Shown piece after piece: positions 1 through 64,000 of a stretch of DNA of 64,000 nucleotides (the stretch's first letter is position 1; every line of letters begins with the position of its first letter). The notes under the pieces were generated by a model. It made no database searches, was not told where the DNA came from, and worked only from the letters and a program-made list of their open reading frames with translations. The DNA is from Deltaproteobacteria bacterium RIFCSPHIGHO2_01_FULL_43_49. GTDB taxonomy: Bacteria; UBA10199; SPLOWO2-01-44-7. The stretch spans positions 155,852-219,851 of the forward strand of contig MGRG01000012.1 in the NCBI GenBank assembly GCA_001798075.1. The letters are read 5' to 3'. The translations under genes and the position numbers were made by a program.

Positions 1-432
1 AACTCGTTGCGCATCCTTCATCCATTTTTTTTCTTTGAGGGTTTTGATCGTTCGTTCTGGATAAAACGGGTGTTCCCCTGGAAAAATTTTATAGCCCAGT
101 TTTCTTAAAGCATCGACGAGTGTGAAACTTGTAGACCGTGGGGTAAAAATCGTTTTGGCTTTGAGTTCTTTAAGAAAAGTATCGATGAGCCCCACTGTAT
201 TGGCAGTCCCTTTTTTTGCAGCCTTTTCGCGAATGGCGGAAAGGGAGAGAACGCGATCGACGTTCGCCTCTTTTTTGCCCCGCTCATATTCCAAATCGGA
301 AAGTAGCAGGTATTTTTTGCTATTGTGCTCCACATATAAAACATCATCCGGCGCTAGAAAATGGCTGGCATAATAAAGATCAGCGTTTCTATCGGGGCAG
401 TCATAAATCAATTTGGTCTTTGGCTTTGACAT
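1..432 (-). CDS. M24-family metallopeptidase (Xaa-Pro dipeptidase-like), N-terminal part
   Basis: An open frame of 144 codons runs from an ATG at 432 to the window edge without a stop, so only the N-terminal part is present. The translation begins MSKPKTKLIYDCPDRNADLY and continues with YLLLSDLEYERGKKEA. This pattern (a short substrate-site segment, then a 'LVMSDLE..R' strand) is what I know from the creatinase/prolidase N-terminal domain of uncharacterised M24 peptidases. The metal-binding catalytic domain would lie outside the window. The start codon is only 2 bp from that of the divergent proline dehydrogenase gene. A role in dipeptide or peptide cleavage is inferred from family resemblance only. 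Confidence 0.65.
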   Translation of the reverse strand, partial: MSKPKTKLIYDCPDRNADLYYASHFLAPDDVLYVEHNSKKYLLLSDLEYERGKKEANVDRVLSLSAIREKAAKKGTANTVGLIDTFLKELKAKTIFTPRSTSFTLVDALRKLGYKIFPGEHPFYPERTIKTLKEKKWMKDAQRV

Positions 433-434
433 AG

Positions 435-1316
435 ATGAGCGCATCATATAGCAAAAAAAATTGGATGCAATTTCTAAAACCTTTCGTCAAACGGTTCATC
501 GGTGGTGAGAGTCTCAAAGAGGCTCTGGCGACCCTTCAAAATTTAAAAAAGGAAGGTTTTAAAACCACGCTCGATTATTTGGGGGAGAGTGTCACAAACC
601 GTGATCAAGCATTAGAAGCAACTCAAGAATATATCCGCAATTTAAGAGAATTGAACCCACTCGGGCTCGACAAAAATATCTCCATCAAGTTGACACAGAT
701 CGGTCTCGATATTGACGAAGGATTTGCCAAACAAAATTTGATTGAGATTGTCAAAACAGCCAAGACGATGAATGGTTTTGTGAGGGTGGATATGGAAGGC
801 TCTGCCTACACCGAGGCGTCCCTTCGATTGGTTTCGCAAGCCCATCAAGAAATTCCATGCATCGGGGCTGTTTTACAAACGATGCTTCGAAGAACAGCTC
901 AAGATGTCCTTTTACTTATTAAAAAGGGGGTTCGCATTCGTTTGGTGAAAGGGGCTTATAAAGAACCCATCTCCATTGCATTTCAAGACAAGCGCGATGT
1001 GGATGCACAATATGTAACCATCATGAAACGCTTACTCACCTCCGGCATTTATCATGCCATTGCGACCCACGATGAAAAAATTATCAATGAAGCCGAGACG
1101 TTTGTGGGCAAAATGGGACTAAAAAAAGATTCTTTTGAATTTCAGATGCTTTTGGGTATTAGGGCTGATTTAGCAAGACAGTTGGTCAAGGAAGGTTGGA
1201 ATGTTCGCATTTATGTGCCATATGGCAAGGCGTGGTTTCCATATTTCATGAGGCGTTTACGGGAACGGAGGGAAAATGTCTGGTTCGTCATCAAAAACCT
1301 ATTTAGAGGAAGCTAA
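435..1316 (+). CDS. Proline dehydrogenase (monofunctional PRODH)
   Basis: FAD-dependent oxidation of proline to pyrroline-5-carboxylate, the first step of proline catabolism. The 293-residue protein has the length of stand-alone PRODH enzymes and carries the family blocks in order: TTLDYLGESV, VRVDMEGSAYTE, AVLQTMLRRT, VRIRLVKGAYKEP, AIATHDEKI, and the C-terminal YFMRRLRERRENV, whose paired arginines bind the substrate carboxylate. No aldehyde dehydrogenase domain is fused, so P5C dehydrogenase must be encoded elsewhere. The first ATG (435) almost touches the divergent peptidase start. A second in-frame ATG at 465 is an alternative start. The 3' end overlaps rocD by 41 nt, so the two genes are probably co-translated. 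Confidence 0.92.
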   Translation: MSASYSKKNWMQFLKPFVKRFIGGESLKEALATLQNLKKEGFKTTLDYLGESVTNRDQALEATQEYIRNLRELNPLGLDKNISIKLTQIGLDIDEGFAKQNLIEIVKTAKTMNGFVRVDMEGSAYTEASLRLVSQAHQEIPCIGAVLQTMLRRTAQDVLLLIKKGVRIRLVKGAYKEPISIAFQDKRDVDAQYVTIMKRLLTSGIYHAIATHDEKIINEAETFVGKMGLKKDSFEFQMLLGIRADLARQLVKEGWNVRIYVPYGKAWFPYFMRRLRERRENVWFVIKNLFRGS

Positions 1317-2487
1317 CAAATATTCGGCTAAGAATTATCATCCTTTACCTGTCGTGTTGTGCAAAGGGGAGGGGGTTTGGGTCTGGGATGTAGAGGGAAA
1401 AAAATATCTCGACATGCTCTCTTCTTATTCCGCACTCAACCAGGGACATTGTCATCCCAAAATTGTAGCCGCGGTTCAAAAACAGGTTGCCAAGCTGACA
1501 TTGACTTCGAGGGCGTTTCACAACGACCAGATGGGGCCATTCATGAAGCGCTTGTGTGAATTGAGCGGATTTGAAAAATGTTTGCTGATGAATTCTGGGG
1601 CGGAGGCGGTGGAAACGGCGATCAAGGCAGCCAGACGTTGGGGTTATACCAAGAAAAAAGTTGCTAAAGATAAAGCGGAGATCATTGCTTGTGAAAATAA
1701 TTTTCACGGGCGCACGACAACAATCGTTGGATTTTCAACTGAGCCACTTTATCAAAATGGCTTTGGGCCTTTCACGCCTGGTTTTAAAATCATTCCTTAT
1801 GGAGATGCATCGGCTTTGGAAAAGGCGATCACACCCAACACAGTTGCTTTTTTGGTAGAGCCGATTCAGGGAGAGGCAGGGATTATGATTCCTCCCGCTG
1901 GATATTTGAAGAAGGCCAGAGAAATTACGAAGAAAAATAATGTTTTGTTGATGGCCGATGAAATTCAAACCGGTTTGGGGCGAACCGGAAAACTTTTTGC
2001 GTGTGAGTACGAAAATGTAAGGCCTGATGTCTTGATTGTAGGAAAAGCTCTGGCTGGTGGAATGTATCCTGTCTCCGGAATTTTGGCAGATGAAGAGGTG
2101 ATGAGTGCCTTTGTTCCAGGAAACCACGGTTCCACTTTTGGTGGCAACCCTTTGGGATGTGCAGCCGGTCTGGCAGCCCTCGATGTGATTGTCGAAGAGC
2201 GTTTGGCTCAAAGGGCGAACGAAATGGGTGAATATTTTATGGGTGAACTTTGCAAAATTAAAAATCCAGCCATCAAAGAGGTCCGTGGGAAAGGTCTGCT
2301 CATTGGGATCGAAATCAAAAAAGAATTTGGTTTGGCCCGGCCTTATTGTGAAAAACTGATGGAACTTGGAATCTTAGCCAAAGAGACTCACGACCAAGTC
2401 ATCCGTTTTGCCCCACCGTTGGTCATAAAAAAAGAAGAAATAGACTGGGCCTTGGAGAGGATTTTGAAGGGACTACTTCCGAGATGA
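1276..2487 (+). CDS. rocD: Ornithine aminotransferase (ornithine-oxo-acid transaminase)
   Basis: PLP enzyme that converts ornithine and 2-oxoglutarate to glutamate semialdehyde and glutamate. The 403 residues cover the full class III aminotransferase fold. Visible landmarks are MNSGAEAVETAIKAARRWGY, NNFHGRTTTIVGFS, LVEPIQGEAGI, LMADEIQTGLGRTGK and VGKALAGGMYPVSG, where the K is the PLP lysine. A good ribosome-binding site (GGAGGG) precedes the ATG at 1276, inside the end of the proline dehydrogenase gene. Both enzymes feed the P5C/glutamate-semialdehyde pool, so the pair looks like an arginine/proline utilisation operon. The stop overlaps the convergent typA by 15 bp. Confidence 0.93.
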   Translation: MSGSSSKTYLEEANKYSAKNYHPLPVVLCKGEGVWVWDVEGKKYLDMLSSYSALNQGHCHPKIVAAVQKQVAKLTLTSRAFHNDQMGPFMKRLCELSGFEKCLLMNSGAEAVETAIKAARRWGYTKKKVAKDKAEIIACENNFHGRTTTIVGFSTEPLYQNGFGPFTPGFKIIPYGDASALEKAITPNTVAFLVEPIQGEAGIMIPPAGYLKKAREITKKNNVLLMADEIQTGLGRTGKLFACEYENVRPDVLIVGKALAGGMYPVSGILADEEVMSAFVPGNHGSTFGGNPLGCAAGLAALDVIVEERLAQRANEMGEYFMGELCKIKNPAIKEVRGKGLLIGIEIKKEFGLARPYCEKLMELGILAKETHDQVIRFAPPLVIKKEEIDWALERILKGLLPR

Positions 2488-4281
2488 AGCGGAAAGAATG
2501 TTTTTGCGAAGCCGAATGTTTTTGGGAGTCACCTCGACTTGCTCGTCATCACGGATAAATTCAATGGCCCTTTCAAGTGTCATCGGCACGACAGGTGAAA
2601 GAATGATATTTTCATCTTTTCCGGCTGCACGCATGTTGGAAAGCTTTTTCGTCCTGCACGGATTGATGTTCAAATCGTTTTCTCGGTTGTTTTCTCCAAC
2701 GATCATCCCTTCGTAGACAGGAACGCCCGGCTCCACAAACAAAACACCCCGCGGCTCCAAATGAAAAAGACCATAAGCAACCGTTTCACCACTCCGGTCA
2801 GAGACTAAAGACCCATTCACTCTAGACTTGATATCACCACGGTAGGGTTCATAGCCTTGAAGATAAGAATTCATCAGCCCGGTTCCTTTTGTGTCGGTCA
2901 AAAATTCGTTCCGATACCCAATCAAACCTCGTGAGGGGATTGAAAATTCAAGACGGACACGGCCTGTTCCATGATTGACCATATTGATCATTCTGCCTAA
3001 GCGGCGTGAGAGCTTTTCGGTGACAATCCCTGTAAAATCTTCTTGAATGTCGATATAGAGATGTTCAATCGGCTCCACTTGAACGCCGTTTTCTTCCTTC
3101 AAAATAACTTGCGGGCGTCCTACACTCACTTCAAATCCTTCTCGACGCATGGTCTCAATCAAAATGGCCATTTGAAATTCACCACGTCCTTTAACGATAA
3201 AGCTATCAGCAGTTTTATCTTCTTCGACCCGAAGGGCTACATTATGGAGGGTTTCTTTTTGAAGCCGCTCTAGAATTTTTCGAGATTGGACAAATTTTCC
3301 ATCGCGTCCGGAAAAAGGGGAGGTATTGATCATGAATTTCATGGAGACAGTCGGTTCATCCACCGTAATTCTCTTGAGGGCCTTGGGTGTGTCGACAGTG
3401 CAGATCGTATCGCCGATCTCCACATTTTCTATGCCAGACAGGATTACGATCTCTCCTGGTTCCACCGAATCGACTTCACCAAACCGAATGCCGTCATAGA
3501 CCTGCAACTTCGAGACTTTTAAGGGTCTGGGGATCGTATCCTTTGCGATACAAACCAAGTTATCATTTTGCTTTGCCATTCCATTGAAAACCCTTCCGAT
3601 AGCGAGACGCCCCAAATAATCGGAATAAGAGAGATTGGTAACTAACATTTGAAAAGGTTCTTTGGGATCAAATCGGGGTGGAGGAACTTCGTCGATGATG
3701 GTTTCAAAAAGAACGCTTAAGTTTTTTCCGCGTCCCTCAAGCGTTTTCTGTACAATCCCTTCCCGACCGATTGCATACAAAACAGGAAATTCAATCTGTT
3801 TGTCGTCGGCATCGAGATCGATAAAAAGGCTATAGACTTCATTCAAAACTTCTTGGGGGCGCGCATCTTTTCTGTCGATCTTGTTGATGACAACAACGAT
3901 TTTTAAATGGGCCTCGAGTGCTTTTTTAAGGACGAAACGAGTTTGTGGAAGAGGACCTTCCGAAGCATCCACCAGCAAAATCGCCCCATCAACCATTTTG
4001 AGGCCTCGTTCCACTTCACCCCCAAAGTCGGCGTGCCCGGGGGTGTCGATGATATTGATCTTCACATCGTTCCAATAAATAGAGCAGTTCTTCGAGGCAA
4101 TTGTGATACCCCGCTCCCGCTCCAAATCCATGCTATCCATGACCCGCTCGTTGACCGCCTGGTTTTCACGGAAAGTCCCACTTTGGCGCAGCATGAAGTC
4201 GACCAGCGTCGTTTTGCCATGGTCCACGTGGGCAATAATGGCCACATTTCTTAAGTTTTTATTGGTGGCTAATTCTTTCAT
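2473..4281 (-). CDS. typA: Translational GTPase TypA/BipA
   Basis: Ribosome-associated GTPase of the EF-G/LepA superfamily with roles in ribosome assembly and stress adaptation. All G motifs are visible: [19 protein letters not shown] (G1), RGITIASKN (G2), [16 protein letters not shown] (G3) and [10 protein letters not shown] (G4). They are followed by the EF-Tu domain 2-like segment, the EF-G C-terminal folds and the BipA-specific C-terminal domain. The length (602 residues) matches the family. The ATG at 4281 has a clear GCGAGG ribosome-binding site. Its promoter lies in the 124-bp divergent gap shared with valS. Confidence 0.96.
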
Positions 4282-4305
4282 TTTTCCTCGCTAATGAGGG
4301 TCGAG

Positions 4306-4335
4306 CGTATAGTCCCAAAAGATGCTCAAAAGCAA
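4306..4335 (-). promoter_or_regulatory. Candidate sigma-70 promoter of typA
   Basis: On the minus strand, TTGCTT (4335-4330) and TATACG (4311-4306) are separated by 18 bp. They sit about 25 bp upstream of the typA start and its ribosome-binding site. The call is by eye; the -35 box is only a partial match. Confidence 0.4.
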
Positions 4336-4368
4336 TGGAAATTAAAAACTGGATACTGTTTCACTTCA

Positions 4369-4397
4369 TTGACACCCTAAATTCCTTCATTTAGATT
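4369..4397 (+). promoter_or_regulatory. Candidate sigma-70 promoter of valS, leaderless geometry
   Basis: A perfect TTGACA (4369-4374), a 17-bp spacer and TAGATT (4392-4397) put the predicted +1 at about 4404. The valS ATG is at 4406 and has no Shine-Dalgarno sequence, so the mRNA would be leaderless or nearly so. Confidence 0.5.
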
Positions 4398-4405
4398 GGC
4401 TCACC

Positions 4406-7084
4406 ATGTCGCAAGAGCTGGCAAAGGCCTACGATCCCAAAGAGGTAGAGCAGAAGTGGTATTCTTTTTGGTTGGAGAAAAACCTTTTTAAAGCTCAGGA
4501 TTCTTCAAAGAAAAAGCCCTACTGTATTGTGATTCCCCCTCCCAATGTGACCGGTGCCCTCCATATGGGGCATGCCCTCAATAACACACTTCAAGACATT
4601 TTGATTCGCTGGCGGCGGATGCAAGGTTTTGAAACTCTTTGGCAGCCGGGGACCGATCATGCAGGAATCGCCACACAAAATGTTGTGGAAAGAGAAATTT
4701 TGGCGAAAGAGGGAAAAAGCCGACATGATGTGGGGCGTGATGAATTGATCAAAAAGATTTGGGTCTGGAAAGAGCAATATGGCGATCGGATCTTAAAACA
4801 ACTGGAGGCGCTCGGTGCTACCTGTGATTGGTCGCGTACTCGCTTTACATTGGATGAGGGTTTAAGTGATGCGGTGCGAGAATGTTTTGTTCAGCTTTAT
4901 AAGAAGAAACTCATCTATCGTGGAAATTATATTGTCAATTGGTGCCCGCGATGCCGTACCGCTTTGGCCGATGATGAGGTAGAACACGAAGAACATAAAG
5001 GTCATTTGTGGTATATTCGGTACCCATTCAAAAATCAAAAATCAAAAATCAAAAATCAAAAATTGGGTGAGCACTTGGTGGTGGCGACGACAAGACCAGA
5101 GACGATGCTGGGTGATACGGCAGTTGCGGTAAATCCAAAAGACAAACGCTACAAAGATTGGATTGGAAAAACATTGATCCTTCCTGAAGTAGGACGCGAA
5201 CTTTCCATCATTGCCGACAATTTTGTCGATCCAAAATTTGGGACCGGTTGTGTGAAAGTAACGCCGGCCCATGATCCTAACGATTTTCAAATGGGACTTC
5301 GTCACAAATTGCCTCAAATCAATGTCATGAATGCCGATGCGACGATGAATGACAATACGCCGCAAAAATACCGTGGGATGAAGCGTGAAATTTGCCGCAA
5401 GCATTTGGTAGAAAATCTTCAAGCACAAGGGTTGATTGAAAAGATTGAAGAGCATACACACTCCGTTGGCCATTGTTATCGCTGTAATACCGTCATTGAA
5501 CCCTGGCTTTCCGAACAGTGGTTTGTGAAGATGAAACCGCTGGCCAAAAAAGCGATTGAGGCCACGAAAAAGAAAAAAGTCAGATTTTTCCCAGGGCGTT
5601 GGGAGAAATTTTATCTCTCATGGCTTAACGAAGTACGGGACTGGTGCATTTCGCGCCAAATTTGGTGGGGTCACAGGATACCGGTCTGGTATTGTACGAA
5701 AAAATGCCCACCAATCGTATCTCGTGAAACACCACAGCGTTGTCCAAAGTGTGGTAGCACGCAACTGGAACAGGATCCCGATGTCCTCGATACCTGGTTC
5801 AGCTCTGCCCTCTGGCCCTTTTCAACACTGGGTTGGCCTAAAAAAACAAAATCTCTGCAAAAATTTTATCCAACCAGCACTTTAGTGACCGATCGTGGCA
5901 TCATCTTTTTTTGGGTCGCACGTATGGTGATGATGGGTTTGGAGTTGATGAAGAAAGAGCCTTTTCATCATGTCTACATTCATGGAACTATTTTAGATGA
6001 GTTTGGGCGCAAAATGTCGAAGAGCATTCCAGAGACCTGTATCGATCCGATGGATATCATCCAAAAATATGGGGCCGACGCCCTTCGTTATTCCTTAGTT
6101 TTATTGGCAACGGAAGGCCAAGATCTAAAACTGGTAGAATCTAAATTTGAAACCGGAAAACATTTTTGCAACAAACTTTGGAATGCCACTCGGTTTGCTT
6201 TGATGAATCTCCAAAACTATGATGGCAAGGAAGACTCAGAAAAAAATCTCTCTTTCGCCGATCGTTGGATTTGGAATCGTCTTCAAACCACTATTCAGCG
6301 GATCAACAAAGATCTCGAAGCCTATCATTATTATGATGCCGCCCAAACTCTCTATCGTTTTATCTGGAATGAATTTTGTGATTGGTATTTGGAGCTGATC
6401 AAACCGACTGTTACGAGCAACCATGCCACACAGTGGAATTTGCATCGCACACTAGAGACTGTTTTAAGGCTAGCCCATCCTTTCTTGCCCTTTGTTACAG
6501 AAGAACTTTGGCAACATATGAATGGACTATGGACTAGGGACTATGGACTAGGGACATCGATTGTGATCTCCGAGTATCCCAAGCCGCCCAAAAAAATTCC
6601 TTTTGGTAAAGAAGCCAAGGAAATGGAAATCATTCAGAATGTTGTCAGTGCAGTGCGCAATTTGAGAGGGGAGCATCATGTCAATCCCAAACAGAAAATT
6701 GAAGTTTCTCTCAAGACCAAATCAAAGATGACACGCCAAGTCTTGACGAAAAATGAAAATTATCTGAAGAATCTCTCCCAGATTTCGCAATTAAAGTTCT
6801 TAGAGACATCGCAGGCTCCTTCCCAATGTGCGGTTGCTGTTGTTGATGATCTTGAAGTCTTCGTTCCATTTCAACAGCTGTTTGATATCACTCAAGAGAG
6901 AGCCAGGATGGAAAAAGAGATTGCAAAAGCAAGGCAAGAACTCTCTGCTTTTGAAGGAAAGCTCGCCAACAAAAACTTTGTTGAACGTGCACCAAAAGAA
7001 GTTGTAGAGAAAGAAAAACTTCGGTTTAAGGAACATCAGGAACGTTTAAATAAATTGCAAAGCGCCTTGGAGCAATTGAAATAA
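4406..7084 (+). CDS. valS: Valyl-tRNA synthetase
   Basis: Class Ia synthetase charging tRNA-Val in the cytoplasm. The 892 residues include the HIGH-type motif PPNVTGALHMGHAL near residue 45, the editing (CP1) domain with TTRPETMLGDTAVAVNP, a zinc-knuckle-like CPKCG stretch, the KMSKS motif (GRKMSKSIPETC), the anticodon-binding domain, and the C-terminal ValRS coiled coil starting near DITQERARMEKEI. Two heptanucleotide arrays lie inside the frame: five CAAAAAT units in the editing region and four and a half GGACTAK units before the C-terminal part. They add residues I would not expect in the family. nadC begins 1 bp after the stop. Confidence 0.97.
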   Translation: MSQELAKAYDPKEVEQKWYSFWLEKNLFKAQDSSKKKPYCIVIPPPNVTGALHMGHALNNTLQDILIRWRRMQGFETLWQPGTDHAGIATQNVVEREILAKEGKSRHDVGRDELIKKIWVWKEQYGDRILKQLEALGATCDWSRTRFTLDEGLSDAVRECFVQLYKKKLIYRGNYIVNWCPRCRTALADDEVEHEEHKGHLWYIRYPFKNQKSKIKNQKLGEHLVVATTRPETMLGDTAVAVNPKDKRYKDWIGKTLILPEVGRELSIIADNFVDPKFGTGCVKVTPAHDPNDFQMGLRHKLPQINVMNADATMNDNTPQKYRGMKREICRKHLVENLQAQGLIEKIEEHTHSVGHCYRCNTVIEPWLSEQWFVKMKPLAKKAIEATKKKKVRFFPGRWEKFYLSWLNEVRDWCISRQIWWGHRIPVWYCTKKCPPIVSRETPQRCPKCGSTQLEQDPDVLDTWFSSALWPFSTLGWPKKTKSLQKFYPTSTLVTDRGIIFFWVARMVMMGLELMKKEPFHHVYIHGTILDEFGRKMSKSIPETCIDPMDIIQKYGADALRYSLVLLATEGQDLKLVESKFETGKHFCNKLWNATRFALMNLQNYDGKEDSEKNLSFADRWIWNRLQTTIQRINKDLEAYHYYDAAQTLYRFIWNEFCDWYLELIKPTVTSNHATQWNLHRTLETVLRLAHPFLPFVTEELWQHMNGLWTRDYGLGTSIVISEYPKPPKKIPFGKEAKEMEIIQNVVSAVRNLRGEHHVNPKQKIEVSLKTKSKMTRQVLTKNENYLKNLSQISQLKFLETSQAPSQCAVAVVDDLEVFVPFQQLFDITQERARMEKEIAKARQELSAFEGKLANKNFVERAPKEVVEKEKLRFKEHQERLNKLQSALEQLK
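5029..5063. repeat. Heptanucleotide array (CAAAAAT x5) inside valS
   Basis: Five consecutive perfect 7-bp units lie within the valS editing-domain region and are read through as a Lys/Asn/Gln-rich stretch (NQKSKIKNQK). This is one of several period-7 arrays in the window. Confidence 0.9.
6524..6555. repeat. Heptanucleotide array (GGACTAT/GGACTAG) inside valS
   Basis: Alternating GGACTAT and GGACTAG units, four complete plus a partial fifth, are read through in frame as LWTRDYGLGT. The 7-bp period matches the other arrays, but the unit sequence is unrelated to the CAAAAAT array in the same gene. Confidence 0.88.
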
Positions 7085-7085
7085 T

Positions 7086-7907
7086 ATGGATCTCAAAACT
7101 ATTATAGAGCAAGCCCTTGAGGAAGATATTAACGGTGGCGATATCACTACCGAATGCATTGTCGATCCAAATGTGCAAACAACGGCAAAAATTATCGCCA
7201 AGCAAAATCTTGTGGTAGCTGGGCTCGATGTTGCCCACAAGGTTTTTTTACATCTCGACCCCAATTGTGAATGGGTCGCCGCAAAAAAAGATGGGGATGA
7301 AGTTTTAAATAATGAGATTCTTGCTAAAATAAAGGGGAAATCCGCATCCCTTTTGAAAGGGGAGCGGGTCGCCCTCAATTTTTTGCAGCATCTGTCGGGG
7401 ATTGCAACATTGACAAGGCAGTTTGTGGATGCCGTCCAAGGGACCAAAGCCAAAATTTTGGATACGCGGAAGACTTTGCCACTATGGAGGGCGTTGGAAA
7501 AATATGCCGTGCGCATGGGCGGTGGCAACAACCATCGCTTAGGTTTATTTGATCGCTACTTGATTAAAAATAACCACATTCAAATTGCCGGTTCTGTTTC
7601 AAAGGCTATCGAAAAAATTTTAAAGAAGAAAAAATCAGACACTTTGTTGGAAGTAGAGGTCCGTAATTTTGAAGAACTCAAAGAAGCACTCAACTATCCA
7701 TTAGATATTATTCTCTTAGACAATTTCACGCCCAAACAGGTCAAAGAAGCCATCACAACCGCCAAGGGAAAAGTGAAATTTGAAGTCTCCGGTGGAATTA
7801 ACCTTGATAATGTCGCCCAATATGCCGCAACCGGTGTTGATTTCATCTCTAGCGGGGCTTTGACCCACTCCGCCCCCGCCGCCGACCTACACCTCACCAT
7901 AGAGTAG
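7086..7907 (+). CDS. nadC: Nicotinate-nucleotide pyrophosphorylase (quinolinate phosphoribosyltransferase)
   Basis: Converts quinolinate and PRPP to nicotinate mononucleotide, CO2 and PPi in de novo NAD synthesis. The family blocks are all present: EEDINGGDITTECI, ALNFLQHLSGIATLT, ILDTRKTLPLWRALEKYAV, GGGNNHRLGLFDRYLIKNNH, LLEVEVRNFEE, ILLDNFTPKQV, FEVSGGINLDN and VDFISSGALTHSA. The length is normal (273). It starts 1 bp after the valS stop, so it is probably expressed from the valS promoter. A palindromic element (7927-8020) follows its stop by about 20 bp and could act as a 3' hairpin. Confidence 0.96.
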   Translation: MDLKTIIEQALEEDINGGDITTECIVDPNVQTTAKIIAKQNLVVAGLDVAHKVFLHLDPNCEWVAAKKDGDEVLNNEILAKIKGKSASLLKGERVALNFLQHLSGIATLTRQFVDAVQGTKAKILDTRKTLPLWRALEKYAVRMGGGNNHRLGLFDRYLIKNNHIQIAGSVSKAIEKILKKKKSDTLLEVEVRNFEELKEALNYPLDIILLDNFTPKQVKEAITTAKGKVKFEVSGGINLDNVAQYAATGVDFISSGALTHSAPAADLHLTIE

Positions 7908-7926
7908 CCACTACTTTTTGGAAGCA

Positions 7927-8020
7927 GTGAGAAAGTGATGGGTGACCCGCAGTGTTGCTGTGGGGTTTAGTTAGGGGTCCCCACAGTAACACGGAGGGGC
8001 AGGACCCGTCACTTTCTCAC
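7927..8020. repeat. Palindromic element, copy 1 (core 7940-8007)
   Basis: The 68-bp core starts GGGTGACCC and ends AGGACCC. It contains an inner stem (TGTGGGG with TCCCCACA) around a TTTAGTTAG loop. The core is bracketed by a perfect 12-bp inverted repeat, GTGAGAAAGTGA (7927-7938) and TCACTTTCTCAC (8009-8020). The core recurs at four other sites in the window, but the flanking arms are unique to this copy. Confidence 0.9.
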
Positions 8021-8133
8021 CACCTTTATATCTGGCATAAGGATTGCACAACAAACCCTTGCGTAAGGTTTTACACCAGAGGGGGTTTATAAATGTGCCT
8101 GGTTGTCAAATTTTTGACGCAAAGGTGGTCAAA

Positions 8134-11025
8134 ATGAAAAAATGGTTATTACTGGGATTTTGCATTGTTTTATTGGCCTCTTGTACCCATAAAAGGGCTC
8201 AAATAACCGCTGGCCAACCATCAGGGGGTTTTGGACCGCCGACTCCGACCGCCTCGGGCGATATACCAGAACCGCCACCCCCAACCCCCCCCGAGGTGCT
8301 GAACTGTCCAACCGATGGAACTTACACGGTTATCAATCCCTACAAACAGGGGGTAGAAAAGTATGTTGGACCCTTGGATTCGCAACGTCTGAATGATTTT
8401 CAGCCTCATATCCAGCCAAGAAATGCAGGAGGAAAGATCGCCGATTTTCAAGTCTATCGAGAAGCAAACCAATTTTATTTACTAACGGGGTATGGCAAAA
8501 CGCTTGTTACTAAATCCTACGACATGACCGCCAGTCAGAGCCAGATAGATAACAGTCCGGTCCTGGACGAAACTCTTTTGGATGCGGCTATCCAGCAAGT
8601 CATTGCATTTCCTTATCAGAACAAAACATGGCTTGTTGCGGCCACCCATTTGAGTCTCAACTTTTTTGAAAGCCAAGCGGGTGACATTACCAATACAAAA
8701 GGTCAGATCCCTTTTCCCTCATCCATCATCTCTCTTTTTTATGATGCGGCAAACCAGGAGCTCTATGTGGCTGATGCAGAGGGGGATGTTTTCAGGCTGG
8801 CTATGTCTTCTGCCGAGCGTGGTGGTTGTATCGATCGCGTTGTCAGCAAAGAGGAATTTCTTGAAAGAACTATTCAAAAAATACAAGTGGCCAAAGACAA
8901 GCTATATGTTCTTTCTGAAAAGGGTGTTGATTCTTCTGTCGTGAATCTTGAAAATATGGCGGCTTTGCCAAATTTGGTTGCCGATATTTTCGGTGGTTTT
9001 GCAGAAGGCTTTATGAAAGAAACATTGCGCTTGATGTATGTCCTGACAGATCCCACCCACTTACGTTTAGACAGCATTGATTTAAGCAAGGGTGAAAGAA
9101 AAACGCTGCGTACGGATAGCATGAGTGGGGCCACTCACGTGCGTGCTCAAATCAACGACTTTTTTGTCAATCAAGACAAGATTTATGTTGTGGCTGGTCG
9201 CTTGTTTACGGAGAGCGAGAATCAGGAATTGCTCAGTGGCGTTTCTTCGTATTTAATGTCTCTCTGTGGAAGACCGGATCAACTTTGTTCCAAATCGATG
9301 CCGCTGTTATGGTTGTCTATGCCGAATCTTCCTCAAGAACTCAATCGTATCGCGGAAACCCTCCTAGGGCGATCTCCTGCATTTTCTTCTCTTTCACGAT
9401 ACCATGCCAAACCTGCTGGCCTTGTTGTCTTTAACAATAATAATTTGGCCACACCCAGCACCATTTATCTTCTCCAAGACACACAAAACACGGGAGAGCC
9501 TTTTCAGAAGGGGCTTTGGGATGTGCAGGGTGTCAACAAGAGTGGGGATATTTATCTAGCCAGTTCGAGGGTTGTTCTGCATTTGACACCACAAGGGTCG
9601 AATAACTTTGCTCAATCATTACTCCATTATGAAGACCTCCCGGGAACTTTTAGTGACTTTGTGTCATTTATACAATCGGCCAGGCAAACTTATAAAATTG
9701 ACTATCTCTCCAATAATGGACAAACAGCTGTGCTTCGCTTGAGAGGGTTTACGATCAACCGTGCCTTGGAAAATGTTTTAGTCTCTGCTAACCCTGTTGT
9801 AAAAAGTGAACACAAAAGCAGGGGACTGCCACGCAACATTGTTGGAAGAAAAAAGAGCGATATTTTTACATCAATCGACTGGGTCGACTATGCTCATAAG
9901 TGGATAGCAAAATGGAATGGTGCGCAAGCAACAGACCTTGGTAGTCCATTTGAATCTTTCCCCTATAAGATTAGCTCATGGGATCCTATTTCGGGAAGCA
10001 CAACCGTCGCTTACCTTGACAACAAGCAGAACACAGATCCTATTGACGACGTCTATGTTACTAAAATAATTGATCCACAAGGACAAGAAGTACTTGCGCA
10101 GCCACAGGATGTCATTGCTCCAGCCCTTCCAGCCCTTTTGGAACTTCCCTACGCACCATCTTGTACCATGAAGATACAACGGGGATTAAAGGGTGTCACT
10201 AGCATCGGTCCTCCAAGAACTACCAAAACCAGCTATTTTTATCTGTCTTATGTAAAATCGACCTTTACTGGGACGGGGTGTCCCAATAATCTACCTCCAC
10301 CTACGACTCACGCCATCATGAACAGTTTTTCAAAGAGTAGTATGGGTTGGTCAATCAACGACTCCCTTGATTTAGGCGAGGTATCTACAGTAGTGGGGGG
10401 AGGCGGCTTTGCCGGTCCTTTAAGAAGAGAGTCAAGCGGTGATCTCTACTTTTTGGTCAAGATACCAGCTTTAGTGATGGTCAAATACGGAGTTAAACAC
10501 GACCCCGCAGGTAACCCAATCAGTGAGGAAGAATTTTTGGGCCGCAGCTTTTTGGTTTTCGACGAAGCGATGAAAAATATCATTGTGGCTAAAGGAGAGA
10601 GTGACTCTTTGGTGCTAGCCGATAAAGGCTCCTCCTCTTTCGCCAGGTTTTACCGCTTCCCCTGGTCAGATCTTATTCAGAGGGCTGATTTGGATGAACC
10701 CAATACACAAAATCCACCGGGACCTTTGGCCTTGGATGTTGCTCATGAATTGGGCTATTCCCTGCAACTCGATATTTTAGATAACGATGTTGCGTCGATT
10801 TTGCAGCTGGGTAACAACAATGTTTTACTAAATATTGTGGGAAAACTGGGGACATCCCGTTTGGAATTGCTAAAAATTGATGCGTCTAATCAGTTTCAAC
10901 GCCTCTTAAGTGGTCGTTTTCAGAGGCTCATGGATATGGCCTATGATGAGGAAGACCACCGCAATATTGTTTTGTCGCTGGAAGACAACGGCCTTGAATT
11001 CTATAGGCTTCCGCTAATTCCTTAA
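8134..11025 (+). CDS. Large lipoprotein of unknown function
   Basis: The frame is open from 8044, but the ATG at 8134 is preferred. It has an AAAGGTGG ribosome-binding site and starts a clean lipoprotein signal (MKKWLLLGFCIVLLASC, lipobox LASC, modified Cys at residue 17). The mature protein (963 residues in all) begins with a Pro/Gly-rich linker and then a long region of beta-rich segments with recurring patterns such as 'DKIYVVAGR', 'YLLQDTQN' and 'GDIYLASSRVVLHL'. These resemble the blades of a beta-propeller or other repeated surface domain, but I cannot assign a family. It is probably anchored to the outer or inner membrane through its N-terminal lipid. It is monocistronic and converges on pckA. 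Confidence 0.8.
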   Translation: MKKWLLLGFCIVLLASCTHKRAQITAGQPSGGFGPPTPTASGDIPEPPPPTPPEVLNCPTDGTYTVINPYKQGVEKYVGPLDSQRLNDFQPHIQPRNAGGKIADFQVYREANQFYLLTGYGKTLVTKSYDMTASQSQIDNSPVLDETLLDAAIQQVIAFPYQNKTWLVAATHLSLNFFESQAGDITNTKGQIPFPSSIISLFYDAANQELYVADAEGDVFRLAMSSAERGGCIDRVVSKEEFLERTIQKIQVAKDKLYVLSEKGVDSSVVNLENMAALPNLVADIFGGFAEGFMKETLRLMYVLTDPTHLRLDSIDLSKGERKTLRTDSMSGATHVRAQINDFFVNQDKIYVVAGRLFTESENQELLSGVSSYLMSLCGRPDQLCSKSMPLLWLSMPNLPQELNRIAETLLGRSPAFSSLSRYHAKPAGLVVFNNNNLATPSTIYLLQDTQNTGEPFQKGLWDVQGVNKSGDIYLASSRVVLHLTPQGSNNFAQSLLHYEDLPGTFSDFVSFIQSARQTYKIDYLSNNGQTAVLRLRGFTINRALENVLVSANPVVKSEHKSRGLPRNIVGRKKSDIFTSIDWVDYAHKWIAKWNGAQATDLGSPFESFPYKISSWDPISGSTTVAYLDNKQNTDPIDDVYVTKIIDPQGQEVLAQPQDVIAPALPALLELPYAPSCTMKIQRGLKGVTSIGPPRTTKTSYFYLSYVKSTFTGTGCPNNLPPPTTHAIMNSFSKSSMGWSINDSLDLGEVSTVVGGGGFAGPLRRESSGDLYFLVKIPALVMVKYGVKHDPAGNPISEEEFLGRSFLVFDEAMKNIIVAKGESDSLVLADKGSSSFARFYRFPWSDLIQRADLDEPNTQNPPGPLALDVAHELGYSLQLDILDNDVASILQLGNNNVLLNIVGKLGTSRLELLKIDASNQFQRLLSGRFQRLMDMAYDEEDHRNIVLSLEDNGLEFYRLPLIP

Positions 11026-11030
11026 CTGTC

Positions 11031-11070
11031 GCGGCAGTTTGCCAACGTCCACTGGACGTTGTTTGCCTGC
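11031..11070. terminator. Hairpin between convergent genes
   Basis: A perfect 8-bp inverted repeat (AACGTCCA, one base, TGGACGTT; 11044-11060) is nested in GGCAG/CTGCC arms. It fills the short gap between the lipoprotein and pckA stops. There is no long T-run, so termination is a positional inference. Confidence 0.4.
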
Positions 11071-11077
11071 CTTGACT

Positions 11078-12568
11078 TTATTTAAAACGCTTGTAGTTTT
11101 GGGAGAAAAGATTAGCGAGTTTTTGTGCCTGCGCAGTGTAGGCTTGTTTGTCTTTCCAGCTCTGGGATGGCTCCAAAATTTCTTTTGGAACTCCAGCGCA
11201 TTGTTCGGGAATGCTGAGATGAAACTGGGCATTAGGTTTGAAGGCGATTGTTTCCAGACTACCATTGATACAGGCTTCAATAATGGCTCGCGTGTAGGGG
11301 AGAGAAATTCTTTTTCCAACTCCAACGGGACCCCCTTGCCAACCGGTGTTGATCAGGTAAACAGGTGTTGAATATTTTTTCAGTTTTTCACCAAACATCT
11401 TGGCATAATGCGTTGCTGGTCTGGGCAAAAAGGGAGCACCAAAACAATTGCTAAAGGTTGCTTGAGGATCTTTGACACCTGTTTCGGTGCCGGCGAGTTT
11501 GGCAGTATACCCGGAGAGAAAATGATACATCGCTTCTTCGGGAGTTAGTTTTGCAACCGGTGGTAACACGCCAAAAGCATCTGCTGTCAAAAAGAAAATG
11601 GCTTTGGGGTGGCTACCGACACTGGGAACGACAGCGTTATCAATGTAATCGATGGGGTAGGCAGCGCGTGTGTTTTCTGTAATGGAGTCATCATTATAAT
11701 CAACCTCTTTTGTGTTTGGCTCGATGACAACATTTTCCAGAACTGTTCCCTGTCGAATCGCTTTCCAAATTTGTGGTTCGAATTCCTGCGAGAGGCGGAT
11801 ACATTTTGCATAGCAACCCCCCTCCAAATTGAAAACACCGGTGTCAGACCAACCGTGTTCATCATCACCAATAAGGCGGCGCTTGGGATCAGCAGAAAGA
11901 GTTGTTTTACCGGTGCCGGATAGCCCAAAAAACAATGCAACATCTTCCGCATTACCCACATTGGCTGAACAGTGCATTGGCAAAATTCCTTTTTCTGGCA
12001 AAAGGTAATTGAGTGTAGTGAAAATCGACTTTTTGATTTCACCCGCATATTGTGTGCCGCCGATCAAAACGATTCGTTTTTCAAAATCGAGAATGATGAA
12101 GGTTTCTGAATCAGTTCCGTCTTCTTTTGGGTTTGCCAGAAAATAGGGAGCTGCAATAATCGTCATGTCGGCATTTCCTTGGATTTTTTCTCCCTTGGCG
12201 GGTCTCAAAAAAAGATGATGGGCAAAAAGATTGTGCCAAGCAAGCTCTGTAACGACCTTTATATCGAAGCGGTGTTTGGAATCAGCACAAGCATAAGCAT
12301 CGCGCACGAAAGTTTCTTTCGTTTTTAAATAATCCTGTACTTTCGCCAGCAATTTATCAAAACGATCTCTAGAAAAAGGTTTATTGACCTTGCCCCATTC
12401 GATATTTTTCTTGGTGTCTTGAGTGTCAACAAAAAACCGGTCATTAGGGGAACGGCCAGTCCTTTTTCCCGTTTTAACAACTAATGCTCCATTGGATGCA
12501 AGGACTCCTTCGTTGCGTTGGAGTGCGTGTTGAATCAACTCAACTTGGGCCAGATTTTGATAGACCAT
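11078..12568 (-). CDS. pckA: Phosphoenolpyruvate carboxykinase (ATP)
   Basis: Gluconeogenic conversion of oxaloacetate and ATP to PEP, CO2 and ADP. The diagnostic blocks are TGKRTGRSPNDRFFV, GLSGTGKTTLSADPKRRLIG (ATP-type P-loop), DDEHGWSDTGVFNLEGGCYA, LTADAFGVLPPVAKLTPEEA and the GWQGGPVGVGKRI region. At 496 residues it is somewhat shorter than typical enzymes. An in-frame stop lies just upstream of the ATG at 12568, so the N-terminus lacks roughly 15-20 residues of the usual leader but no catalytic part. It fits with the sdh and suc genes nearby. Confidence 0.95.
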   Translation of the reverse strand: MVYQNLAQVELIQHALQRNEGVLASNGALVVKTGKRTGRSPNDRFFVDTQDTKKNIEWGKVNKPFSRDRFDKLLAKVQDYLKTKETFVRDAYACADSKHRFDIKVVTELAWHNLFAHHLFLRPAKGEKIQGNADMTIIAAPYFLANPKEDGTDSETFIILDFEKRIVLIGGTQYAGEIKKSIFTTLNYLLPEKGILPMHCSANVGNAEDVALFFGLSGTGKTTLSADPKRRLIGDDEHGWSDTGVFNLEGGCYAKCIRLSQEFEPQIWKAIRQGTVLENVVIEPNTKEVDYNDDSITENTRAAYPIDYIDNAVVPSVGSHPKAIFFLTADAFGVLPPVAKLTPEEAMYHFLSGYTAKLAGTETGVKDPQATFSNCFGAPFLPRPATHYAKMFGEKLKKYSTPVYLINTGWQGGPVGVGKRISLPYTRAIIEACINGSLETIAFKPNAQFHLSIPEQCAGVPKEILEPSQSWKDKQAYTAQAQKLANLFSQNYKRFK

Positions 12569-12667
12569 AGGTTGCGTTACATTGCAGAATTATTATGGAA
12601 TTTCAAATATATTTTAAAGTTTGGAAAACAAGCAACTTTCTTCTATCCTAGCCGATGATAGGTTCAG

Positions 12668-14134
12668 ATGGCGACCCTTTTATTTAACCAGCCTGTGTTA
12701 GCTAGCGGAATGGATTACGCTGTTTTTGCAGCCGGCCTTGAATGTGCCGGTGTGCCTGCAACGGATCCAATGCGGATTCTTGTTGATGCTTATTTGAATC
12801 CCCTACAGCCTGCGAATACATCAGCCAAGAGAGAACTAAAACGCATTATTGAAGGATCGGTTAAACAACATCCTGGCCCTTGGATAAAGACTATGGCGCG
12901 TGTTGAAGGGAGTTGGTTTGTTCCGCAAAGCCGACGCCAATTTTCACCAACTCCATCTTTCTTCTCGAGCATTGGCGAGCCAGCAAGAGAATTTGTTGAA
13001 TCGAGAACAATTTCTTTTAAAAAACAAAGTTCCTCCACGAGCGTTCAAATGGCTGGCTCTAGTGAAGGAAATGGTAATCAAATTGCATTAGAGGAGGCTT
13101 GGAAGAGGCTTGCCAAATTTTTAATGGCGACCCCTTTCAGGTGGAATGCTTCTACTCCTAACCAAGAGGCTATTGAATCGATTGCCAATATTGCCGATTT
13201 ACTCTCTCCAGAAGATCGACTCAAGTTTGCAGAGGAATTTCGGTCAATGCTGGCAGATAAAGAACATCAGGTTCGCGAAGGGGTTGTGCTAATTCTAGCG
13301 CGTCTCTTTCCGAAGTTGAACCCAAGGGAGTGCTTGCCTTTTGTCATGGCTTTGCTTGCAAGATTTGAAGTGGAACACTTTTTGAGTAATGCATTTAAAG
13401 TCCTTTGCCAAATGGTTGACGCCTTACAAAGAGAAGATTGTTTGGAGTTATTGAAAAAATTGGAACAGGATATTGTCAAGGTTGATGTACCAGCTCGTAC
13501 TGAAAAGATAAAACTTTTGGCCCATGTCGCTCGTCGATTGGAAATAAAGGAGCGTTTGCATATTGTGGAGTTTTTGGAAACTCTCCTAAAGGACACGCAA
13601 AATGGTGACAGGCAGACTGCTATTTCTGTGATTATTACTATTTTCCCTGATTTGCCACCGGAGGAGCGTCTGCGTATGGCAAGGCTCTTTGAAGCCCTTC
13701 TAAAAGATAAGGAGCATAGCATCCGAAAAGCCGCTGTTACTGCACTCGTTCACATCTTTTCCAATTTTCCCTTAGAAGAACGTTTGCCATGGGTCTTAGC
13801 GGTCGAAGAATTAATCAAAAATGCTAGCGATATATATATTGCTGTAGAAGCATTAAAAGAGATGATTCCCCACTTGGCCACGAAAGATCTCTTGCCAAGG
13901 GCCCTGACGCTTGTGAGCGTTATAAAGGGTACCTATGATAATTATTTTCATTCAATTCAAAAAACGCTACTTGGGATCGTTATTCTCTTAAACTATGAGG
14001 ATCGTTTGAGAGTTGTTGCAGAATTGTCAAAGAAATTTCAAGAGAAAGACAAACGGTATGGCGAGGCTGCAGGCGTGGTACTTTCTGCAATGGAGCCCCT
14101 CTTGTTAAAGCCGGTGGAAAATCCTACCTCTTAA
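12668..14134 (+). CDS. HEAT-like repeat protein of unknown function
   Basis: The 488-residue protein has no recognisable signal peptide. After a low-similarity N-terminal part (residues 1-170), at least five helical repeats of about 38-40 residues follow. Each has the pattern 'L.pEeRL..a..feaLLkDkeh.iR..av.al..if', for example PEERLRMARLFEALLKDKEH and LEERLPWVLAVEELIKN. This looks like a HEAT/armadillo-type solenoid, usually a protein-protein interaction scaffold. A weak promoter (TTGGAA, 17 bp, TATCCT) lies 19-47 bp upstream. The 3' end overlaps sdhB (convergent) by 11 bp. Partner and role are unknown. Confidence 0.72.
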   Translation: MATLLFNQPVLASGMDYAVFAAGLECAGVPATDPMRILVDAYLNPLQPANTSAKRELKRIIEGSVKQHPGPWIKTMARVEGSWFVPQSRRQFSPTPSFFSSIGEPAREFVESRTISFKKQSSSTSVQMAGSSEGNGNQIALEEAWKRLAKFLMATPFRWNASTPNQEAIESIANIADLLSPEDRLKFAEEFRSMLADKEHQVREGVVLILARLFPKLNPRECLPFVMALLARFEVEHFLSNAFKVLCQMVDALQREDCLELLKKLEQDIVKVDVPARTEKIKLLAHVARRLEIKERLHIVEFLETLLKDTQNGDRQTAISVIITIFPDLPPEERLRMARLFEALLKDKEHSIRKAAVTALVHIFSNFPLEERLPWVLAVEELIKNASDIYIAVEALKEMIPHLATKDLLPRALTLVSVIKGTYDNYFHSIQKTLLGIVILLNYEDRLRVVAELSKKFQEKDKRYGEAAGVVLSAMEPLLLKPVENPTS

Positions 14135-14864
14135 AAACTTTTTGCCAAAATTTCGCCACAGGGTCGTAGTAGCGGGTGACAACGCGCTCTTTGAGAGGAA
14201 TGATAGCATTGTCGGTGATCGTGATATGTTCCGGACAAACTTCCGTGCAACACTTGGTGATGTTGCATAAACCCATTTCAAATTTTTCTTTGAGGAGTGG
14301 CAGACGGTCTTCTGTGTCAAGGGGATGCATTTCCAAAGAAGCGACCCTTACTAAAAATCTGGGTCCCAAAAAGTTATTCTTTTTGTGATTTCTGATCACG
14401 TGGCAAACATCTTGGCACAAGAAACATTCAATGCATTTTCGAAATTCCTGGACGCGGTCAATATCTTTTTGCTGCATCCGCCAAGTTCCGTCGGGTAGCG
14501 CTTCCTTTGGTTTGAATTTGGGGATCTGTTTATTGATTTCATAATTCCAAGAAACATCACAAACCAAATCTTTGATGATGGGAAAGGCTTTCATCGGTTC
14601 TACTGTTATTGGTTTGTCGAGGGGGAGCTGATCCATTCTTGTCATGCACATGAGCTTTGGTTTGCCATTCACCTCGCCCCCGCAAGAGCCACACTTACCG
14701 GCTTTGCAATTCCATCGGACAGAAAGTGTGGTGTCTTCTTTTGCCTGAATATGATGAATGGCATCCAACACGACCATCCCTTCATGCAAAGGGACTTCAT
14801 ATTCTTTGAATGCACCCCCTTTGGAATCGCCGCGAAAAACTTTTAGTTGAGCCTTCTTTTGCAT
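14124..14864 (-). CDS. sdhB: Succinate dehydrogenase / fumarate reductase iron-sulfur subunit
   Basis: Electron-transfer subunit of complex II. It carries three cluster motifs: the [2Fe-2S] ligands in RWNCKAGKCGSCGG plus a later MC, the [4Fe-4S] set CIECFLCQDVC, and the [3Fe-4S] set CNITKCCTEVCPE with one ligand shared back to the 4Fe centre. The 246 residues match the family. The start overlaps the sdhA stop by one base (TAATG), so translation is coupled. Gene order on the minus strand is membrane anchor, sdhA, sdhB, which I associate with the actinobacterial/deltaproteobacterial complex II lineage. Confidence 0.95.
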   Translation of the reverse strand: MQKKAQLKVFRGDSKGGAFKEYEVPLHEGMVVLDAIHHIQAKEDTTLSVRWNCKAGKCGSCGGEVNGKPKLMCMTRMDQLPLDKPITVEPMKAFPIIKDLVCDVSWNYEINKQIPKFKPKEALPDGTWRMQQKDIDRVQEFRKCIECFLCQDVCHVIRNHKKNNFLGPRFLVRVASLEMHPLDTEDRLPLLKEKFEMGLCNITKCCTEVCPEHITITDNAIIPLKERVVTRYYDPVAKFWQKVFKR

Positions 14865-16660
14865 TATTTGAGTCCTTCATTGATGAGGGCCATCAGTTCC
14901 GCCGGCATTTGTGGTAAATTTTCTTTGGCAATTTGCATCGTTTCCCCTTTTTTACGGATGCAGAAATTGATCTTGCCAAATTCTTTTTCGGATTCAGGGT
15001 AATCCAGTCTCGTGTGGCCGCCACGGCTTTCTTTTCTCTCGAGTGCCGCGCGGGTAATCGCTTCCGAAACGGTCAATAAATTTTTCAAATCGATACAATA
15101 GTGCCAACCCGCGTTATAGATTCGTTCCCCAGTCGCCTTGACATGCTTGGCCCTTGTTTTTAATTCTTCAATTTCTTCCAAGGCTTGCTTCAGTTCCTTT
15201 TCTTCCCTGACAATGCCAACTAATTTTTCCATTGTCTTTTGCAAATCTTCCATCACTTGAAAAGGATTTTCACCGCCGTGTTGTTCAAAAGGTTTTAAGA
15301 GTTCGTGCATGCAAGAGGAGACCTGAGACTCGAGACTTGAAACTTGAGATTTCTGTTTCGCATATTGCGCCGCGGCCAAACCGGCTCTTCTTCCAAATAC
15401 AATGAGATCCGAAAGAGAATTGCCGCCGAGACGATTTGCCCCATGCAATCCCGCCGCGACTTCGCCGGCGGCAAAAAGTCCAGGGACGGTCGCAGCTGTT
15501 GTTTCGGCATCGACTCGGATTCCACCCATAATATAATGAGCAGTCGGCCCTACTTCCATCGGCTCTTTTGTGATGTCGACATTGGCCAGTTCTTTAAATT
15601 GATGATACATGCTGGGGAGTTTTTTCTTGATCGTTTCAGCATCTATTTGGGAGGCGATATCCAGGAAAACGCCACCATGGGGCGAACCGCGACCCGCTTT
15701 CACTTCCGCAGTGATGGCCCTTGCCACCACATCTCTTGTCAGCAAATCGGGTGGGCGTCTGGAATTTTTATCCCCGGCAAGCCAGCGTTTGCATTCCTTT
15801 TCATCTTCTGCGAATTCTCCCTTAAACATGTCGGGGATGTAGCGAAACATAAAACGTTCACCCTTGGAATTTTTTAGGATACCCCCCTCGCCACGAACCC
15901 CTTCCGTCACCAAAGTCCCTTTAACACTCAATGGCCAGACCATGCCGGTTGGATGAAACTGAACAAACTCCATATCGATCAAGTCAGCGCCTGTCTGATA
16001 GGCCAAGGATTGACCATCCCCGGTGTATTCCCAGGAATTGCTGGTGATACGATACGATTTTCCAATCCCACCGGTTGCCAAAACAACTGCCTTTGTCTTG
16101 AAGCAGACAAACTCACCGGTGGCTCTCCAGTATCCAAAAACTCCGGAGATTTTATCGCCATCTTTCAAAAGATGCGTCGTGGTACATTCCATGTAGACTT
16201 TAATATTTTTTTGATGAACGGCATAATCTTGAAGTGTGCGAATCATTTCCAAACCGGTTCGATCCCCCACATGGGCAAGCCTCGGATAACGATGCCCCCC
16301 AAAATTCCTCTGCAAAATTTTGCCATCTTTGGTTCGATCAAACACGGCACCCCAGGCTTCCAATTCATTCACGCGAGCTGGAGCTTCTTGCGCATGAATT
16401 TGAGCCATCCGCCAATTGTTGACCATTTTCCCGCCTCGCATTGTGTCTCGAAAATGGACTTGCCAGTTGTCTCTGGGATCGACATTGGAAAGGGCTGCGG
16501 CAACTCCCCCTTCGGCCATCACCGTGTGGGCTTTGCCCAAAAGCGATTTGCAAATGAGTCCAACGGAGGCTCCTTGGAGGGAAGCTTCTATAGCCGCTCG
16601 GAGCCCTGCACCTCCGGCACCAATCACAATCACATCATGTTCGTATGTTTCGTATTTCAT
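14864..16660 (-). CDS. sdhA: Succinate dehydrogenase / fumarate reductase flavoprotein subunit
   Basis: Catalytic FAD subunit of complex II. Visible motifs are the dinucleotide fold (VIGAGGAGLRAAIEA), AEGGVAAALSN, the His-flavin region NFGGHRYPRLAHVGDRTG, FVQFHPTGMVWP, TEGVRGEGGILKN, DVVARAI, GGIRVDAET and GLFAAGEVAAGLHGANRLGG. The length (598) is normal apart from a short insertion KSQVSSLESQVSS, which is encoded by a period-7 DNA array at 15318-15352. The insertion lies between the FAD domain and the C-terminal helical domain, where variation is tolerated. The following sdhB overlaps by 1 nt. Confidence 0.96.
   Translation of the reverse strand: MKYETYEHDVIVIGAGGAGLRAAIEASLQGASVGLICKSLLGKAHTVMAEGGVAAALSNVDPRDNWQVHFRDTMRGGKMVNNWRMAQIHAQEAPARVNELEAWGAVFDRTKDGKILQRNFGGHRYPRLAHVGDRTGLEMIRTLQDYAVHQKNIKVYMECTTTHLLKDGDKISGVFGYWRATGEFVCFKTKAVVLATGGIGKSYRITSNSWEYTGDGQSLAYQTGADLIDMEFVQFHPTGMVWPLSVKGTLVTEGVRGEGGILKNSKGERFMFRYIPDMFKGEFAEDEKECKRWLAGDKNSRRPPDLLTRDVVARAITAEVKAGRGSPHGGVFLDIASQIDAETIKKKLPSMYHQFKELANVDITKEPMEVGPTAHYIMGGIRVDAETTAATVPGLFAAGEVAAGLHGANRLGGNSLSDLIVFGRRAGLAAAQYAKQKSQVSSLESQVSSCMHELLKPFEQHGGENPFQVMEDLQKTMEKLVGIVREEKELKQALEEIEELKTRAKHVKATGERIYNAGWHYCIDLKNLLTVSEAITRAALERKESRGGHTRLDYPESEKEFGKINFCIRKKGETMQIAKENLPQMPAELMALINEGLK
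15318..15352. repeat. Heptanucleotide array (GAGACTT-like x5) inside sdhA
   Basis: Five degenerate 7-bp units (GAGACCT, GAGACTC, GAGACTT, GAAACTT, GAGATTT) are read in frame on the minus strand as a Ser/Gln/Val-rich insert. Confidence 0.85.
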
Positions 16661-16665
16661 ACAGC

Positions 16666-16803
16666 AAATTCTAAATCTTAAGCACTAAATTCTAAACAAA
16701 TCCCAAATCCCAAATTCAAATGTCCCAAATGATTTTGTTTGGAATTTCGGTCATTAGAATTTTGAATTTGTTTAGGATTTCGAAATTAGAATTTAGTATT
16801 TTC
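16666..16803. repeat. Period-7 palindromic array between sdhA and the membrane-anchor gene
   Basis: Heptads such as AAATTCT, AAATCTT, AAGCACT, AAACAAA and TCCCAAA (twice) run through the first half. The second half is roughly their inverted complement, so the whole array could fold into a long AT-rich hairpin. It fills the only gap in the sdh operon. Part of it, including AAGCACTAAATTCTAAACAA, is identical to the array after aspS (56587-56713). Confidence 0.85.
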
Positions 16804-16809
16804 ATAATC

Positions 16810-17532
16810 TTAAATCAGTCTTATATCGTTGATAACGCCCATTGCACAGAGCCGCACATACAAATCGGCAAGTCCCACCGTAAAGAGGCTAATCCAAGCC
16901 CATAGCATATGACGTTCGTTGAGCAGGCTCACGCCACTCCAGGCCTTGTGTCTCAAATGAGCCAATGCACACGAGGAAAAACAATCCAGACCGCCACCCA
17001 CAATGTGCCGCAGTGAATGACAGGAAAAAGTATAGAGGCTTAGGAAAAAAGTATTTAAAAATAAAACCAGTGTTCCAACACCGATGCCAAACTTTTCATC
17101 AAACCAAAAGGCCTCATAGACATCGTACCAGAGCACCAAAATAATCGCGACGGCTACATACATAAAAAAGCGGTGCAGATTTTGCAAGATGAAGGGAAAT
17201 TTTGTTTCGCCGGAATAGCGATGCTCGGCTATTTCACCGACGGCACAAGCGGGGGGATCCAAAAAGAAGGATCGATAGTAAGCCTTGCGGTAATAATAGC
17301 AGGTTGCGCGAAAGCCAAGGGGCGCCCACAAAATCAAAAAAGCGGGTGACCAATGCCACCAATCAAAAAGGAAAAGGGGTGAGTAAAAAGGGGAAAGATA
17401 GGGGCCCCATTGGTAGTTATTTCCCTCAAAAGCGGCCCATGTTGAATAGACGACAAAACTGCCAAACCCCAGAACAACCAACAGCGGTTGCAACCACCAA
17501 AGATCTTTTCGTTGTGTCTCACCCAAAGACAT
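16810..17532 (-). CDS. Succinate dehydrogenase membrane anchor (cytochrome b-type subunit)
   Basis: The 240-residue integral membrane protein has about five hydrophobic segments. It contains recognisable stretches WWLQPLLVVLGFGSFVVYST, YLSPFYSPL, ILWAPLGFRATCYYYRKAYY, NLHRFFMYVAVAIILVLWYD and SCHSLRHIVGGGLD. Conserved His residues in the last two are likely haem ligands. This is the unusual SdhC-like family I know from actinobacteria and myxobacteria rather than the classic small SdhC/SdhD pair. It is first in the sdh operon. No Shine-Dalgarno sequence precedes the ATG, and a TATACA box lies at leaderless distance. Confidence 0.85.
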   Translation of the reverse strand: MSLGETQRKDLWWLQPLLVVLGFGSFVVYSTWAAFEGNNYQWGPYLSPFYSPLFLFDWWHWSPAFLILWAPLGFRATCYYYRKAYYRSFFLDPPACAVGEIAEHRYSGETKFPFILQNLHRFFMYVAVAIILVLWYDVYEAFWFDEKFGIGVGTLVLFLNTFFLSLYTFSCHSLRHIVGGGLDCFSSCALAHLRHKAWSGVSLLNERHMLWAWISLFTVGLADLYVRLCAMGVINDIRLI

Positions 17533-17537
17533 AAAAT

Positions 17538-17543
17538 TGTATA
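17538..17543 (-). promoter_or_regulatory. Candidate -10 box of the sdh operon
   Basis: TATACA on the minus strand ends 5 bp before the ATG at 17532, so the predicted +1 coincides with the start codon. No convincing -35 box was found. Confidence 0.3.
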
Positions 17544-17617
17544 CAGCCTGCGCTTTTCTGTTATTTTTTTAGAGACTTGTCAAGGATGCCTTCTGGTGTT
17601 AGAGACGCAGGCGTTTT

Positions 17618-18775
17618 ATGAAAATCCATGAATATCAGGCTAAAGAGTTGTTAAAAAAGTTTGGGGTGGCTCTTCCTGCAGGTCGCGTAGCGTCGACAGT
17701 CTCCGAGGCGAAATCGACTGCAGAAGAAATCGGACTTCCTGTTGTTGTTAAGGCACAAATTCATGCGGGTGGAAGAGGCAAGGGTGGAGGAATCAAAGTT
17801 GCCAAGACCAGCTCCGAGGTAGAATCGATTTCCAAAACAATTTTGGGAATGAATCTTGTTACGCCCCAAACAGGCCCTGAGGGAAAAAAAGTCAAAAAAG
17901 TTCTGATCGAGAAAGCGACACAAATTAAAAAAGAATTTTATTTAGGAGTTGTTGTGGATCGGGCGAAATCCCGATTTGTTATGATGGCCTCATCTGAAGG
18001 TGGGGTTGAAATTGAAGAGGTTGCAGCAAGATCTCCGGAAAAGATTTTCAAAACATGGGTTGATCCAACAGTTGGCTTGCAAGGCTTTCAAACCAGACAA
18101 CTCGCCTTTCAATTGGGTCTGCAAGGGGATGCAATCAAAAAATTCGGTAATCTTGCTTTGGCTCTGTATCGATTTTGCGTTGGATCGGATGCTTCGCTGG
18201 TAGAAATCAATCCAATGGTTCTTACACAAGATGGGGATCTTTTGGCCCTCGATTGCAAAGTCAATTTAGACGACAATGCTTTGTTTCGCCACCCTGATTT
18301 GGCAAAACTTTTAGACCCAGACGAAGAAGATCCAAACGAATTGGAGGCCAAGGAACATGGGCTTAACTACATCAGTTTGAATGGCAATATCGGTTGCTTG
18401 GTGAATGGTGCGGGGCTCGCCATGGCGACGATGGATATCATCAAACTGGCCGGTGGCGAGCCTTGCAACTTTTTGGATGTCGGTGGTGGGGCCTCTCAAG
18501 AATCAGTGACAGAAGCTTTTAAAATTATTTTACGCAACACAAAAGTCAAAGCCATTTTCGTCAATATTTTTGGGGGGATTTTGAGATGCGATATTTTAGC
18601 CAATGGAATTGTGGCGGCGGCGAAAGAATTGGGTGTGAAAGTTCCGTTGGTGGTGCGTTTGTTGGGAACCAATGTGGAGCTGGGAAAAGAAATTTTAAAG
18701 AAATCGGGCTTAAACATTATTAGTGAAGATGATTTTGCAATGGCTGCCAAAAAAGTGGTGGAGGTAGCAAGGTGA
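17618..18775 (+). CDS. sucC: Succinyl-CoA ligase (ADP-forming) beta subunit
   Basis: Forms the ATP-grasp half of the TCA-cycle enzyme interconverting succinyl-CoA and succinate with substrate-level phosphorylation. Landmarks are [92 protein letters not shown] and [11 protein letters not shown]. The length is 385, as expected. The stop overlaps the GTG start of sucD by four bases. Its promoter shares the 85-bp gap with the divergent sdh operon. Confidence 0.97.
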
Positions 18776-19638
18776 GCATCTGGATTGATAAAAATACGAA
18801 AGTCATTGTCCAAGGGGTCACCGGTCAGGCTGGTTCTTTTCATGCCAAGGCCTGTAAAGAATATGGCACACAAGTGGTTGGTGGTGTGACACCAGGAAAA
18901 GGTGGTCAGAATTCTGATTCAATCCCAATTTTTAATACGGTTCAGGATGCCGTCAAACAAACAAAAGCCAATGCCTCTGTGATTTTTGTTCCTGCCCCTT
19001 TTGCTGCCGATGCAATTTTGGAGGCAGCAGAAGCTGGCATCCAATTGATCGTTTGTATCACCGAAGGAATTCCCACATTGGATATGATTCAGGTCAAAGA
19101 AGCGTTGAAAGGTTCCAATGTCCGTTTGATCGGTCCCAATTGTCCAGGAATTATTACACCAGAGGCTTGCAAAATTGGAATCATGCCCGGTCCTATTCAT
19201 AAAAAAGGAAAAATCGGTGTGGTTTCTCGTTCTGGTACACTGACCTATGAAGCGGTGGATCAATTAACCAAAAAGGGTTTGGGGCAGACGACTTGTATCG
19301 GCATTGGCGGTGATCCTGTTAACGGGACTTCATTTATCGATTGCTTGGAAGCTTTTGAAAAAGATCCAGAGACGCAAGCTATTGTCATGATTGGAGAAAT
19401 TGGCGGGACACAAGAAGAAGAAGCAGCCGAATTCATCCAATCCAACATGAAAAAGAAAGTGGCAGCGTTTATTGCGGGCATGACGGCTCCGGAGGGAAAA
19501 AGAATGGGTCACGCCGGCGCCATTATTTCAGGTGGAAAAGGAACTGCCAAAGAAAAGATTGCAAAACTCGAAAAATGTGGTGTGGTGGTGAGCAAGAGTC
19601 CTGCTACAATAGCCGCAACTATTTCAAAGTTGATTTAG
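18772..19638 (+). CDS. sucD: Succinyl-CoA ligase (ADP-forming) alpha subunit
   Basis: CoA-binding, phosphohistidine-bearing subunit that partners SucC. It has [92 protein letters not shown] and the phosphohistidine segment [17 protein letters not shown]. The start is a GTG inside GTGA, overlapping the sucC stop by 4 nt. The protein is 288 residues, normal for the family. Confidence 0.97.
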
Positions 19639-19751
19639 AAAAGATGGTTTAAAAGTACCTTAACCGATGGGGGTGGTCAGGGGGAGAGAGGATTTCACCA
19701 CCTGACTTTAGCGAACATCCGGCTTTGCCGGTGTGAGCGAATGGAGGTTTT

Positions 19752-20297
19752 ATGAAAATTGTTATCGCTATTTTATTGTCTTTCCTGTTTGTAAATATTG
19801 CTTGCGAGAGGGCCAAAGAGACTCAAGATACCCTTTCAGGCCCAGCCCCTCTTGGACAAGAAGTCAGTCCCGATCAAAATGTCAAGAGCGACCAACCTGT
19901 TGAAACGCCTAGTCTCAGTGTTGCCAATGTTGTTTTATATCCCAAAGAGGGAGACAAAATTGTTTTAACCGTGGAGGTGGCGCAAAGCATCGAAGAACGT
20001 CGCCAAGGGTTGCAAGGTCGCGAGAATTTGGGTGAGAAACATGGGATGTGGTTTATTTTTCCAGAAGATGGGCAAGAGCCTTTTTGGATGAAGGATACTC
20101 CCATCTCTCTAGATATTCTGTTCGTTGATTCAAACTACAAAGTGGTCGAGATCATCGCGAATACAATACCCAATTCGGAATTGCTTTTGGTGCCGCGGCA
20201 AAAATACCGTTATGCCCTTGAGGTAAAAGCAGGATCTGCTGAAGCCTTCAAAATTAACGTGGGCGATCGGGTGGAGTACCGCCTTGGCCCCCCATAG
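19752..20297 (+). CDS. DUF192-domain lipoprotein
   Basis: Lipoprotein signal MKIVIAILLSFLFVNIAC with the lipobox ending IAC at residue 18, a Pro/Gln-rich linker, then a complete DUF192 domain: VEVAQSIEERRQGLQGRENL, GMWFIFPEDGQEPFWMKDT, SLDILFVD and YALEVKAGSAEAFKINVGD. DUF192 proteins are small secreted or periplasmic proteins of unknown biochemical function. The 113-bp leader contains inverted repeats (for example CCGGC/GCCGG at 19709-19721). The 3' end overlaps the convergent isomerase gene by 44 bp. Confidence 0.88.
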   Translation: MKIVIAILLSFLFVNIACERAKETQDTLSGPAPLGQEVSPDQNVKSDQPVETPSLSVANVVLYPKEGDKIVLTVEVAQSIEERRQGLQGRENLGEKHGMWFIFPEDGQEPFWMKDTPISLDILFVDSNYKVVEIIANTIPNSELLLVPRQKYRYALEVKAGSAEAFKINVGDRVEYRLGPP

Positions 20298-21240
20298 GCG
20301 CTGGTGCTACTTCCAACTCTTTTGCAAAAACGACTTTGTTGCTTCCTTTTAACTCGGTCAAAATTTTTCCGCGCACATCTCCTCTTGTTTTAAACAGAAC
20401 TTGATTTTTCACCTCTTCAAAAGGGGCAAGTTGTGCCGGCGAGGTCAGTGTAACCAAATGATAGCCACTCGCTGTTTTGATGGGGCCCGCAATTTCGCCC
20501 ACTTTCATGGTAAAGGCCTTTTCAATGAGAGGGCTGAAACCCCTCCTCGTCAATACAGGGTCTTCTTTCGATGCAAATCCTAAATCTCCACCCTGTTCCT
20601 TGGTTGTTAAATCCTCCGAAACTTCTTTTACAACTTTTATGAATTCTCCACCTTTGTTAAGTTTATCAAGAATTTCATTGGCGATTTTTAGCGCTTCTTG
20701 TTCCGTGTGTTTGGCCATGGCAGGATTCTTCGCTTTTTTAGCTGCCTTGATTTCTTGAGGAGTGGCATATCGAATCATGATATGAGACATTTTTAATTGT
20801 TCAAATTCGTTTTTATGTTCTTCGTAGTATTTTTTAGCTTCCTTGATGGAGTTTGCTTCTACAAAAGCTTGAGCCAAGATCACCTTTTTATAAAGATCGA
20901 CTTTTGCCTGGACTTTGGGGTCGTGTTCTAGGCCTTCTTTTCTGGAAGCTTGATAGAGAAGCTCTTGTTCCACCAGATTATCCAAAATCTGTTTTTTTCC
21001 GAAAGGGGTTGAAAGTTGCGCCGCGATATTGGGGTTTAGAGTTGAGAGAAATTCCAGATCACCTTCTGTAATCTTTTTACCGTTGATGTCGACCAACGTT
21101 TTTCCAGAAGACATCGAACTTCCATCGCAACCCTGGAAGAGATTAAAAGTTAAAAACAAAAAACCAAAAACACAGATAAAAAATAATGACTTTTTAACTT
21201 TTAATTTGTAATTTTGATTTTTGATCTTTGATTTTTGCAT
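20254..21240 (-). CDS. PpiC-type peptidylprolyl isomerase lipoprotein (PrsA/SurA-like)
   Basis: Periplasmic folding catalyst. After the n-region comes a hydrophobic stretch and a lipobox (LFQGC), then a SurA-like N-terminal helical region with a QILDNLVEQELLYQASRKEG segment. A parvulin domain follows, with KMSHIMIRYATPQ, ANEILDKLNKGGEFIKVV, LTTKEQGGDLGFASK, FTMKVGEIAGPIKTASGYHL. The start codon and first 13 or so residues (MQKSKIKNQNYKLK) are encoded by a period-7 DNA array at 21192-21240. That array therefore supplies the basic n-region of the signal peptide. The 3' end overlaps the DUF192 gene. Confidence 0.9.
   Translation of the reverse strand: MQKSKIKNQNYKLKVKKSLFFICVFGFLFLTFNLFQGCDGSSMSSGKTLVDINGKKITEGDLEFLSTLNPNIAAQLSTPFGKKQILDNLVEQELLYQASRKEGLEHDPKVQAKVDLYKKVILAQAFVEANSIKEAKKYYEEHKNEFEQLKMSHIMIRYATPQEIKAAKKAKNPAMAKHTEQEALKIANEILDKLNKGGEFIKVVKEVSEDLTTKEQGGDLGFASKEDPVLTRRGFSPLIEKAFTMKVGEIAGPIKTASGYHLVTLTSPAQLAPFEEVKNQVLFKTRGDVRGKILTELKGSNKVVFAKELEVAPAPMGGQGGTPPDRPR
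21192..21240. repeat. Heptanucleotide array at the start of the ppiC-like gene
   Basis: Seven consecutive 7-bp units (TTTTAAC, TTTTAAT, TTGTAAT, TTTGATT, TTTGATC, TTTGATT, TTTGCAT on the + strand) end exactly with the complement of the start codon. Confidence 0.85.
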
Positions 21241-21274
21241 CGCGACGATGTTTAATCCTTTTTGTAAAAGAAGT

Positions 21275-21547
21275 CTAGTCTGTAATACGAAAGTCTTGAA
21301 ACTGCCGCTCGCCTTCTTGCCAATTTATTTCTACGTTTTCGACTCTGGCGGCTGGCGGACCTTTATGGCACCATTCAATAAATAGTTCTAATTTTTCTTC
21401 TGGCCCTTCTGCAAAAACCTCTACTCTGCCGTCATCGAGATTATACACCCGCCCGGTCAGTTTGAGCTCTAAAGCCTTTTTGTGCGTATGCATTCTAAAG
21501 AAAACGCCCTGAACTCTTCCAGAAATAAAAAGATGAACCTGAGGCAT
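21275..21547 (-). CDS. acyP: Acylphosphatase
   Basis: The 90-residue protein hydrolyses carboxyl-phosphate bonds. Both signature regions are present: GRVQGVFFR with the phosphate-binding loop and catalytic Arg, and GRVYNLDDGRVEVFAEG with the catalytic Asn. The first base of its ATG is shared with the efp stop region, so the two are translationally coupled. Confidence 0.93.
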   Translation of the reverse strand: MPQVHLFISGRVQGVFFRMHTHKKALELKLTGRVYNLDDGRVEVFAEGPEEKLELFIEWCHKGPPAARVENVEINWQEGERQFQDFRITD

Positions 21548-22110
21548 TATTTCCCTTTTGATCTCTCCAGGTATTCGTCGGTGTTGGGATTGACTTTGAT
21601 TCTGTCACCCACTTCAACAAATTGGGGGACTTTGATCGTGTGGCCCGTTTCAATCTTGGCATTTTTATACGAAGCAGATGCCGTGGCTGTGCGGATTCCC
21701 GGTTCTGCATCAATCACGAGAAAATCGAGAGAAGAGGGGAGATCGATTCCAGTCGGTTTGTTCTCAAAAAAAGTCATTTGGACAACAGCGTTGGGCAAGA
21801 GATAGTGAGCTCCATTGCCAAGTTGTGTCCCATCAATACTCATTTGTTCATAATTTTCGACATCCATGAAGTGATAGTGGCCCTGCTCTTGGTATAAGAA
21901 TTGCATCTCATGGGTTTCCAATACGACCTTTTCAACCTCTTCGGTCGAAGAAAATTTATATTCTCTTTGGATGCCATCTTTGAGGCGCATAAGGCGAACC
22001 TGAATAAAAGCCCGTTTGTTGCCGGGGCTTCGGTGAGACGCTTCGGCTACACGATATTGGTCTCCCTCAAAAATGACAATGTGTCCTGGTCTAAGATCAT
22101 TTGCCTTCAT
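21547..22110 (-). CDS. efp: Elongation factor P
   Basis: Binds between the P and E sites and relieves stalling on polyproline. The 187 residues give the three beta-barrel domains. The domain I tip loop reads SPGNKRAF: the position of the modified lysine in E. coli (PGK) is Asn and the next residue is Lys. I recall the same PGNKR pattern from myxobacterial EF-P, so the modification route may differ from EpmAB lysylation. The later motif MTFFENKPTGIDLPSS and the C-terminal KVPQFVEVGDRIKVN are typical. It overlaps the upstream methyltransferase gene by 14 bp. Confidence 0.94.
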   Translation of the reverse strand: MKANDLRPGHIVIFEGDQYRVAEASHRSPGNKRAFIQVRLMRLKDGIQREYKFSSTEEVEKVVLETHEMQFLYQEQGHYHFMDVENYEQMSIDGTQLGNGAHYLLPNAVVQMTFFENKPTGIDLPSSLDFLVIDAEPGIRTATASASYKNAKIETGHTIKVPQFVEVGDRIKVNPNTDEYLERSKGK

Positions 22111-22912
22111 AGGGGGAGGCTATCTGCCATTCTATTTGGCTGTTGTAAAGAGGGTTTTTGGGATGGGGGGTGATTTTTAAAGAGAATTTAACCGTTGTTA
22201 CCGTGTGGTACCTGGTACCGTGTGGTACCGCCTGGTACCTGGTACCAAGCGGTAAGAGGGTTTGGCCCCAGTGAGTTGGTTTACTTGAGGGAGAGCAATC
22301 AGTGATGCACCCTTTGGTCCAAACTACATGTGGCCAAAGAAGAATTCCTTTTATTTTTGCCTTTTCTTTGAGTCGCCACGTTGCATTTATTTTTAATTCT
22401 TTTTTTGTGATTGATTGAGTCAGAATGTGAGCCAATCTTTTGGGTGGTGCTAAGAGTTTTCCCTTATTTCCACATGGGGCTCCATAGAGGCTGACTTCCT
22501 CAGGAATGATTTTACCCCCGCGTTTTAAAAATCGATTTCTTGCATCAACTAAAGTCGGCAAAAAGTTTTCGTCAAAGGCCGAGGCACCGACGGTCTCTTG
22601 AATTAAAACATCTGCTTTTTCAATTAAATCCACATTATAGGAATGGTCGGCCAACCAAATTATTTTTTTATCAAGTTTAAATTTTTTGGCATGTCTTTTT
22701 GCGAATTCCAGACTTTCGGTGTCAACATCGATTGCATAGACTCGCTTGGCGCCAGAATAGCAGGCGGCAAAAGTTAAAATCCCAAGCCCACACCCCACAT
22801 CAACAACCACATCTCCTTTTTTGACAATTTTTTTGATGGCTTTGAGCAGAGGCAGCGTTCGTTCAAAGTCAAAGAGCATTTTCGCATGGCGTTTGATGAG
22901 TTTAGATTTCAA
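22097..22912 (-). CDS. SAM-dependent methyltransferase, protein-arginine-methyltransferase-like fold
   Basis: Class I methyltransferase of 271 residues. Motif I is DVVVDVGCGLGILTFAA, the acidic post-I strand is VYAIDVD, and a PRMT-like segment ADVLIQETVGASAFDENFL carries the glutamate expected in a double-E loop. NRFLKRGGKIIPEEVSLYGA follows. The substrate is unknown; the resemblance is to PRMT-like ribosomal or translation-factor methyltransferases, and the operon partner is efp. The C-terminal tail (residues about 220-245, PLGTRYQAVPHGTRY) is encoded by an array of GGTACC words and is probably foreign to the fold. Confidence 0.75.
   Translation of the reverse strand: MKSKLIKRHAKMLFDFERTLPLLKAIKKIVKKGDVVVDVGCGLGILTFAACYSGAKRVYAIDVDTESLEFAKRHAKKFKLDKKIIWLADHSYNVDLIEKADVLIQETVGASAFDENFLPTLVDARNRFLKRGGKIIPEEVSLYGAPCGNKGKLLAPPKRLAHILTQSITKKELKINATWRLKEKAKIKGILLWPHVVWTKGCITDCSPSSKPTHWGQTLLPLGTRYQAVPHGTRYHTVTTVKFSLKITPHPKNPLYNSQIEWQIASPYEGK
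22194..22256. repeat. GGTACC-word array in the methyltransferase 3' part
   Basis: GGTACC occurs five times (22208, 22215, 22225, 22235, 22242), with a final GGTAAG at 22252 and spacings of 7 or 10 bp. Because the word is self-complementary, the array can pair with itself. It is read in frame on the minus strand. Confidence 0.85.
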
Positions 22913-22929
22913 AGTCGTTAAGGGTTGAT

Positions 22930-23004
22930 TGGTGCTCCCAACGGGAATCGAACCCGTATCGCGGCCTTGAGAGGGCCGTGTCCTAACCGTTAGACGATGG
23001 GAGC
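22930..23004 (-). tRNA. tRNA-Glu (anticodon CTC)
   Basis: On the minus strand the cloverleaf is complete: acceptor GCTCCCA/TGGGAGC, D-arm with GGTTA, anticodon stem CGGCC/GGCCG around the loop CTCTCAA (anticodon CTC), T-arm ACGGG/CCCGT with TTCGATT, discriminator A, and an encoded CCA (22930-22932). The anticodon reads GAG codons. Confidence 0.95.
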
Positions 23005-23066
23005 AAAGGCATTCAATTTAGCAAAGTTCAAAGTGCCCTGCCTTCATATAAGAAACAAAAATCTAA

Positions 23067-23255
23067 GGCAATAGTTCGTAGTGCCCCTGCGAAAAGTGCT
23101 TGAACAAATGATTGGAGCGAAGGGGTGGCCCGGAGTGTTTGTTGTGGGGTTTAGTTAGGGGCCCCCACAAAAACACGGAGGGACAGGACCCCGAAGCTCC
23201 AATCGATATAAAAAAAGCGTTTTTCACAAAGGCCGGAGAAGAATTTGTTGATCAA
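23067..23255. repeat. Composite repeat module containing palindromic element copy 2 (core 23123-23191)
   Basis: The 69-bp core (GGGTGGCCC to CAGGACC) is bracketed by GATTGGAGC (23110-23118) and GCTCCAATC (23196-23204). Outside this, the sequence from GCAATAGTT at 23068 and the tail through TTGATCAA near 23254 are shared with the module at 48392-48645. Outer arms near GCGAAAAGTGCTT and AGCGTTTTTCAC also pair imperfectly, so the palindromes are nested. The module lies between tRNA-Glu and a lipoprotein gene. Confidence 0.85.
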
Positions 23256-23281
23256 TAAAAGTTGCTGTGATAGGCCGGATA

Positions 23282-24430
23282 ATGATGAAGAAGTTCCTTT
23301 GTTGTTGTCTTGTCATCATAGTTCTTTGGTCCCACGGCTGTGGTGGGGGGGGTAACGAGCCAGGAGATACTTCCGGTTCACCCAACAACAACATAACAAA
23401 CCAAACTCCTCCTGCCGATCAGCCCACACAAGGTAATGCCGCCGGGGCTGAAACTGTTTTTGTCCCTAAAATGGTTACAACGGGTGGGAGTGCCTCCAGC
23501 AATCTTTATTTATATGTTTTAGAGAAATTTAAAACAGTTAGCCGATTGATGGGGCAACGGACGAAAGATAAGTTTTTTAGGGGTGGTGGGATTTTTAGAA
23601 ATGTTCGAGTTGGGCAATTTACAATTGGTCCAGTACTTGCACCCGCTTTATTTGGATTTAATGGGAGTAATTATTATGCCGCTATCGATTTTGATAGCTT
23701 TACTGGTTGTTTCTCTTCTGGATCCTTTCATTGGCCAACTATTTCTGATCCTTTGTCTTTGACTTTTTTTATTGGGAGGAGCCCAACTAATCTAGAACGC
23801 GTTGCCTCAGCTTGCTTAACGAGAAATCATACGGTAGCAGGGACCGTTTGGGTTGATTTGAAATCCTTGGCCAATATGATAACTGGCGAACAAAAAATTG
23901 AGTCACAATTTGTAATGAAGGCAACACTGGGTGAAATGACCTCTTTTGCTTTTGACTCATTTTGTCCTTATGTAACTTGTAAAAAGTATGGACTAAAATT
24001 CTTTTCCGAGAATTTAGGAAAGTTTAGCGGAGCTATGTACTTATTACCTGGGGATTGGAGAGAGACAAAAGTTATTTCTAGGATGGATTTAGCAGAATCA
24101 ACTAGTTCCTGCTTTCTGATGAACGGCCTTTTAATCACCGCACAAAACAATGGAGTGAGTGTGTCTGGAACAAACCAAGTTATGTTTGGTTCTTCCTCTG
24201 GATTGAGTGCTCCTATCTGTTCTGCTTTTCATAGCACAGTCTCTTCCGTTTTTTCAGGTTTGTCAGCGGGTGTATGTGGAATTATTAATGGTGACTTAAT
24301 TGGCAGAAATTCGGCCTGCTCGGCAACGGTAACCAATAACATAAGTCTAGCTGCCCCATCTCTGGAAGGTGTGGAAACAGAAGCAACTTTTCCTTCCACG
24401 GCTCCGACTAGCTTTGTTCCTGTGAACTAA
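23282..24430 (+). CDS. Hypothetical secreted lipoprotein
   Basis: The frame is open from a GTG at 23267, but the double ATG at 23282/23285 begins a lipoprotein signal (MMKKFLCCCLVIIVLWSHGC) followed by a GGGG/Asn/Thr-rich linker. I do not recognise the mature protein of about 360 residues. It is Ser/Phe/Gly rich with several spaced cysteines (for example SGCF-, DSFCPYVTC, SSCFLMNG, APICSAF, GVCGIING), which suggests disulphides and an extracytoplasmic location. nfo starts immediately after its stop, so the two may be cotranscribed. The codon choice is AT-richer than in the neighbouring housekeeping genes. Confidence 0.68.
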   Translation: MMKKFLCCCLVIIVLWSHGCGGGGNEPGDTSGSPNNNITNQTPPADQPTQGNAAGAETVFVPKMVTTGGSASSNLYLYVLEKFKTVSRLMGQRTKDKFFRGGGIFRNVRVGQFTIGPVLAPALFGFNGSNYYAAIDFDSFTGCFSSGSFHWPTISDPLSLTFFIGRSPTNLERVASACLTRNHTVAGTVWVDLKSLANMITGEQKIESQFVMKATLGEMTSFAFDSFCPYVTCKKYGLKFFSENLGKFSGAMYLLPGDWRETKVISRMDLAESTSSCFLMNGLLITAQNNGVSVSGTNQVMFGSSSGLSAPICSAFHSTVSSVFSGLSAGVCGIINGDLIGRNSACSATVTNNISLAAPSLEGVETEATFPSTAPTSFVPVN

Positions 24431-25285
24431 ATGCGCTACCTGGGGACTCATGTTTCAACGGAGGGTGGGGTTTCGCAAGCTCCACTGCGTGCCAAAGAAA
24501 TAGGCTGCAATACGATTCAGCTTTTTGCCAAAAATAATAATCAATGGTTGGCCAAACAGCCCTTGTCTAATGAAGAAGTCGCTACTTATCAGAAAAATAA
24601 AAAAGGGTGCGGTGTCAAAATTGCCTTTTCACACGCTGGTTACTTGATTAACCTTGCCTCCCCCGATCCAAAAAACCATTCTCTTTCCATAAAATCTTTT
24701 CAACAGGAGTTAGAAAGGGCTCAAGAGTTAGCCCTTGATTTTGTAGTCTTGCACCCTGGGGCACACGTTGGCAGCGGCGAGGAAAAGGCCATTCAAAAAA
24801 TCGTTGACAGCATCAACAAAGTCTTTAGTCAGATAAAAAAATCAAAAACGATTTTGCTTTTGGAGACCACAGCAGGGCAGGGGACTTCGATTGGACATCG
24901 CTTTGAGCAACTAGCAGAAATTTTTGAGAAAATTGTAGACAAGAAAAGGATCGGAGTTTGTCTCGATACTTGCCACATTTTTGCAGCCGGTTATGATATT
25001 CGCACGAAAGAAGGGCATGACAAGATGTGGAGAGAGTTTAATCAAACAATTGGTTTAGAAAAATTAAGGGCAATCCATCTGAATGACTCCAAGACTGATT
25101 TCAATTCACACGTTGACAGACATGAACATATTGGAAAAGGAAAACTGGGCGAGGAGGCCTTTCACTTTTTAATGCAAGACAAACGCTTTGAAAAAACGCC
25201 AATGGTTTTGGAGACACCAAAACACGACAATCCCAAGAAGTACGATCAGATGAATCTCAAAAAATTGATATCGTTTTGTAATTAA
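24431..25285 (+). CDS. nfo: Deoxyribonuclease IV (endonuclease IV, AP endonuclease)
   Basis: Zn-dependent TIM-barrel enzyme that cleaves 5' of abasic sites. The metal-ligand blocks are visible: LGTHVSTEGG, FVVLHPGAHVGSG, LLLETTAGQG, VCLDTCHIFAAGYD, AIHLNDSK, DRHEHIGKGKLG and MVLETPK. The 284 residues are typical. The start follows the lipoprotein stop with no gap, and the stop overlaps the convergent DUF2203 gene by 4 bp. Confidence 0.96.
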   Translation: MRYLGTHVSTEGGVSQAPLRAKEIGCNTIQLFAKNNNQWLAKQPLSNEEVATYQKNKKGCGVKIAFSHAGYLINLASPDPKNHSLSIKSFQQELERAQELALDFVVLHPGAHVGSGEEKAIQKIVDSINKVFSQIKKSKTILLLETTAGQGTSIGHRFEQLAEIFEKIVDKKRIGVCLDTCHIFAAGYDIRTKEGHDKMWREFNQTIGLEKLRAIHLNDSKTDFNSHVDRHEHIGKGKLGEEAFHFLMQDKRFEKTPMVLETPKHDNPKKYDQMNLKKLISFCN

Positions 25286-25641
25286 AGAATAGGTGTTCTG
25301 CCGGAAAAGCCGGTTTCGTAGGAGTGGAAGAATTCAACATCTTCTTCAGGGTGATGCCAACAATAATAACCATGACCGCTGTCAAAATCGACAAGCCAAA
25401 GACCTTTAGGTTCGCAGCCTAGTTTCAAAATCTTTTGTGACCAACGCTCCACAATTTTAGATAACTCTTGTTCATAGTAGGGGCGATGCGCGGGTTCAGG
25501 GTCAAGTTCTTCGACTCTTGTTTTGAGAGCTTCCACTTGCTCAACCGCTTCTTTGGTGATTCTTCTGACAACCGGTAGAAGGGATTTTGCAGATGCCAAT
25601 GTAAAATGTTTGTCTCGTCCCAATTCAAAAACTTCAGCCAT
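25282..25641 (-). CDS. DUF2203 family protein
   Basis: The 119-residue cytoplasmic protein has an N-terminal helical hairpin (FTLASAKSLLPVVRRITKEA, then a coiled segment) and the family's C-terminal block GLWLVDFDSGHGYYCWHHPE, ending FHSYETGFSGRTPI. DUF2203 proteins are widespread small proteins with no established function. It probably forms a single-gene unit; upstream is a 250-bp gap holding a palindromic element. Confidence 0.85.
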   Translation of the reverse strand: MAEVFELGRDKHFTLASAKSLLPVVRRITKEAVEQVEALKTRVEELDPEPAHRPYYEQELSKIVERWSQKILKLGCEPKGLWLVDFDSGHGYYCWHHPEEDVEFFHSYETGFSGRTPIL

Positions 25642-25747
25642 GGGTTCTCAATACATCACACTAAAAAATCTGTCCATCATGTTTTGTCTCAATTGTATAC
25701 ACTTTGTGCAATCTTGGAACATTTTTTGATTTTTAAGTAACGGGTTT

Positions 25748-25831
25748 GTAAGGTGACGGGTGGTCGGCGAAGCTGTCAGCCCGATCTGTAGGGAGGGCGT
25801 GCAGCGAGCCGAGCAGGCCCTGTCACCTTAC
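25748..25831. repeat. Palindromic element related to the 69-bp family (core 25758-25820)
   Basis: The core begins GGGTGGTCGGC and ends GCCGAGCAGGCCC, with termini like the main family but a different interior. Perfect 10-bp arms, GTAAGGTGAC (25748-25757) and GTCACCTTAC (25822-25831), bracket it. The arms are unique to this copy. It lies just upstream of the Ser/Thr kinase gene. Confidence 0.8.
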
Positions 25832-25891
25832 AGGACCCATCACCCAACATTTTTAAAAGTTTTGGCACGCAATTTGCTTAGTCAAAGGGGT

Positions 25892-27496
25892 ATGCAACTC
25901 CCTTATTCTTTTGGCCGCTACATTCTCACCAAAAAAATCGCACAAGGAGGGATGGCCGAGATTTTTAAAGCCAAATATCAAGGCGAAAGCGGCTTTTCCA
26001 AAGAGGTTGTCATCAAAAGGTTGCTCCCAATCTGGTCTGATAATCCTGATTTTACGAATATGTTAGTTGATGAGGCGAAAGCACTCGTTCATTTATCCCA
26101 TCCCAATATTGTTCAGGTTTTTGAGCTCGGGAAAGACCAAAAAACCTTTTTTATTTCGATGGAATGGGTCGAAGGAGTTGATTTGAGGCGACTGTTTTTA
26201 AAAGCCACCCAGGAAAATATTGAAATCCCTTTGAAATATACTCTTTTTATTGTTGGTGAGATTCTAAAAGCCCTCGATTTTGCTCATCATAAGAAAAACC
26301 CTAACGGCAATCTCTTGCATATTGTTCATCGAGATATTTCGCCACAAAACATTTTGTTGTCATTGGAAGGGGAGGTGAAAGTAGCCGACTTTGGAATTGC
26401 CAAAGGCCACCATCGCTCGCATGAAACAACGCAAGCTCAAGTTAAAGGGAAATATGCCTATATGTCGCCGGAACAAGCGCGTGGCGAAATGGTGGATGCC
26501 AGAGCCGATATCTATGCGGTGGGCATTCTTTTGTACGAGTTGTTAGAAAAAAGAAGGCTCTTTGATGGTGTGAATGATTTGGCGACTCTGGAGCAGGTTA
26601 GGGAATCGAGACTGCCGAGCGATTGTCTACAACAATGGCCGGGGGCCTTGCGAGCCATCGTATTAAAGGCATTACAACGAAAAGCGAATGATCGTTACCA
26701 AACAGCAGGCGAGTTTTTAAAAGATCTCCTTCGTTTTACAACACAGAGCAATTTGTTGACCAATGCGTTAGAGCTGAGCCTCACTCTAAAAGAGGTTTTT
26801 GAGGGGGAGCTTGTCGAAGAAGGGATGTCTGATGAGCATTCAGTAAACCGCACGCAATCGGAAAAAATCAGAAACGTAAAACCAATTCGTTATGTTTGGA
26901 GATCTGCCGCTTTGCTGGGCTTGGTTTTGACAGTCATTGTACTGATCAAGCCACCCCAAAAAACATCAGCGATTGCCTCTTTTGTCGATACGATTCAGCC
27001 TTCTTTATTAAAGGGTATTCCTTTTAAGGGATCCGTTACGATCGATGCCAGGCCTAGCACTGTTTCTGGAGTTTTAGAGTTTGATGGTTTGCAAAAAAAT
27101 TTTAAAACTCCTTTTCATTTGGCAAATCTCAATGTCGATGAAGAAAAACAGGGTTTAATTCAACTCACAACGGCCGAAGGAAAAATCATTTCTGAAAAGT
27201 TTGTCTTGGGGCCTAAAAATCCAACCTGGGTTAAAACCTTCTATTTTGAAACACCGAAGCCAGGCCAGCTTAAAGTATCCGCAAGACCTTGGGGGCAGGT
27301 CTATGTGCCCGGTGTTTTAGAGGGGAAGGAGACTCCGGTCAGCTCTCTTAGTCTTAAAGATGGTTCTTATGTGGTACGTGTTCACTATCCTCCAACCAAC
27401 CAATGGGTCGAAAAAACAATTCAAATTGCCAGTGGTTCACAAGTTATTTGCCAGGCCGATTTTGGTACTTCCGCCCAGATGACCTGCCGGAAATAA
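25892..27496 (+). CDS. Hanks-type serine/threonine protein kinase with C-terminal extracytoplasmic domain
   Basis: The frame is open from 25760, but that stretch is the palindromic element. The ATG at 25892 starts MQLPYSFGRYILTKKIAQGG directly at the kinase fold. The kinase domain (about residues 8-280) has the glycine loop IAQGGMAEIFKA, VVIKRL, the catalytic loop VHRDISPQN, VADFGIAKG, MSPEQARGE and DIYAVGILLYELL, so it looks active. One membrane helix follows near residues 335-355 (SAALLGLVLTVIVLI). A beta-rich C-terminal region of about 180 residues resembles PEGA-type or other small sensor domains. Ligand and targets are unknown. Confidence 0.9.
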   Translation: MQLPYSFGRYILTKKIAQGGMAEIFKAKYQGESGFSKEVVIKRLLPIWSDNPDFTNMLVDEAKALVHLSHPNIVQVFELGKDQKTFFISMEWVEGVDLRRLFLKATQENIEIPLKYTLFIVGEILKALDFAHHKKNPNGNLLHIVHRDISPQNILLSLEGEVKVADFGIAKGHHRSHETTQAQVKGKYAYMSPEQARGEMVDARADIYAVGILLYELLEKRRLFDGVNDLATLEQVRESRLPSDCLQQWPGALRAIVLKALQRKANDRYQTAGEFLKDLLRFTTQSNLLTNALELSLTLKEVFEGELVEEGMSDEHSVNRTQSEKIRNVKPIRYVWRSAALLGLVLTVIVLIKPPQKTSAIASFVDTIQPSLLKGIPFKGSVTIDARPSTVSGVLEFDGLQKNFKTPFHLANLNVDEEKQGLIQLTTAEGKIISEKFVLGPKNPTWVKTFYFETPKPGQLKVSARPWGQVYVPGVLEGKETPVSSLSLKDGSYVVRVHYPPTNQWVEKTIQIASGSQVICQADFGTSAQMTCRK

Positions 27497-27557
27497 AGCA
27501 CCTCCTGCATCATTTCGGTCAGTTTTGCTTTTATAAACACATTAAAACGCATTTAAT

Positions 27558-27574
27558 CTGGCACATTTTGTGCA
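27558..27574 (+). promoter_or_regulatory. Candidate sigma-54 promoter
   Basis: CTGGCAC, then TGTGCA, with GG-N10-GC spacing (GG 27560-27561, GC 27572-27573). It lies 65 bp upstream of the small gene at 27639. The -12 element deviates by one base from TTGCA. Confidence 0.45.
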
Positions 27575-27638
27575 TTGAAATTTTTCTAGTTCTCTTCCAT
27601 CAGAAAGGGTATGATCGGCTTCGAAAGAGGAGGTGACT

Positions 27639-27881
27639 ATGCAAAATAAAATGACTTGGGAGGAAATGAAAAAAACTTATCCCGACGAATGGCTTCTCAT
27701 TGTGGATTGCGAACATGATGCGTCAGGCCATCTTATTTCGGGGGTTGTCGCAAGACATTCAAAAGATGATCAAGAGGTCTTTCGACTTCCATCTCTAAAC
27801 AAAAGTTGTGCTTTTAAATATACAGGGGAGTGCCAATTTCCTGGTGGATTGAGGGCTCATGCTGAACATAACCATTTTTGA
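27639..27881 (+). CDS. Small protein of unknown function, partner of the retropepsin-like gene
   Basis: The 80-residue protein begins MQNKMTWEEMKKTYPDEWLL behind an excellent AGAGGAGG ribosome-binding site. The pattern 'W.E....YPdEWv.i.d' followed by 'G.v..h....e.' is what I have seen in small proteins encoded beside aspartyl-protease-like genes. Its end overlaps the next gene by 23 bp, so co-translation is likely. It has no signal peptide or membrane helix. A role as substrate or regulator of the putative protease is conjecture. Confidence 0.72.
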   Translation: MQNKMTWEEMKKTYPDEWLLIVDCEHDASGHLISGVVARHSKDDQEVFRLPSLNKSCAFKYTGECQFPGGLRAHAEHNHF

Positions 27882-28254
27882 TCCACGGCAACGGTATATT
27901 CTTTTCCCCGTTTTTGTTACAACAAAAGATGGTAAGCCACACGAGTTTGATGCGCTTCTTGATACCGGTGCACCCGCAACAGAGTTTTCGGATGAAGCAC
28001 TCAAGTATGTTGGTCTCTTGAAAGAGGCAAAAGAGAATGTTAAATTAAAGCCCGGACTTCAAACTCAAAAGTATGACAGGATTGTCCTTCCTCAAGTTGA
28101 GATATGTGCTCATCCCATCAGTGACTTGGAGGTCTATGTTTCCCATTTTGAAAAATCCTGGGGTATTAAAGCCTTGATTGGTCTGGATTTTTTTCGCAAA
28201 TTTCGAGTGACGGTTGACTATAAAGTGGGCCACTTAATCACAGAGCCTTTGTAA
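27859..28254 (+). CDS. Retropepsin-like aspartic protease family protein (clan AA)
   Basis: The 131-residue protein is the size of a single-lobe retropepsin, which would act as a dimer. It carries the catalytic triplet in DALLDTGAPATEF (Asp about residue 34) and the second family signature, a hydrophobic-Gly turn, in IKALIGLDFFRKFRVTVDY. No signal peptide is seen, so it is probably cytoplasmic. The gene follows the small partner with a 23-bp overlap and may be under sigma-54 control. Substrate unknown. Confidence 0.8.
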   Translation: MLNITIFDPRQRYILFPVFVTTKDGKPHEFDALLDTGAPATEFSDEALKYVGLLKEAKENVKLKPGLQTQKYDRIVLPQVEICAHPISDLEVYVSHFEKSWGIKALIGLDFFRKFRVTVDYKVGHLITEPL

Positions 28255-28272
28255 GCCATTCAAAAAAAGCAT

Positions 28273-28300
28273 CCCCGCCTGCTGACAGGGAGGTTTTTTG
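28273..28300 (+). terminator. Possible rho-independent terminator
   Basis: A short imperfect GC-rich hairpin (CCTG, CTGA loop, CAGG with outer C/G pairs) is followed by GTTTTTTG. It lies 20 bp after the retropepsin-like gene and would separate it from the next module. Confidence 0.45.
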
Positions 28301-28350
28301 CTTTTAAGACCCCCCCACACTTAAAATCTTTTATTAGGATAATAAATCTA

Positions 28351-28380
28351 TTGACAAGATATTTCCGGCAGTGATAGAAA
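28351..28380 (+). promoter_or_regulatory. Candidate promoter of the XRE/HEPN-like module
   Basis: TTGACA (28351-28356), an 18-bp spacer, then TAGAAA (28375-28380). The predicted +1 falls at the ATG at 28388, and no Shine-Dalgarno sequence is present. Confidence 0.4.
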
Positions 28381-28387
28381 AATTGGC

Positions 28388-29239
28388 ATGTTGAAAATGC
28401 GAATCCAATATTTACTGGAAATGAAATCAAATCAGGAACACCGTAACCTAACGATGGATGACCTTTCCGAAGCAACAGGGCTCTCTCGTTCTGCGCTCTA
28501 CAAAATGAATTCAGACTCAAATTACAATCCTTCCAAGGAAGTTATGGAAAAACTGGTAGTTTACTTCCAATGCACCCTTGACGATCTCTTTGATCGAACC
28601 ATCAGAGTCACCTTTGATCTGCGCACAGCATTCCCGGCGGAGAAAGATCTTTCCGCAAAGGTTATATCACTTTTAGCGGCCTCGAATGATGTTACGTTTT
28701 TACGGCGGCTATGGTTGCGTTACGAGAATCAAAGTGAAAGTGGTATTTTGGAAAGGGTGAGAGGAGGAGAAAAGGCTTTTATCTTCTTTCTTGAACTAGG
28801 ATTCTTACGAGAAGGCATGAAAGCCTTTAGGCGTTTACTGGAAGACAAAATTGCCTCTCAACTTTTTAAAAAAATGGATGCTGGTAGCAAAAAAGCATTT
28901 GAATCGCTCAAAAAAGAATCTGATGATAAAAATTCGCTATATGCGTTTCTTATAGATATCCGTAATGATGTGGTTTTTCATTATCAGCTGAAAGCATATG
29001 CTCAAGCGCTACACACTATTAAACAAGAGAAAGGGGACCTTGTGGTTGGTCAAACTTTTGCTGAGACTCGCTTTCTTGTGGCAGATGATATTAGAAGTGA
29101 AATAATGCGGACTTCCATAAATTTTGACATAGACGCCGAACACGAGAAGATGGAACGACTTAAAGTAGCCGCAAACAACCTGATGATTTTTAGCAATGGG
29201 TTTTCATTTGCATATCTAAAGCACCAAGGAGTTATATAA
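28388..29239 (+). CDS. XRE-type HTH protein with a HEPN-like C-terminal region
   Basis: Residues 1-70 form a Cro/C1-type helix-turn-helix (LTMDDLSEATGLSRSALYKM then YFQCTLDDLFD). The all-helical remainder (residues 80-283) has no family I can name. It contains IRNDVVFHY at residues 191-199. R192-N193-x4-H198 fits the R-(N/D/H)-x3-5-H pattern of HEPN RNase domains, and a helix with an acidic AETRFLVADDIRSEI follows. This suggests a DNA-binding protein fused to a possible HEPN effector or sensor. The next gene starts 18 bp downstream and is probably cotranscribed. The sequence is AT-richer than the flanking genes, consistent with acquisition. HEPN assignment is from one motif only. Confidence 0.7.
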   Translation: MLKMRIQYLLEMKSNQEHRNLTMDDLSEATGLSRSALYKMNSDSNYNPSKEVMEKLVVYFQCTLDDLFDRTIRVTFDLRTAFPAEKDLSAKVISLLAASNDVTFLRRLWLRYENQSESGILERVRGGEKAFIFFLELGFLREGMKAFRRLLEDKIASQLFKKMDAGSKKAFESLKKESDDKNSLYAFLIDIRNDVVFHYQLKAYAQALHTIKQEKGDLVVGQTFAETRFLVADDIRSEIMRTSINFDIDAEHEKMERLKVAANNLMIFSNGFSFAYLKHQGVI

Positions 29240-29257
29240 ACTCCGCTGAAACAAAAT

Positions 29258-30523
29258 ATGCCACAAAAATCTCAAGACCCAACACTAAAAGCATACAAGG
29301 CCAATGTCTCTGCATATAAAAATTATGGGGGAAAACTTAGTAATCTAAAAGAAGAAGAGTACTCATTAAAGCAACAGGAAAAGTCGCTAGGATCGTCTTT
29401 TGTTTCTATTCTTGCCCATATTATTCTTTTTTTTGGAGTTTCCTACTTTTCAGTTTTTGTGATTTCCGAACAAATTCTTTCCAAATTAAACTCAGAGCTT
29501 GGTACTATTGGGGCTGTTCTTTCCTTGTATGGAAGCATGTTTTTTGTCGCCTATGCTAGTGATTTTATAATTAATCTGGTCAGTTTTGGAAAACTCAATA
29601 AACTTAAAAAGACATCCGATCAAATACAAGAGCAGATCAAGGCAACTGAGGAATTAAAAACAAATGCATATAATAAATTAAAGCCTTTTGAAGAAGCCAC
29701 CTCTCATCACTATCAAGCCGAACTTAATCAATTCTTCGTAACCAATCTTTATCAGAAGAGGTCAGGGAACCAGCAATTTGAAGAGTCACTTTCGGAATTT
29801 GCATCCATGATTAAAGAAATATCGGCTATAAATTCTAGTTTTGTAACAAAAACTCATATTCCTCTAGAGGGGCACATAAAATATTTAGTAAAAAGAAAAG
29901 CAGATCACGGTTTTCAAAACTCAAAGGAAAATGAAGAGCTGGTTTCTGCTCGCAAACCATATACAGAATCTAACACAACACCCATTCCCCCTCCGAGCCT
30001 TGTGTTAGATCCTAGGGACCACCGTTTCGTTAAAAATGTTTTCGAGCCACAAGAGCAAAAGCGGCAAGAGACAATCGCTCCCGAAAGACTTTATAGAACA
30101 GCACGGAAAATTGATAATTGGGAAGAAATAAATAGAAAAAGAAAAATGACCGGATTGCAGGGCGAGGAGATCGCAGTTGCATTAGAGCAAGAGTTTTTTG
30201 AATCTATTGGTAGAAAGGATTTGGCAGATAAAGTCCGCCATGTTTCTGCCGAATACGGAGATGGTTTAGGATATGATGTCTTGTCATTTTTTGAAGATGG
30301 AAGGGAAAAATATATTGAAGTGAAAAGTACAACAACAGCTCTCAAATCTCCCTTTTATCTCTCAAGGAACGAACTAGGTTTTCTTAAAGACCACAATGAA
30401 GACACTTTTCTCTACCGAGTCTTAATTTCCGGCGATGTGCCGCAAATCATGATATTTACAAGCCGTGAAATTTTAGAGATGAATGAAATTATACCTGTGC
30501 AATACATGGTGCGAGTAAAATAA
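29258..30523 (+). CDS. Membrane-anchored protein with C-terminal DUF3883/PD-(D/E)XK-type nuclease domain
   Basis: 421 residues: an N-terminal coiled coil (about 10-45), two transmembrane helices (about 48-70 and 82-108), a second coiled coil (110-150), a helical linker with a PPP hinge (243-246), then a nuclease-like domain (about 297-421). The last part reads LQGEEIAVALE, GDGLGYDVLSF and KYIEVKSTTT. D340 and E354-x-K356 form the PD-(D/E)XK signature and E303 the helix-1 acidic residue, the arrangement of DUF3883 domains found in many restriction and defence genes. It is paired with the XRE/HEPN-like gene. A membrane-tethered nuclease of this layout is unfamiliar to me. Confidence 0.75.
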   Translation: MPQKSQDPTLKAYKANVSAYKNYGGKLSNLKEEEYSLKQQEKSLGSSFVSILAHIILFFGVSYFSVFVISEQILSKLNSELGTIGAVLSLYGSMFFVAYASDFIINLVSFGKLNKLKKTSDQIQEQIKATEELKTNAYNKLKPFEEATSHHYQAELNQFFVTNLYQKRSGNQQFEESLSEFASMIKEISAINSSFVTKTHIPLEGHIKYLVKRKADHGFQNSKENEELVSARKPYTESNTTPIPPPSLVLDPRDHRFVKNVFEPQEQKRQETIAPERLYRTARKIDNWEEINRKRKMTGLQGEEIAVALEQEFFESIGRKDLADKVRHVSAEYGDGLGYDVLSFFEDGREKYIEVKSTTTALKSPFYLSRNELGFLKDHNEDTFLYRVLISGDVPQIMIFTSREILEMNEIIPVQYMVRVK

Positions 30524-30671
30524 AGCAGTTAGTTCGCGAATCAAAAAGTATCTGGCTTTATTTGCAAGGTGACGGATTGGAAGCAGTTTCTGACGGAATT
30601 TGATCACCTTTTCTTCTCAAATCTTATTAAATTGATAATGAGCCGGCATCAATCCTGCATTAGCAGGTTGC

Positions 30672-33600
30672 GTGCGATTATTTGTTTTGCTTTTCTTTTT
30701 AGTCCTTAGTCCATGGTCATTGCCCCAAAGGGGCCCCTTCGGGGTCCATAGTCCTGCTTTTGCCTCTTCCAATGTTAACTTGGTGACCTCAGAAAATGCC
30801 AAACAAATCGCCGAGGCCTTTCAAATGCCGGGGTTGGGTAAATTCATTGGCGATCAGGCAAAACAAACGTTGGTCAAAGAGGTTGGTAACAAAATAGCAG
30901 AGTGGGCAGCGGAAGGGTTGCACACACTGATTGGACCAAAGACTATGGACCAAGGACCAAAGACCGTGAACATGAAGGAAGCTTTTGCAAAAGATCCGCA
31001 ACTTTCAAAAAAGTTAAAACAAGAAATTCAAAACAAACTTCAAGATTGGCTCCCCAAGATGGCAAAAAAAGCGATCTACGAAGGATTACTCCAAAAAGAG
31101 ATGGTGGGGGATGAAAATTTGGCGGAATTCAAGGAAATCGAAGAAGAAGTGGTTAAAGCCCTCAACACAACCTTCAATGAACAGGCAGAGCATTGGATGG
31201 GTGGTTGGTATGATCGAATGATAGAGGATGTTAAAGATAAATTAGGTCCTGCGGCAACAATTCCGCTCGAGGCATTGCCCCAAATTTTCAAAGGTTCTAT
31301 CGAGCCATTAAGGATCAGTAACCTTTTGGCGAATCAAATTGGCGATGCGATTGGTTCGTCCACTGTGAAGGGGATTCAGAACAACATTTTAAAAGTCCTA
31401 GGTGGGGAATTGCCAGACGAAGCGTTGAAATATTTAAAAATGGGTCCGGAAAAATTTCAAGAATATGCCGAAAAATATAAACAATATTTACCAGCCGCCC
31501 AGTTTGCAAAACTGAAAGATAAAGTGATGGGAATTCACATCGTCGACCTTCCCAACCAAGTTTATGGAGGTATTTTGGCCTCTTCTGCTGCCATGCATTT
31601 GGCTAAAGCATTTGCCGGAATGAAGGTTAATTTTTATGAACTCAAACGCGCCAAAGAGGTCATCGAAACAATGGTTTGGCAACTACGCAACAAAGAAGCA
31701 GTTTCCTTAAACCTGGGCGATTTTTTGGGGATGGTCAGAATGTTGGGCGATCAACTGGGTTCTTTTAACTGGGCTCCTTTAAAACAAGTTGCAAAATGGA
31801 ACCCTGCCAATCAAGTTTTGGAAAAATTGGACTGGTTCGAAAAGCAACTCAAAAAAGTCGATGACCTTTATGATCAAACAACCGGAAAGGTTTTGGAAGG
31901 GTTTGATAAAGCCATCGGCGAAATTGAAGGAGAACTTAAAAAATTTTCAGAAGGATTGCTCTCACCATTTAAAATTCAACCCTACAATTGTATTGTTGCG
32001 GAAGGGTGCTCTGACATTTTTTCTGAATTGCCTAAGCTGGACAATATCTTTGGTGAATGGGGAAACCAAACACCACTCGATTTGCTAAAGAAGTTTTATA
32101 AAGACTCCGGTCTTGAAAAAGATTTAGGACAAACAAACAAAAAGATTGCCGGCGCTTTGGCAGAAGCCGCCACTTGGACAGCAGATGTGCTCAACATTAC
32201 AGGGCCGCTCGCTGAAGTTTTGGATGTGGAAAAAGTACCGGCTCAAAATCCCTCTCAAGATTCCGACTTTGATCCTGTCTTTTTGCACAACGGCGAGTTT
32301 TATTATACGGCAACGGATGTCACGATTCCCGGTCCTTCGACAAGCTCAGGAGACCTCCCATTTCAATTCACTCGCATTTATCGCTCCGCCTCCAATTTCT
32401 TGGGCGTTTTAGGTCACAACTGGACACACAATTTCGCCGAAAAGCTTCTTTGGTGGGACTCGCCAGAAGGTGGAGGGTTTACCTACATCAGTCCTGAAGG
32501 GAAGAAATATTTTTTCAAAAAAGATGAAAAGGGAGGTTTTGTTTCGCCAAAAGATTTGTTTGTTCAGTTAATGGAACAGGGAGATGGTTTTGAAATGTTG
32601 TTTGAAAATGATGAAAAACATTTTTTCAATCGAACAGGAATTTTACAGAGTATTCAAAACAAAGAAGGGAATAAAATCAGTTGTTTTTACAATGAGCAAG
32701 GACAACTCATAAAAATTGAAGACACTTTAGGTAGGACCAACCACTTTTTTTACAAGAAAAATGGTTTGTTGGAGCGCTTCGAAGATTTTAGCGGCAGGGC
32801 TTGGCGTTTTGATTATAATGATGAGGCCGAGTTGATTGCAGCTAGCTCGCCCGGCACGCCCAGTTTTCCAAAGGGAAAAACGACCGGCTATCGTTATCAA
32901 AACCACTCTCCGGGGAGCCACAAAATGACTTTGGTGATGGACCCCAAGGGACAGGTTTATCTCCAGAATTTTTATGGAGTTGATGGAAAAGTTTTGGCTC
33001 AAAATTATGGCAGTGAGGAGATAAAAATCGAAGCTCGTTATGATGGACTCAACACATGGGTGAAGGATCGCCTCAACGTCATGCATCTTTATGAGCACGA
33101 TGAAGAAGGGCATCTGTTGCAACACAGTATTTTGAAGCAAGATGGGGTTTTGAAAAATTTGGGTCCTGCTGGCTTTGGGGCCCATCCCCCCACTCGCTTA
33201 CGCTCGGAGGGGATTATCCCAAAGCCATCACCCAAATTTTTCGATAACGGCAAAATGTATGAATACGATCTGTGGGGGAACGTTATTTCGATTACCGATC
33301 CTCAAGGAAATATCCGCAAGTTTGAAGTCGATGCCTCGAATCTCATCACGAAAGAAATTAATAATGGTGAGGAACGTAGGTATTTTTATGACGCCAATGA
33401 TAATATTATCAAAATTGAAGTCCCCTCCAAAAAGTTGGTGGTTGAGTTTGAGTATGACATGCTCGATCGCATGAGAGTCAAAAAAGAATATTTAAGCCCA
33501 ACACATGTCATCACAACCCGTTTTGAATACAATCCACGAGATCAACTAACTCGTGTTGTTTATCCAATGGGAAATGAGATGCGTTTTGAATATGATGATG

Positions 33601-36119
33601 AGGAAAACCTCGTTAAAAAAGGTGAGGAGGTTTATGAATACGATAATGAAGGGCATTTAATTGCTGTTAGCAACAGTGTGGGCGAAAAAACTCAATTTCA
33701 ATATGATGAAAATGGAAATTTAATCGATGTGATTTCACCGCTGGGCAATCGGGAGAAATACGAATGGGACTCCAAAAACGAAATTGTTTCTAAAAAATAT
33801 TTTGATGTCGAAGGAAACTTATTAGCAGCCGCAACGCCCACAAGCCGTCTTCTTTTCCGTGACAATCCAAAAAAAGGGAGCTGGATTAAAAGTGAGGAGT
33901 CATCGCGAGCCCTTCGACAAGTCTCAGGACAGGCTCCGCGAAGCGATCCACGGGAGATTGCTTCGTCGCAGCCCGCCACGCTTCGCTCGCGGCTTCGGCT
34001 CCTCGCAATGACAAACTATGACACGATCGGCAGACCGCTTTCTATTCAAGATGTGCAACTAGAGTGGGATGACAATGGAAGATTAACTTCTTTAACAGAC
34101 AAAGAGGGTCTCAAAACGATCTATTCTTATGATGGGTTAAACCATCTCACTTTGGAACATTATCCAAACAACTCTGAGATTGCTTATGAATATGATACCG
34201 TCGGTCGTTTAATCAGCATGAAGGATCGCAGTCAAAATCTTCATCAGTTTACCTACGACAAAGAGGGGCATTTAATTTTCAGAAAAGTAAATGCTTATGA
34301 ACAGCGTTTTGTCTATGACGGTCTGGGGCGCTTGGTGGAGGCTAGAGACCTCAATGACCCAAAAGATTCCGGCGATGATGTGACAATCAAATTGGCTTAT
34401 GATTCTCTCTCAAGATTGATTGCCGAGTCAATCAATGGTCGTCTCGTTTCCAAAAATTATGATGAAAAAGATCGTAAGGTACAGGTGCGATATCCTTCTG
34501 GGTTTTCGATTGTTCGCAATTTTGATTCCAAAAACAATCTTGCCGAAATTTTCGCGGATGGTTTTGCCCTGGCACGTTTCCAGTATGATGAACAAGGAAA
34601 GGCAAAGCAAATGGAATGGGGCAATGCGGTTAAGTTGGAACAAAGATATGATGATAGGCAACGCTTGACCGAACAATCATTTAACTTCCCCACAAAAGAA
34701 TCTCCAACCATTTGGCAATATGCCTATAGGGAAGATGGAAAACTGGCAGGGTTTGAATATACAACGGATGGAGGGTTGATGACTCCTCAGGGTTTGCAAG
34801 CTGGCGATATTCAGCGAGATGTTGCTGGAAATTTAACTCAGGATGACCGTTTTCAATATGAATATGATCCTTTTGGGCGTTTGGTTGCTGTGCGCTCCTT
34901 AACCCATGAACTTTTGGCACGCTATTCCTATGATCCATTCAACCGTCTCGTCAGAAAAGAATTGCCGACGCAAAAAAGAAAAGTCGATTATATTTATGAT
35001 GATTGGCACGCCATTGAGACTTATGAAAATAATGCGCTATCTCAAAGCATCATTTTTGGTGAGAGTTTGGATCAACCGATTGCTTTACTGGCAGCTGACG
35101 ACCGACAACTGACGACTTATTATTATTATCACACCGATCGGCTCGGTTCCGTTCGGTTTTTAACAGACAAGAGCGGAGCTGTTGCAGAGTCGTATGAATA
35201 TAGTCCTTTTGGAGAAAGAATGGGTGAATCTCAAATCGGAAATGAATTGGGTTTTATTGGAAGACCCCATGAAATGCTAACCGGTTTAGTCAATTTGCGA
35301 CACCGCTACTACTCACCAGCCCTCAGAGAATTTTTGACCGCAGACCCTTTGGGCTACAAAAACGATTTTTACGCTGCTTCCACCGTTTTCACTCCCAGAA
35401 ATTTTTCTTATCATCAAGGCCAAGGGGGTGCTTCCAGAACGACGTATCCCAATTATGTCGAACAAGATGGCGAAATTTCTCTTTTAGATATCGATTTGTT
35501 TTATGAAAAAGAATCGGCACCTGCCCCAACTCCAGAAATGAATCTCTACGCCTACGCCGGCGGCGATCCCGTCAACTTTTTCGATCCGTTGGGACTTTAT
35601 AAAATCATGGTCACACTTCCACAGTATATTGCGGGAAAGGACAATCGTCGCAATCTTGGCCAATTGACATTATTTGATGAGAAAGGAGACTTGGCTGTTG
35701 GGCCTTTTCAAGTGCTTGGACGCTCTAGTAATAAGTGGTGGGATAAGGAGATTAAAAAGACCGTCTATAATCCAAATAAGGGTAGGGATCCTGTTAAAAA
35801 GTTTGGCGATACACCTACGGGAACTTATGGGGTTGAAATTATTACCCATCCTAATGATTCTACCTATGGGCCTCATTTCATTAAATTGGATCCAACCGGC
35901 GGGGATGCCTTGGTTGCAGAGGCAAATGGAAGAGCGGGGATAGGAATTCATGGTGGGGGTACGAATCCCATTTTTGGGAATGGAAAATTTAGCTCTACAA
36001 AGGGTTGTGTTAGAATGTTGGACGGAGATATTCAATTGTTGGTCAAGAGGATAAATGAATTAAAAACAGTGGGTGATACAGAAGGCACGGTGAACATTGC
36101 AGAATATGAAAATCATTAA
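30672..36119 (+). CDS. RHS/YD-repeat protein with C-terminal L,D-transpeptidase-like toxin domain
   Basis: An 1815-residue polymorphic-toxin-like protein with a GTG start. A Sec-type signal peptide (about 1-33, ending PAFASS) is followed by about 500 helical residues of unknown fold. A DUF6531-type entry follows (DPVFLHNGEFYYTATDVTIPG), then the RHS shell with many YD repeats such as YEYDNEGHL and YDPFGRLVAV. The RHS core end is RHRYYSPALREFLTADPLG, and the pre-toxin motif is FFDPLGLY. The last 172 residues (1644-1815) hold GIGIHGGG (His1760) and SSTKGCVRM (Cys1779), the catalytic His/Cys signature of YkuD L,D-transpeptidases. Peptidoglycan crosslinking or editing as the toxic activity is inferred. 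The gene contains several repeat insertions. A candidate immunity gene follows with a 14-bp overlap. Confidence 0.88.
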   Translation: MRLFVLLFFLVLSPWSLPQRGPFGVHSPAFASSNVNLVTSENAKQIAEAFQMPGLGKFIGDQAKQTLVKEVGNKIAEWAAEGLHTLIGPKTMDQGPKTVNMKEAFAKDPQLSKKLKQEIQNKLQDWLPKMAKKAIYEGLLQKEMVGDENLAEFKEIEEEVVKALNTTFNEQAEHWMGGWYDRMIEDVKDKLGPAATIPLEALPQIFKGSIEPLRISNLLANQIGDAIGSSTVKGIQNNILKVLGGELPDEALKYLKMGPEKFQEYAEKYKQYLPAAQFAKLKDKVMGIHIVDLPNQVYGGILASSAAMHLAKAFAGMKVNFYELKRAKEVIETMVWQLRNKEAVSLNLGDFLGMVRMLGDQLGSFNWAPLKQVAKWNPANQVLEKLDWFEKQLKKVDDLYDQTTGKVLEGFDKAIGEIEGELKKFSEGLLSPFKIQPYNCIVAEGCSDIFSELPKLDNIFGEWGNQTPLDLLKKFYKDSGLEKDLGQTNKKIAGALAEAATWTADVLNITGPLAEVLDVEKVPAQNPSQDSDFDPVFLHNGEFYYTATDVTIPGPSTSSGDLPFQFTRIYRSASNFLGVLGHNWTHNFAEKLLWWDSPEGGGFTYISPEGKKYFFKKDEKGGFVSPKDLFVQLMEQGDGFEMLFENDEKHFFNRTGILQSIQNKEGNKISCFYNEQGQLIKIEDTLGRTNHFFYKKNGLLERFEDFSGRAWRFDYNDEAELIAASSPGTPSFPKGKTTGYRYQNHSPGSHKMTLVMDPKGQVYLQNFYGVDGKVLAQNYGSEEIKIEARYDGLNTWVKDRLNVMHLYEHDEEGHLLQHSILKQDGVLKNLGPAGFGAHPPTRLRSEGIIPKPSPKFFDNGKMYEYDLWGNVISITDPQGNIRKFEVDASNLITKEINNGEERRYFYDANDNIIKIEVPSKKLVVEFEYDMLDRMRVKKEYLSPTHVITTRFEYNPRDQLTRVVYPMGNEMRFEYDDEENLVKKGEEVYEYDNEGHLIAVSNSVGEKTQFQYDENGNLIDVISPLGNREKYEWDSKNEIVSKKYFDVEGNLLAAATPTSRLLFRDNPKKGSWIKSEESSRALRQVSGQAPRSDPREIASSQPATLRSRLRLLAMTNYDTIGRPLSIQDVQLEWDDNGRLTSLTDKEGLKTIYSYDGLNHLTLEHYPNNSEIAYEYDTVGRLISMKDRSQNLHQFTYDKEGHLIFRKVNAYEQRFVYDGLGRLVEARDLNDPKDSGDDVTIKLAYDSLSRLIAESINGRLVSKNYDEKDRKVQVRYPSGFSIVRNFDSKNNLAEIFADGFALARFQYDEQGKAKQMEWGNAVKLEQRYDDRQRLTEQSFNFPTKESPTIWQYAYREDGKLAGFEYTTDGGLMTPQGLQAGDIQRDVAGNLTQDDRFQYEYDPFGRLVAVRSLTHELLARYSYDPFNRLVRKELPTQKRKVDYIYDDWHAIETYENNALSQSIIFGESLDQPIALLAADDRQLTTYYYYHTDRLGSVRFLTDKSGAVAESYEYSPFGERMGESQIGNELGFIGRPHEMLTGLVNLRHRYYSPALREFLTADPLGYKNDFYAASTVFTPRNFSYHQGQGGASRTTYPNYVEQDGEISLLDIDLFYEKESAPAPTPEMNLYAYAGGDPVNFFDPLGLYKIMVTLPQYIAGKDNRRNLGQLTLFDEKGDLAVGPFQVLGRSSNKWWDKEIKKTVYNPNKGRDPVKKFGDTPTGTYGVEIITHPNDSTYGPHFIKLDPTGGDALVAEANGRAGIGIHGGGTNPIFGNGKFSSTKGCVRMLDGDIQLLVKRINELKTVGDTEGTVNIAEYENH
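30701..30754. repeat. Heptad array with nested palindrome in the RHS signal-peptide region
   Basis: AGTCCTT, AGTCCAT and GGTCATT units, then CCCCAAAGGGG and CCCCTTCGGGG mini-palindromes, then GGTCCAT and AGTCCTG. All are read in frame in the c-region of the signal peptide. Confidence 0.8.
30931..30965. repeat. Heptanucleotide array in the RHS gene
   Basis: TTGGACC, AAAGACT, ATGGACC, AAGGACC and AAAGACC: five degenerate 7-bp units translated as GPKTMDQGPKTV. Confidence 0.85.
33172..33225. repeat. In-frame palindromic insert 1 in the RHS gene
   Basis: GCTTTGGG (33172-33179) and CCCAAAGC (33218-33225) are the ends of a 54-bp imperfect palindrome. It adds 18 codons (GAHPPTRLRSEGIIP) between YD repeats. 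Confidence 0.75.
33899..34012. repeat. In-frame palindromic insert 2 in the RHS gene
   Basis: GTCATCGCGAG (33899-33909) and CTCGCAATGAC (34002-34012) bound a 114-bp (38-codon) element containing TTCGACAAG and AGGCTCCGCGAAGCGAT stretches. I have seen very similar dispersed palindromes in many uncultured bacterial genomes. The translation, Arg/Ser rich (RALRQVSGQAPRS), interrupts the YD-repeat pattern. Confidence 0.85.
35092..35119. repeat. Heptanucleotide array in the RHS gene, C-terminal third
   Basis: AGCTGAC, GACCGAC, AACTGAC, GACTTAT: four 7-bp units translated as ADDRQLTTY, just before the HTDRLGSVR core motif. Confidence 0.75.
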
Positions 36120-36561
36120 AACACTTTTATTTTGTTTTGTTTGTTTCTTTAGTTTTTCCGCTACGGCGGACGAGAGTTGCAAAAAAGGGCATCTTGATTT
36201 GCCTGGGAAATGTAGTGATTATCGTTGTGAAAAATTGGATGCAAAAGCTTGGGAAGCTTTGCTAGAAAGGGCCGGGCGTTATCGAAAAACTCTCTCTTGG
36301 GACAATTCACAACAGTGGGAGGCTGATGTAGAGCTTCTGAAAAATTGTGCCATTGCTGGAAGATCAGAGGCATTGCACGAGCTATTCTTATTGGCAGATC
36401 ACGTGGATGGGGTGTTTGTCGATGTCCTTGGAACGATGTTATCTCAAGTTATACATGCTCAGCCTACGCTGTATAGAAGGCAGTTGAAGAAAGAGCCAAG
36501 GAAAATCAGAGAGATCGTTGAATTTATCAGAGTGGCGGGCACAAGTGATCCTATCGATTGA
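36106..36561 (+). CDS. Secreted small protein, candidate immunity protein for the RHS toxin
   Basis: The ATG at 36106 (inside the RHS 3' end, 14-bp overlap) begins a Sec signal peptide (MKIIKTLLFCFVCFFSFSAT, cleavage after ATA). A mature, mostly helical protein of about 130 residues follows, with three cysteines near its N-terminus (ESCKKG, GKC, YRC). I recognise no family. Its position directly after an RHS toxin tip and its predicted periplasmic location are what an immunity protein against a peptidoglycan-active L,D-transpeptidase domain would need. An in-frame TTG at 36097 is an alternative start. Immunity function is inferred from context only. Confidence 0.72.
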   Translation: MKIIKTLLFCFVCFFSFSATADESCKKGHLDLPGKCSDYRCEKLDAKAWEALLERAGRYRKTLSWDNSQQWEADVELLKNCAIAGRSEALHELFLLADHVDGVFVDVLGTMLSQVIHAQPTLYRRQLKKEPRKIREIVEFIRVAGTSDPID

Positions 36562-36586
36562 CAGATGCATATGAATAATGCATACT
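36558..36586 (+). promoter_or_regulatory. vapBC promoter, leaderless
   Basis: TTGACA (36558-36563), a 17-bp spacer and CATACT (36581-36586). The predicted +1 is at about 36593, one base before the vapB ATG. Confidence 0.55.
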
Positions 36587-36595
36587 CATATGCAT
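36565..36595 (+). promoter_or_regulatory. Probable VapB operator
   Basis: A perfect 10-bp inverted repeat, ATGCATATGA (36565-36574) and TCATATGCAT (36586-36595), spans the -10 box and touches the start codon. This is where an autoregulatory ribbon-helix-helix VapB/VapBC complex would bind. Confidence 0.55.
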
Positions 36596-36785
36596 GAGAA
36601 CAACATTAAATATGGATGACAAACTATACGAAGAAGCCGCCAAAGCGACTGGTGTAACGGAGAAAACTCAGTTGATTCATATGGGGCTTAAGGCACTTAT
36701 TCAAGACGCCGCTTATAAACGTCTGGCAAAACTCCATGGGGCGATTCCGCAGGCCAAGGCACCGAGACGTCGCAGGATCAAATGA
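36594..36785 (+). CDS. vapB: Type II antitoxin, VapB family
   Basis: 63 residues. The N-terminus MRTTLNMDDKLYEEAAKATG followed by EKTQLIHMGLKALI is the ribbon-helix-helix DNA-binding fold of the DUF2191-type VapB antitoxins. The C-terminal AKAPRRRRIK tail would wrap the toxin. The stop overlaps the vapC start in ATGA. The start has no Shine-Dalgarno sequence, and the promoter places transcription start at the ATG. Confidence 0.9.
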   Translation: MRTTLNMDDKLYEEAAKATGVTEKTQLIHMGLKALIQDAAYKRLAKLHGAIPQAKAPRRRRIK

Positions 36786-37150
36786 TATTGGTCGATACGA
36801 GTATTTGGATTGATTTTTTTCGGGATGAGAGAAAAGCTGTCATTTTGCCAGAACTGTTGAGTGAAAAACGGGTTTGTATCCATCCGTGGATTTTTGGCGA
36901 ATTAATGATGGGTGATTTGGGCATTCAAAGAGAAGTTATTCTTGATGACCTAACATCTCTTCATCAGCTTCCAATTCATGATATTAGCGAGCTCTCTGAT
37001 TTTGTAGAAAATGAAAAGTTGTTTGGAAGAGGTTTATCATTCATTGATGCCCAATTAATTTACTCCTGTCTTTTGCATGACTGTTTTCTTTGGACAAAAG
37101 ATCATGCGTTAAACCTCCTTGCGAAACGATATAAGAAGTCCTATTTATGA
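36782..37150 (+). CDS. vapC: PIN-domain ribonuclease toxin, VapC family
   Basis: 122 residues with the four acidic PIN positions visible: ILVDTSIWIDFF (Asp5), GELMMG (Glu), SFIDAQLIYS (Asp) and WTKDHALNLL (Asp). These coordinate the metal for site-specific cleavage of tRNA or rRNA. It is coupled to vapB by a 4-bp overlap. uvrB begins 3 bp after its stop, so the TA pair has slotted in directly before a repair gene. Confidence 0.92.
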   Translation: MILVDTSIWIDFFRDERKAVILPELLSEKRVCIHPWIFGELMMGDLGIQREVILDDLTSLHQLPIHDISELSDFVENEKLFGRGLSFIDAQLIYSCLLHDCFLWTKDHALNLLAKRYKKSYL

Positions 37151-37153
37151 GGC

Positions 37154-39145
37154 ATGTCCGAAAGATTCCAACTCGTTACCGATTTCACACCCAAAGGGGA
37201 TCAACCGCAGGCGATTGAAAAACTGACCGAAGGGATCCTCAAGAATAAGAAACAACAAGTTTTGCTGGGAGTCACGGGATCGGGAAAAACTTTCACAATG
37301 GCTCATGCCATCGCCAACGTGAACAAACCGACACTGGTGATTGCCCCCAACAAAACACTCGCTGCACAACTCTTTGCGGAATTTAAAGAACTTTTTCCAA
37401 ACAATGCCGTCGAATATTTTGTCAGCTATTATGATTACTATCAGCCTGAAGCTTATGTCCCCGCAAAAGATCTCTATATTGAAAAGGATTCCTCTATTAA
37501 TGAACAGATCGATCGCCTGCGTCATTCGGCAACCCATGCCCTTCTCACCAGAAAAGATGTCATCATCGTCGCCAGTGTCTCTTGTATCTACGGTTTGGGT
37601 TCACCGGAGGCCTACAATGGAATGTTGCTCAGAACAGAAGCCGGCAAAACTTTTGAACGCAAAACACTCCTCTCAAAGTTGATTGAAATTCAATATGAAC
37701 GAAACGATTATGATTTTCACCGTGGCACCTTTCGCGTGCGGGGCGATTCGATCGAAATTTTTCCAGCTTATGAAGACTGCAAGGCCGTGCGTCTTGAATT
37801 TTTTGGAGATGAGTTGGAAAAAGTAATCGAGATCGATCCCCTCACGGGCCAATTGTTAGGAAAATTAGATGAAATCTGTATTTATCCTGCGAGTCACTAT
37901 GTGACTCCAGAAGAACATTTAAAACGGGCCGTCAAAGAAATTAAAAAAGAATTGGAAGAGAGACTTCAACATTTCAAAGAAAATAATAAATTGCTAGAAG
38001 GGCAGCGTATCGAACAGCGAACCCGTTTTGATTTGGAAATGATGGAGGAAATGGGCCGCTGCAAGGGAATTGAAAATTATTCCAGATATTTTACGGGGCG
38101 TAAACCAGGAGAGCCCCCACCAACGCTTCTGGAGTATTTTCCGAGGGATTTTTTGCTCTTCATCGATGAAAGTCACATTACCGTTCCTCAAATCGGAGGG
38201 ATGTATCAAGGGGATCGCTCCAGAAAGATGACTTTGGTCGATTATGGTTTCAGACTTCCTTCTGCGCTAGACAATCGTCCGCTCCGTTTTGACGAATTTG
38301 AAGATTGGGTTCATCAAGTTGTTTATGTTTCAGCCACTCCAGCGGAATTCGAACTCAAAAAAGCGAAAGGAGAAATAGTGGAACAAGTAGTGCGCCCCAC
38401 CGGCCTCATGGATCCCAAAATTGAAGTGAGGCCTACCAACAATCAAGTGAACGATCTCCATCAAGAAATTTTGAAAAGGATTCAAGCAAAGGAAAGAGTA
38501 CTCGTAACCACACTGACCAAGCGAATGTCGGAACAGTTAGCAGAGTTTTACAGAGAAAAGGGTTTGAAAGTTCGATATCTGCACTCAGACATCGAGACTC
38601 TGGAGCGTGTCGAGATTTTGCGTGATTTAAGGCTAGGCACTTTTGATGTTCTGATTGGTATCAACCTTCTTCGCGAGGGACTTGATTTACCCGAAGTCTC
38701 GCTGGTAGCCATACTGGATGCCGACAAGGAGGGTTTTTTGCGCTCGGAGCGTTCCTTGATCCAGACTTTCGGAAGAGCTTCCCGAAACATTAACGGGTTG
38801 GCCATTCTTTATGCCGATAAGGAGACTTCTTCAATGAAGCGGGCTATTGATGAAACCAACCGCCGCCGCAAGAGGCAGGAGATCTACAACAAAAAACATG
38901 GGATTACCCCCACCACCATCCAAAAAAAGATATCCGATGTTTTATCGTCTATCTATGAGCAAGACTATGCCGGCCTCCCGGTCTCTCTAGATGAGGAACT
39001 CCCCGAACCAGAGCGCATTCCTAAAATGATAGAACAATTGAAAAAACAAATGCTTACCCACGCCAAAAAGTTGGAGTTTGAAAAAGCAGCAGAACTGAGA
39101 AATCGGATCAGACGCCTAGAGCAAAAAATGCTCCAGGTCGCATAA
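37154..39145 (+). CDS. uvrB: Excinuclease ABC subunit B
   Basis: Damage-verification helicase of nucleotide excision repair. Landmarks are [15 protein letters not shown] (Walker A), the beta-hairpin [26 protein letters not shown] (Walker B), [47 protein letters not shown] and the C-terminal UVR motif ([20 protein letters not shown]). The 663 residues are complete. uvrC lies two genes downstream on the same strand. Confidence 0.97.
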
Positions 39146-39203
39146 AGTTTATGGTTGCGCGGTGTGTCGTTTTTCTGTATGAAGCGCGAAAAAGGAGATA
39201 ATT

Positions 39204-40445
39204 ATGAAGAGACACCTATTATTCTCGTGGGTTTTGGTAGTCAGCTTGATGTTGGTGGGAATACCAGCGTCAGCCAATGGCCAGGATGCGCAAGCAGAGC
39301 CAGAAGAAGAAAAACCACTGGCAGGCTGGGACAACGGTTTTTATATCAAATCCAAAGACGATCAATTCAAGATGAAAATCAATGGTCGTGTTCAAACAAA
39401 ATTTGAGACTCAAAAAATCAGTGGATTACAAAAACCGGCAGGTGGAAGAGCGACATTGCCTGCTGATACTTTTTCCGATTCCTTTAGTCTTCGCAGAGGT
39501 CGTATCCAAACCATGGGGACTCTTTTTGGAAAAGTCGATTGGGTTACAATTTTGACAGCGACAACCCGTTCGACGACAGCGGACCCAAGAATTGATTTCT
39601 GGGGTTGGGCAACTTACAACGTTGCACCTTCTTTCATGATTACCACAGGCGTGATTCAACTCCCCATGGATCGAATGGGTGAAAATTCATCGGCTTGGTT
39701 GTTGACAATAGAGCCTGGTTTGACTGCAACACAGTCCGACGGTGTTAAAGATTTGACGATCGCCAGAGACTCTTTCGGTCTCCCGCTCGATTTGGGTCTT
39801 CGTATTGATGGCGATGTTGGTAAATATTTTTCTTATGCGTTGGGAGCAAGCAATGGAGGTTCCTTTAGAAATCTCAATGCCAATAATGAGTTGAGCTATG
39901 GCGGACGTTTGCAATTCAATGTTTTGGGAGACGCAGTACCCTTCAAAGAAACCGATTTTGATTGGTCAGAAAAACCAAGACTTTCCATCGGCGCCGGTAC
40001 CGGCTGGGAAGATCATGATGCGGCCGATGAAAATACTCCAGCAGTTACCCGCCGATGGTCATGGAGTTCCAGTGGTGACTTGGCTTTTCGTTGGAGAGGG
40101 TTTTCTCTAAACAGTGAAGCCTATTATCGTATCTTGAAGCTTTCCGCCTCAACAGTTGAAGATACAAACGCAGATAGAAAATTGAAAGACATTGGCTACT
40201 ATGCCAGTGCCGGTTATTATGTGATCCCTCACAAGTTGGAGCTCTCATTGTTGGCCTCCCAAATTTTTAGAGAAGGGCCAGACAACAATGGAAATGAATT
40301 TGGTGGGGGTATCAACTGGTATATTCACAAGAACAACGTCAAATTTCAGCTCGATTATACCAACGTGCTTGATTATGACGATGTGGCTGGTCTAAACAAC
40401 GCTACCTATCACCGTGTGCGAGCCATGTTTAGCACCTTCTTATAA
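39204..40445 (+). CDS. Porin, phosphate-selective O/P (OprO/OprP) type
   Basis: The signal peptide (MKRHLLFSWVLVVSLMLVG, cleavage after ASA) sits behind an AAGGAGA ribosome-binding site. A short acidic linker is followed by an outer-membrane beta-barrel starting GWDNGFYIKSKDDQFKMKI, with FSLRRGRIQTMGTLFGKVDW (the 'RRaR' signature of the OprP family) and ending in an aromatic residue plus Leu (MFSTFL). The 413 residues fit a 16-strand barrel. Substrate specificity cannot be read from the sequence. Confidence 0.88.
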   Translation: MKRHLLFSWVLVVSLMLVGIPASANGQDAQAEPEEEKPLAGWDNGFYIKSKDDQFKMKINGRVQTKFETQKISGLQKPAGGRATLPADTFSDSFSLRRGRIQTMGTLFGKVDWVTILTATTRSTTADPRIDFWGWATYNVAPSFMITTGVIQLPMDRMGENSSAWLLTIEPGLTATQSDGVKDLTIARDSFGLPLDLGLRIDGDVGKYFSYALGASNGGSFRNLNANNELSYGGRLQFNVLGDAVPFKETDFDWSEKPRLSIGAGTGWEDHDAADENTPAVTRRWSWSSSGDLAFRWRGFSLNSEAYYRILKLSASTVEDTNADRKLKDIGYYASAGYYVIPHKLELSLLASQIFREGPDNNGNEFGGGINWYIHKNNVKFQLDYTNVLDYDDVAGLNNATYHRVRAMFSTFL

Positions 40446-40451
40446 TAAAAG

Positions 40452-42083
40452 TTGGATGAGCTTTTAGCAAAGATTCAATCATTTCCCAAGGCATGCGGCG
40501 TCTATATGATGAAAGACGCCGCAGGCCAAATTCTCTACGTCGGCAAAGCCAAAAATCTTCGAAATCGAGTTCAAGCTTATTTCCGTAAAGAATCCAAAAC
40601 TAGATTTCAGATTGATTTCTTGATGCGCAAGACGGCGGATATTGAATATCTCATCACGGACAATGAAAAAGAAGCACTGCTCTTAGAAAACACACTCATC
40701 AAGAAAAATAAGCCTCGATACAACGTTTTTTTAAAAGATGACAAGTCGTATGCCAGTTTGAAAATCAACAGTCAGCACGCCTTCCCCGGCGTTTTCGTAA
40801 CGAGGCATATTGTCAAAGATGGTTCACTTTATTTTGGTCCCTATGCGTCGGCTTCCGCCCTGCGTCAGACGGTTGATTTGGTAACCAAACATTTTCGGTT
40901 AAGGACTTGCTCAGACCATGAGTTTGCGAATCGTTCCCGACCTTGTTTGGAGTATCACATTGGTCGTTGCACGGCTCCTTGTGTGGGAAAGGTCTCACAA
41001 GACAATTACGCCAAACAACTGGAAGAGGCGAGGCTCTTTTTAGGTGGGCAAAAAAAAGAGCTGATTCAGCGACTTAAAACCAAAATGAAGGAGGCCTCTG
41101 GGAATCTGCAATATGAAGAAGCCGCACGCCTTCGCGATTTGATTGGCCAGGTTGAAGAGACACTCGAAAAACAAAAAGTGGTTCATCATCAAGGCAAAGA
41201 TTATGATGCAATCGGGTTTGCGTTGAGCCCTACACAGATCGTTTTTTATGTCTTGATGGTTCGAGAAGGGGTCTTGTTGGATCGCCAGCGTTTTGTTTTT
41301 CCCAAGCCCTTTCAAACTCATGCTGAATTTCTGTCCCACTTTGTTCTTCAATATTACGGAAGACTTTTGGAGATTCCTTTTGAAATTTTGATGCCCCAAA
41401 AAATTGAAGAAGCCGAAACTTTGGCAGAAATTTTGAGAGAGCGATCAGGCCATGCAGTAGATTTACTAGTCCCTAAGAAAGGGGAGAGAGCCAAGATAGT
41501 CAAATTGGCTATTCAAAATGCGACCAATTTTTGCAAAACCAAAATCGATTCCTTTGAGACGCTTCTAAAAAATTTGCAGACAATCCTGAATTTGTCCCAG
41601 TCGCCAAGAATCATTGAGTGTGTTGATATTTCTAATTTACAAGGTAGTGATGCCGTCGGTTCTTTAGTCTGCTTTGAAGAGGGAAAACCTTCAAAAAATC
41701 GTTATCGCAAATTCAAGATTCGTCTCACTGAAGGTCCCAACGATTACGCCATGATGTATGAGGTCTTGTTGAGGCGATTTCGTCGTTCAGAAGAGTGGCC
41801 ACCCCCTGATTTGTTGCTCGTTGATGGTGGCAAGGGACAGCTTCAAATAGCGCTGAAGGCCCTTGCCGATTTGGGTTTGCATAACCAGGCGGTTGTTGCG
41901 ATTGCCAAGGCAAAAAAAGGTGAGAAGAGCGATAAAATTTACATTCCTAACAGGATGAATCCCGTCTCTTTTCGTTCAAATGCTCCAGAGCTACTTTACT
42001 TAATGCGCATTCGGGATGAAGCCCACCGCTTTGGCATTACCTACCACCGCCAACTACGCGCCAAAAAACTGACACTTTCTTAA
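40452..42083 (+). CDS. uvrC: Excinuclease ABC subunit C lacking the C-terminal HhH domain
   Basis: Dual-incision nuclease of excision repair. It has the GIY-YIG nuclease (CGVYMMKDAAGQILYVGKAK, residues about 15-90), a Cys-rich linker (CLEYHIGRCTAPC), the UVR motif (GNLQYEEAARLRDLIGQVEE) and the RNase H-like nuclease (ECVDISNLQGSDAVGSLVCF, DLLLVDGGKGQL, RDEAHRFGITYHR). The protein ends at residue 543, right after the last of these, where other UvrC proteins continue with a tandem helix-hairpin-helix domain of about 60 residues. No remnant of it is seen after the stop. The start appears to be TTG at 40452. Confidence 0.93.
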   Translation: MDELLAKIQSFPKACGVYMMKDAAGQILYVGKAKNLRNRVQAYFRKESKTRFQIDFLMRKTADIEYLITDNEKEALLLENTLIKKNKPRYNVFLKDDKSYASLKINSQHAFPGVFVTRHIVKDGSLYFGPYASASALRQTVDLVTKHFRLRTCSDHEFANRSRPCLEYHIGRCTAPCVGKVSQDNYAKQLEEARLFLGGQKKELIQRLKTKMKEASGNLQYEEAARLRDLIGQVEETLEKQKVVHHQGKDYDAIGFALSPTQIVFYVLMVREGVLLDRQRFVFPKPFQTHAEFLSHFVLQYYGRLLEIPFEILMPQKIEEAETLAEILRERSGHAVDLLVPKKGERAKIVKLAIQNATNFCKTKIDSFETLLKNLQTILNLSQSPRIIECVDISNLQGSDAVGSLVCFEEGKPSKNRYRKFKIRLTEGPNDYAMMYEVLLRRFRRSEEWPPPDLLLVDGGKGQLQIALKALADLGLHNQAVVAIAKAKKGEKSDKIYIPNRMNPVSFRSNAPELLYLMRIRDEAHRFGITYHRQLRAKKLTLS

Positions 42084-42186
42084 AAATTGTGTTCAAAAAC
42101 ACCCCCCCCTTTAAAAACGGGTAAGGTTTCTATATAAAATCCCCTTATTTTACAATAAGTTATAAATTTATTTTGGCATGTTCCTA

Positions 42187-42203
42187 TTGGCATATCAATT
42201 GCA
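42187..42203 (+). promoter_or_regulatory. Candidate sigma-54 promoter
   Basis: TTGGCAT, five bases, TTGCA, with exact GG-N10-GC spacing (GG 42189-42190, GC 42201-42202). It is 25 bp upstream of the small gene at 42228 and close to consensus. Confidence 0.6.
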
Positions 42204-42227
42204 GTTAAGTGTGCTTGGAGAGAGACA

Positions 42228-42491
42228 ATGTCAAAAGAGATTTCATCGATAACCAAACTCATTTTGCAACGGACCTCCGAAGAGGGACAAGGGTTTATGG
42301 ATCATAAAAACCCTGCGGTCTTGAGTTGTGGCGGGATGTACCTTCCACGACCCAAAACCGCCCTCCCCCCTCGGGTCGTTTATCATGTTTTGAATCTGGC
42401 GAACAAACAAGAACCGATCAAGATTTATATCGGTAGGCGCGCTATCACTAATCTCCTGCATCAAGTCTTGGCGAAAGAAGCACTTAACTAG
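42228..42491 (+). CDS. Small hypothetical protein
   Basis: The 87-residue soluble protein starts behind a GGAGAGAG ribosome-binding site. It is bounded upstream by a near-consensus sigma-54 promoter and downstream by a strong terminator, so it is a self-contained unit. The sequence (KLILQRTSEEGQGFMDHKN, LPPRVVYHVLNLANKQEPIK, YIGRRAITNLLHQVLAKEAL) matches no family I know. Confidence 0.7.
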   Translation: MSKEISSITKLILQRTSEEGQGFMDHKNPAVLSCGGMYLPRPKTALPPRVVYHVLNLANKQEPIKIYIGRRAITNLLHQVLAKEALN

Positions 42492-42520
42492 AACTTAAAG
42501 CTCCCTTCCTCTCCTTATCT

Positions 42521-42556
42521 AGGGCGGCGTTTTTGGGTGGATGCCGCCCTTTTTTT
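42521..42556 (+). terminator. Strong rho-independent terminator
   Basis: A perfect 8-bp stem, AGGGCGGC (42521-42528) and GCCGCCCT (42543-42550), a 14-nt loop, and a T-run through 42556. It ends the small sigma-54-driven gene. Confidence 0.9.
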
Positions 42557-42682
42557 GTGGGTTGGTGAAAAAGGCCATCTACTTCGTTGGCCTCCTCGAG
42601 AAAATCCTCACATACCATCATAGGTATGCTGCGGTTTTTCTCGTTGGCCTGTCTCGTATCTGGCTCTTTTTGACCAACCCAC
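42557..42682. repeat. 126-bp imperfect palindrome
   Basis: The outer arms GTGGGTTGGT (42557-42566) and ACCAACCCAC (42673-42682) are perfect. The interior continues to pair imperfectly down to a central CATACC/GGTATG (42611-42628). It has no coding potential and resembles a MITE or large bacterial interspersed palindrome. Confidence 0.75.
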
Positions 42683-42687
42683 GACCG

Positions 42688-42729
42688 TGCCAAAATTTTT
42701 CTGTGGCCTAGTTCTAGGTCATTTTGGCA
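42688..42729. repeat. Second hairpin beside the 126-bp palindrome
   Basis: TGCCAAAAT (42688-42696) pairs with ATTTTGGCA (42721-42729), with an inner CCTAG/CTAGG. It lies just upstream of the HEPN/MNT promoter. Confidence 0.65.
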
Positions 42730-42742
42730 ATTTACAAGACGG

Positions 42743-42771
42743 TTGCGAAATCGGCGGGGAGCCATTATACT
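42743..42771 (+). promoter_or_regulatory. Candidate promoter of the HEPN/MNT pair, leaderless
   Basis: TTGCGA (42743-42748), 17 bp, TATACT (42766-42771). The +1 falls at about 42778, one base before the ATG at 42779; no ribosome-binding site. Confidence 0.5.
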
Positions 42772-42778
42772 AGTTTTC

Positions 42779-43141
42779 ATGGATAAAAAGACTCAAACAT
42801 GGTTGGAAATTGCGGAGAACGACCTGGAGTTTGCTGAACAGATCGTCCAAAATCAACAAAGACCCTATTATGCAATGCACTTTTGTCATCAGGCGATTGA
42901 AAAACTACTAAAAGGTGTTGTCCAACATGAGACAGGTAAAATACCGCCTCGCACACATAATCTAGAGAAACTTCTGCAGCTCACAAAGAAAGAGTTACCC
43001 TCAGAAAAATTAGAGATACTGGTTGACCTAGCCCCACATTATTTAAGTACAAAATATCCTGAAGATCTTGAAAAATTTTATAAACAATATTCAATAGAAT
43101 TCGTACGTGACCAAGCCAAAAAGATAAAGGAGTTATTCTGA
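42779..43141 (+). CDS. HEPN domain protein of a HEPN/MNT pair
   Basis: 120 helical residues starting MDKKTQTWLEIAENDLEFAE, with the family blocks PYYAMHFCHQAIEKLLKGVV and PPRTHNLEKLLQLT. The ATG at 42779 is chosen over the upstream open frame because it matches the conserved N-terminus and the promoter position. It lacks an obvious R-x4-6-H RNase motif, so it resembles the HI0074-type HEPN partner rather than the RX4HXY HepT toxins. It overlaps the nucleotidyltransferase gene by 1 nt. Confidence 0.88.
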   Translation: MDKKTQTWLEIAENDLEFAEQIVQNQQRPYYAMHFCHQAIEKLLKGVVQHETGKIPPRTHNLEKLLQLTKKELPSEKLEILVDLAPHYLSTKYPEDLEKFYKQYSIEFVRDQAKKIKELF

Positions 43142-43482
43142 TGGATCAAAAAAAATTGGTTGATTTGAAAGATATTGTTAATCGATTTGTTGTTGAATTG
43201 GGAAAAAAGGGGATTCAACCGGAGCGCATCCTGTTATATGGTTCACATGCCAGCGGAATAGCAGATGAGTGGAGTGATATTGATTTGGTGGTTATTTCAA
43301 AAGATTTTGAAAAAATTCCTTCTTTGGAAAGACTTACGTTACTTTCTCGTGCCGCTTGGCCAGTGCAGGCAAGTATTGAAGCGTTGGGGTACACGCCTCA
43401 AGAAATCACTGAGAGAGGAAAAGACAGTATTATCTGGGAAGAGATTCAGAAGAATTACAAGGTCTTATACAAAGCAGCCTAG
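43141..43482 (+). CDS. Minimal nucleotidyltransferase (MNT) of a HEPN/MNT pair
   Basis: 113 residues with the polymerase-beta-fold motif LYGSHASGIADEWSDIDLVV, i.e. GS-x10-DxD. In MntA/HepT systems this domain AMPylates the HEPN partner to neutralise it. Here the order is HEPN first, with one-base overlap, a typical two-gene toxin-antitoxin-like layout. The stop overlaps convergent mtnA by 4 bp. Confidence 0.88.
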   Translation: MDQKKLVDLKDIVNRFVVELGKKGIQPERILLYGSHASGIADEWSDIDLVVISKDFEKIPSLERLTLLSRAAWPVQASIEALGYTPQEITERGKDSIIWEEIQKNYKVLYKAA

Positions 43483-44522
43483 ACGGTTTTCCAACTTTTC
43501 AATGTATTTTCAAAAGGGGATTGGGCGAGGCCTTTTTCGGTGATGATGGTACTGACAAGTGCATTGGGGGTGCGGTCGAAGGCGGGGTTGAAAACTTTAA
43601 TGTGTGACGGAGCGATTGCTTGATCTTTGATATGCGTTACCTCTTTGGGGTTTCGCTCCTCAATGGGAATTTCGATGGCGTTGACTACATTAATATCAAT
43701 TGTTGATAACGGGGCGGCGACGTAAAAGGGGATATTATGGTGTTTGGCCAAAACCGCCAAAGGATACGTCCCAATTTTGTTGACGACGTCGCCATTTGCT
43801 GCAATTCGGTCAGCACCAACAATCACACAATCGACCTTTTTCTGCTGCATCAAGGTTCCTGCCATATTGTCGCAAATGAGGGTGACTTCAATCCCATGTT
43901 TTTGGAGTTCCCAAGCAGTCAACCTGGAACCTTGCAAGACCGGTCTCGTCTCATCCACCACGACGTGAATTCTTTTTCCCTCTTCCCCTGCGGTATAAAT
44001 AACCCCCAATGCTGTTCCAAAACCTGCTGCGCATAGGGCGCCAGCATTACAATGAGTCAGGACCGTCATGCCATCTTTCAAAAGTTTGGCCCCATTGCGC
44101 CCCATCATTCGATTCGCTTCAATATCTTCATGATAAATTTTGATCGCCTCTTCTTTTAGACGTTGTTGCAATTTAGGGATCGGGAGATTTTTATTTTCTA
44201 GAGTCACTTTTTTCATTCGATCGAGTGCCCAAAATAAATTCACGGCAGTCGGCCTTGTTTTAGCAAGGCGTTCACAAACCGCTTCAATTTTTTTATAAAA
44301 ATCTTCGAAAGTTTTGGAGGAAATTCCCAATGCCCCCAATGCCACACCCATCGCGGCCGCAACGCCAATTGCAGGCGCTCCACGGATCGTCATGTTTTCA
44401 ATCGCTTTGGCTACAGAGAGGTAGTCATCATAGGTGTTGTAGACCTCTTCCTCCGGCAAGAGCCGCTGGTCGAGCATGATAACCTTATCATCCTTCCACT
44501 CTATTGTCTTTACAGTGAACAT
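43479..44522 (-). CDS. mtnA: Methylthioribose-1-phosphate isomerase
   Basis: Methionine-salvage enzyme converting methylthioribose-1-phosphate to the ribulose isomer; related to eIF2B-alpha. Signature blocks are YDDYLSVAKAIENMTIRGAP, THCNAGALCAAGFGTALGVI (catalytic Cys), VVVDETRPVLQGSRLTAWEL, ICDNMAGTLM, VIVGADRIAANGDVVNKIGT (catalytic Asp) and FYVAAPLSTID. The length is 347. An array of GTAC words separates its start from the gatB stop. Confidence 0.94.
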   Translation of the reverse strand: MFTVKTIEWKDDKVIMLDQRLLPEEEVYNTYDDYLSVAKAIENMTIRGAPAIGVAAAMGVALGALGISSKTFEDFYKKIEAVCERLAKTRPTAVNLFWALDRMKKVTLENKNLPIPKLQQRLKEEAIKIYHEDIEANRMMGRNGAKLLKDGMTVLTHCNAGALCAAGFGTALGVIYTAGEEGKRIHVVVDETRPVLQGSRLTAWELQKHGIEVTLICDNMAGTLMQQKKVDCVIVGADRIAANGDVVNKIGTYPLAVLAKHHNIPFYVAAPLSTIDINVVNAIEIPIEERNPKEVTHIKDQAIAPSHIKVFNPAFDRTPNALVSTIITEKGLAQSPFENTLKSWKTV

Positions 44523-44546
44523 GATTTCATCTCGCGGTTACCTCTT

Positions 44547-44632
44547 AGGTACCCTAGTACTTTGGTACTCTAGTACTCTAGTTTCGTTTTAAACCAACAC
44601 CAGAGTACCATCGTACTGTCGTACTATCGTAC
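44547..44632. repeat. Period-8 GTAC array, two inverted blocks
   Basis: GTAC occurs at 44549, 44557, 44565 and 44573, and again at 44605, 44613, 44621 and 44629, each block with exact 8-bp spacing. The two blocks are roughly inverted copies around a 28-bp spacer and could form a cruciform. The gatB stop codon lies inside the second block. Confidence 0.85.
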
Positions 44633-46063
44633 TATTTCAAGTTTTTTCTTTAATATCTCATTAACTATCTTTGGGTTCGCTTTTCCTTGCATCTCTTTCA
44701 TCACCGCGCCGACGAAAAACCCAAAGACATTTGTTTTGCCTGACTTGTAGCGTTGCACATTTTCTATTTCTTTCGCAAGGATTTTATCAACGCAGGCCTC
44801 AATAGCCCCTGTATCACTGACTTGTTTTAATCCTTTTGCTTCGATAATTTTGTCCGCCGCCTCTCCCGTATTGAGCATTTCCATAAAAATTGTTTTTGCA
44901 ATGGCACCACTGATTGTTCCTTCATCGATTAGCTGCACCATTCTGGCCAGTTGTTTCGGTTTGAGTTTGATTTCAGTGATGTCTTGGTTTCTCAGTTTTA
45001 ATTCGCGGAGCAACTCTGCCATGATCCAATTGCTCAATTTTTTGGGTGCATTGTAATTTTTCACACACTCTTCAAAATATTGTGCCAGTGGTTTTTCTGC
45101 AGTCAGCACTTTGGCATCATATTCTGGAATTCCAAATTGTGAGACAAAACGTTTGGCTTTTGTTTCTCCCAGTTCTGGGAGTGTTCCTTTAATTTTTTCA
45201 ATCCAGACTTGATCGACAACCAAAGGTAGCAAATCGGGATCGGGAAAATAGCGGTAATCGTGGGCCTCTTCTTTGCTGCGCATCGAAAAAGTTTCTCCTT
45301 TGGCTTGATTCCAGAGCCTTGTTTCTTGGACAATCTTCCCGCCACCATCCAAAACTTTTGCCTGACGTTCTATTTCATAAGTAATCGCACTTTCTAAAAA
45401 TTTGAACGAGTTAACATTTTTGATTTCGGCCCGTGTTCCAAATTCTTTAGAGCCTTTGGGCCTGATCGAAACATTCGCATCACAACGCAGGCTTCCCTCT
45501 TGCATATTGCCGTCACAAACTTCCAGATAGACCAAAATGTTTCTTAGTTTGCGCAAGTAATCACCCGCTTCTTCAGGGCTGGATAAATCGGGCCCACTGA
45601 CAATTTCGATCAGGGGTGTGCTGCATCTGTTTAGATCAACATGGCTGACATCCGGAGAACCTGTGTCATGAAGTAGTTTGCCGGCATCCTCTTCCATATG
45701 AATTCTTTGAATGTGAATTTTTTTGGGCTCTCCATTCAGTTGGATATCCAAGTAACCATTCAAACAAATTGGGAATTCATATTGGGAGATTTGATAACCC
45801 TTCGGCAAATCGGGGTAGAAATAATTTTTGCGGGCAAAAATACTTTTTTCCCGGATTGTGCAATTTAGGGCGAGACCCGCTTTGATAGCCATTTCAACAG
45901 CGGTTTTGTTTAAAACCGGCAGGGCGCCTGCTTGGCCGGTACAGACAGGGCAAATGTTAGTGTTAGGTTGGGCGCCAAATTTGGTGGAACAGGCACAAAA
46001 GAGCTTCGATTTGGTCAAGAGTTGCGCATGGACTTCGAGTCCTATCACAGCTTCATATTTCAT
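44624..46063 (-). CDS. gatB: Aspartyl/glutamyl-tRNA amidotransferase subunit B
   Basis: Kinase/tRNA-binding subunit of GatCAB, which activates Asp-tRNA(Asn) or Glu-tRNA(Gln) for amidation. It starts [15 protein letters not shown] at 46063 in the ATGA overlap with gatA; the longer open frame to 46087 is not used. Motifs are [58 protein letters not shown] and the C-terminal YqeY-like domain. The last codons (LEIVR-stop) run into the GTAC array. Confidence 0.96.
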
Positions 46064-47505
46064 AATGATGGTTTTTTCAAATGCCACTCTGTGGCTTGTT
46101 CATAAGCGAATCCCAACTGAAAGAGTCTTTCCTCATCCAGATGTTTTCCAATGAGCTGCATCCCAATTGGGAGTCCCTTTTTGGAAAACCCACAAGGCAG
46201 CGTCAAGCCAGGAAGCCCCGCAAGGTTAACTGGAATTGTGTAAATATCAGAGAGATACATCTGCAAAGGATCATCAGTTTTTTCGCCGAGTTTAAAAGCA
46301 GGTGTTGGGGCTGTGGGGGCTAAAATGGCATCTACTTTTTTGAATGCGTCCAGAAAATCTTTTTTGATGAGTGTTCTAACTTTCTGCGCTTTTAAATAAT
46401 AGGCATCATAATAACCAGTCGACAAAACGAAGGTTCCAATGATGATGCGCAAACTGACTTCGGGTCCAAAACCTTCTGTGCGTGAGCTTTCATAGAGTTC
46501 CAAAAGGTCTTTCGGATTTTTCGAACGATGTCCAAAACGAACCCCATCGTAACGAGCAAGGTTTGCAGAGGCTTCAGCAGGAGCGATGATATAGTAAGTT
46601 GGAACGGCATATCGAGCGTGTGGCAAACTGATTTCTTGAATAACGGCACCTAATTCTTCGAATTTTTTTGCGGCATCGCGAACACTTTGAGCCACCTCAT
46701 TATCAATTCCTTCCACAAAATATTCTTTCGGTAGGCCCAGCTTCAAGCCTTTGACTGGTTTGCCAAGGCTCGCTGTGTAATCAGGGACAGGGACATTCAG
46801 GGAGGTTGAATCTTTAGGATCATAACCGGCAACAACGTTCATCAACAAAGCACAATCTTCAACATTTTTGGTCATCGGGCCTGCTTGATCCAAGGAAGAG
46901 GCGAAAGCAGTAATACCGTAACGAGTGACTCTCCCATAAGTTGGTTTCAATCCGACAATACCGCAGTGACTAGCCGGTTGGCGAATCGAACCGCCGGTAT
47001 CTGTTCCCATCGTTGCCACACAAAGATCAGCGGCCACCGCAGCAGCAGAGCCACCACTCGATCCGCCCGGAATATATTCCAAATTCCAAGGATTGCGGAC
47101 CGGGCCAAATGCTGAAAATTCGTTGGAAGAACCCATGGCAAATTCATCCATATTGAGTTTACCAAGCAAAACGGCCCCTGCTTTTTTGAAGGCAATCGAT
47201 GTCGTGCCGTCATAGGGGGGAATATAGTTGTGCAAGATTTTGGAACCGCACGTTGTTTTGATTCCTTCGGTAATAAAAATATCTTTGAGCGCAATGGGTA
47301 TCCCATCTAGGGGTCCGACACTTTTTCCTTTTGTCCTTCTTTCGTCGGAAGCTTTTGCTTGTGCAAGGGCGATCTCTTCGCAAAGGCTGATATAGCAATT
47401 GAGCTTCGGATTAAGCTCTTTAATTTTTTTGAGATAATTCTGTGTTAGTTCAGCCGAAGAAATTTTTTTACTTGAGAGTTTTTTTTCTAATTCCTTAATT
47501 TTCAT
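46060..47505 (-). CDS. gatA: Aspartyl/glutamyl-tRNA amidotransferase subunit A
   Basis: Glutaminase subunit of GatCAB, which releases ammonia for amidation. It has the amidase signature with the catalytic Ser-cisSer-Lys triad: an early Lys in [10 protein letters not shown], then [15 protein letters not shown] and [31 protein letters not shown] and [13 protein letters not shown] follow. The 481 residues are typical. It overlaps gatC by 11 bp upstream and gatB by 4 bp downstream. Confidence 0.97.
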
Positions 47506-47779
47506 CGATCACTTTCGGGACTTCAAAGAGGTTTTCATAATGATTGGGGGCATTTTCTAGAATTTTCTTGGTTCCCTCAAATTTCTGGACCGTATCTTCA
47601 CGAAAGGCATTCGTAATATCAATTGCGTGAGAGGTCGCCTCAATTTTAGAGGTGTCGAGATTTTTGAGTTGTTCCACAAAGTCGATGATACTTTTCGCCT
47701 TTTGAACAAGTTTTTCTCCAGCAGAGGGTGTAGGCTTAAGCCTCGCTAAGTGCGCCACTTTTTTGATGGACTCTTTCAT
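47495..47779 (-). CDS. gatC: Aspartyl/glutamyl-tRNA amidotransferase subunit C
   Basis: The small subunit (94 residues) that holds GatA and GatB together. It has the characteristic [21 protein letters not shown]-terminus, [20 protein letters not shown] and [11 protein letters not shown]. Gene order gatC-gatA-gatB with short overlaps indicates one operon headed by the zinc-ribbon gene. Confidence 0.94.
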
Positions 47780-48084
47780 TTTTTAAATTGGAAGATTTCT
47801 AAAAACTGGGTCAAAAATTTGTTGTCTTGTCCGCATAGTTTTTGAAAGGCCTCTTTGCTTAAGTAAGCCCCGCCACAATGAAAGCATTTATTGACGGATA
47901 AGCCCTTGAAAACAATTGTCTCTAATTCAAAACCACATTCGGCACAGTGCATGTGGTGGGTTTCTTTTAAGTTTTCCACCTCTTTGGTTTTCATTTCGGA
48001 ACGCTTTTTTTCGAAAACTTTGCACTTTTTTTCGACTTCAAGTTTTGCAAAATATTCTTCTTCAGCCTCGTGGGGTTTTTGCAT
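47776..48084 (-). CDS. Zinc-ribbon protein (TFIIB-type zinc finger domain)
   Basis: The frame is open to 48207, but the ATG at 48084 gives a sensible 102-residue protein. A charged helical N-terminus (MQKPHEAEEEYFAKLEVEKK) is followed by a four-cysteine ribbon HCAECGFELETIVFKG, CFHCGGAYLSKEAFQKL. This is the zf-TFIIB domain found in small bacterial proteins of unknown function. It overlaps gatC by 4 bp (ATGA) and is thus translationally coupled to the amidotransferase operon. Confidence 0.78.
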   Translation of the reverse strand: MQKPHEAEEEYFAKLEVEKKCKVFEKKRSEMKTKEVENLKETHHMHCAECGFELETIVFKGLSVNKCFHCGGAYLSKEAFQKLCGQDNKFLTQFLEIFQFKK

Positions 48085-48165
48085 AGCGAAAAATGCCTTA
48101 ACACAGTGAATCTGAGTTGACAAGTTTGCACGGTCAGACCTTTTTTCTACTCTTGCCAATCTGTT

Positions 48166-48368
48166 AATGGCGCAGGGTGGAAAGGGGTGTTCAAAACGGT
48201 GCTCCACTTCGGGCTATCTCGTCAAAAAAATAATTTCGTTTCAAAAGATGCAGATAGTATCTTACCTGCCGTCAGCTCTATCTGCAGAAACGAATATTAT
48301 TTTATTTGACTCAATACGCCCTCGTTCCCGCGCGATGTTTTTCTCACCCCTTTCCACCCTGCGCCATT
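48166..48368. repeat. 203-bp long-hairpin element with perfect 24-bp terminal inverted repeats
   Basis: Positions 48166-48189 (beginning AATGGCGCAGGG) and 48345-48368 are exact reverse complements over 24 bp. Inside, AATAATTTCGTTT pairs with AAACGAATATTATT, and TGCAGATAG with CTATCTGCA, so nearly the whole element folds into one hairpin. It has no coding potential. It occupies part of the 587-bp gene-free stretch 48085-48671. Confidence 0.9.
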
Positions 48369-48391
48369 GGCATACAAGCGCTACGAACTAC

Positions 48392-48645
48392 TGCAATAGT
48401 TTGGAGCACCCCTGCGAAAAATGCTTCAGTGTAGTGTGGTCGGAGCGAAGGGGTTGGTTATTTTAAAAAAGATTTGAAAATGAGGGGTGGCCCGGAGTGT
48501 TTGCTGTGGGGTTTAGTTAGGGGCCCCCACGAAAACACGGAGGGACAGGACCCGTCATTTTCAACTCATTAGATTTAAACCCCGAAGCTCCACTCTATTT
48601 ATGAAGGCATTTTTCGCAAAGGTCGAAGAATATTTTTTGATCAAG
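48392..48645. repeat. Composite repeat module containing palindromic element copy 3 (core 48485-48553)
   Basis: The core is bracketed by TTGAAAATGA (48474-48483) and TCATTTTCAA (48555-48564). Outside are GGAGCGAAGGGG/CCCCGAAGCTCC and then TGCGAAAAATGC (48413-48424)/GCATTTTTCGCA (48607-48618). The module is homologous to 23067-23255, but here the core and its private arms are inserted deeper, with about 30 bp extra on each side. It fills the rest of the gene-free stretch before the prepilin peptidase gene. Confidence 0.85.
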
Positions 48646-48671
48646 GTGGTAATATATGTTAGATTACACAG

Positions 48672-49472
48672 ATGTTTTTAACGCAAATACCTTTAGGGTG
48701 GGTTTTGGCAGGCTTTTTTGGGCTCTGCGTGGGGAGCTTTATAAATGTCGTAATCTATAGGCTTCCTTTGGATCAATCGGTCGTTACACCACGTTCCCAT
48801 TGCCCTAACTGTAAAACAAAGATTGCCTGGTATGATAATATTCCTTTGCTGAGTTATATTTTGCTTCGGGGAAAATGCCGCTATTGTAAACAGACGATTG
48901 CTTTTCAATATTTTTTGGTCGAGCTTTGCGGCCTATTTCTCTCATTGGCAGCATTTGCCTACTTTCAAGAGCTGCTTCTTTACCTCGCTTATTTTTGCTT
49001 GCTACTGGCACCACTTCTTGCTGTCATTTTTATCGATCTTAAACATCGCATTATCCCCGATTCGATTTCTTTGCCAGGCATCGGTGCCGGTTTTTTAGTC
49101 CATTTTTTGGATGCCCCACCCATGTGGGGAAAAGAGGCCCTTCTGGAATCATTGGTTGGTATGTTGGTCGGCGGCGGTTTTTTATTTTTGGTCGCTTTTC
49201 TCTATGAAAAAATAAAAAAGAAAGAGGGGTTGGGAGGAGGGGATGTGAAGCTCGCTGCTATGTTGGGTGCTTTTTTTGGTTGGCAACAAATTTTAATGAT
49301 TTTACTTGTTTCCTCCGTTTTAGGATCTTTGATTGGCCTCATTGTCGTCGCATTTAAAAAAGATTGGCAGTATGCCCTGCCTTTCGGCCCTTTCTTAGCG
49401 GTAGCCGCCACTTTGCAGCTTTTCTTTGGGTTTCCTATGCTTTCCTGGTACTTATCTTTATTTCATGGATAG
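48672..49472 (+). CDS. Prepilin peptidase (A24 family, with N-methyltransferase domain)
   Basis: Inner-membrane aspartic protease that cleaves and N-methylates type IV pilin or type II secretion pseudopilins. The N-terminal part has LCVGSFINVVIYRLP and the zinc-binding CPNCK/CRYCK pairs. About seven to eight membrane segments follow, with the two catalytic aspartates in FIDLKHRIIPDSISLP and GGGDVKLAAMLGAFFGW. The length is 266. No pilus structural genes are adjacent, but an ExeA-like ATPase lies 4 kb downstream. Confidence 0.95.
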   Translation: MFLTQIPLGWVLAGFFGLCVGSFINVVIYRLPLDQSVVTPRSHCPNCKTKIAWYDNIPLLSYILLRGKCRYCKQTIAFQYFLVELCGLFLSLAAFAYFQELLLYLAYFCLLLAPLLAVIFIDLKHRIIPDSISLPGIGAGFLVHFLDAPPMWGKEALLESLVGMLVGGGFLFLVAFLYEKIKKKEGLGGGDVKLAAMLGAFFGWQQILMILLVSSVLGSLIGLIVVAFKKDWQYALPFGPFLAVAATLQLFFGFPMLSWYLSLFHG

Positions 49473-49586
49473 TTAATTTATATTTAATTGTATATAATTA
49501 AACATAATTAGGTGTCATATAATAATAAATTTTACACAAATTTTAAAAATCCTTGACACTTGTTTGCTTTTTTAAGACACTGAAAG

Positions 49587-49620
49587 CGGGGACGTTCCCC
49601 ATAGTTGGGGGATGTCCCCG
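49587..49620 (+). repeat. Hairpin upstream of the small XRE gene
   Basis: CGGGGACGTTCCCC (49587-49600) pairs with GGGGGATGTCCCCG (49607-49620) around a 6-nt loop, 7 bp before the ATG. The half-site GGGGACGTTCCCC recurs at 57303-57315. It may be a REP-like sequence or a 5'-leader structure. Confidence 0.6.
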
Positions 49621-49627
49621 ACGTGTT

Positions 49628-49822
49628 ATGAAAGCAAACAATCTCAAGAAGATCAGAGAATCGCTTTTGATCAGCAAAGCAGAGCTAGCCAGAAAAGCAG
49701 GGCTTTCCGCACTCACCATTGATCGTGTGGAGCATGGTATGGAGTGTCGCATGGATACCAAAAGAAAAATTCTCCTTGCCTTGGGTCTTACTATCTCCGA
49801 TAAAAACAAACTATTTCCATAA
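49628..49822 (+). CDS. Short XRE-family transcriptional regulator
   Basis: 64 residues consisting of one Cro/C1-type helix-turn-helix: NLKKIRESLLISKAELARKA, GLSALTIDRVEHG, then TKRKILLALGLTISD. The ATG at 49628 is chosen because the domain starts there; the upstream open frame runs through the hairpin. The gene is preceded by a 155-bp AT-rich region and followed by palindromic element copy 4. Targets unknown. Confidence 0.82.
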   Translation: MKANNLKKIRESLLISKAELARKAGLSALTIDRVEHGMECRMDTKRKILLALGLTISDKNKLFP

Positions 49823-49851
49823 TTCTAATGGTTGAAAATGATGAAATGGAC

Positions 49852-49942
49852 GAAAAAGTTGTGGGTCCTGCCCCTACGTGTTTCTGTGGGGGCCCCTAAC
49901 TAAACCCCACAGCAAACACTCCGGGTCACCCACAACTTTTTC
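49852..49942. repeat. Palindromic element, copy 4 (core 49863-49931, reverse orientation)
   Basis: The 69-bp core is in the opposite orientation to copies 1-3. It is bracketed by perfect 11-bp arms, GAAAAAGTTGT (49852-49862) and ACAACTTTTTC (49932-49942). With A-rich left and T-rich right arms it looks like a bidirectional terminator stem whose loop has been replaced by the core. Confidence 0.9.
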
Positions 49943-49966
49943 CTCTTTGTAATATCCAAGACTGGT

Positions 49967-50482
49967 ATGAAACATCTTATCCTTACAGGCTTCATGGCTG
50001 CAGGGAAAACAACGATTGGCAGCCTTTTAGGTCCCGAGCTAAAGCTTGAATTTGTCGATTGCGACGATGAAGTTTTCAAGGAAACGGGGTTGCAAGTTCC
50101 CGCCTATATCCGCCGTTTTGGGGTCAAACCTTTTCGAAAAATCGAGAAGTCTGTTTTAAAAAGGGTTCTTAAGGGCTCTCCAGTGGTTTTAGCCACCGGT
50201 GGGGGAGCCATGTTGGACCGTGAAAACCGCCGACTCATTTTGTCTCAGGGCTTTTGTGTTTGGTTGGATACCCCATTGAGTCTTATTTTGAAAAGGTTTG
50301 GTAATAAAAATCGTCGTCCACTATTGCCCAAACCGTTTTCTGTGGAAAAGTTGAATTCTTTTTTCCAAGCAAGAAAATCTTTCTACAGGCATTGTCATTT
50401 GAGGGTTGTAAATACCTTTGACTCTCCTCAGAAAATTGCTATGCAGATCATCAAAGAATATGCATCCCGAACTGCTGAATAA
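49967..50482 (+). CDS. aroK: Shikimate kinase
   Basis: Fifth step of the shikimate pathway, ATP-dependent phosphorylation of shikimate. It has the P-loop GFMAAGKTTIGSLLG, the substrate-binding DCDDEVFKETG, FRKIEKSVLKRVL, VLATGGGAML and an adenine-loop region KNRRPLLPK. The 171 residues are normal. It is first in a tight cluster with TPR genes and aroQ; the next gene overlaps by 23 bp. Confidence 0.95.
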   Translation: MKHLILTGFMAAGKTTIGSLLGPELKLEFVDCDDEVFKETGLQVPAYIRRFGVKPFRKIEKSVLKRVLKGSPVVLATGGGAMLDRENRRLILSQGFCVWLDTPLSLILKRFGNKNRRPLLPKPFSVEKLNSFFQARKSFYRHCHLRVVNTFDSPQKIAMQIIKEYASRTAE

Positions 50483-50951
50483 CTCTATTTTTTTGCGCTA
50501 TTACAATCAGTGGCAAGAAGACCCTACTTCAATCGTTTTTGCCCCAATTGCGGAATATCTGCAGATCTATGGGATGCTTGATGAAGCGATCAAAGTTTGT
50601 CTGGAGGGTTTAAAGAATCATCCAGATTTGGTAAGTGGACGTTTGGCGCTGGCCAAAGCTTATGTTCGCAAAATGGATTTTGAGAAAGCCAGAGAAGAGT
50701 TGAGGCGTGTTTTAATTTTGATGCCGGATCAAGAAAAGGCTCTGGAGTTAATGGCTCAGGTTGATAAAGAACTCTCTCCCACACCAAAAACCAAACAACC
50801 GATCGGTTGGGAAACCGTGACGATGGCCAAAATTTATGCCAGCCAAGGCCACCTTCATAAAGCAAGAGAGGTCTATCAAGCCATTTTGCAAAGAGAGCCA
50901 GCCAATTCCGAAGCCATTCAGGGGTTAGCCAGCCTCGAAAGTGAGGGTTAA
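50460..50951 (+). CDS. TPR-repeat protein
   Basis: 163 residues (ATG at 50460; the frame extends upstream but overlaps aroK further). At least three tetratricopeptide-like repeats: IAEYLQIYGMLDEAIKVCLE, LALAKAYVRKMDFEKAREEL and MAKIYASQGHLHKAREVYQA. No signal peptide is seen. It shares one base with the aroQ start, so it is embedded between the two shikimate-pathway genes; its job there is unknown. Confidence 0.82.
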   Translation: MHPELLNNSIFLRYYNQWQEDPTSIVFAPIAEYLQIYGMLDEAIKVCLEGLKNHPDLVSGRLALAKAYVRKMDFEKAREELRRVLILMPDQEKALELMAQVDKELSPTPKTKQPIGWETVTMAKIYASQGHLHKAREVYQAILQREPANSEAIQGLASLESEG

Positions 50952-51403
50952 TGGGTTTTCAATTTGCGGTGCTCAATGGAAGCAACCTGAACTGGCTTGG
51001 AAAAAGGGAGAGGGCCATTTATGGTTTAGAATCGTGGGGTGCAATTTGGAATCGTTTGCAAAAATGGGCACCCTCACAAGATGCCAATTTAACTTATTTT
51101 CAATCCAATTCTGAAGGAACTCTCATTGACACTCTTCAAGAGATTGATTCCAAGGTTGACGGCGTTGTCTTCAACCCGGGTGCCTATGCCCACACCAGTA
51201 TAGCTTTACGCGATTGTGTTGCTTCGCTTCGTGTGCCTGTTGTGGAAGTTCATTTGTCAAAATTAAGCAAGCGCGAAAAATTTCGACAATTCTCATTCAT
51301 TGCAGATGTGGCGCAAATCACTATAGTAGGATTCGGGGCCGATGGCTATCTGCTGGGGCTTACTTGGCTAAAATATTTTTATGACCGTTCTGAACAAAGA
51401 TAA
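50951..51403 (+). CDS. aroQ: 3-dehydroquinate dehydratase, type II
   Basis: Third step of the shikimate pathway. The 150-residue type II enzyme carries LNGSNLNWLGKRERAIYGLE (catalytic Arg and Tyr), FQSNSEGTLID, NPGAYAHTSIALRDCV, VEVHLSKLSKREKFRQFS (catalytic His, substrate-binding Arg) and VGFGADGYLLGL. The usual GPNLN is GSNLN here. Starts 1 nt before the TPR gene ends; the downstream TPR gene overlaps by 23 bp. Confidence 0.93.
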   Translation: MGFQFAVLNGSNLNWLGKRERAIYGLESWGAIWNRLQKWAPSQDANLTYFQSNSEGTLIDTLQEIDSKVDGVVFNPGAYAHTSIALRDCVASLRVPVVEVHLSKLSKREKFRQFSFIADVAQITIVGFGADGYLLGLTWLKYFYDRSEQR

Positions 51404-52757
51404 AATTTTAGATGCCGCCAAAGATTTCATTACGGAAGGCAAATTCGACAAGGCCGTTCGTGAATATGAAAAACTCTTACAAGCGGACCCCAAAGATATG
51501 CGGATCAAACTCCGCATTGCCGAGCTCTTTGCCAAAATCAGACAAATTCCGGAGGCGATCAAGGCCTATCGTGAAGTTGCTGAATCCTACGCCCACGATG
51601 GGTTTTATTTAAAAGCGGTCACCGTCTATAAAAATATTTTGCGCCTGAACCCTTCTTTGTTAGATGTCAATCAAGCACTGGCTGCCCTTTATGAAAAAAT
51701 GGGTCTCAATCAAGATGCTGTCCATCAATATGAAATTTTGGCACAGGCCTTTGAACAAAAAAATCGGTTTGATGAGGCGCTCAAAGTCCGACAAAAATTA
51801 GTAGAACTGGCACCAAGCGAGGGGACCCATCGCACAAGACTTGCAGAGGCTTATCAAAGAGACGAGAAAAAAGAGGAGGCCATTGAGCAATATGAACTTT
51901 TGGCCAAACAATATAAGGAACAAAAAAAGGAACCACATCGGCTCATAGAGCTCTATGAAAGAATACTTCCCTCTCGCCCGCAAAATAAAGAGATGCTCAC
52001 TCATCTGGTCGATCTTTATTATCAAAAGAAAGATTATAAGGCGGCATTGAAATGGCTGGAACAGTTTAAACAAGTCACCTCTGCAGATACCCATCTTTTG
52101 GGATTACAAGCAGAGATGTATGCGGTGTTGAACCAATTGGATACAGCTCGCGGAAAATATCAAGAGTTGGCGGAACTTTATATGCAACAGGGAGAAAATC
52201 AAAAGGCATTGAACGCTTATGGCGAAATTTTAACCCTTTTGCCCGAAGAGATGGAAACACTGCGCCCCATTGTGGAGGGGATACAGGCCGGCGCTATGGA
52301 AGTGTTGCAAAAAAAATCTCAGGAGAAGCGTCAAAGTAAACAAGAAGAACAAAAGCTCAAAGAAGAAGAGCAGGAAAAGGAAAAAGAGGCTAAAGAAAAG
52401 GCACGAGATTTAGAAAAACAGAAACCTAAGTTAGCTCCTCAGCAGGCATCAGCAACACCTCCTTTTCCTGTGAAACAACCTCCAACCGAAAAGGGGGATG
52501 TTAACACCCTTTTGAAAAAGGCTAAATCGGCTCTTCAGCTGTCCAAAGCGTATGAAACAACCGGCTTGGAGAGTGAGGCAAAACAAGAACTTTCTCAGGC
52601 AAGAGATTGTTTGAAAAAAATTCTCACCATTGATAGTCAACACGCGGAGGCTTTGCAATTATTGAAGGATTTGGGTGGTGTGCCGGTGCAGGCGCCAGCC
52701 CCTCCAAAAAATAAGCCAGAGCCCCCCAAAGGAAAAAAGAAAATATCTTTTGTATAA
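51381..52757 (+). CDS. TPR-repeat protein with charged coiled-coil tail
   Basis: 458 residues. An array of about eight TPR units spans residues 1-300 (for example DFITEGKFDKAVREYEKLLQ, PEAIKAYREVAESYA, LKAVTVYKNILRLNP, EEAIEQYELLAKQY). A highly charged Lys/Glu/Gln coiled coil (about 305-345) and a Pro-rich linker follow, then a last TPR-like pair, ending in a KPEPPKGKKKISFV tail. It is probably a scaffold. It is co-oriented and nearly contiguous (6-bp gap) with the ExeA-like ATPase, so the pair may act with pilus or secretion machinery; that link is inferred. Confidence 0.85.
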   Translation: MTVLNKDKILDAAKDFITEGKFDKAVREYEKLLQADPKDMRIKLRIAELFAKIRQIPEAIKAYREVAESYAHDGFYLKAVTVYKNILRLNPSLLDVNQALAALYEKMGLNQDAVHQYEILAQAFEQKNRFDEALKVRQKLVELAPSEGTHRTRLAEAYQRDEKKEEAIEQYELLAKQYKEQKKEPHRLIELYERILPSRPQNKEMLTHLVDLYYQKKDYKAALKWLEQFKQVTSADTHLLGLQAEMYAVLNQLDTARGKYQELAELYMQQGENQKALNAYGEILTLLPEEMETLRPIVEGIQAGAMEVLQKKSQEKRQSKQEEQKLKEEEQEKEKEAKEKARDLEKQKPKLAPQQASATPPFPVKQPPTEKGDVNTLLKKAKSALQLSKAYETTGLESEAKQELSQARDCLKKILTIDSQHAEALQLLKDLGGVPVQAPAPPKNKPEPPKGKKKISFV

Positions 52758-52763
52758 ATAGCA

Positions 52764-53588
52764 ATGGACCACCTTCAATATTATCATCTAACTCAAGAAC
52801 CGTTCTCGATCATGCCGCTCACCCAGTTTTATTTCCACAGTGAGCAGCATGATCGGGCTTTGGAGAGATTGCACTACGCAGTCTCCGGCATGAAGGGGCT
52901 AGCCGTTTTGGTGGGTGACATTGGATTGGGTAAAACATTATTGGCCAGACGTCTGTTGGAAACCTTGCCGGAATCGGAATATGAAGTTTCTTTACTTGTA
53001 GTCTTGCATGAGGATGTCGATTCCACATGGTTGTTAAAAAGGATTGCAGCACAGGTGGGTGTTGAAAATGTGCCGGACCAAAAGGTGGAAATCTTGACGA
53101 AACTTTTAAAGAGGCTCAATGAAATAGCAGAACAAGGAAAAAAAACGATCGTGTTAATTGATGAAGCACACATGCTGAGGAGCAAACAACTGATGGAAGA
53201 AATTCGGGGGTTGCTCAATTTGGAATTAGAAACGCAAAAACTTATTTCGCTTGTTTTATTTGGACTCCCCGAACTCGATCAGTGTTTGAATACGGATGCT
53301 GCATTGGCTCAAAGAATCGCAGTGCGCTTTAATTTAAAACCTCTTTCAGGAGAAGCGGTTAATCATTATATTGAATTTCGTCTTTCACAAGCAGGGGCAA
53401 CGCAACCCATTTTTTCTGGAGATGCCCTTCAGGCGATTCACCAATATTCAAAAGGAATTCCGCGTCTCATTAATGTTTTGTGCGATAATTCTTTATTTGA
53501 GGGATACGTGCGCCGTGCTTCAATGCCTCTGGGTGTTGAAGTTGTAACCTCTGTGTCGGAAGATTTAGGATTGGTGAAACAACTATGA
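52764..53588 (+). CDS. ExeA/MshM-like AAA ATPase
   Basis: 274-residue AAA ATPase starting MDHLQYYHLTQEPFSIMPLT, the typical N-terminus of the general-secretion ATPase ExeA/GspA family (also TniB-like). Walker A is GDIGLGKTLLARRLL, Walker B is TIVLIDEAHML, sensor-like segments follow, and the C-terminal helical lid has YSKGIPRLINVLCDNSLFEG. The peptidoglycan-binding domain of full ExeA is absent, so it resembles the pilus-associated short form. Prepilin peptidase upstream supports a role in a type II/IV machine. hisS overlaps its stop by 4 bp. Confidence 0.87.
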   Translation: MDHLQYYHLTQEPFSIMPLTQFYFHSEQHDRALERLHYAVSGMKGLAVLVGDIGLGKTLLARRLLETLPESEYEVSLLVVLHEDVDSTWLLKRIAAQVGVENVPDQKVEILTKLLKRLNEIAEQGKKTIVLIDEAHMLRSKQLMEEIRGLLNLELETQKLISLVLFGLPELDQCLNTDAALAQRIAVRFNLKPLSGEAVNHYIEFRLSQAGATQPIFSGDALQAIHQYSKGIPRLINVLCDNSLFEGYVRRASMPLGVEVVTSVSEDLGLVKQL

Positions 53589-54832
53589 AAATTGAAGCAA
53601 TCAAAGGGATGTCCGATGTTCTGCCGCCTGAGTCTGAAAATTGGCAAACGGTTGAGCAACTGGCTCGGGAAGTTTTTAGAACGTACGACTTTCAGGAAAT
53701 TCGTACCCCCATTGTTGAGCCAACCGAATTGTTTGTTCGCAGCGTGGGAGAAACAACCGATGTCGTTCAAAAGGAGATGTATACCTTTAAAGATCGCAAA
53801 GGTTTATCATTAACCTTAAGACCTGAGGGAACTGCTTCTGTAGTGCGGGCATACATTCAAGCGAGCCTTTCTTCCAAAGACCCCATCGCGAAACTTTACT
53901 ATTTTGGGCCAATGTATCGCTATGAACAGCCTCAAAAAGGGCGCAAACGGGAGTTTTATCAAATCGGTGTGGAACTTTTGGGTGCCGAAACACCGCTGGC
54001 CGATGCCGAAGTTTTAATGCTCTTGGAACAACTTTTTTTGAAAGTAGGCGTTACTGACACCAACTTGGAAATCAATTCGTTGGGTTGTAAAAATTGTCGC
54101 CCTGATTACATCAAAGCGATTCAGAAATTTCTCAAGGGCAAACTAAATAAATTTTGTGACGATTGCCAAAAGAGAAGTCAAAAAAATCCTTTGCGAATTT
54201 TAGATTGCAAAAAAGAGGGCTGTCGCAAGCTGACCGAAGATATTCCGTTGGTGAGTGATTTTTGGTGCGTGGAATGTCATCAGCATTTTAGAGAAGTCAG
54301 GGGGCTGTTGTTAGCCGGACATGTGAAATTTAAAGAGAACCCCCGAATTGTAAGAGGGCTCGATTATTATTGCCGCACAACTTTTGAAGTGTTGTCGGAT
54401 CGTTTGGGAGCACAAAATGCGGTTGCCGCCGGCGGGCGTTATGATGGATTGGTCAAAGATTTGGGTGGGCCGGATGTGCCCGGTGTGGGGTTTGCAATTG
54501 GAATGGAGCGTTTGATGATGTTAGTTTCGACGAACCCCGAACCCCGAACCCCGAACCCAAAACCTTTAATTTATTTTGCCCTTCTTGGGAGCGAGGCCCA
54601 GCAAAAGGCGATGTCGGTTATTCAAGAGCTGAGAGCAAAAGGTCAATCGGTGGGATGTGCCTATGGAGGTTCTTTAAAATCTCAAATGAGGCGTGCGGAT
54701 AAACTTAATGCCTCTCATGTGGTCATCCTCGGTGAAAACGAGGTGGTAAAGGGAATTGCTATAGTCAAAGAAATGGAGACCGGAAACCAAAAAGAGGTTT
54801 TGTTGGGGAGATTAGTGGAAGAATTGAGCTAA
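53585..54832 (+). CDS. hisS: Histidyl-tRNA synthetase
   Basis: Class II synthetase, 415 residues. It has IKGMSDVLPPESENWQ, motif 2 with LRPEGTASVVRAY and the MYRYEQPQKGRKREFYQIG loop, the HisA signatures (VRGLDYYCRTTFEV and AAGGRYDGLV), motif 3 (GFAIGMERLMML) and the anticodon-binding domain. A cysteine cluster (CKNCRPDY, CDDCQKR, CKKEGC, CVECH) marks the insertion domain. A CGAACCC array (54531-54558) adds TNPEPRTPNPKP between the catalytic and anticodon domains. Confidence 0.96.
   Translation: MKIEAIKGMSDVLPPESENWQTVEQLAREVFRTYDFQEIRTPIVEPTELFVRSVGETTDVVQKEMYTFKDRKGLSLTLRPEGTASVVRAYIQASLSSKDPIAKLYYFGPMYRYEQPQKGRKREFYQIGVELLGAETPLADAEVLMLLEQLFLKVGVTDTNLEINSLGCKNCRPDYIKAIQKFLKGKLNKFCDDCQKRSQKNPLRILDCKKEGCRKLTEDIPLVSDFWCVECHQHFREVRGLLLAGHVKFKENPRIVRGLDYYCRTTFEVLSDRLGAQNAVAAGGRYDGLVKDLGGPDVPGVGFAIGMERLMMLVSTNPEPRTPNPKPLIYFALLGSEAQQKAMSVIQELRAKGQSVGCAYGGSLKSQMRRADKLNASHVVILGENEVVKGIAIVKEMETGNQKEVLLGRLVEELS
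54531..54558. repeat. Heptanucleotide array (CGAACCC x4) inside hisS
   Basis: Four perfect consecutive 7-bp units lie at the junction between the catalytic and anticodon-binding domains and are read in frame as a Pro/Asn-rich linker. Confidence 0.9.
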
Positions 54833-56595
54833 TGATGAAACGGACACATACCTGCGGTGAGTTAAATAAGAAACAGGTTGGCAAGAAAGTTATTCTGATG
54901 GGTTGGTGTGATGTCCGTCGCGACCATGGAGGCCTTATTTTCATCGATCTGCGGGATCGGTGGGGAAAAACACAGATTGTTTTTGACCCTTCCGTTGCGC
55001 AAGCAGCACAGGGGCTAGCCAAAGAAATCCGGTCCGAGTTTGTTTTGGAAGTCGAAGGAAAAGTAAGAAAGCGGCCCCAGGGGATGGAAAATAAAAAGCT
55101 CCCCACCGGTGAAATTGAAGTTGTTGTACAGTGCTTGAAAATTTTGAATCGTTGTCCCACACCCCCTTTTGAAATATCCGATCAAGCCGATGTAGCAGAA
55201 GAAGTGAGGCTCAAATATCGTTTTTTAGACCTCCGACGTCCTTCCATGCAAAACTATCTCATTTTGAGGCATAAAACAGCACAGGCAGTACGCAATTATT
55301 TATCAAAACAAAATTTTCTTGAAGTTGAGACACCCGTTTTGACTCGTTCCACTCCAGAAGGGGCAAGGGATTATCTGGTTCCTTCGCGTGTTCAACCGGG
55401 AAAGTTTTTCGCGCTGCCTCAATCGCCCCAGCTTTTCAAGCAACTTTTGATGGTCTCTGGTTTCGATAAATACTTTCAGATCGTTAAATGCTTTCGAGAC
55501 GAGGATTTGCGGGCTGACCGTCAACCAGAGTTTACTCAAGTCGATATCGAAGCCTCTTTTGTGAGCCGCGACGATATTTTGGAGATGGTAGAGGGCCTGA
55601 TTCAAACAGTTTTCAAGGAAGTCTCCGTTAAAAATATCAAAAAATCTTTTGACCGCCTCAACTATAAAGATGCCATGAATTGGTATGGCTCTGACAAACC
55701 CGATCGGCGTGTTCCGTGGAAGATTGAAGATGTCTCGGAGATTTTTAAAAACTCTCCGTTCAAAATTTTTTCCCAAGCTGCTGAACAAGGAAAAGTAATC
55801 AAAGCGCTGAAAGTGACTCCAGCGCAGGATCTCGCAAGGAAAGATTTTGAATCCTTAGAGTCGGAGGTCAAAGGTTTGGGGGCAAAAGGTCTAGGGTGGG
55901 CCAAATTAACAAGTGAAGGCTGGCAGTCCCCCATTGCAAAGAATTTTTCGGATCAGGATAAAGAGGGTCTTTTAAAGAAATTAAAACTCAAAGCGAATGA
56001 CGCCGTTTTATTTGTTGCCGATGAATGGGCTGTTGCCTGCCAAGTCCTTGGTGCTTTGCGACTATCGTTGGGCAAAAAATTGAAAGTGTTCGATGAAAAG
56101 ACAACGGATCTTTGTTGGGTCTTGGATTTTCCTTTATTTGAATGGTCGGCGGCCGACAATCGCTATGTTTCTGTCCATCATCCCTTTACCTCTCCACATC
56201 TAGAGGATCTCTCACTGATGAATGGTAGCGATTTAAGCAAAGTTCGCTCCCTTGGCTATGATTTAGTGATGAATGGCTATGAAATTGGTGGGGGATCTAT
56301 TCGTATTCATGATCGTGATCTACAACAGAAAGTCTTTGAGACGTTGAAAATATCGGCTGAAGAAGCGACCCGCCGTTTTGGCTTTTTACTTTCAGCCTTG
56401 GAATATGGAGCCCCACCTCATGGTGGCATTGCATTAGGATTTGATCGTTTAGTGATGTTGCTTGCCAATTGTAGTTCTATTCGAGATGTGATTGCCTTTC
56501 CCAAAACAACCTCTGCAACTTGCTTGATGACAGAAGCTCCCTCTGAAGTCGATGAAGCACAGCTCAAAGAACTCCATATACAAATTAAATCCTAA
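54832..56595 (+). CDS. aspS: Aspartyl-tRNA synthetase (probably non-discriminating)
   Basis: Class IIb bacterial AspRS, 587 residues. It has the OB-fold anticodon domain with GWCDVRRDHGGLIFIDLRDR, FLEVETPVLTRSTPEGARD, QSPQLFKQLLMVSGFDKYFQ, CFRDEDLRADRQPEFTQVD, the GAD insertion domain, and motif 3 in GIALGFDRLVMLL. His in RRDHGG, rather than Leu, is the residue I associate with non-discriminating enzymes that also charge tRNA-Asn, which agrees with the gatCAB operon nearby. Start ATG overlaps the hisS stop (TAATG); the second ATG (54835) is equally possible. The stop lies in a period-7 array. Confidence 0.95.
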   Translation: MMKRTHTCGELNKKQVGKKVILMGWCDVRRDHGGLIFIDLRDRWGKTQIVFDPSVAQAAQGLAKEIRSEFVLEVEGKVRKRPQGMENKKLPTGEIEVVVQCLKILNRCPTPPFEISDQADVAEEVRLKYRFLDLRRPSMQNYLILRHKTAQAVRNYLSKQNFLEVETPVLTRSTPEGARDYLVPSRVQPGKFFALPQSPQLFKQLLMVSGFDKYFQIVKCFRDEDLRADRQPEFTQVDIEASFVSRDDILEMVEGLIQTVFKEVSVKNIKKSFDRLNYKDAMNWYGSDKPDRRVPWKIEDVSEIFKNSPFKIFSQAAEQGKVIKALKVTPAQDLARKDFESLESEVKGLGAKGLGWAKLTSEGWQSPIAKNFSDQDKEGLLKKLKLKANDAVLFVADEWAVACQVLGALRLSLGKKLKVFDEKTTDLCWVLDFPLFEWSAADNRYVSVHHPFTSPHLEDLSLMNGSDLSKVRSLGYDLVMNGYEIGGGSIRIHDRDLQQKVFETLKISAEEATRRFGFLLSALEYGAPPHGGIALGFDRLVMLLANCSSIRDVIAFPKTTSATCLMTEAPSEVDEAQLKELHIQIKS

Positions 56596-56713
56596 ATCCT
56601 AAGCACTAAATTCTAAACAAATTCTAATGACCCAAATCCAAATGTCCCAAACAATCTTGTTTAGAATTTTGGCCATTGGAATTTAGGATTTAGATATTAG
56701 AATTTAGAATTTT
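56587..56713. repeat. Period-7 palindromic array between convergent genes
   Basis: AAATCCT (twice), AAGCACT, AAATTCT, AAACAAA, TTCTAAT and further heptads, followed by an inverted-complement half. It shares long identical stretches with the array in the sdh operon (16666-16803). The aspS stop codon and the stop of the opposing gene both lie within or at its edges. Confidence 0.85.
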
Positions 56714-57212
56714 ATGTCGTGGTGTATTGTTTATTGGCCAGTGCGGTAAGAATATCTTCTTGCACAATTTTGTAGGTATCTTTGGCGAGTTTACCCGTGA
56801 CCTCAATTCGTTTAAGAAGTTTTTCACCATCATTGCCGGCAAGATTTATTTTTTCGCGGGCTAAGACAGCATTTTTTTGATTTCCTGTCTCCAATTTTCT
56901 GCCAGCTCCCGTTGGATCTTTGAGATGGAGTGTTAAGTCTCGCATAATGATACACCCTCTGAGATTATTATGAATCTGGTTGTGTGTTGGGTGTGGCATC
57001 ACATGATTTTTGGTGATGAAAAGGTGGTGCAGGGCCCCGTTGATTTCAAGCGATCTCTGGAGTCGGTTTCTTTTAAGAACCTTTTCTGCAGGGCCGATAA
57101 TAATTTGATAGTGCCCATAAGAAGCGTGGACATTAAAAACATGCACCTCGTTTGGCGGTAAATTGGGGGCCAATTTAACCATTTCCATCAGTTTCTTAAG
57201 AAATGTCTGCAT
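56712..57212 (-). CDS. Hypothetical protein
   Basis: 166 residues starting behind a good AAAGGTGGT ribosome-binding site. No signal peptide or membrane segment is seen. Distinctive segments are EVHVFNVHASYGHYQIIIGP, HHLFITKNHVMPHPTHNQIH (His rich, possibly metal binding) and LKRIEVTGKLAKDTYKIV. I recognise no family. The gene converges on aspS, with the period-7 array between them. The strong ribosome-binding site and absence of a competing frame make it likely real. Confidence 0.66.
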   Translation of the reverse strand: MQTFLKKLMEMVKLAPNLPPNEVHVFNVHASYGHYQIIIGPAEKVLKRNRLQRSLEINGALHHLFITKNHVMPHPTHNQIHNNLRGCIIMRDLTLHLKDPTGAGRKLETGNQKNAVLAREKINLAGNDGEKLLKRIEVTGKLAKDTYKIVQEDILTALANKQYTTT

Positions 57213-57354
57213 ACCACCTTTCTACAGTGCAAGGTCCATGCCAGCCTTATTTTAAAGCAAATTTTTGTAAGTTATTGTTTTTATTATACTTTTTAAAATA
57301 GAGGGGACGTTCCCCAGGATTTTTGACACCCACGCGTCATTGTTTTGACGGGTA

Positions 57355-58059
57355 TTACAGAACGGCTGGAGCCAGCAGGAAGGTTGGACCGACAATCACC
57401 GCAGCATCAACGCTAAACCCCCCTCTGGTAATGGGGAGCTTATATAAATAACTCCTGACTTCAACCTGGAGGGCAAAATGGGGTGGTTTTAAATAGAGAA
57501 GGGTTCCTAATCCAAAAAAGCCATTGGCTAGATCTGCATTATTAATTTTGAGCCAACCCCCTCCCACAAATCCATAAATATCCATTTCTAACACTTTGCC
57601 ATGGCCTACTTTGATGGCAGCAGGCGTCACACCTTTGATGGCTCCATTGACATGAACCATTTTTTTATTGGTGACTGTTTGTCCATAAGCGCTTTGGGGG
57701 TCGACCTCCAATGGACTAAAACCAAAGTCGACAGCAGTCGCGAAATGCCGACTCCAATTGTAAGAAAGTTGAGAGCCGAGAATGTAGGAGGTAGAAACCG
57801 TATCACCGACATAGAGCCCCGCAAAGGGAGATATTTGAACTCTCGACTTTTGAGCCTCGCGCAAGTCGGTAAACATTTTTGGAAGTTCTTGGGCAGCGGC
57901 AGGTTTTATAAATATTGGAAAAAATATTGTTGCGAGAAGTATTAGAAAGGTAGAAAAAAAGAGGCAGGGCCTGTCCCTCCGTGTTTTTGTGGGGGCCCCT
58001 AACAAAACCCCACAACAAACACTCCGGGCCACCCGCCTCTTTTTTATAATTCTTATCAT
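57355..58059 (-). CDS. Putative outer-membrane beta-barrel protein with an element-interrupted signal peptide
   Basis: 234 residues from the ATG at 58059, which overlaps the upstream gene stop in ATGA. The N-terminus is MIRIIKK, then about 25 residues encoded by palindromic element copy 5 (RRVARSVCCGVLLGAPTKTR...), then a hydrophobic core FFSTFLILLATIFFPIFIKP ending AAAQ. The mature part reads as a small barrel (RVQISPFAGLYVGDTVSTSY, FATAVDFGFSPLEVDP, FALQVEVRSYLY, ending FLLAPAVL). The signal peptide would have an extended, strongly basic n-region. Whether export still works cannot be judged from sequence. Confidence 0.7.
   Translation of the reverse strand: MIRIIKKRRVARSVCCGVLLGAPTKTRRDRPCLFFSTFLILLATIFFPIFIKPAAAQELPKMFTDLREAQKSRVQISPFAGLYVGDTVSTSYILGSQLSYNWSRHFATAVDFGFSPLEVDPQSAYGQTVTNKKMVHVNGAIKGVTPAAIKVGHGKVLEMDIYGFVGGGWLKINNADLANGFFGLGTLLYLKPPHFALQVEVRSYLYKLPITRGGFSVDAAVIVGPTFLLAPAVL
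57955..58045. repeat. Palindromic element, copy 5 (core 57966-58034, reverse orientation), inside a coding region
   Basis: The 69-bp core is bracketed by perfect 11-bp arms, AAAAAAGAGGC (57955-57965) and GCCTCTTTTTT (58035-58045). On the minus strand it is read without a stop inside the signal-peptide region of the outer-membrane protein gene. Confidence 0.9.
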
Positions 58060-58601
58060 TTTTCCTTTTGCCGACACAGTTGCCCCACCGCCGCCGATGC
58101 ATGAAGATACAAAATAGGCAGCCACTGTGGGATACCAAAAAAATTGGAACGGGTATAACCAAATAGTCCCAGGGTACTCATTTTGCTTTCCACAAAACAG
58201 CCGACAAACGCTGTTCCGAAAGCGAGTATAATACTCTGCCAAGAACGCTCCCATGCGATCCACGTGACACCATATAATGCGAGCATGATCAGACTGCGGA
58301 TGGGGTAAGAATAAGGCAAATAGCCGCTGATGAAATAAACAAGGATGAAAATGGCGAGACTCCCAATTCTGCGGTAGGGGCGTTTGGCTACACTGGGCGT
58401 TTTAAAAAATCGATGGAGGTGAAAATGTGTAAAGCCGATAAAGGCAGCGGCCGATCCAAATAGAAGGGGAACCCACCACGCCATTTTCCAAATTAAGGGT
58501 GTGGGATAAAAAGTTGTGCCGGAGTGGGTATGAATGCCATCCAGTAGGCTTCCAACGGTCGCACCAAGGAGAAAAAAAAATAAGAGATCTTTCTTCTTCA
58601 T
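58056..58601 (-). CDS. INSIG-like integral membrane protein
   Basis: 181 residues with about six hydrophobic helices. Segments include GATVGSLLDGIHTHSGTTFY, KMAWWVPLLFGSAAAFIGFT and a C-terminal FVESKMSTLGLFGYTRSNFF then PQWLPILYLHASAAVGQLCR. The last block resembles the conserved end of INSIG proteins (YQYTSPDF..V.SWLPC..F..G...G.IGRQL), which in eukaryotes control sterol-regulatory proteins; bacterial relatives exist but have no known role. The assignment is from remembered pattern only. The stop overlaps the outer-membrane protein start by 4 bp. Confidence 0.62.
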   Translation of the reverse strand: MKKKDLLFFFLLGATVGSLLDGIHTHSGTTFYPTPLIWKMAWWVPLLFGSAAAFIGFTHFHLHRFFKTPSVAKRPYRRIGSLAIFILVYFISGYLPYSYPIRSLIMLALYGVTWIAWERSWQSIILAFGTAFVGCFVESKMSTLGLFGYTRSNFFGIPQWLPILYLHASAAVGQLCRQKEK

Positions 58602-58637
58602 GCGGGAGAGGCTATACAGCTTGGGAATTGATCTGCA

Positions 58638-59783
58638 ATGATAAAAATGAAAAACAATCCTTTGGCGCTATATATTCACATTCCCTATTGTTTGGAAAAG
58701 TGTCCTTATTGTGATTTTCATTCGATTGCGACTCAGAAAAAAGAAATTCCAGAAGAAGAATATGCCTCTTTGTTGATCGCTCAGCTCATTCACGAAGTGG
58801 AGAGGTTAGATTTGAGAGATCGATCGCTCATTTCCATTTTTTTCGGCGGCGGTACCCCTTCCTTAATGAGTCCTAAATTTTTTGATGCTGTTATTAATGA
58901 AGTGATGGGTCATTTTAATTCTGACGCAGACTTGGAAATCACAGTTGAAACCAACCCCGCCACAGCGACGTTTGAAAACTTCAAGCAATGGCAAAGCTTA
59001 GGGATTAATCGTGTCTCTTTTGGAGCGCAGTCTTTTAATGATATTTTGTTGAAAAAATTGGGAAGAAATCATTCCAGCGCACAAGCCAAAGAGGCAATTC
59101 AAGAAGCGCTTGACGCCGGTTTTACCAATGTCAGTTGCGATCTTATTTTTGGGATTGAAGGTCAAAGTTTCAAAGATTTGGAAAATGATCTGGAAACGAC
59201 AATGTCTTTTGAGATTCCCCACATCTCTGCCTATCAATTGACAGTAGAATCGGGGACACCCCTTGCCAGTTGGGTCCAATCAGGCAAATTCCATCTGCCG
59301 CAAGAGGAAGTTTTGGCGCAGATGCACCACCAGGTGGCCGCCAAATTTGAAAATCATGGATGGCATCGTTATGAAATTTCAAACTATGCGAAAAAAGGTT
59401 TTGAATGTCGTCACAATCTTCAATATTGGCGTTATAAAGACTATTTGGGGATTGGTTCTGGAGCCGTTTCCTTTATGAATGGGAAGAGGTGGCGAACGAC
59501 TCGAAAACTTAGTGAATATTTAAAAAGAGACTGGTTTTATGAAGATGAGGAAACAATTAACGAAAAAACAGCACAAAAAGAGCGCTGGATGATGAGTTTA
59601 AGGCTTGCTGAGGGTGTTTTAATGACAAAGCAGGAAAAGGAGAAATGGAAACCTATGCTGTTGCAATGGGAAAAGGAAGGATGGATAATTGATCTGGACA
59701 ATCGGATGGCTCTGACAGATAAGGGTTTTCTTTTTTGCAGTCGGATAACGCAAAATGTTTTTGCTCTCATTGATGAGATGTGA
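58638..59783 (+). CDS. hemW: Radical SAM haem chaperone HemW (coproporphyrinogen oxidase-like)
   Basis: 381 residues. The radical-SAM cysteines are in YIHIPYCLEKCPYCDFHS (CxxxCxxC), followed by FFGGGTPSLMSPKF, VETNPATATFENFKQW, NRVSFGAQSFNDILLKKLGR, HISAYQLTVESGTPLAS and the HemN C-terminal domain. It lacks the N-terminal extension of true HemN, as HemW proteins do; HemW is thought to deliver haem to membrane proteins. ATG at 58638 or 58647. Confidence 0.9.
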   Translation: MIKMKNNPLALYIHIPYCLEKCPYCDFHSIATQKKEIPEEEYASLLIAQLIHEVERLDLRDRSLISIFFGGGTPSLMSPKFFDAVINEVMGHFNSDADLEITVETNPATATFENFKQWQSLGINRVSFGAQSFNDILLKKLGRNHSSAQAKEAIQEALDAGFTNVSCDLIFGIEGQSFKDLENDLETTMSFEIPHISAYQLTVESGTPLASWVQSGKFHLPQEEVLAQMHHQVAAKFENHGWHRYEISNYAKKGFECRHNLQYWRYKDYLGIGSGAVSFMNGKRWRTTRKLSEYLKRDWFYEDEETINEKTAQKERWMMSLRLAEGVLMTKQEKEKWKPMLLQWEKEGWIIDLDNRMALTDKGFLFCSRITQNVFALIDEM

Positions 59784-59801
59784 TAGGTCGCCCGAATATT
59801 T

Positions 59802-61073
59802 ATGAAACGAACAAACACGGAGTGGGAAAATACCTTTTTCAAGGAAACACAGGCCAATTTCGAACGTGTTGGCAAAGCGATGCAACTCGATGAAAATATT
59901 TTTTTGAGACTTCGTGTTCCCGAGAAGGCGTTAATTGTTAGTGTTCCCTTCAGAATGGATGATGGTCATGTTGAGTTGGTGACCGGCTACCGCGTTCAAC
60001 ACAATGATACATTGGGCCCTTACAAAGGTGGCATTCGCTACAATCCCCATGTTAATTTAGGTGAGGTCGCGGCCCTTGCCATGATGATGACTTGGAAGAG
60101 TGCCATCATCGGTTTGCCCCTCGGTGGTGCAAAGGGCGGGGTTGCTATCGATCCAATTCCTCTCAGCCGTCAAGAACTCCAACGCCTTACCCGCCGCTAT
60201 ACAATCGAAATTCTCAATTTCATCGGTCCCGAAACGGACATTCCGGCACCCGATATGGGAACCAATGAGCAAGTCATGGCGTGGCTCATGGATACCTACA
60301 GCCAACAAAAAGGGCATTCGGTTCCAGGTGTGGTGACGGGAAAGCCGATTGATATCGGTGGTTCTTTGGGGCGCAAAGAAGCGCCGGGTCGCGGGGTGGT
60401 CTACACCATCATCAGCGCCGCCGAGAAAATTAAACTCAAGCTCGATTCCAAAACACGCGTGGCGGTGCAAGGCTTTGGGCAAGTGGGTGGTGCTGCGGCT
60501 CGCAAGATGGAAAAGATTGGTTGCAAAATTGTCGCTGTCAGTGACTTGTCTGGGGGAGTTTATAATTCCAACGGCCTTCGTTATGATTCTCTCATGAATT
60601 ATCTTTCGCAAAACAAATTTTTGAAGGGTTATCCCGAAGGCGATTTTGTTACAAATGAACAGCTACTAGAGATAGATTGCGATGTGTTGATTCCCTCTGC
60701 GATTGAACGTGTAATCCACAAAGATAACGCCAAGAAATTGAAATGCAAAATTTTGGCAGAAGGGGCCAACGGCCCAACCACCAATGAAGCCGACGCGATC
60801 ATCAAAGAACGGGGTGATATTTTTGTGATCCCCGATATTTTGGCGAATGCCGGTGGAGTTGTTGTCTCTTATTTTGAATGGGTTCAGGATTTGCAAAACC
60901 TCTTTTGGAAAGAAAAGGAGATCAACCATCGCCTTTGGGAGATGATGTCCGATGCCTTTGAAAAAGTTTATGCAACGGCCCAGCGTGAAAAAGTCGATAT
61001 GCGCACGGCCGCCCTCATGACTGCCATCCGGAAAATTTCAACAGCGATGCTGACTCGTGGCTTATATCCTTGA
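59802..61073 (+). CDS. gdhA: Glutamate dehydrogenase (Glu/Leu/Phe/Val dehydrogenase family)
   Basis: Interconverts glutamate and 2-oxoglutarate plus ammonia. 423 residues with YRVQHNDTLGPYKGGIRYNP, the catalytic Lys block MMTWKSAIIGLPLGGAKGGV, PAPDMGTNEQVMAWLMDTY, the nucleotide fold VAVQGFGQVGGAAARKM, and AEGANGPTTNEAD, IPDILANAGGVVVSYFEW. The length and motifs are those of the hexameric NAD-type class. With proline dehydrogenase and RocD at the other end of the window it fits amino-acid catabolism. Confidence 0.95.
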   Translation: MKRTNTEWENTFFKETQANFERVGKAMQLDENIFLRLRVPEKALIVSVPFRMDDGHVELVTGYRVQHNDTLGPYKGGIRYNPHVNLGEVAALAMMMTWKSAIIGLPLGGAKGGVAIDPIPLSRQELQRLTRRYTIEILNFIGPETDIPAPDMGTNEQVMAWLMDTYSQQKGHSVPGVVTGKPIDIGGSLGRKEAPGRGVVYTIISAAEKIKLKLDSKTRVAVQGFGQVGGAAARKMEKIGCKIVAVSDLSGGVYNSNGLRYDSLMNYLSQNKFLKGYPEGDFVTNEQLLEIDCDVLIPSAIERVIHKDNAKKLKCKILAEGANGPTTNEADAIIKERGDIFVIPDILANAGGVVVSYFEWVQDLQNLFWKEKEINHRLWEMMSDAFEKVYATAQREKVDMRTAALMTAIRKISTAMLTRGLYP

Positions 61074-61093
61074 CATTAAGTCTTTGCTACATA

Positions 61094-62266
61094 ATGTCAA
61101 CGCCCGCGATGCCAAAAATCAAGAAAAATTACATTTTAGCGCCTGGCCCAACACCCGTTCCTCCGGAGGTTTCTGCCGCAGGTGCCTGGCCAATGATCCA
61201 TCATCGCACTCCTCAATTTCGCGCCATTATCAAAGAGGTTGCAGAGGGTCTAAAATATCTTTTTGTCACTCAAAATCCTGTCTATTTCACTGCTTGCTCT
61301 GGGACAGGAGTGATGGAAGCGGCCGTTGCCAACCTGATGTCTCCCGGAGAGACAATGATAGTCGTCGAGGGGGGCAAGTTTGGAGAGCGGTGGAGTGAAA
61401 TTGGAAAGGCGTATGGATTGAATGTCGTTCCTCTGAAAGTGGAGTATGGGCAAGTAGCCAGTCCTGTCCAAATTGAAGAAATCCTGCAAAAAAATCCTCA
61501 AGCCAAAGGAGTCTTCACCCAACTGTCCGAAACATCCACTGGCTGTGTCTTTGATATCGAAGCCATTGGCAAAGTCGTTTCCAAAACGAATGCTCTATTC
61601 GTCGTGGATGGGATCAGTGGTGTGGGGGCAGAGCCTTGTTATCCGGATAAATGGGGGGTTGATTGTTTGCTCACCGGATCTCAAAAGGGTGTGATGTTGC
61701 CTCCGGGCTTAGGATTTATTTCTGTCAGCCAAAAAGCTTGGGACTCGATAGAAAAGGCCAAGTCTCCACGTTACTATTTTGACTTAAGAGCCTATAAAAA
61801 AGCACTGGCGCAAGAAGATTCACCTTATACACCGGCAATCAGCCTTGTGTTTCAACTGCGTGAAGCACTCAATATCATTCGCAAGGAAACCATTGAAGGG
61901 GTCTGGGCCAGACACGGCTGGCTTGCTGAAGGCACGCGTGCCGCCATCAAGGCATTAAACTTGGAACTTTTTGCACAAAGACCCGGAAATATTTTGACCG
62001 CGGTCAAAGTGCCAGCCGGTGTGGATGGTGAAAAACTGGTTCAAATTATGCGCGATGATTTGGGAGTCACCATTGCTGGTGGGCAGGGTGAAAAAATGAA
62101 AGGCAAAGTCCTTCGCATTGCCCATTTGGGTTATCAAGATCGTTTTGATGTGACGACAGCGATTGCAGCACTGGAAGTAGCCCTCAAACGACAAGGATTT
62201 TCTCTCAAACTTGGGACCGGAGTAGCGGCTGCTGAAGAAATCCTTTGGAAGGACCCCCAATCGTGA
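61094..62266 (+). CDS. Class V aminotransferase (serine/alanine-glyoxylate aminotransferase family)
   Basis: PLP enzyme with NYILAPGPTPVPPEVSAAGA, FTACSGTGVMEAAVANLMSP, EGGKFGERW, TQLSETSTGC, VVDGISGVGAEPC and the PLP-lysine block LLTGSQKGVMLPPGLGF. It begins at the ATG at 61094; an upstream open frame to 61070 overlaps the glutamate dehydrogenase gene. The stop overlaps the GTG of serA (GTGA). In several bacteria and archaea, members of this family paired with serA act as phosphoserine or serine aminotransferase, the likely role here, but the substrate is not readable from the sequence. Confidence 0.88.
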   Translation: MSTPAMPKIKKNYILAPGPTPVPPEVSAAGAWPMIHHRTPQFRAIIKEVAEGLKYLFVTQNPVYFTACSGTGVMEAAVANLMSPGETMIVVEGGKFGERWSEIGKAYGLNVVPLKVEYGQVASPVQIEEILQKNPQAKGVFTQLSETSTGCVFDIEAIGKVVSKTNALFVVDGISGVGAEPCYPDKWGVDCLLTGSQKGVMLPPGLGFISVSQKAWDSIEKAKSPRYYFDLRAYKKALAQEDSPYTPAISLVFQLREALNIIRKETIEGVWARHGWLAEGTRAAIKALNLELFAQRPGNILTAVKVPAGVDGEKLVQIMRDDLGVTIAGGQGEKMKGKVLRIAHLGYQDRFDVTTAIAALEVALKRQGFSLKLGTGVAAAEEILWKDPQS

Positions 62267-63177
62267 AGATACTCGTATCAGATCCACTCGCTGAACAAGC
62301 CATTCAGGAAATGAGAAATGCAGGGCTTGATGTCACAGTGAAAACTGGTTTGAAACCTCAAGAATTGGCCGAAATCATTGCTCCTTATCATATCCTAGCG
62401 GTGCGCAGCGGTACAAAAGTCACCGCACAAGTCATTGAGGCAGCCAGACATTTGAAAATGATTGTTCGTGCCGGCGTGGGATTGGATAATGTTGATGTGG
62501 AGGCAGCAAGAAAACACAATATTCGCATTGAGAATACCCCTCATGCCACTACGGTAAGCGTTGCTGAATTAACGTTTGCGTTGATGTTGGCACTCGCCAG
62601 AAACATCCCTCAGGCCTACACTTCTTTAAGAAAAGGGGAGTGGGATCGCAAAACCTATCAGGGAATTGAATTGAAGGGAAAAACATTGGGTATTGTAGGG
62701 CTGGGTCGCATTGGACAAGAAGTTGCAAAAAGAGCCAAGGCCTTTGGGATGACGGTCATTAGCCATGATACTGCCGTCGATCCCGAGGTGGCCGAAGCGC
62801 TAGAGATTGAACATTTGTCGCTGCAAGAAGTGGTTTCTCAAGCCGACATGATCACCATTCACTTGCCGCTTACCGATGAGACACACCATCTTTTTAACAA
62901 AGCCCTTTTCAAAAAAATGAAGAAGGGTATCCGTTTGATCAATCCCTCGAGGGGTGGCATTGTGGATGAGCAAGCCCTTTTGGAAGCATTGCAAGAAGGA
63001 CAAGTTGCCGGTGCTGCGATCGATGTTTTTGAAGTGGAGCCTCCGCAAAACAATCCCTTGTTACAGATGAACCAAGTGATCAGTATTCCGCATATCGGGG
63101 CAATGACCCATGAAGGTCAATCAAGAGCTGGTCACGAAACGGCACGCATCATCATTGAGTTTGCAAGGCATGGATGA
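62263..63177 (+). CDS. serA: D-3-phosphoglycerate dehydrogenase, short form
   Basis: NAD-dependent first step of phosphorylated serine synthesis. 304 residues starting at GTG 62263 (overlap GTGA). It has the D-2-hydroxyacid dehydrogenase signatures [35 protein letters not shown], the Rossmann [47 protein letters not shown] and the catalytic His in [18 protein letters not shown]. It lacks the ASB and ACT domains, so serine feedback through ACT is not expected. The downstream kinase-like gene overlaps its end. Confidence 0.93.
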
Positions 63178-63997
63178 TATTTTCAGCCGCATCCAAATTA
63201 TTCCCATAGCCAACTGTCTGGCTCATGAAGGGATTATCCAAAAGTGGGCCGACCAGATTGCCTCCAACATCAAAGACCAGGGGATCATGAAAAATCCGGT
63301 GATTGTGACCCGCCAAGGCAAATATTATGTTGTCTTGGACGGAATGCACCGTTTTGCGGCCCTTAAAAAATTGGGAATCCGTAACATTTTGGCCTGTGTG
63401 ATTGATTATTTTTCACCCAAAATTCTTTTGGAAGGCTGGGACGCTTTTGTTTTTGAAAAAATCGATTTGAAACCTCTTTTTAAAGGGTATTCTTTTGTCC
63501 GCGCCAGCAATTTAAAAGAGGCAAAATCAAGAGTTTTAAAGAGGGAGGCCCTTTTGGCGGTTGGAAGTAGGAGAGGGAACGTTTTTGTTTTGGAAAAGTC
63601 GGGGCTCAAAAAAAAGGATTTTGTCGATGAGCTATGTCTGGTCAACGACCGTTTGGATAGAATGTTGAGTGCAAAAGAGATTAAGGTGGTTTATGTGGAT
63701 AATTCCCTGACTTTGGATGATTTTGCCTCTTCCAATGCTCAAATTGTGATTTTCAGACCCCAGTTTACCAAAGAAGAGGTGATTCAAAGAACCTTGCACA
63801 AAAAAACATTTCCCCCTAAAAGCACTCGCCATCTCATTCCAGAAAGGCCATTGCGTGTTGATGTTGATTTAGCCCTTTTGAGGGCCAATATTGACGGCAA
63901 AACAAAAAACCGTCTTTTACAGGATCATTTGAGATGGTGTTACGAGAATAACCGGATGCGCTTTTACCCCGAATCGGTTTACATTTTCGCAGATTAA
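63170..63997 (+). CDS. ParB-like fold free-serine kinase family protein (SerK/SbnI-like)
   Basis: 275 residues from ATG 63170, overlapping the serA stop by 8 bp. The N-terminal ParB/Srx-type domain has CLAHEGIIQKWADQI, NPVIVTRQGKYYVVLDGMHR and FAALKKLGIR. The C-terminal part has QFTKEEVIQRTLHKKTFPPK followed by STRHLIPERPLRVDVDL. The layout, including the HE pair before the first helix, the DGxHR motif and the 'KTTRH..P' ending, is that of the archaeal ADP-dependent serine kinase SerK and S. aureus SbnI, which make O-phosphoserine. The context (serA, class V aminotransferase) agrees. A transcription-factor-like ParB role is the alternative. Confidence 0.8.
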   Translation: MDDIFSRIQIIPIANCLAHEGIIQKWADQIASNIKDQGIMKNPVIVTRQGKYYVVLDGMHRFAALKKLGIRNILACVIDYFSPKILLEGWDAFVFEKIDLKPLFKGYSFVRASNLKEAKSRVLKREALLAVGSRRGNVFVLEKSGLKKKDFVDELCLVNDRLDRMLSAKEIKVVYVDNSLTLDDFASSNAQIVIFRPQFTKEEVIQRTLHKKTFPPKSTRHLIPERPLRVDVDLALLRANIDGKTKNRLLQDHLRWCYENNRMRFYPESVYIFAD

Positions 63998-64000
63998 TTA

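What the first reader, a model, noticed from the sequence alone, without database searches (positions are those of the whole stretch)
30672..36561. RHS toxin with an L,D-transpeptidase-like tip, Sec signal, and a periplasmic candidate immunity protein
After the DPLGLY pre-toxin motif, the last 172 residues carry the His (GIHGGG) and Cys (STKGCVRM) of YkuD-type L,D-transpeptidases. L,D-transpeptidase-like toxins (Tlde1 family) are known as type VI effectors, but an RHS-delivered one behind a Sec signal peptide is unusual. The next gene overlaps by 14 bp and encodes a small secreted protein, in the compartment where a peptidoglycan-editing toxin would need to be neutralised.
Basis: partly seen in the sequence, partly recalled or inferred. 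Interest (0 to 1): 0.74.

Follow-up and report, generated by a model that had tools for sequence, protein, structure and literature searches.

The report
RHS toxin with cell-wall peptidase tip
This bacterium carries a large secreted RHS-type toxin whose last ~170 residues are an enzyme of the kind that edits the bacterial cell wall, followed by a small secreted protein that probably protects the producer; the toxin type has been on record since 2012, but this lineage and its partner protein families look new.

Summary
ORF 30672-36119 (1815 aa) has an N-terminal signal-like sequence, a helical domain, an RHS shell and DPLGLY. Its C-terminal tip scores above the Pfam YkuD cut-off, and AlphaFold gives a YkuD fold (pLDDT 88) closest to LD-carboxypeptidases (Csd6, Pgp2) and the toxin Tlde1a. 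His1760 and Cys1779 lie in invariant columns. The next gene (36106-36561) overlaps by 14 bp and encodes a secreted all-helical protein.

Comparison adds that the RHS gene is an orthologue at a conserved place in its family, but the tip was swapped: the core tree holds the family together, and an AU test rejects one clade for its tips (p 0.0002). The downstream gene switched too: three genomes with tip type A carry the window's partner family, three with type B an unrelated secreted family. This supports a toxin-immunity cassette.

No T6SS sheath gene was found, so T6SS delivery is unlikely. Toxicity, protection and delivery are untested. It is a new member of a known kind, with apparently new immunity families. 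Nearest non-RHS tip relatives are stand-alone proteins of Mu-like phages and plasmids.

The parts
30672..36119 (+). RHS toxin gene, 1815 aa, GTG start
   Evidence: ORF and Pfam/NCBIfam matches; full-length orthologues in relatives
30672..30767 (+). signal-like N-terminus, residues 1-32 (MRLFVLLFFLVLSPWSL...SPAFA)
   Evidence: most hydrophobic stretch of the protein; similar N-termini in G036, G034, G037; cleavage site inferred
30768..32270 (+). helical-looking N-terminal domain, residues 33-533, lineage-specific, no Pfam match
   Evidence: no Pfam family; conserved in 14 of 46 genomes of the phylum beyond the DUF6531 end
32271..35366 (+). DUF6531, RHS repeats and RHS-associated core, residues 534-1565: predicted shell
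35583..35597 (+). DPLGL pre-toxin motif, residues 1638-1642; predicted autocleavage after it
   Evidence: sequence; cleavage inferred from other RHS proteins, from memory
35598..36116 (+). toxin tip, residues 1643-1815, YkuD / LD-transpeptidase fold
   Evidence: Pfam, AlphaFold pLDDT 88, Foldseek
35949..35951 (+). catalytic His1760 codon
   Evidence: invariant column in 9 and 10 relatives
36006..36008 (+). catalytic Cys1779 codon
   Evidence: invariant column in 9 and 10 relatives
36106..36561 (+). candidate periplasmic immunity protein (partner family 1), 151 aa, overlapping the toxin gene by 14 bp
   Evidence: homologues in the same position in G035 and G036; all-helical model

Best explanation
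A Sec-exported RHS polymorphic toxin of the Tox-LD-peptidase kind. The signal sequence takes the protein out of the cytoplasm; the RHS repeats form a shell that holds the C-terminal domain; cleavage after DPLGL frees a ~173-residue YkuD-fold cysteine enzyme (His1760/Cys1779). In the wall of a competing cell this enzyme hydrolyses or exchanges at the L-D bond after residue 3 of the peptidoglycan stem (LD-carboxypeptidase or exchange activity is most likely) and weakens the wall. The overlapping downstream gene makes a periplasmic all-helical protein that binds the tip and protects the producer. Tip and partner form a cassette that is swapped at a fixed chromosomal place. Shown here by computation: architecture, predicted fold, kept catalytic residues, tip swapping, partner switching. 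Inferred: autocleavage, wall as substrate, toxicity, protection. Unknown: how the protein crosses the producer's and the target's outer membrane.
For: YkuD above the curated cut-off; confident YkuD-fold model whose nearest solved folds are Csd6, Pgp2, YkuD and Tlde1a, with Pgp2 and Csd6 first by sequence profile too. His and Cys invariant in relatives. Core tree keeps family f1 together (SH-aLRT 100) while one clade for its tips is rejected (AU p 0.00023). Tip type A goes with partner family 1 in 3 genomes, tip type B with the unrelated secreted family 2 in 3 genomes. One orthologue at the same place ends in an HExxH zincin-like tip. Other RHS genes of the same genome have other tips. Zhang et al. 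2012 predict the same action for such tips.
Against: No experiment. Partner genes are absent after the tips of G037, G006 and G008, so immunity is not always adjacent. The gene sits at a conserved, vertically inherited place beside uvrB and a kinase, and some orthologues lack a tip, so the RHS protein may have a second role. Three genomes per partner family is few. TM scores to solved structures are moderate (0.4-0.55). The tip clade was named after an earlier tree had been seen, so the AU p value is optimistic.
Confidence: 0.72

Rival explanations
1. A self-acting envelope protein: the LD-transpeptidase domain acts on the producer's own wall, to anchor the RHS protein covalently to peptidoglycan or to open the wall for its release, and is not a toxin.
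For: The locus is conserved and vertically inherited next to housekeeping genes; several LD-peptidase-tipped orthologues have no partner gene; YkuD enzymes are known to attach proteins to peptidoglycan and to assist protein release (PMC12729407).
Against: Tips were exchanged while the core was kept; one orthologue has a zincin-like tip instead; secreted partners switch with the tip, which a self-anchor would not need.
Confidence: 0.15
2. The tip is a toxin, but the 36106 protein is not its immunity protein; it could be a chaperone, a regulator of the enzyme in the producer, or an unrelated secreted gene.
For: No known immunity family matches; homologues exist in only three genomes; a family-2 relative in G012 stands without any such tip.
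Against: Position, overlap, secretion and co-switching with tip type in six genomes.
Confidence: 0.1
3. A T6SS-delivered effector of the Tlde1 family proper.
For: Tlde1a is among the nearest folds.
Against: No T6SS sheath gene in a 98% complete genome; N-terminal signal-like segment; no T6SS domain in the Pfam list of the protein; no Tlde1-type Pfam family listed for the tip.
Confidence: 0.03

Closest known systems
Tox-LD-peptidase of RHS polymorphic toxins (Zhang et al. 2012, PMC3482391)
   Same: YkuD/LD-peptidase domain at the C-terminus of an RHS protein, export by Sec/T2SS among the routes, linked immunity gene, predicted wall attack
   Different: Linked immunity families there are Imm16 and Imm57; neither is detected here. 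The N-terminal domain has no Pfam family.
Tlde1 / Tlde1a, T6SS LD-transpeptidase effectors of Salmonella (PMC9638812)
   Same: LD-transpeptidase fold with catalytic His and Cys; Tlde1a has the best two-sided TM score among the listed PDB matches (0.55/0.55); adjacent immunity gene
   Different: Delivered by T6SS there; no T6SS sheath gene here; 14% identity; residue before GC is Lys instead of His in the window
LD-carboxypeptidases Csd6 (Helicobacter) and Pgp2 (Campylobacter)
   Same: Top sequence-profile and Foldseek matches
   Different: Housekeeping cell-shape enzymes, not on RHS proteins, 17% identity
Stand-alone LD-transpeptidase-like proteins of Mu-like phages and of Paenibacillus and Rhizobium plasmids (L091-L096, L090, L032, L033)
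   Same: Group with tip A in the tip tree; about 32-41% identity to the tip
   Different: No RHS and no homologue of the partner families seen beside them; function untested

Membership tests
RHS polymorphic toxin | RHS repeats, RHS-associated core and a DPxGL motif before the C-terminal domain | tested here: met
RHS polymorphic toxin | C-terminal domain exchanged among orthologues | tested here: met
   tip and core trees conflict, AU p 0.00023; zincin-like tip in G024
RHS polymorphic toxin | Linked immunity gene that protects | tested here: inconclusive
   linked secreted gene co-varies with tip type; protection not tested; absent in G037, G006, G008
Tox-LD-peptidase (Zhang et al. 2012) | LD-peptidase (YkuD) fold with conserved His, Ser/Thr and Cys | tested here: met
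Tox-LD-peptidase (Zhang et al. 2012) | Immunity partner Imm16 or Imm57 | tested here: not met
   no Pfam match at E 10 beyond an insignificant one; no Imm57 in the genome. The pairing is an association in the paper, not a strict definition.
Tlde1 | Delivery by a T6SS | tested here: not met
   no TssB/VipA in the genome
Tlde1 | LD-transpeptidase fold with altered active site and capping subdomain | tested here: inconclusive
   fold related, TM 0.55; capping subdomain not examined
YkuD LD-transpeptidase / carboxypeptidase | Cleavage or exchange at the L-D bond of the stem peptide | not testable with these tools
   needs a muropeptide assay

The most novel reading that the evidence does not exclude
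Two unrelated, undescribed families of periplasmic immunity proteins (all-helical family 1 and family 2) each pair with one of two LD-peptidase tip types at the same chromosomal place, and tip type A was recruited from stand-alone LD-transpeptidase-like proteins of Mu-like phages or plasmids, where it may serve in host lysis.
Probability: 0.3. Interest if true: 0.55.

Novelty: new member of a known kind. Interest (0 to 1): 0.42.

Why it matters
It turns a tabulated 2012 prediction (RHS LD-peptidase toxins) into a concrete case in a little-known lineage. Secreted partners that switch together with the tip are a comparative hint of periplasmic immunity, and the two tip-partner types allow a direct cross-neutralisation test. 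It also links RHS wall-editing toxins with phage-borne LD-transpeptidase-like proteins.

Tried and rejected
First single-sequence scan of genome contigs found no relative; the 9-row alignment was too diverse for the scan; a 5-row alignment worked. phmmer of the tip alone against the PDB gave only chance hits; the 10-row profile gave LD-transpeptidases. PHROGs and PADLOC gave nothing for tip or partner. The partner model matched no solved fold beyond generic helical-repeat proteins. Idea that partner families 1 and 2 are remote kin: rejected, the profile match covers only the signal region. Idea that the 246-aa protein before a family-2 relative in G042 (motif HIHKGG...SKGC) is a tip relative: no profile support. 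My first reading that G035 and G036 lack a partner gene was wrong (an ORF filter had dropped it); corrected.

Full report
What is there. The ORF at 30672-36119 encodes 1815 residues from a GTG start, and the ORF at 36106-36561 encodes 151 residues and overlaps it by 14 bp. Pfam finds DUF6531, RHS repeats and YkuD (29.8 bits against a cut-off of 23.4); NCBIfam adds the RHS-associated core. The tip alone scores 34.6 bits to YkuD. The N-terminus is the most hydrophobic stretch of the protein, and the same is true of the downstream protein.

Fold. With ten relatives AlphaFold gives mean pLDDT 88 and pTM 0.85 for the tip. All leading Foldseek matches in the PDB are YkuD-fold enzymes: Csd6, Pgp2, B. 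subtilis YkuD, Tlde1a, DpaA and, lower, Bd1075. The best two-sided TM score is Tlde1a (0.55/0.55). TM scores are moderate and rmsd is mostly 5-6 A, so loops and cap differ. A sequence profile independently ranks Pgp2 and Csd6 first, E about 1e-4 to 1e-3. Several of these enzymes are known to me as hydrolases or carboxypeptidases, which is why I lean to LD-carboxypeptidase or exchange activity; that is inference.

Relatives and place. In the phylum (46 genomes) the tip type occurs only on one RHS orthologue. Two of those genomes are recorded as Deltaproteobacteria MAGs. In family f1 the gene lies between a Ser/Thr kinase and uvrB, a porin-like gene and uvrC (uvrB, uvrC and porin named from sequence). 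A query of 568 residues (N-terminal domain plus DUF6531) matches 17 of 46 genomes, but G021, G027 and G045 match only at the DUF6531 end. Other orthologues end in a more divergent YkuD-like tip (G006, G007, G008; the G008 tip stays just below the Pfam cut-off), an HExxH zincin-like tip (G024), or a broken or missing tip (G033, G001).

Tip swapping. In the core tree the six f1 proteins form one side of a branch with SH-aLRT 100. In the tip tree the f1 tips fall in separate places, and holding them together is rejected (AU p 0.00023). Tip A (window, G035, G036) groups with plasmid and phage stand-alone proteins; tip B (G034, G037) lies near G020 and G022. Within the core tree the A and B carriers also form two subgroups, so one swap inside f1 is enough. 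The tip tree rests on 186 columns and long branches, and the clade was named after an earlier tree had been seen, so the p value is optimistic.

Partner switching. Homologues of the window's 151-aa protein lie right after the tip in G035 and G036. G034, G020 and G022 have instead a 173-177-aa secreted protein of another family. Profiles of the two families match only in the signal region. G037, G006 and G008 have no such gene after the tip. The window's partner is predicted as an all-helical bundle with confident core (pLDDT about 90 and above) and no specific match in the PDB. One family-2 relative (G042) follows a 246-aa protein with a HIHKGG...SKGC motif, and another (G012) follows nothing similar, so family 2 is not exclusively tied to RHS.

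Delivery. No T6SS sheath gene is found. Three secretin genes exist, so a secretin-based route after Sec is possible but unshown. The same genome has further RHS genes with other tips.

Known or new. Zhang et al. 2012 describe Tox-LD-peptidase on RHS toxins, with Sec/T2SS among the export routes, linked immunity genes (Imm16, Imm57) and the same predicted action. Tlde1 is a T6SS family with a related fold. This locus is therefore a new member of a known kind. The partner families have no significant Pfam match and appear new.

Phage link. Stand-alone tip relatives occur in viral contigs and in a prophage-like contig with Mu GemA, DUF2730-like and Gp27 genes. Their neighbourhood suggests a lysis role, but this was not tested and none matched a PHROG.

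Noticed in passing
window 25760-27496; L035, L085, L075, L077, L079, L080: A Ser/Thr protein kinase gene lies directly or closely upstream of this RHS orthologue in most of the class, even where the RHS tip is missing; a functional link is possible.
   Followed up: partly
L091, L092, L093 (also L094-L096): Mu-like phage and other viral contigs carry stand-alone relatives of the tip, possibly lysis proteins.
   Followed up: partly
window 33899-34012: A 114-bp repeat-like insert sits in frame inside the RHS core; 27-nt stretches of it recur twice elsewhere in the genome.
   Followed up: partly
window 36594-37150: A VapB antitoxin and PIN-domain toxin pair lies between the partner gene and uvrB; G034 keeps a VapB-like gene at the same place.
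   Followed up: no
L119 6927-8238: A 246-aa protein with HIHKGG...SKGC is followed 4 bp later by a family-2 partner relative; perhaps another cysteine-enzyme toxin and immunity pair without RHS, but no profile similarity to the tip.
   Followed up: partly
L041 2868-9646 and L042 5669-15724: The same genome has other large RHS genes with different, unnamed C-terminal domains.
   Followed up: partly
G036: L034, L036, L085: G036 shows two partly different copies of the tip on contig ends (81% identical where they overlap), from a paralogue or a mixed strain.
   Followed up: no

Follow-up and report, generated by a model that had tools for sequence, protein, structure and literature searches.

A palindromic element lies in frame within signal-peptide coding regions of a deltaproteobacterial genome

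A palindromic element repeated in the genome of Deltaproteobacteria bacterium RIFCSPHIGHO2_01_FULL_43_49 is carried in frame within protein genes by 17 of its 101 extracted copies, and 13 of these 17 directly precede the h-region of a signal peptide, lying between the n- and h-regions in both orientations. The initial annotation had covered a single case, copy 5 in the gene of an outer-membrane protein (OMP), which is one of these 13. We consider it probable that this amplified element is kept in genes mainly where the encoded peptide would be harmless, the signal peptide being cut off.

Results

Copy 5 and its host gene

The window analyzed is a 64,000-nucleotide stretch of contig MGRG01000012.1 (assembly GCA_001798075.1, positions 155,852 to 219,851, forward strand). 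Its features of interest are as follows.

57355..58059, minus strand: ORF from the ORF list, 234 aa, OMP β-barrel-like, with an extended signal peptide
58035..58045, minus strand: left outer arm of copy 5, AAAAAAGAGGC, 11 nt, encoding the K6-K7-R8-R9 stretch
57966..58034, minus strand: copy 5, 69-nt core, loop-T variant, exactly located, encoding from within R9 to within C32
58003..58005, minus strand: in-frame TTG in the hairpin loop of copy 5, behind GGGG in the sequence, a possible internal start
57955..57965, minus strand: right outer arm of copy 5, GCCTCTTTTTT, 11 nt, complementary to the left arm, encoding C32-L33-F34-F35
57907..57960, minus strand: h-region FFSTFLILLATIFFPIFI of the signal peptide, beginning inside the right arm of copy 5 and followed by KPAAAQ
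7939..8007, plus strand: copy 1, core lacking one base relative to the 69-nt form (the 69-nt frame takes in one arm base)
23123..23191, plus strand: copy 2, with class-B arms TTGGAGCgaa / gaaGCTCCAA
48485..48553, plus strand: copy 3
49863..49931, minus strand: copy 4

The host ORF of copy 5 runs on the minus strand from an ATG at 58059-58057, with AAGGA just 5′ of it (by eye), to a stop codon at 57357-57355. Its product matches TIGR04565 (OMP_myx_plus) weakly, at 31.3 bits against a cut-off of 60, over residues 80-207. The palindrome, composed of the core and the 11-bp arms, spans 91 bp (57955-58045), and the leader reads MIRIIKK, then RRVARSVCCGVLLGAPTKTRRDRPCL, then FFSTFLILLATIFFPIFIKPAAAQ. 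The first FF of the hydrophobic stretch is separated from MIRIIKK by 26 residues, in agreement with the roughly 25 added codons of the initial annotation; with its arms the palindrome accounts for about 30 codons. Five genomes of the same family were searched for orthologues of the OMP, and one was found in each of two genomes from two other genera. The G001 protein (67% identity) reads MKHYTRLIFLLILAFLSIKSASSQ and the G002 protein (60% identity) reads MRKQFGTVLVILFLFSSTAFAE before a common EIP/ELP stretch; both lack the insert, the outcome of the alignment check that the initial annotation had proposed, and the signal peptide of the copy 5 host is ∼33-35 residues longer than theirs.

No in-frame ATG, GTG, or TTG occurs between copy 5 and the 25th codon after it, a position beyond the likely cleavage site. 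A start after the element, which the initial annotation had named as grounds for rejecting its reading, is thus eliminated for the standard start codons, and if the gene works, at least the second half of the element must be translated. The initial annotation had instead argued from a 4-bp ATGA overlap with the upstream ORF (58056-58601). The overlap is present, but no homologue of the upstream gene was detectable beside the G001 or G002 orthologue, so the overlap is not conserved and the argument is weaker than stated; the absence of a later start appears to be the stronger argument for translation of copy 5. Because the orthologues lack the element, the frame is open through it, and no start follows it, the evidence supports copy 5 being a real in-frame insertion at the n/h junction of the signal-peptide coding region. 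We infer that the OMP carrying copy 5 would be made, exported, and cleaved.

The claim that the element is translated holds for its open second half, but the loop TTG (58005-58003) could confine translation to that half. Initiation there, behind GGGG, would supply a new start together with a new n-region (MLGAPTKTRRDRP...), and the corresponding TTG lies in the same frame in two further copies (L116 and L164), where, as in copy 5, it could be the true start. We regard such internal initiation as very unlikely, since in 9 of the 13 signal-peptide cases the opposite strand of the element is the one translated, where the GTG within the element has no purine-rich stretch ahead of it (by eye), copy 5 retains the ATG at 58059 with its AAGGA, and the ATG of the GspD host stands where its orthologues start.

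The element family in the genome

The loop pattern GTGGGGTTTNGTTAGGGGNCCCCAC, with up to 3 mismatches allowed, gave 103 matches in the 2,225,619-base genome (48 forward and 55 reverse), whereas the reversed control pattern gave none. The 101 copies were extracted from 73 stretches round 100 of the loop-match places, and a covariance model search located at least one further copy outside this set, at C8:435600. An alignment of 61 rows was built from 55 of 60 diverse copies picked by script, 5 in-frame copies (L153, L116, L117, L145, and L164), and 1 copy from G002. Five picks were left out (L093, L099, and one copy each of L111, L161, and L162), those of L099 and L111 for divergent or interrupted arms and the others mostly as class-B-like, so that class B is under-represented. 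The alignment supports a hairpin of 37 pairs over 102 model positions, with 95.7% of cells paired. Nineteen pairs are changed on both sides, and the covariation score is 0.349, compared with 0.140 for shuffled alignments (none of 500 reached the observed score) and a maximum of 0.123 when the structure is slid, a control that flatters the result because the structure was derived from the same sequences. The outer helix is the most variable part and is still paired in 90.5% of cells. Copy 5 is not a chance palindrome, given the 103 loop matches against none for the control, the very strong covariation, and the absence of the element from both orthologues.

In many copies the GC-rich stem is flanked by an A-run and a T-run. 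Between co-directional flanking genes, 14 copies are in the same sense and 23 antisense; the corresponding numbers for the signal-peptide copies are 4 and 9. Searching Rfam 15 gave only a tRNA in the window and no match to the element at four loci even at E values up to 1, and the element as a described RNA family was set aside for want of a match above the gathering score. A viral carrier was likewise set aside, there being 0 exact loop matches in viral_contigs. The class-B copies (copy 2, L106, L113, L128, L134, and L154) have their arms in common, several of them with similar wider flanks, and may be part of a larger repeat. Separately, the window contains two copies of an A-rich short-period repeat, AAATTCTAAATC..., at 16666-16720 and 56587-56641.

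In-frame copies concentrate at signal peptides

All 101 copies were translated in six frames, and a copy was counted as in frame when the frame continued as protein and was not explained by a start after the element. The other 84 lie outside coding sequence, although gene calls were ORF-based and some of these may be N-terminal extensions. The signal-peptide copies (L102, L111, L112, L115, L116, L117, L119, L120, L124, L134, L145, L153, which is copy 5, and L164), with signal peptides judged by a home-made hydropathy rule, are preceded by typical n-regions, such as MKYVRLKK, MVNLVKK, and MKKNRMVAKK. With the insert, the extended n-regions measure 29-56 residues and carry net charges of +4 to +9. 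The start is uncertain for L111, and in L112, L134, and L164 possible starts follow closely behind the element, but initiation at these would yield a protein lacking a basic n-region.

Among the signal-peptide hosts are a GspD secretin (TIGR02517, above cut-off), a PilQ-like secretin (Pfam Secretin, above cut-off), and a SctJ/YscJ-like lipoprotein, in which the TIGR02544 match begins at residue 38, directly behind the insert, and is below cut-off while that to Pfam YscJ_FliF is above. The family search also assigned a BamB-like protein, a VWA lipoprotein, and a TPR protein; seven hosts (L102, L112, L116, L124, L134, L145, and L153) had no Pfam match. The four in-frame copies outside signal peptides are in a GcvT/YgfZ-like protein (L104), directly before the conserved domain of a PrmA-like protein (L129), between the two domains of a TrpE/PabB-like protein (L156), and behind the domain of an M23 peptidase (L118). 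Insertions of mobile DNA often inactivate genes, and the inserts might accordingly mark decaying hosts; this is extremely improbable here, as all 13 frames are open through the element into the mature protein and the hosts include core envelope genes (BamB-like and GspD). A separate scan for a hydrophobic stretch behind any copy, whose window or threshold excluded L102 and L145, returned 14 cases, of which 11 keep the frame open across the element and 3 contain a stop within it. In each of these 3, either the gene has a start of its own behind the element or the hydrophobic stretch does not belong to a signal peptide, and the scan thus found no signal-peptide gene broken by a copy.

The frames used in signal peptides are VKKWWVARSVCCGVLLGAPTKTRRDRTRHFF (net charge +7) and, on the other strand, VKKWRVLSLRVFVGAPNKTPQQTLRATHHFF (+6), with hybrid frames produced by small indels in L120, L124, and L134. 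The remaining fully open frame of the consensus, with a net charge of −1, is unused in signal peptides. The used frames need a T at the variable loop base, which is present in 16 of 17 in-frame copies versus 24 of 84 others (Fisher p 4.9e-7), an association that is partly circular because an A in the loop puts a stop codon into those frames.

A lenient rule for signal peptides or N-terminal helices was passed by 9 of the 51 window ORFs of at least 100 aa, a rate that includes doubtful cases, one of them enzyme-looking; the first 15 codons of these 9 ORFs make up about 0.7% of the coding sequence. On these figures ∼0.1 of 17 in-frame copies would be expected at signal-peptide starts, compared with the 13 seen, and the binomial probability, near 1e-25, is indicative only, the 17 having been hand-chosen with leader copies of other genes set aside. 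The in-frame set also favors signal-peptide genes in that elsewhere a start after the element let a copy count as a leader copy. One element upstream of a gene, which we take to be comM-like, has a counterpart of the same family at the same gene in another genus (L131 in G000 and L273 in G002), possibly an old shared insertion.

Orthologous sites and unrelated palindromes

The element is absent from the GspD orthologues in all 5 other genomes of the family, where the orthologues start at the position of the ATG in the present genome, and from the 3 convincing BamB matches in the 5 genomes searched (no match came from G001, and the sole match in G002 was to the element copy of that genome). TrpE-like matches in 4 of the 5 genomes are also without it. 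At the same GspD junction, G004 and G005 carry unrelated palindromic DNA, consisting of inverted GGTCCATGGTCC-type repeats; an unrelated palindrome occupies the same signal-peptide junction of BamB in G004, and another lies in the TrpE linker of that genome (the four loci are L264, L267, L271, and L276). The occurrence of unrelated palindromes at the same sites favors tolerance of the site.

These observations bear on two further explanations. The first is that a hairpin in the early codons is functional, slowing initiation or early elongation and thereby aiding co-translational targeting or setting the level of the exported protein, so that copies would be selected. The position is common to 13 exported proteins, covariation is strong, and in the copy 5 mRNA the stem begins ∼14 nt after the A of the ATG within a 150-nt leader whose folding energy is −52 kcal/mol. 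Function of this kind is nonetheless very doubtful: the OMP (2/2), GspD, and BamB orthologues manage without the element, most copies are noncoding, and the covariation spans noncoding copies and other genera and is therefore no pointer to a role in the leader. The second explanation, which we rate as rather unlikely, is choice of target in place of tolerance, with insertion at junctions of an A-run and a T-run, which in coding DNA are the places where the Lys codons of an n-region meet the Phe and Leu codons of an h-region. A-rich arms were scored in 15 of 17 in-frame copies and in 44 of 84 others. Yet AAAAAGTGGT arms also occur on a copy of another genus, which makes the A-run at least in part a component of the element; four of the in-frame copies are found at other sites, and the same junction is also occupied by unrelated palindromes. 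A target preference for such junctions may contribute; the A-run/T-run arms resemble Lys and Phe codons, which makes preference inseparable from tolerance.

Related elements and arm evolution

A covariance model search of 46 genomes of the class gave matches in 6. In the present genome, a related subtype with another inner hairpin precedes the h-region of a TPR protein (L212), whose gene has a GTG start behind GGAG, and a further relative is in frame before the lipobox of a lipoprotein, presumably HlyD-like, in G004 of genus g5 (L307). These two are the only ones of 30 related loci that precede an h-region; L212 and L285 are two places of one gene and represent the same copy. The part common to the relatives is GGGTGGCC...GGACAGGACCC around an asymmetric internal loop, whereas the inner hairpin and outer arms differ, and other families of the phylum also have related hairpins with this part. 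A pattern of 12 bases taken from it occurs in 18 of the 46 genomes, far more commonly than the control. Of a set comprising 53 fetched places, L173, and L175, 32 members show the complete form, with arms 9 bp long or longer. In G002, the inner hairpin of subtype 2 is matched several times within ∼1.2 kb (C32:12559-13769).

Complementary arms of 12-31 bp around a core of mostly 72 or 96 nt were recorded in families f10 and f16 (L216-L240 and L242). In f10 many loci have arms as long as 25-31 bp, and the arms of different loci are unrelated (mean 5.2 of 16 positions identical). Two orthologous pairs from genus g18 (G018 and G042) have changed in both arms together, L222/L239 by matched substitutions and a matched 3-bp deletion and L227/L237 by two matched substitutions. 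Template switching between hairpin arms is reported to produce such matched changes (PMC8794818). The concerted change in orthologous copies would fit template switching, and selection on the stem would also produce it. That the arms were pre-existing inverted repeats of the target is thought unlikely, both because the f10 arms of 25-31 bp would need many natural palindromes and because orthologous copies alter both arms together.

Discussion

The preferred explanation, retention of an amplified element where its peptide does little harm, can be set out as follows. The element would have been amplified to at least 103 copies, one of which, copy 5, would have entered the OMP signal-peptide coding region at the n/h junction. 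In the two used frames it encodes a stop-free and strongly basic peptide with Lys-Lys at its start and Phe-Phe at its end, so the insert would simply make the positively charged n-region longer, and removal of the signal peptide should eliminate the entire stretch. Copies in genes would be filtered by the harm they cause, the n-region tolerating added length if it remains basic. Such a filter would leave most in-frame copies at n/h junctions and few others in inter-domain or terminal stretches, and copy 5 would persist because it is nearly harmless. We infer that tolerance, rather than targeting or benefit, underlies the concentration at signal peptides, and the element is probably mobile. Hairpin function, a start within the element, and pseudogenization all appear less likely than tolerance. 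The results suggest export signals as sites within genes where such repeats can settle safely.

The initial annotation had drawn a parallel to the Rickettsia palindromic elements (RPEs). Palindromic elements of Rickettsia and Wolbachia are ∼100-150 bp long (105-146 bp for RPEs) and multicopy; they are reported from intergenic sequence as well as, in frame, from the interior of conserved genes, and orthologues of one gene may carry different palindromes (PMC2229807, PMC3767692, PMC10969869). The parallel stands for behavior: the present element is a palindromic stem-loop ∼100 bp long (at 91 bp, copy 5 is slightly under the RPE range), has many copies, is found in intergenic and coding DNA, enters protein genes in frame without destroying them, and shares genes with different palindromes in orthologues. 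It is one of behavior rather than of demonstrated membership in the RPE family, and the present element belongs to another phylum. It differs further in its strong concentration in signal peptides, its locus-specific complementary arms that evolve in concert, and its conserved asymmetric internal loop with a variable inner hairpin. For the MITE-like RU-2/YPAL elements of Yersinia, RU-2 residues are reported to build the signal peptide of one protein, in contrast to 13 cases here, inserted between n- and h-region. REP/REPIN sequences, which RAYT (Y1) transposases mobilize, are also small high-copy hairpins, and six Y1_Tnp genes are present in this genome (L165-L170); however, the present element is longer and has variable arms, and none of the six has a loop motif or a significant core match in its flanks, by which a link to these transposases was ruled out. 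No mobilizing enzyme or parent element was identified for the element, which has inverted arms, and the nearest relatives compared, which belong to other genera, gave no empty site at the DNA level. Intrinsic terminators and terminator-like MITEs resemble many copies in placing a GC-rich stem between an A-run and a T-run, but the stem here has ∼35 pairs and conserved internal loops and also occurs inside coding sequence. In the literature searched, mostly open-access papers, we found no description of any repeat that concentrates in signal peptides, and within that reach the concentration is a new point.

A bolder proposal, which we consider decidedly unlikely as a whole, is that n/h junctions are a recurrent residence of hairpins in the phylum and that some inserts are now functional, the mRNA hairpin and the basic extension of the n-region regulating translation and targeting of envelope proteins. 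The elements themselves would form an undescribed class of mobile hairpins, characterized by a conserved asymmetric internal loop of GGGTGGCC / GGACAGGACCC, inner hairpins that can be exchanged, and arms that differ from locus to locus, with template switching maintaining their complementarity.

Most known examples of protein-coding palindromes come from Rickettsia and Wolbachia, and the present case is from another phylum. Retention of the element where its peptide is harmless would provide a rule for the survival of inserts, namely that they persist in the part of an exported protein that is cut off, and the case offers an open test of the routes by which repeats come to be part of proteins. 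In genomes of this kind, prediction of gene starts and signal peptides is error-prone, as n-regions 29-56 residues long may be missed. The paired arms, with their matched substitutions and 3-bp deletion, offer a natural system for the study of template switching.
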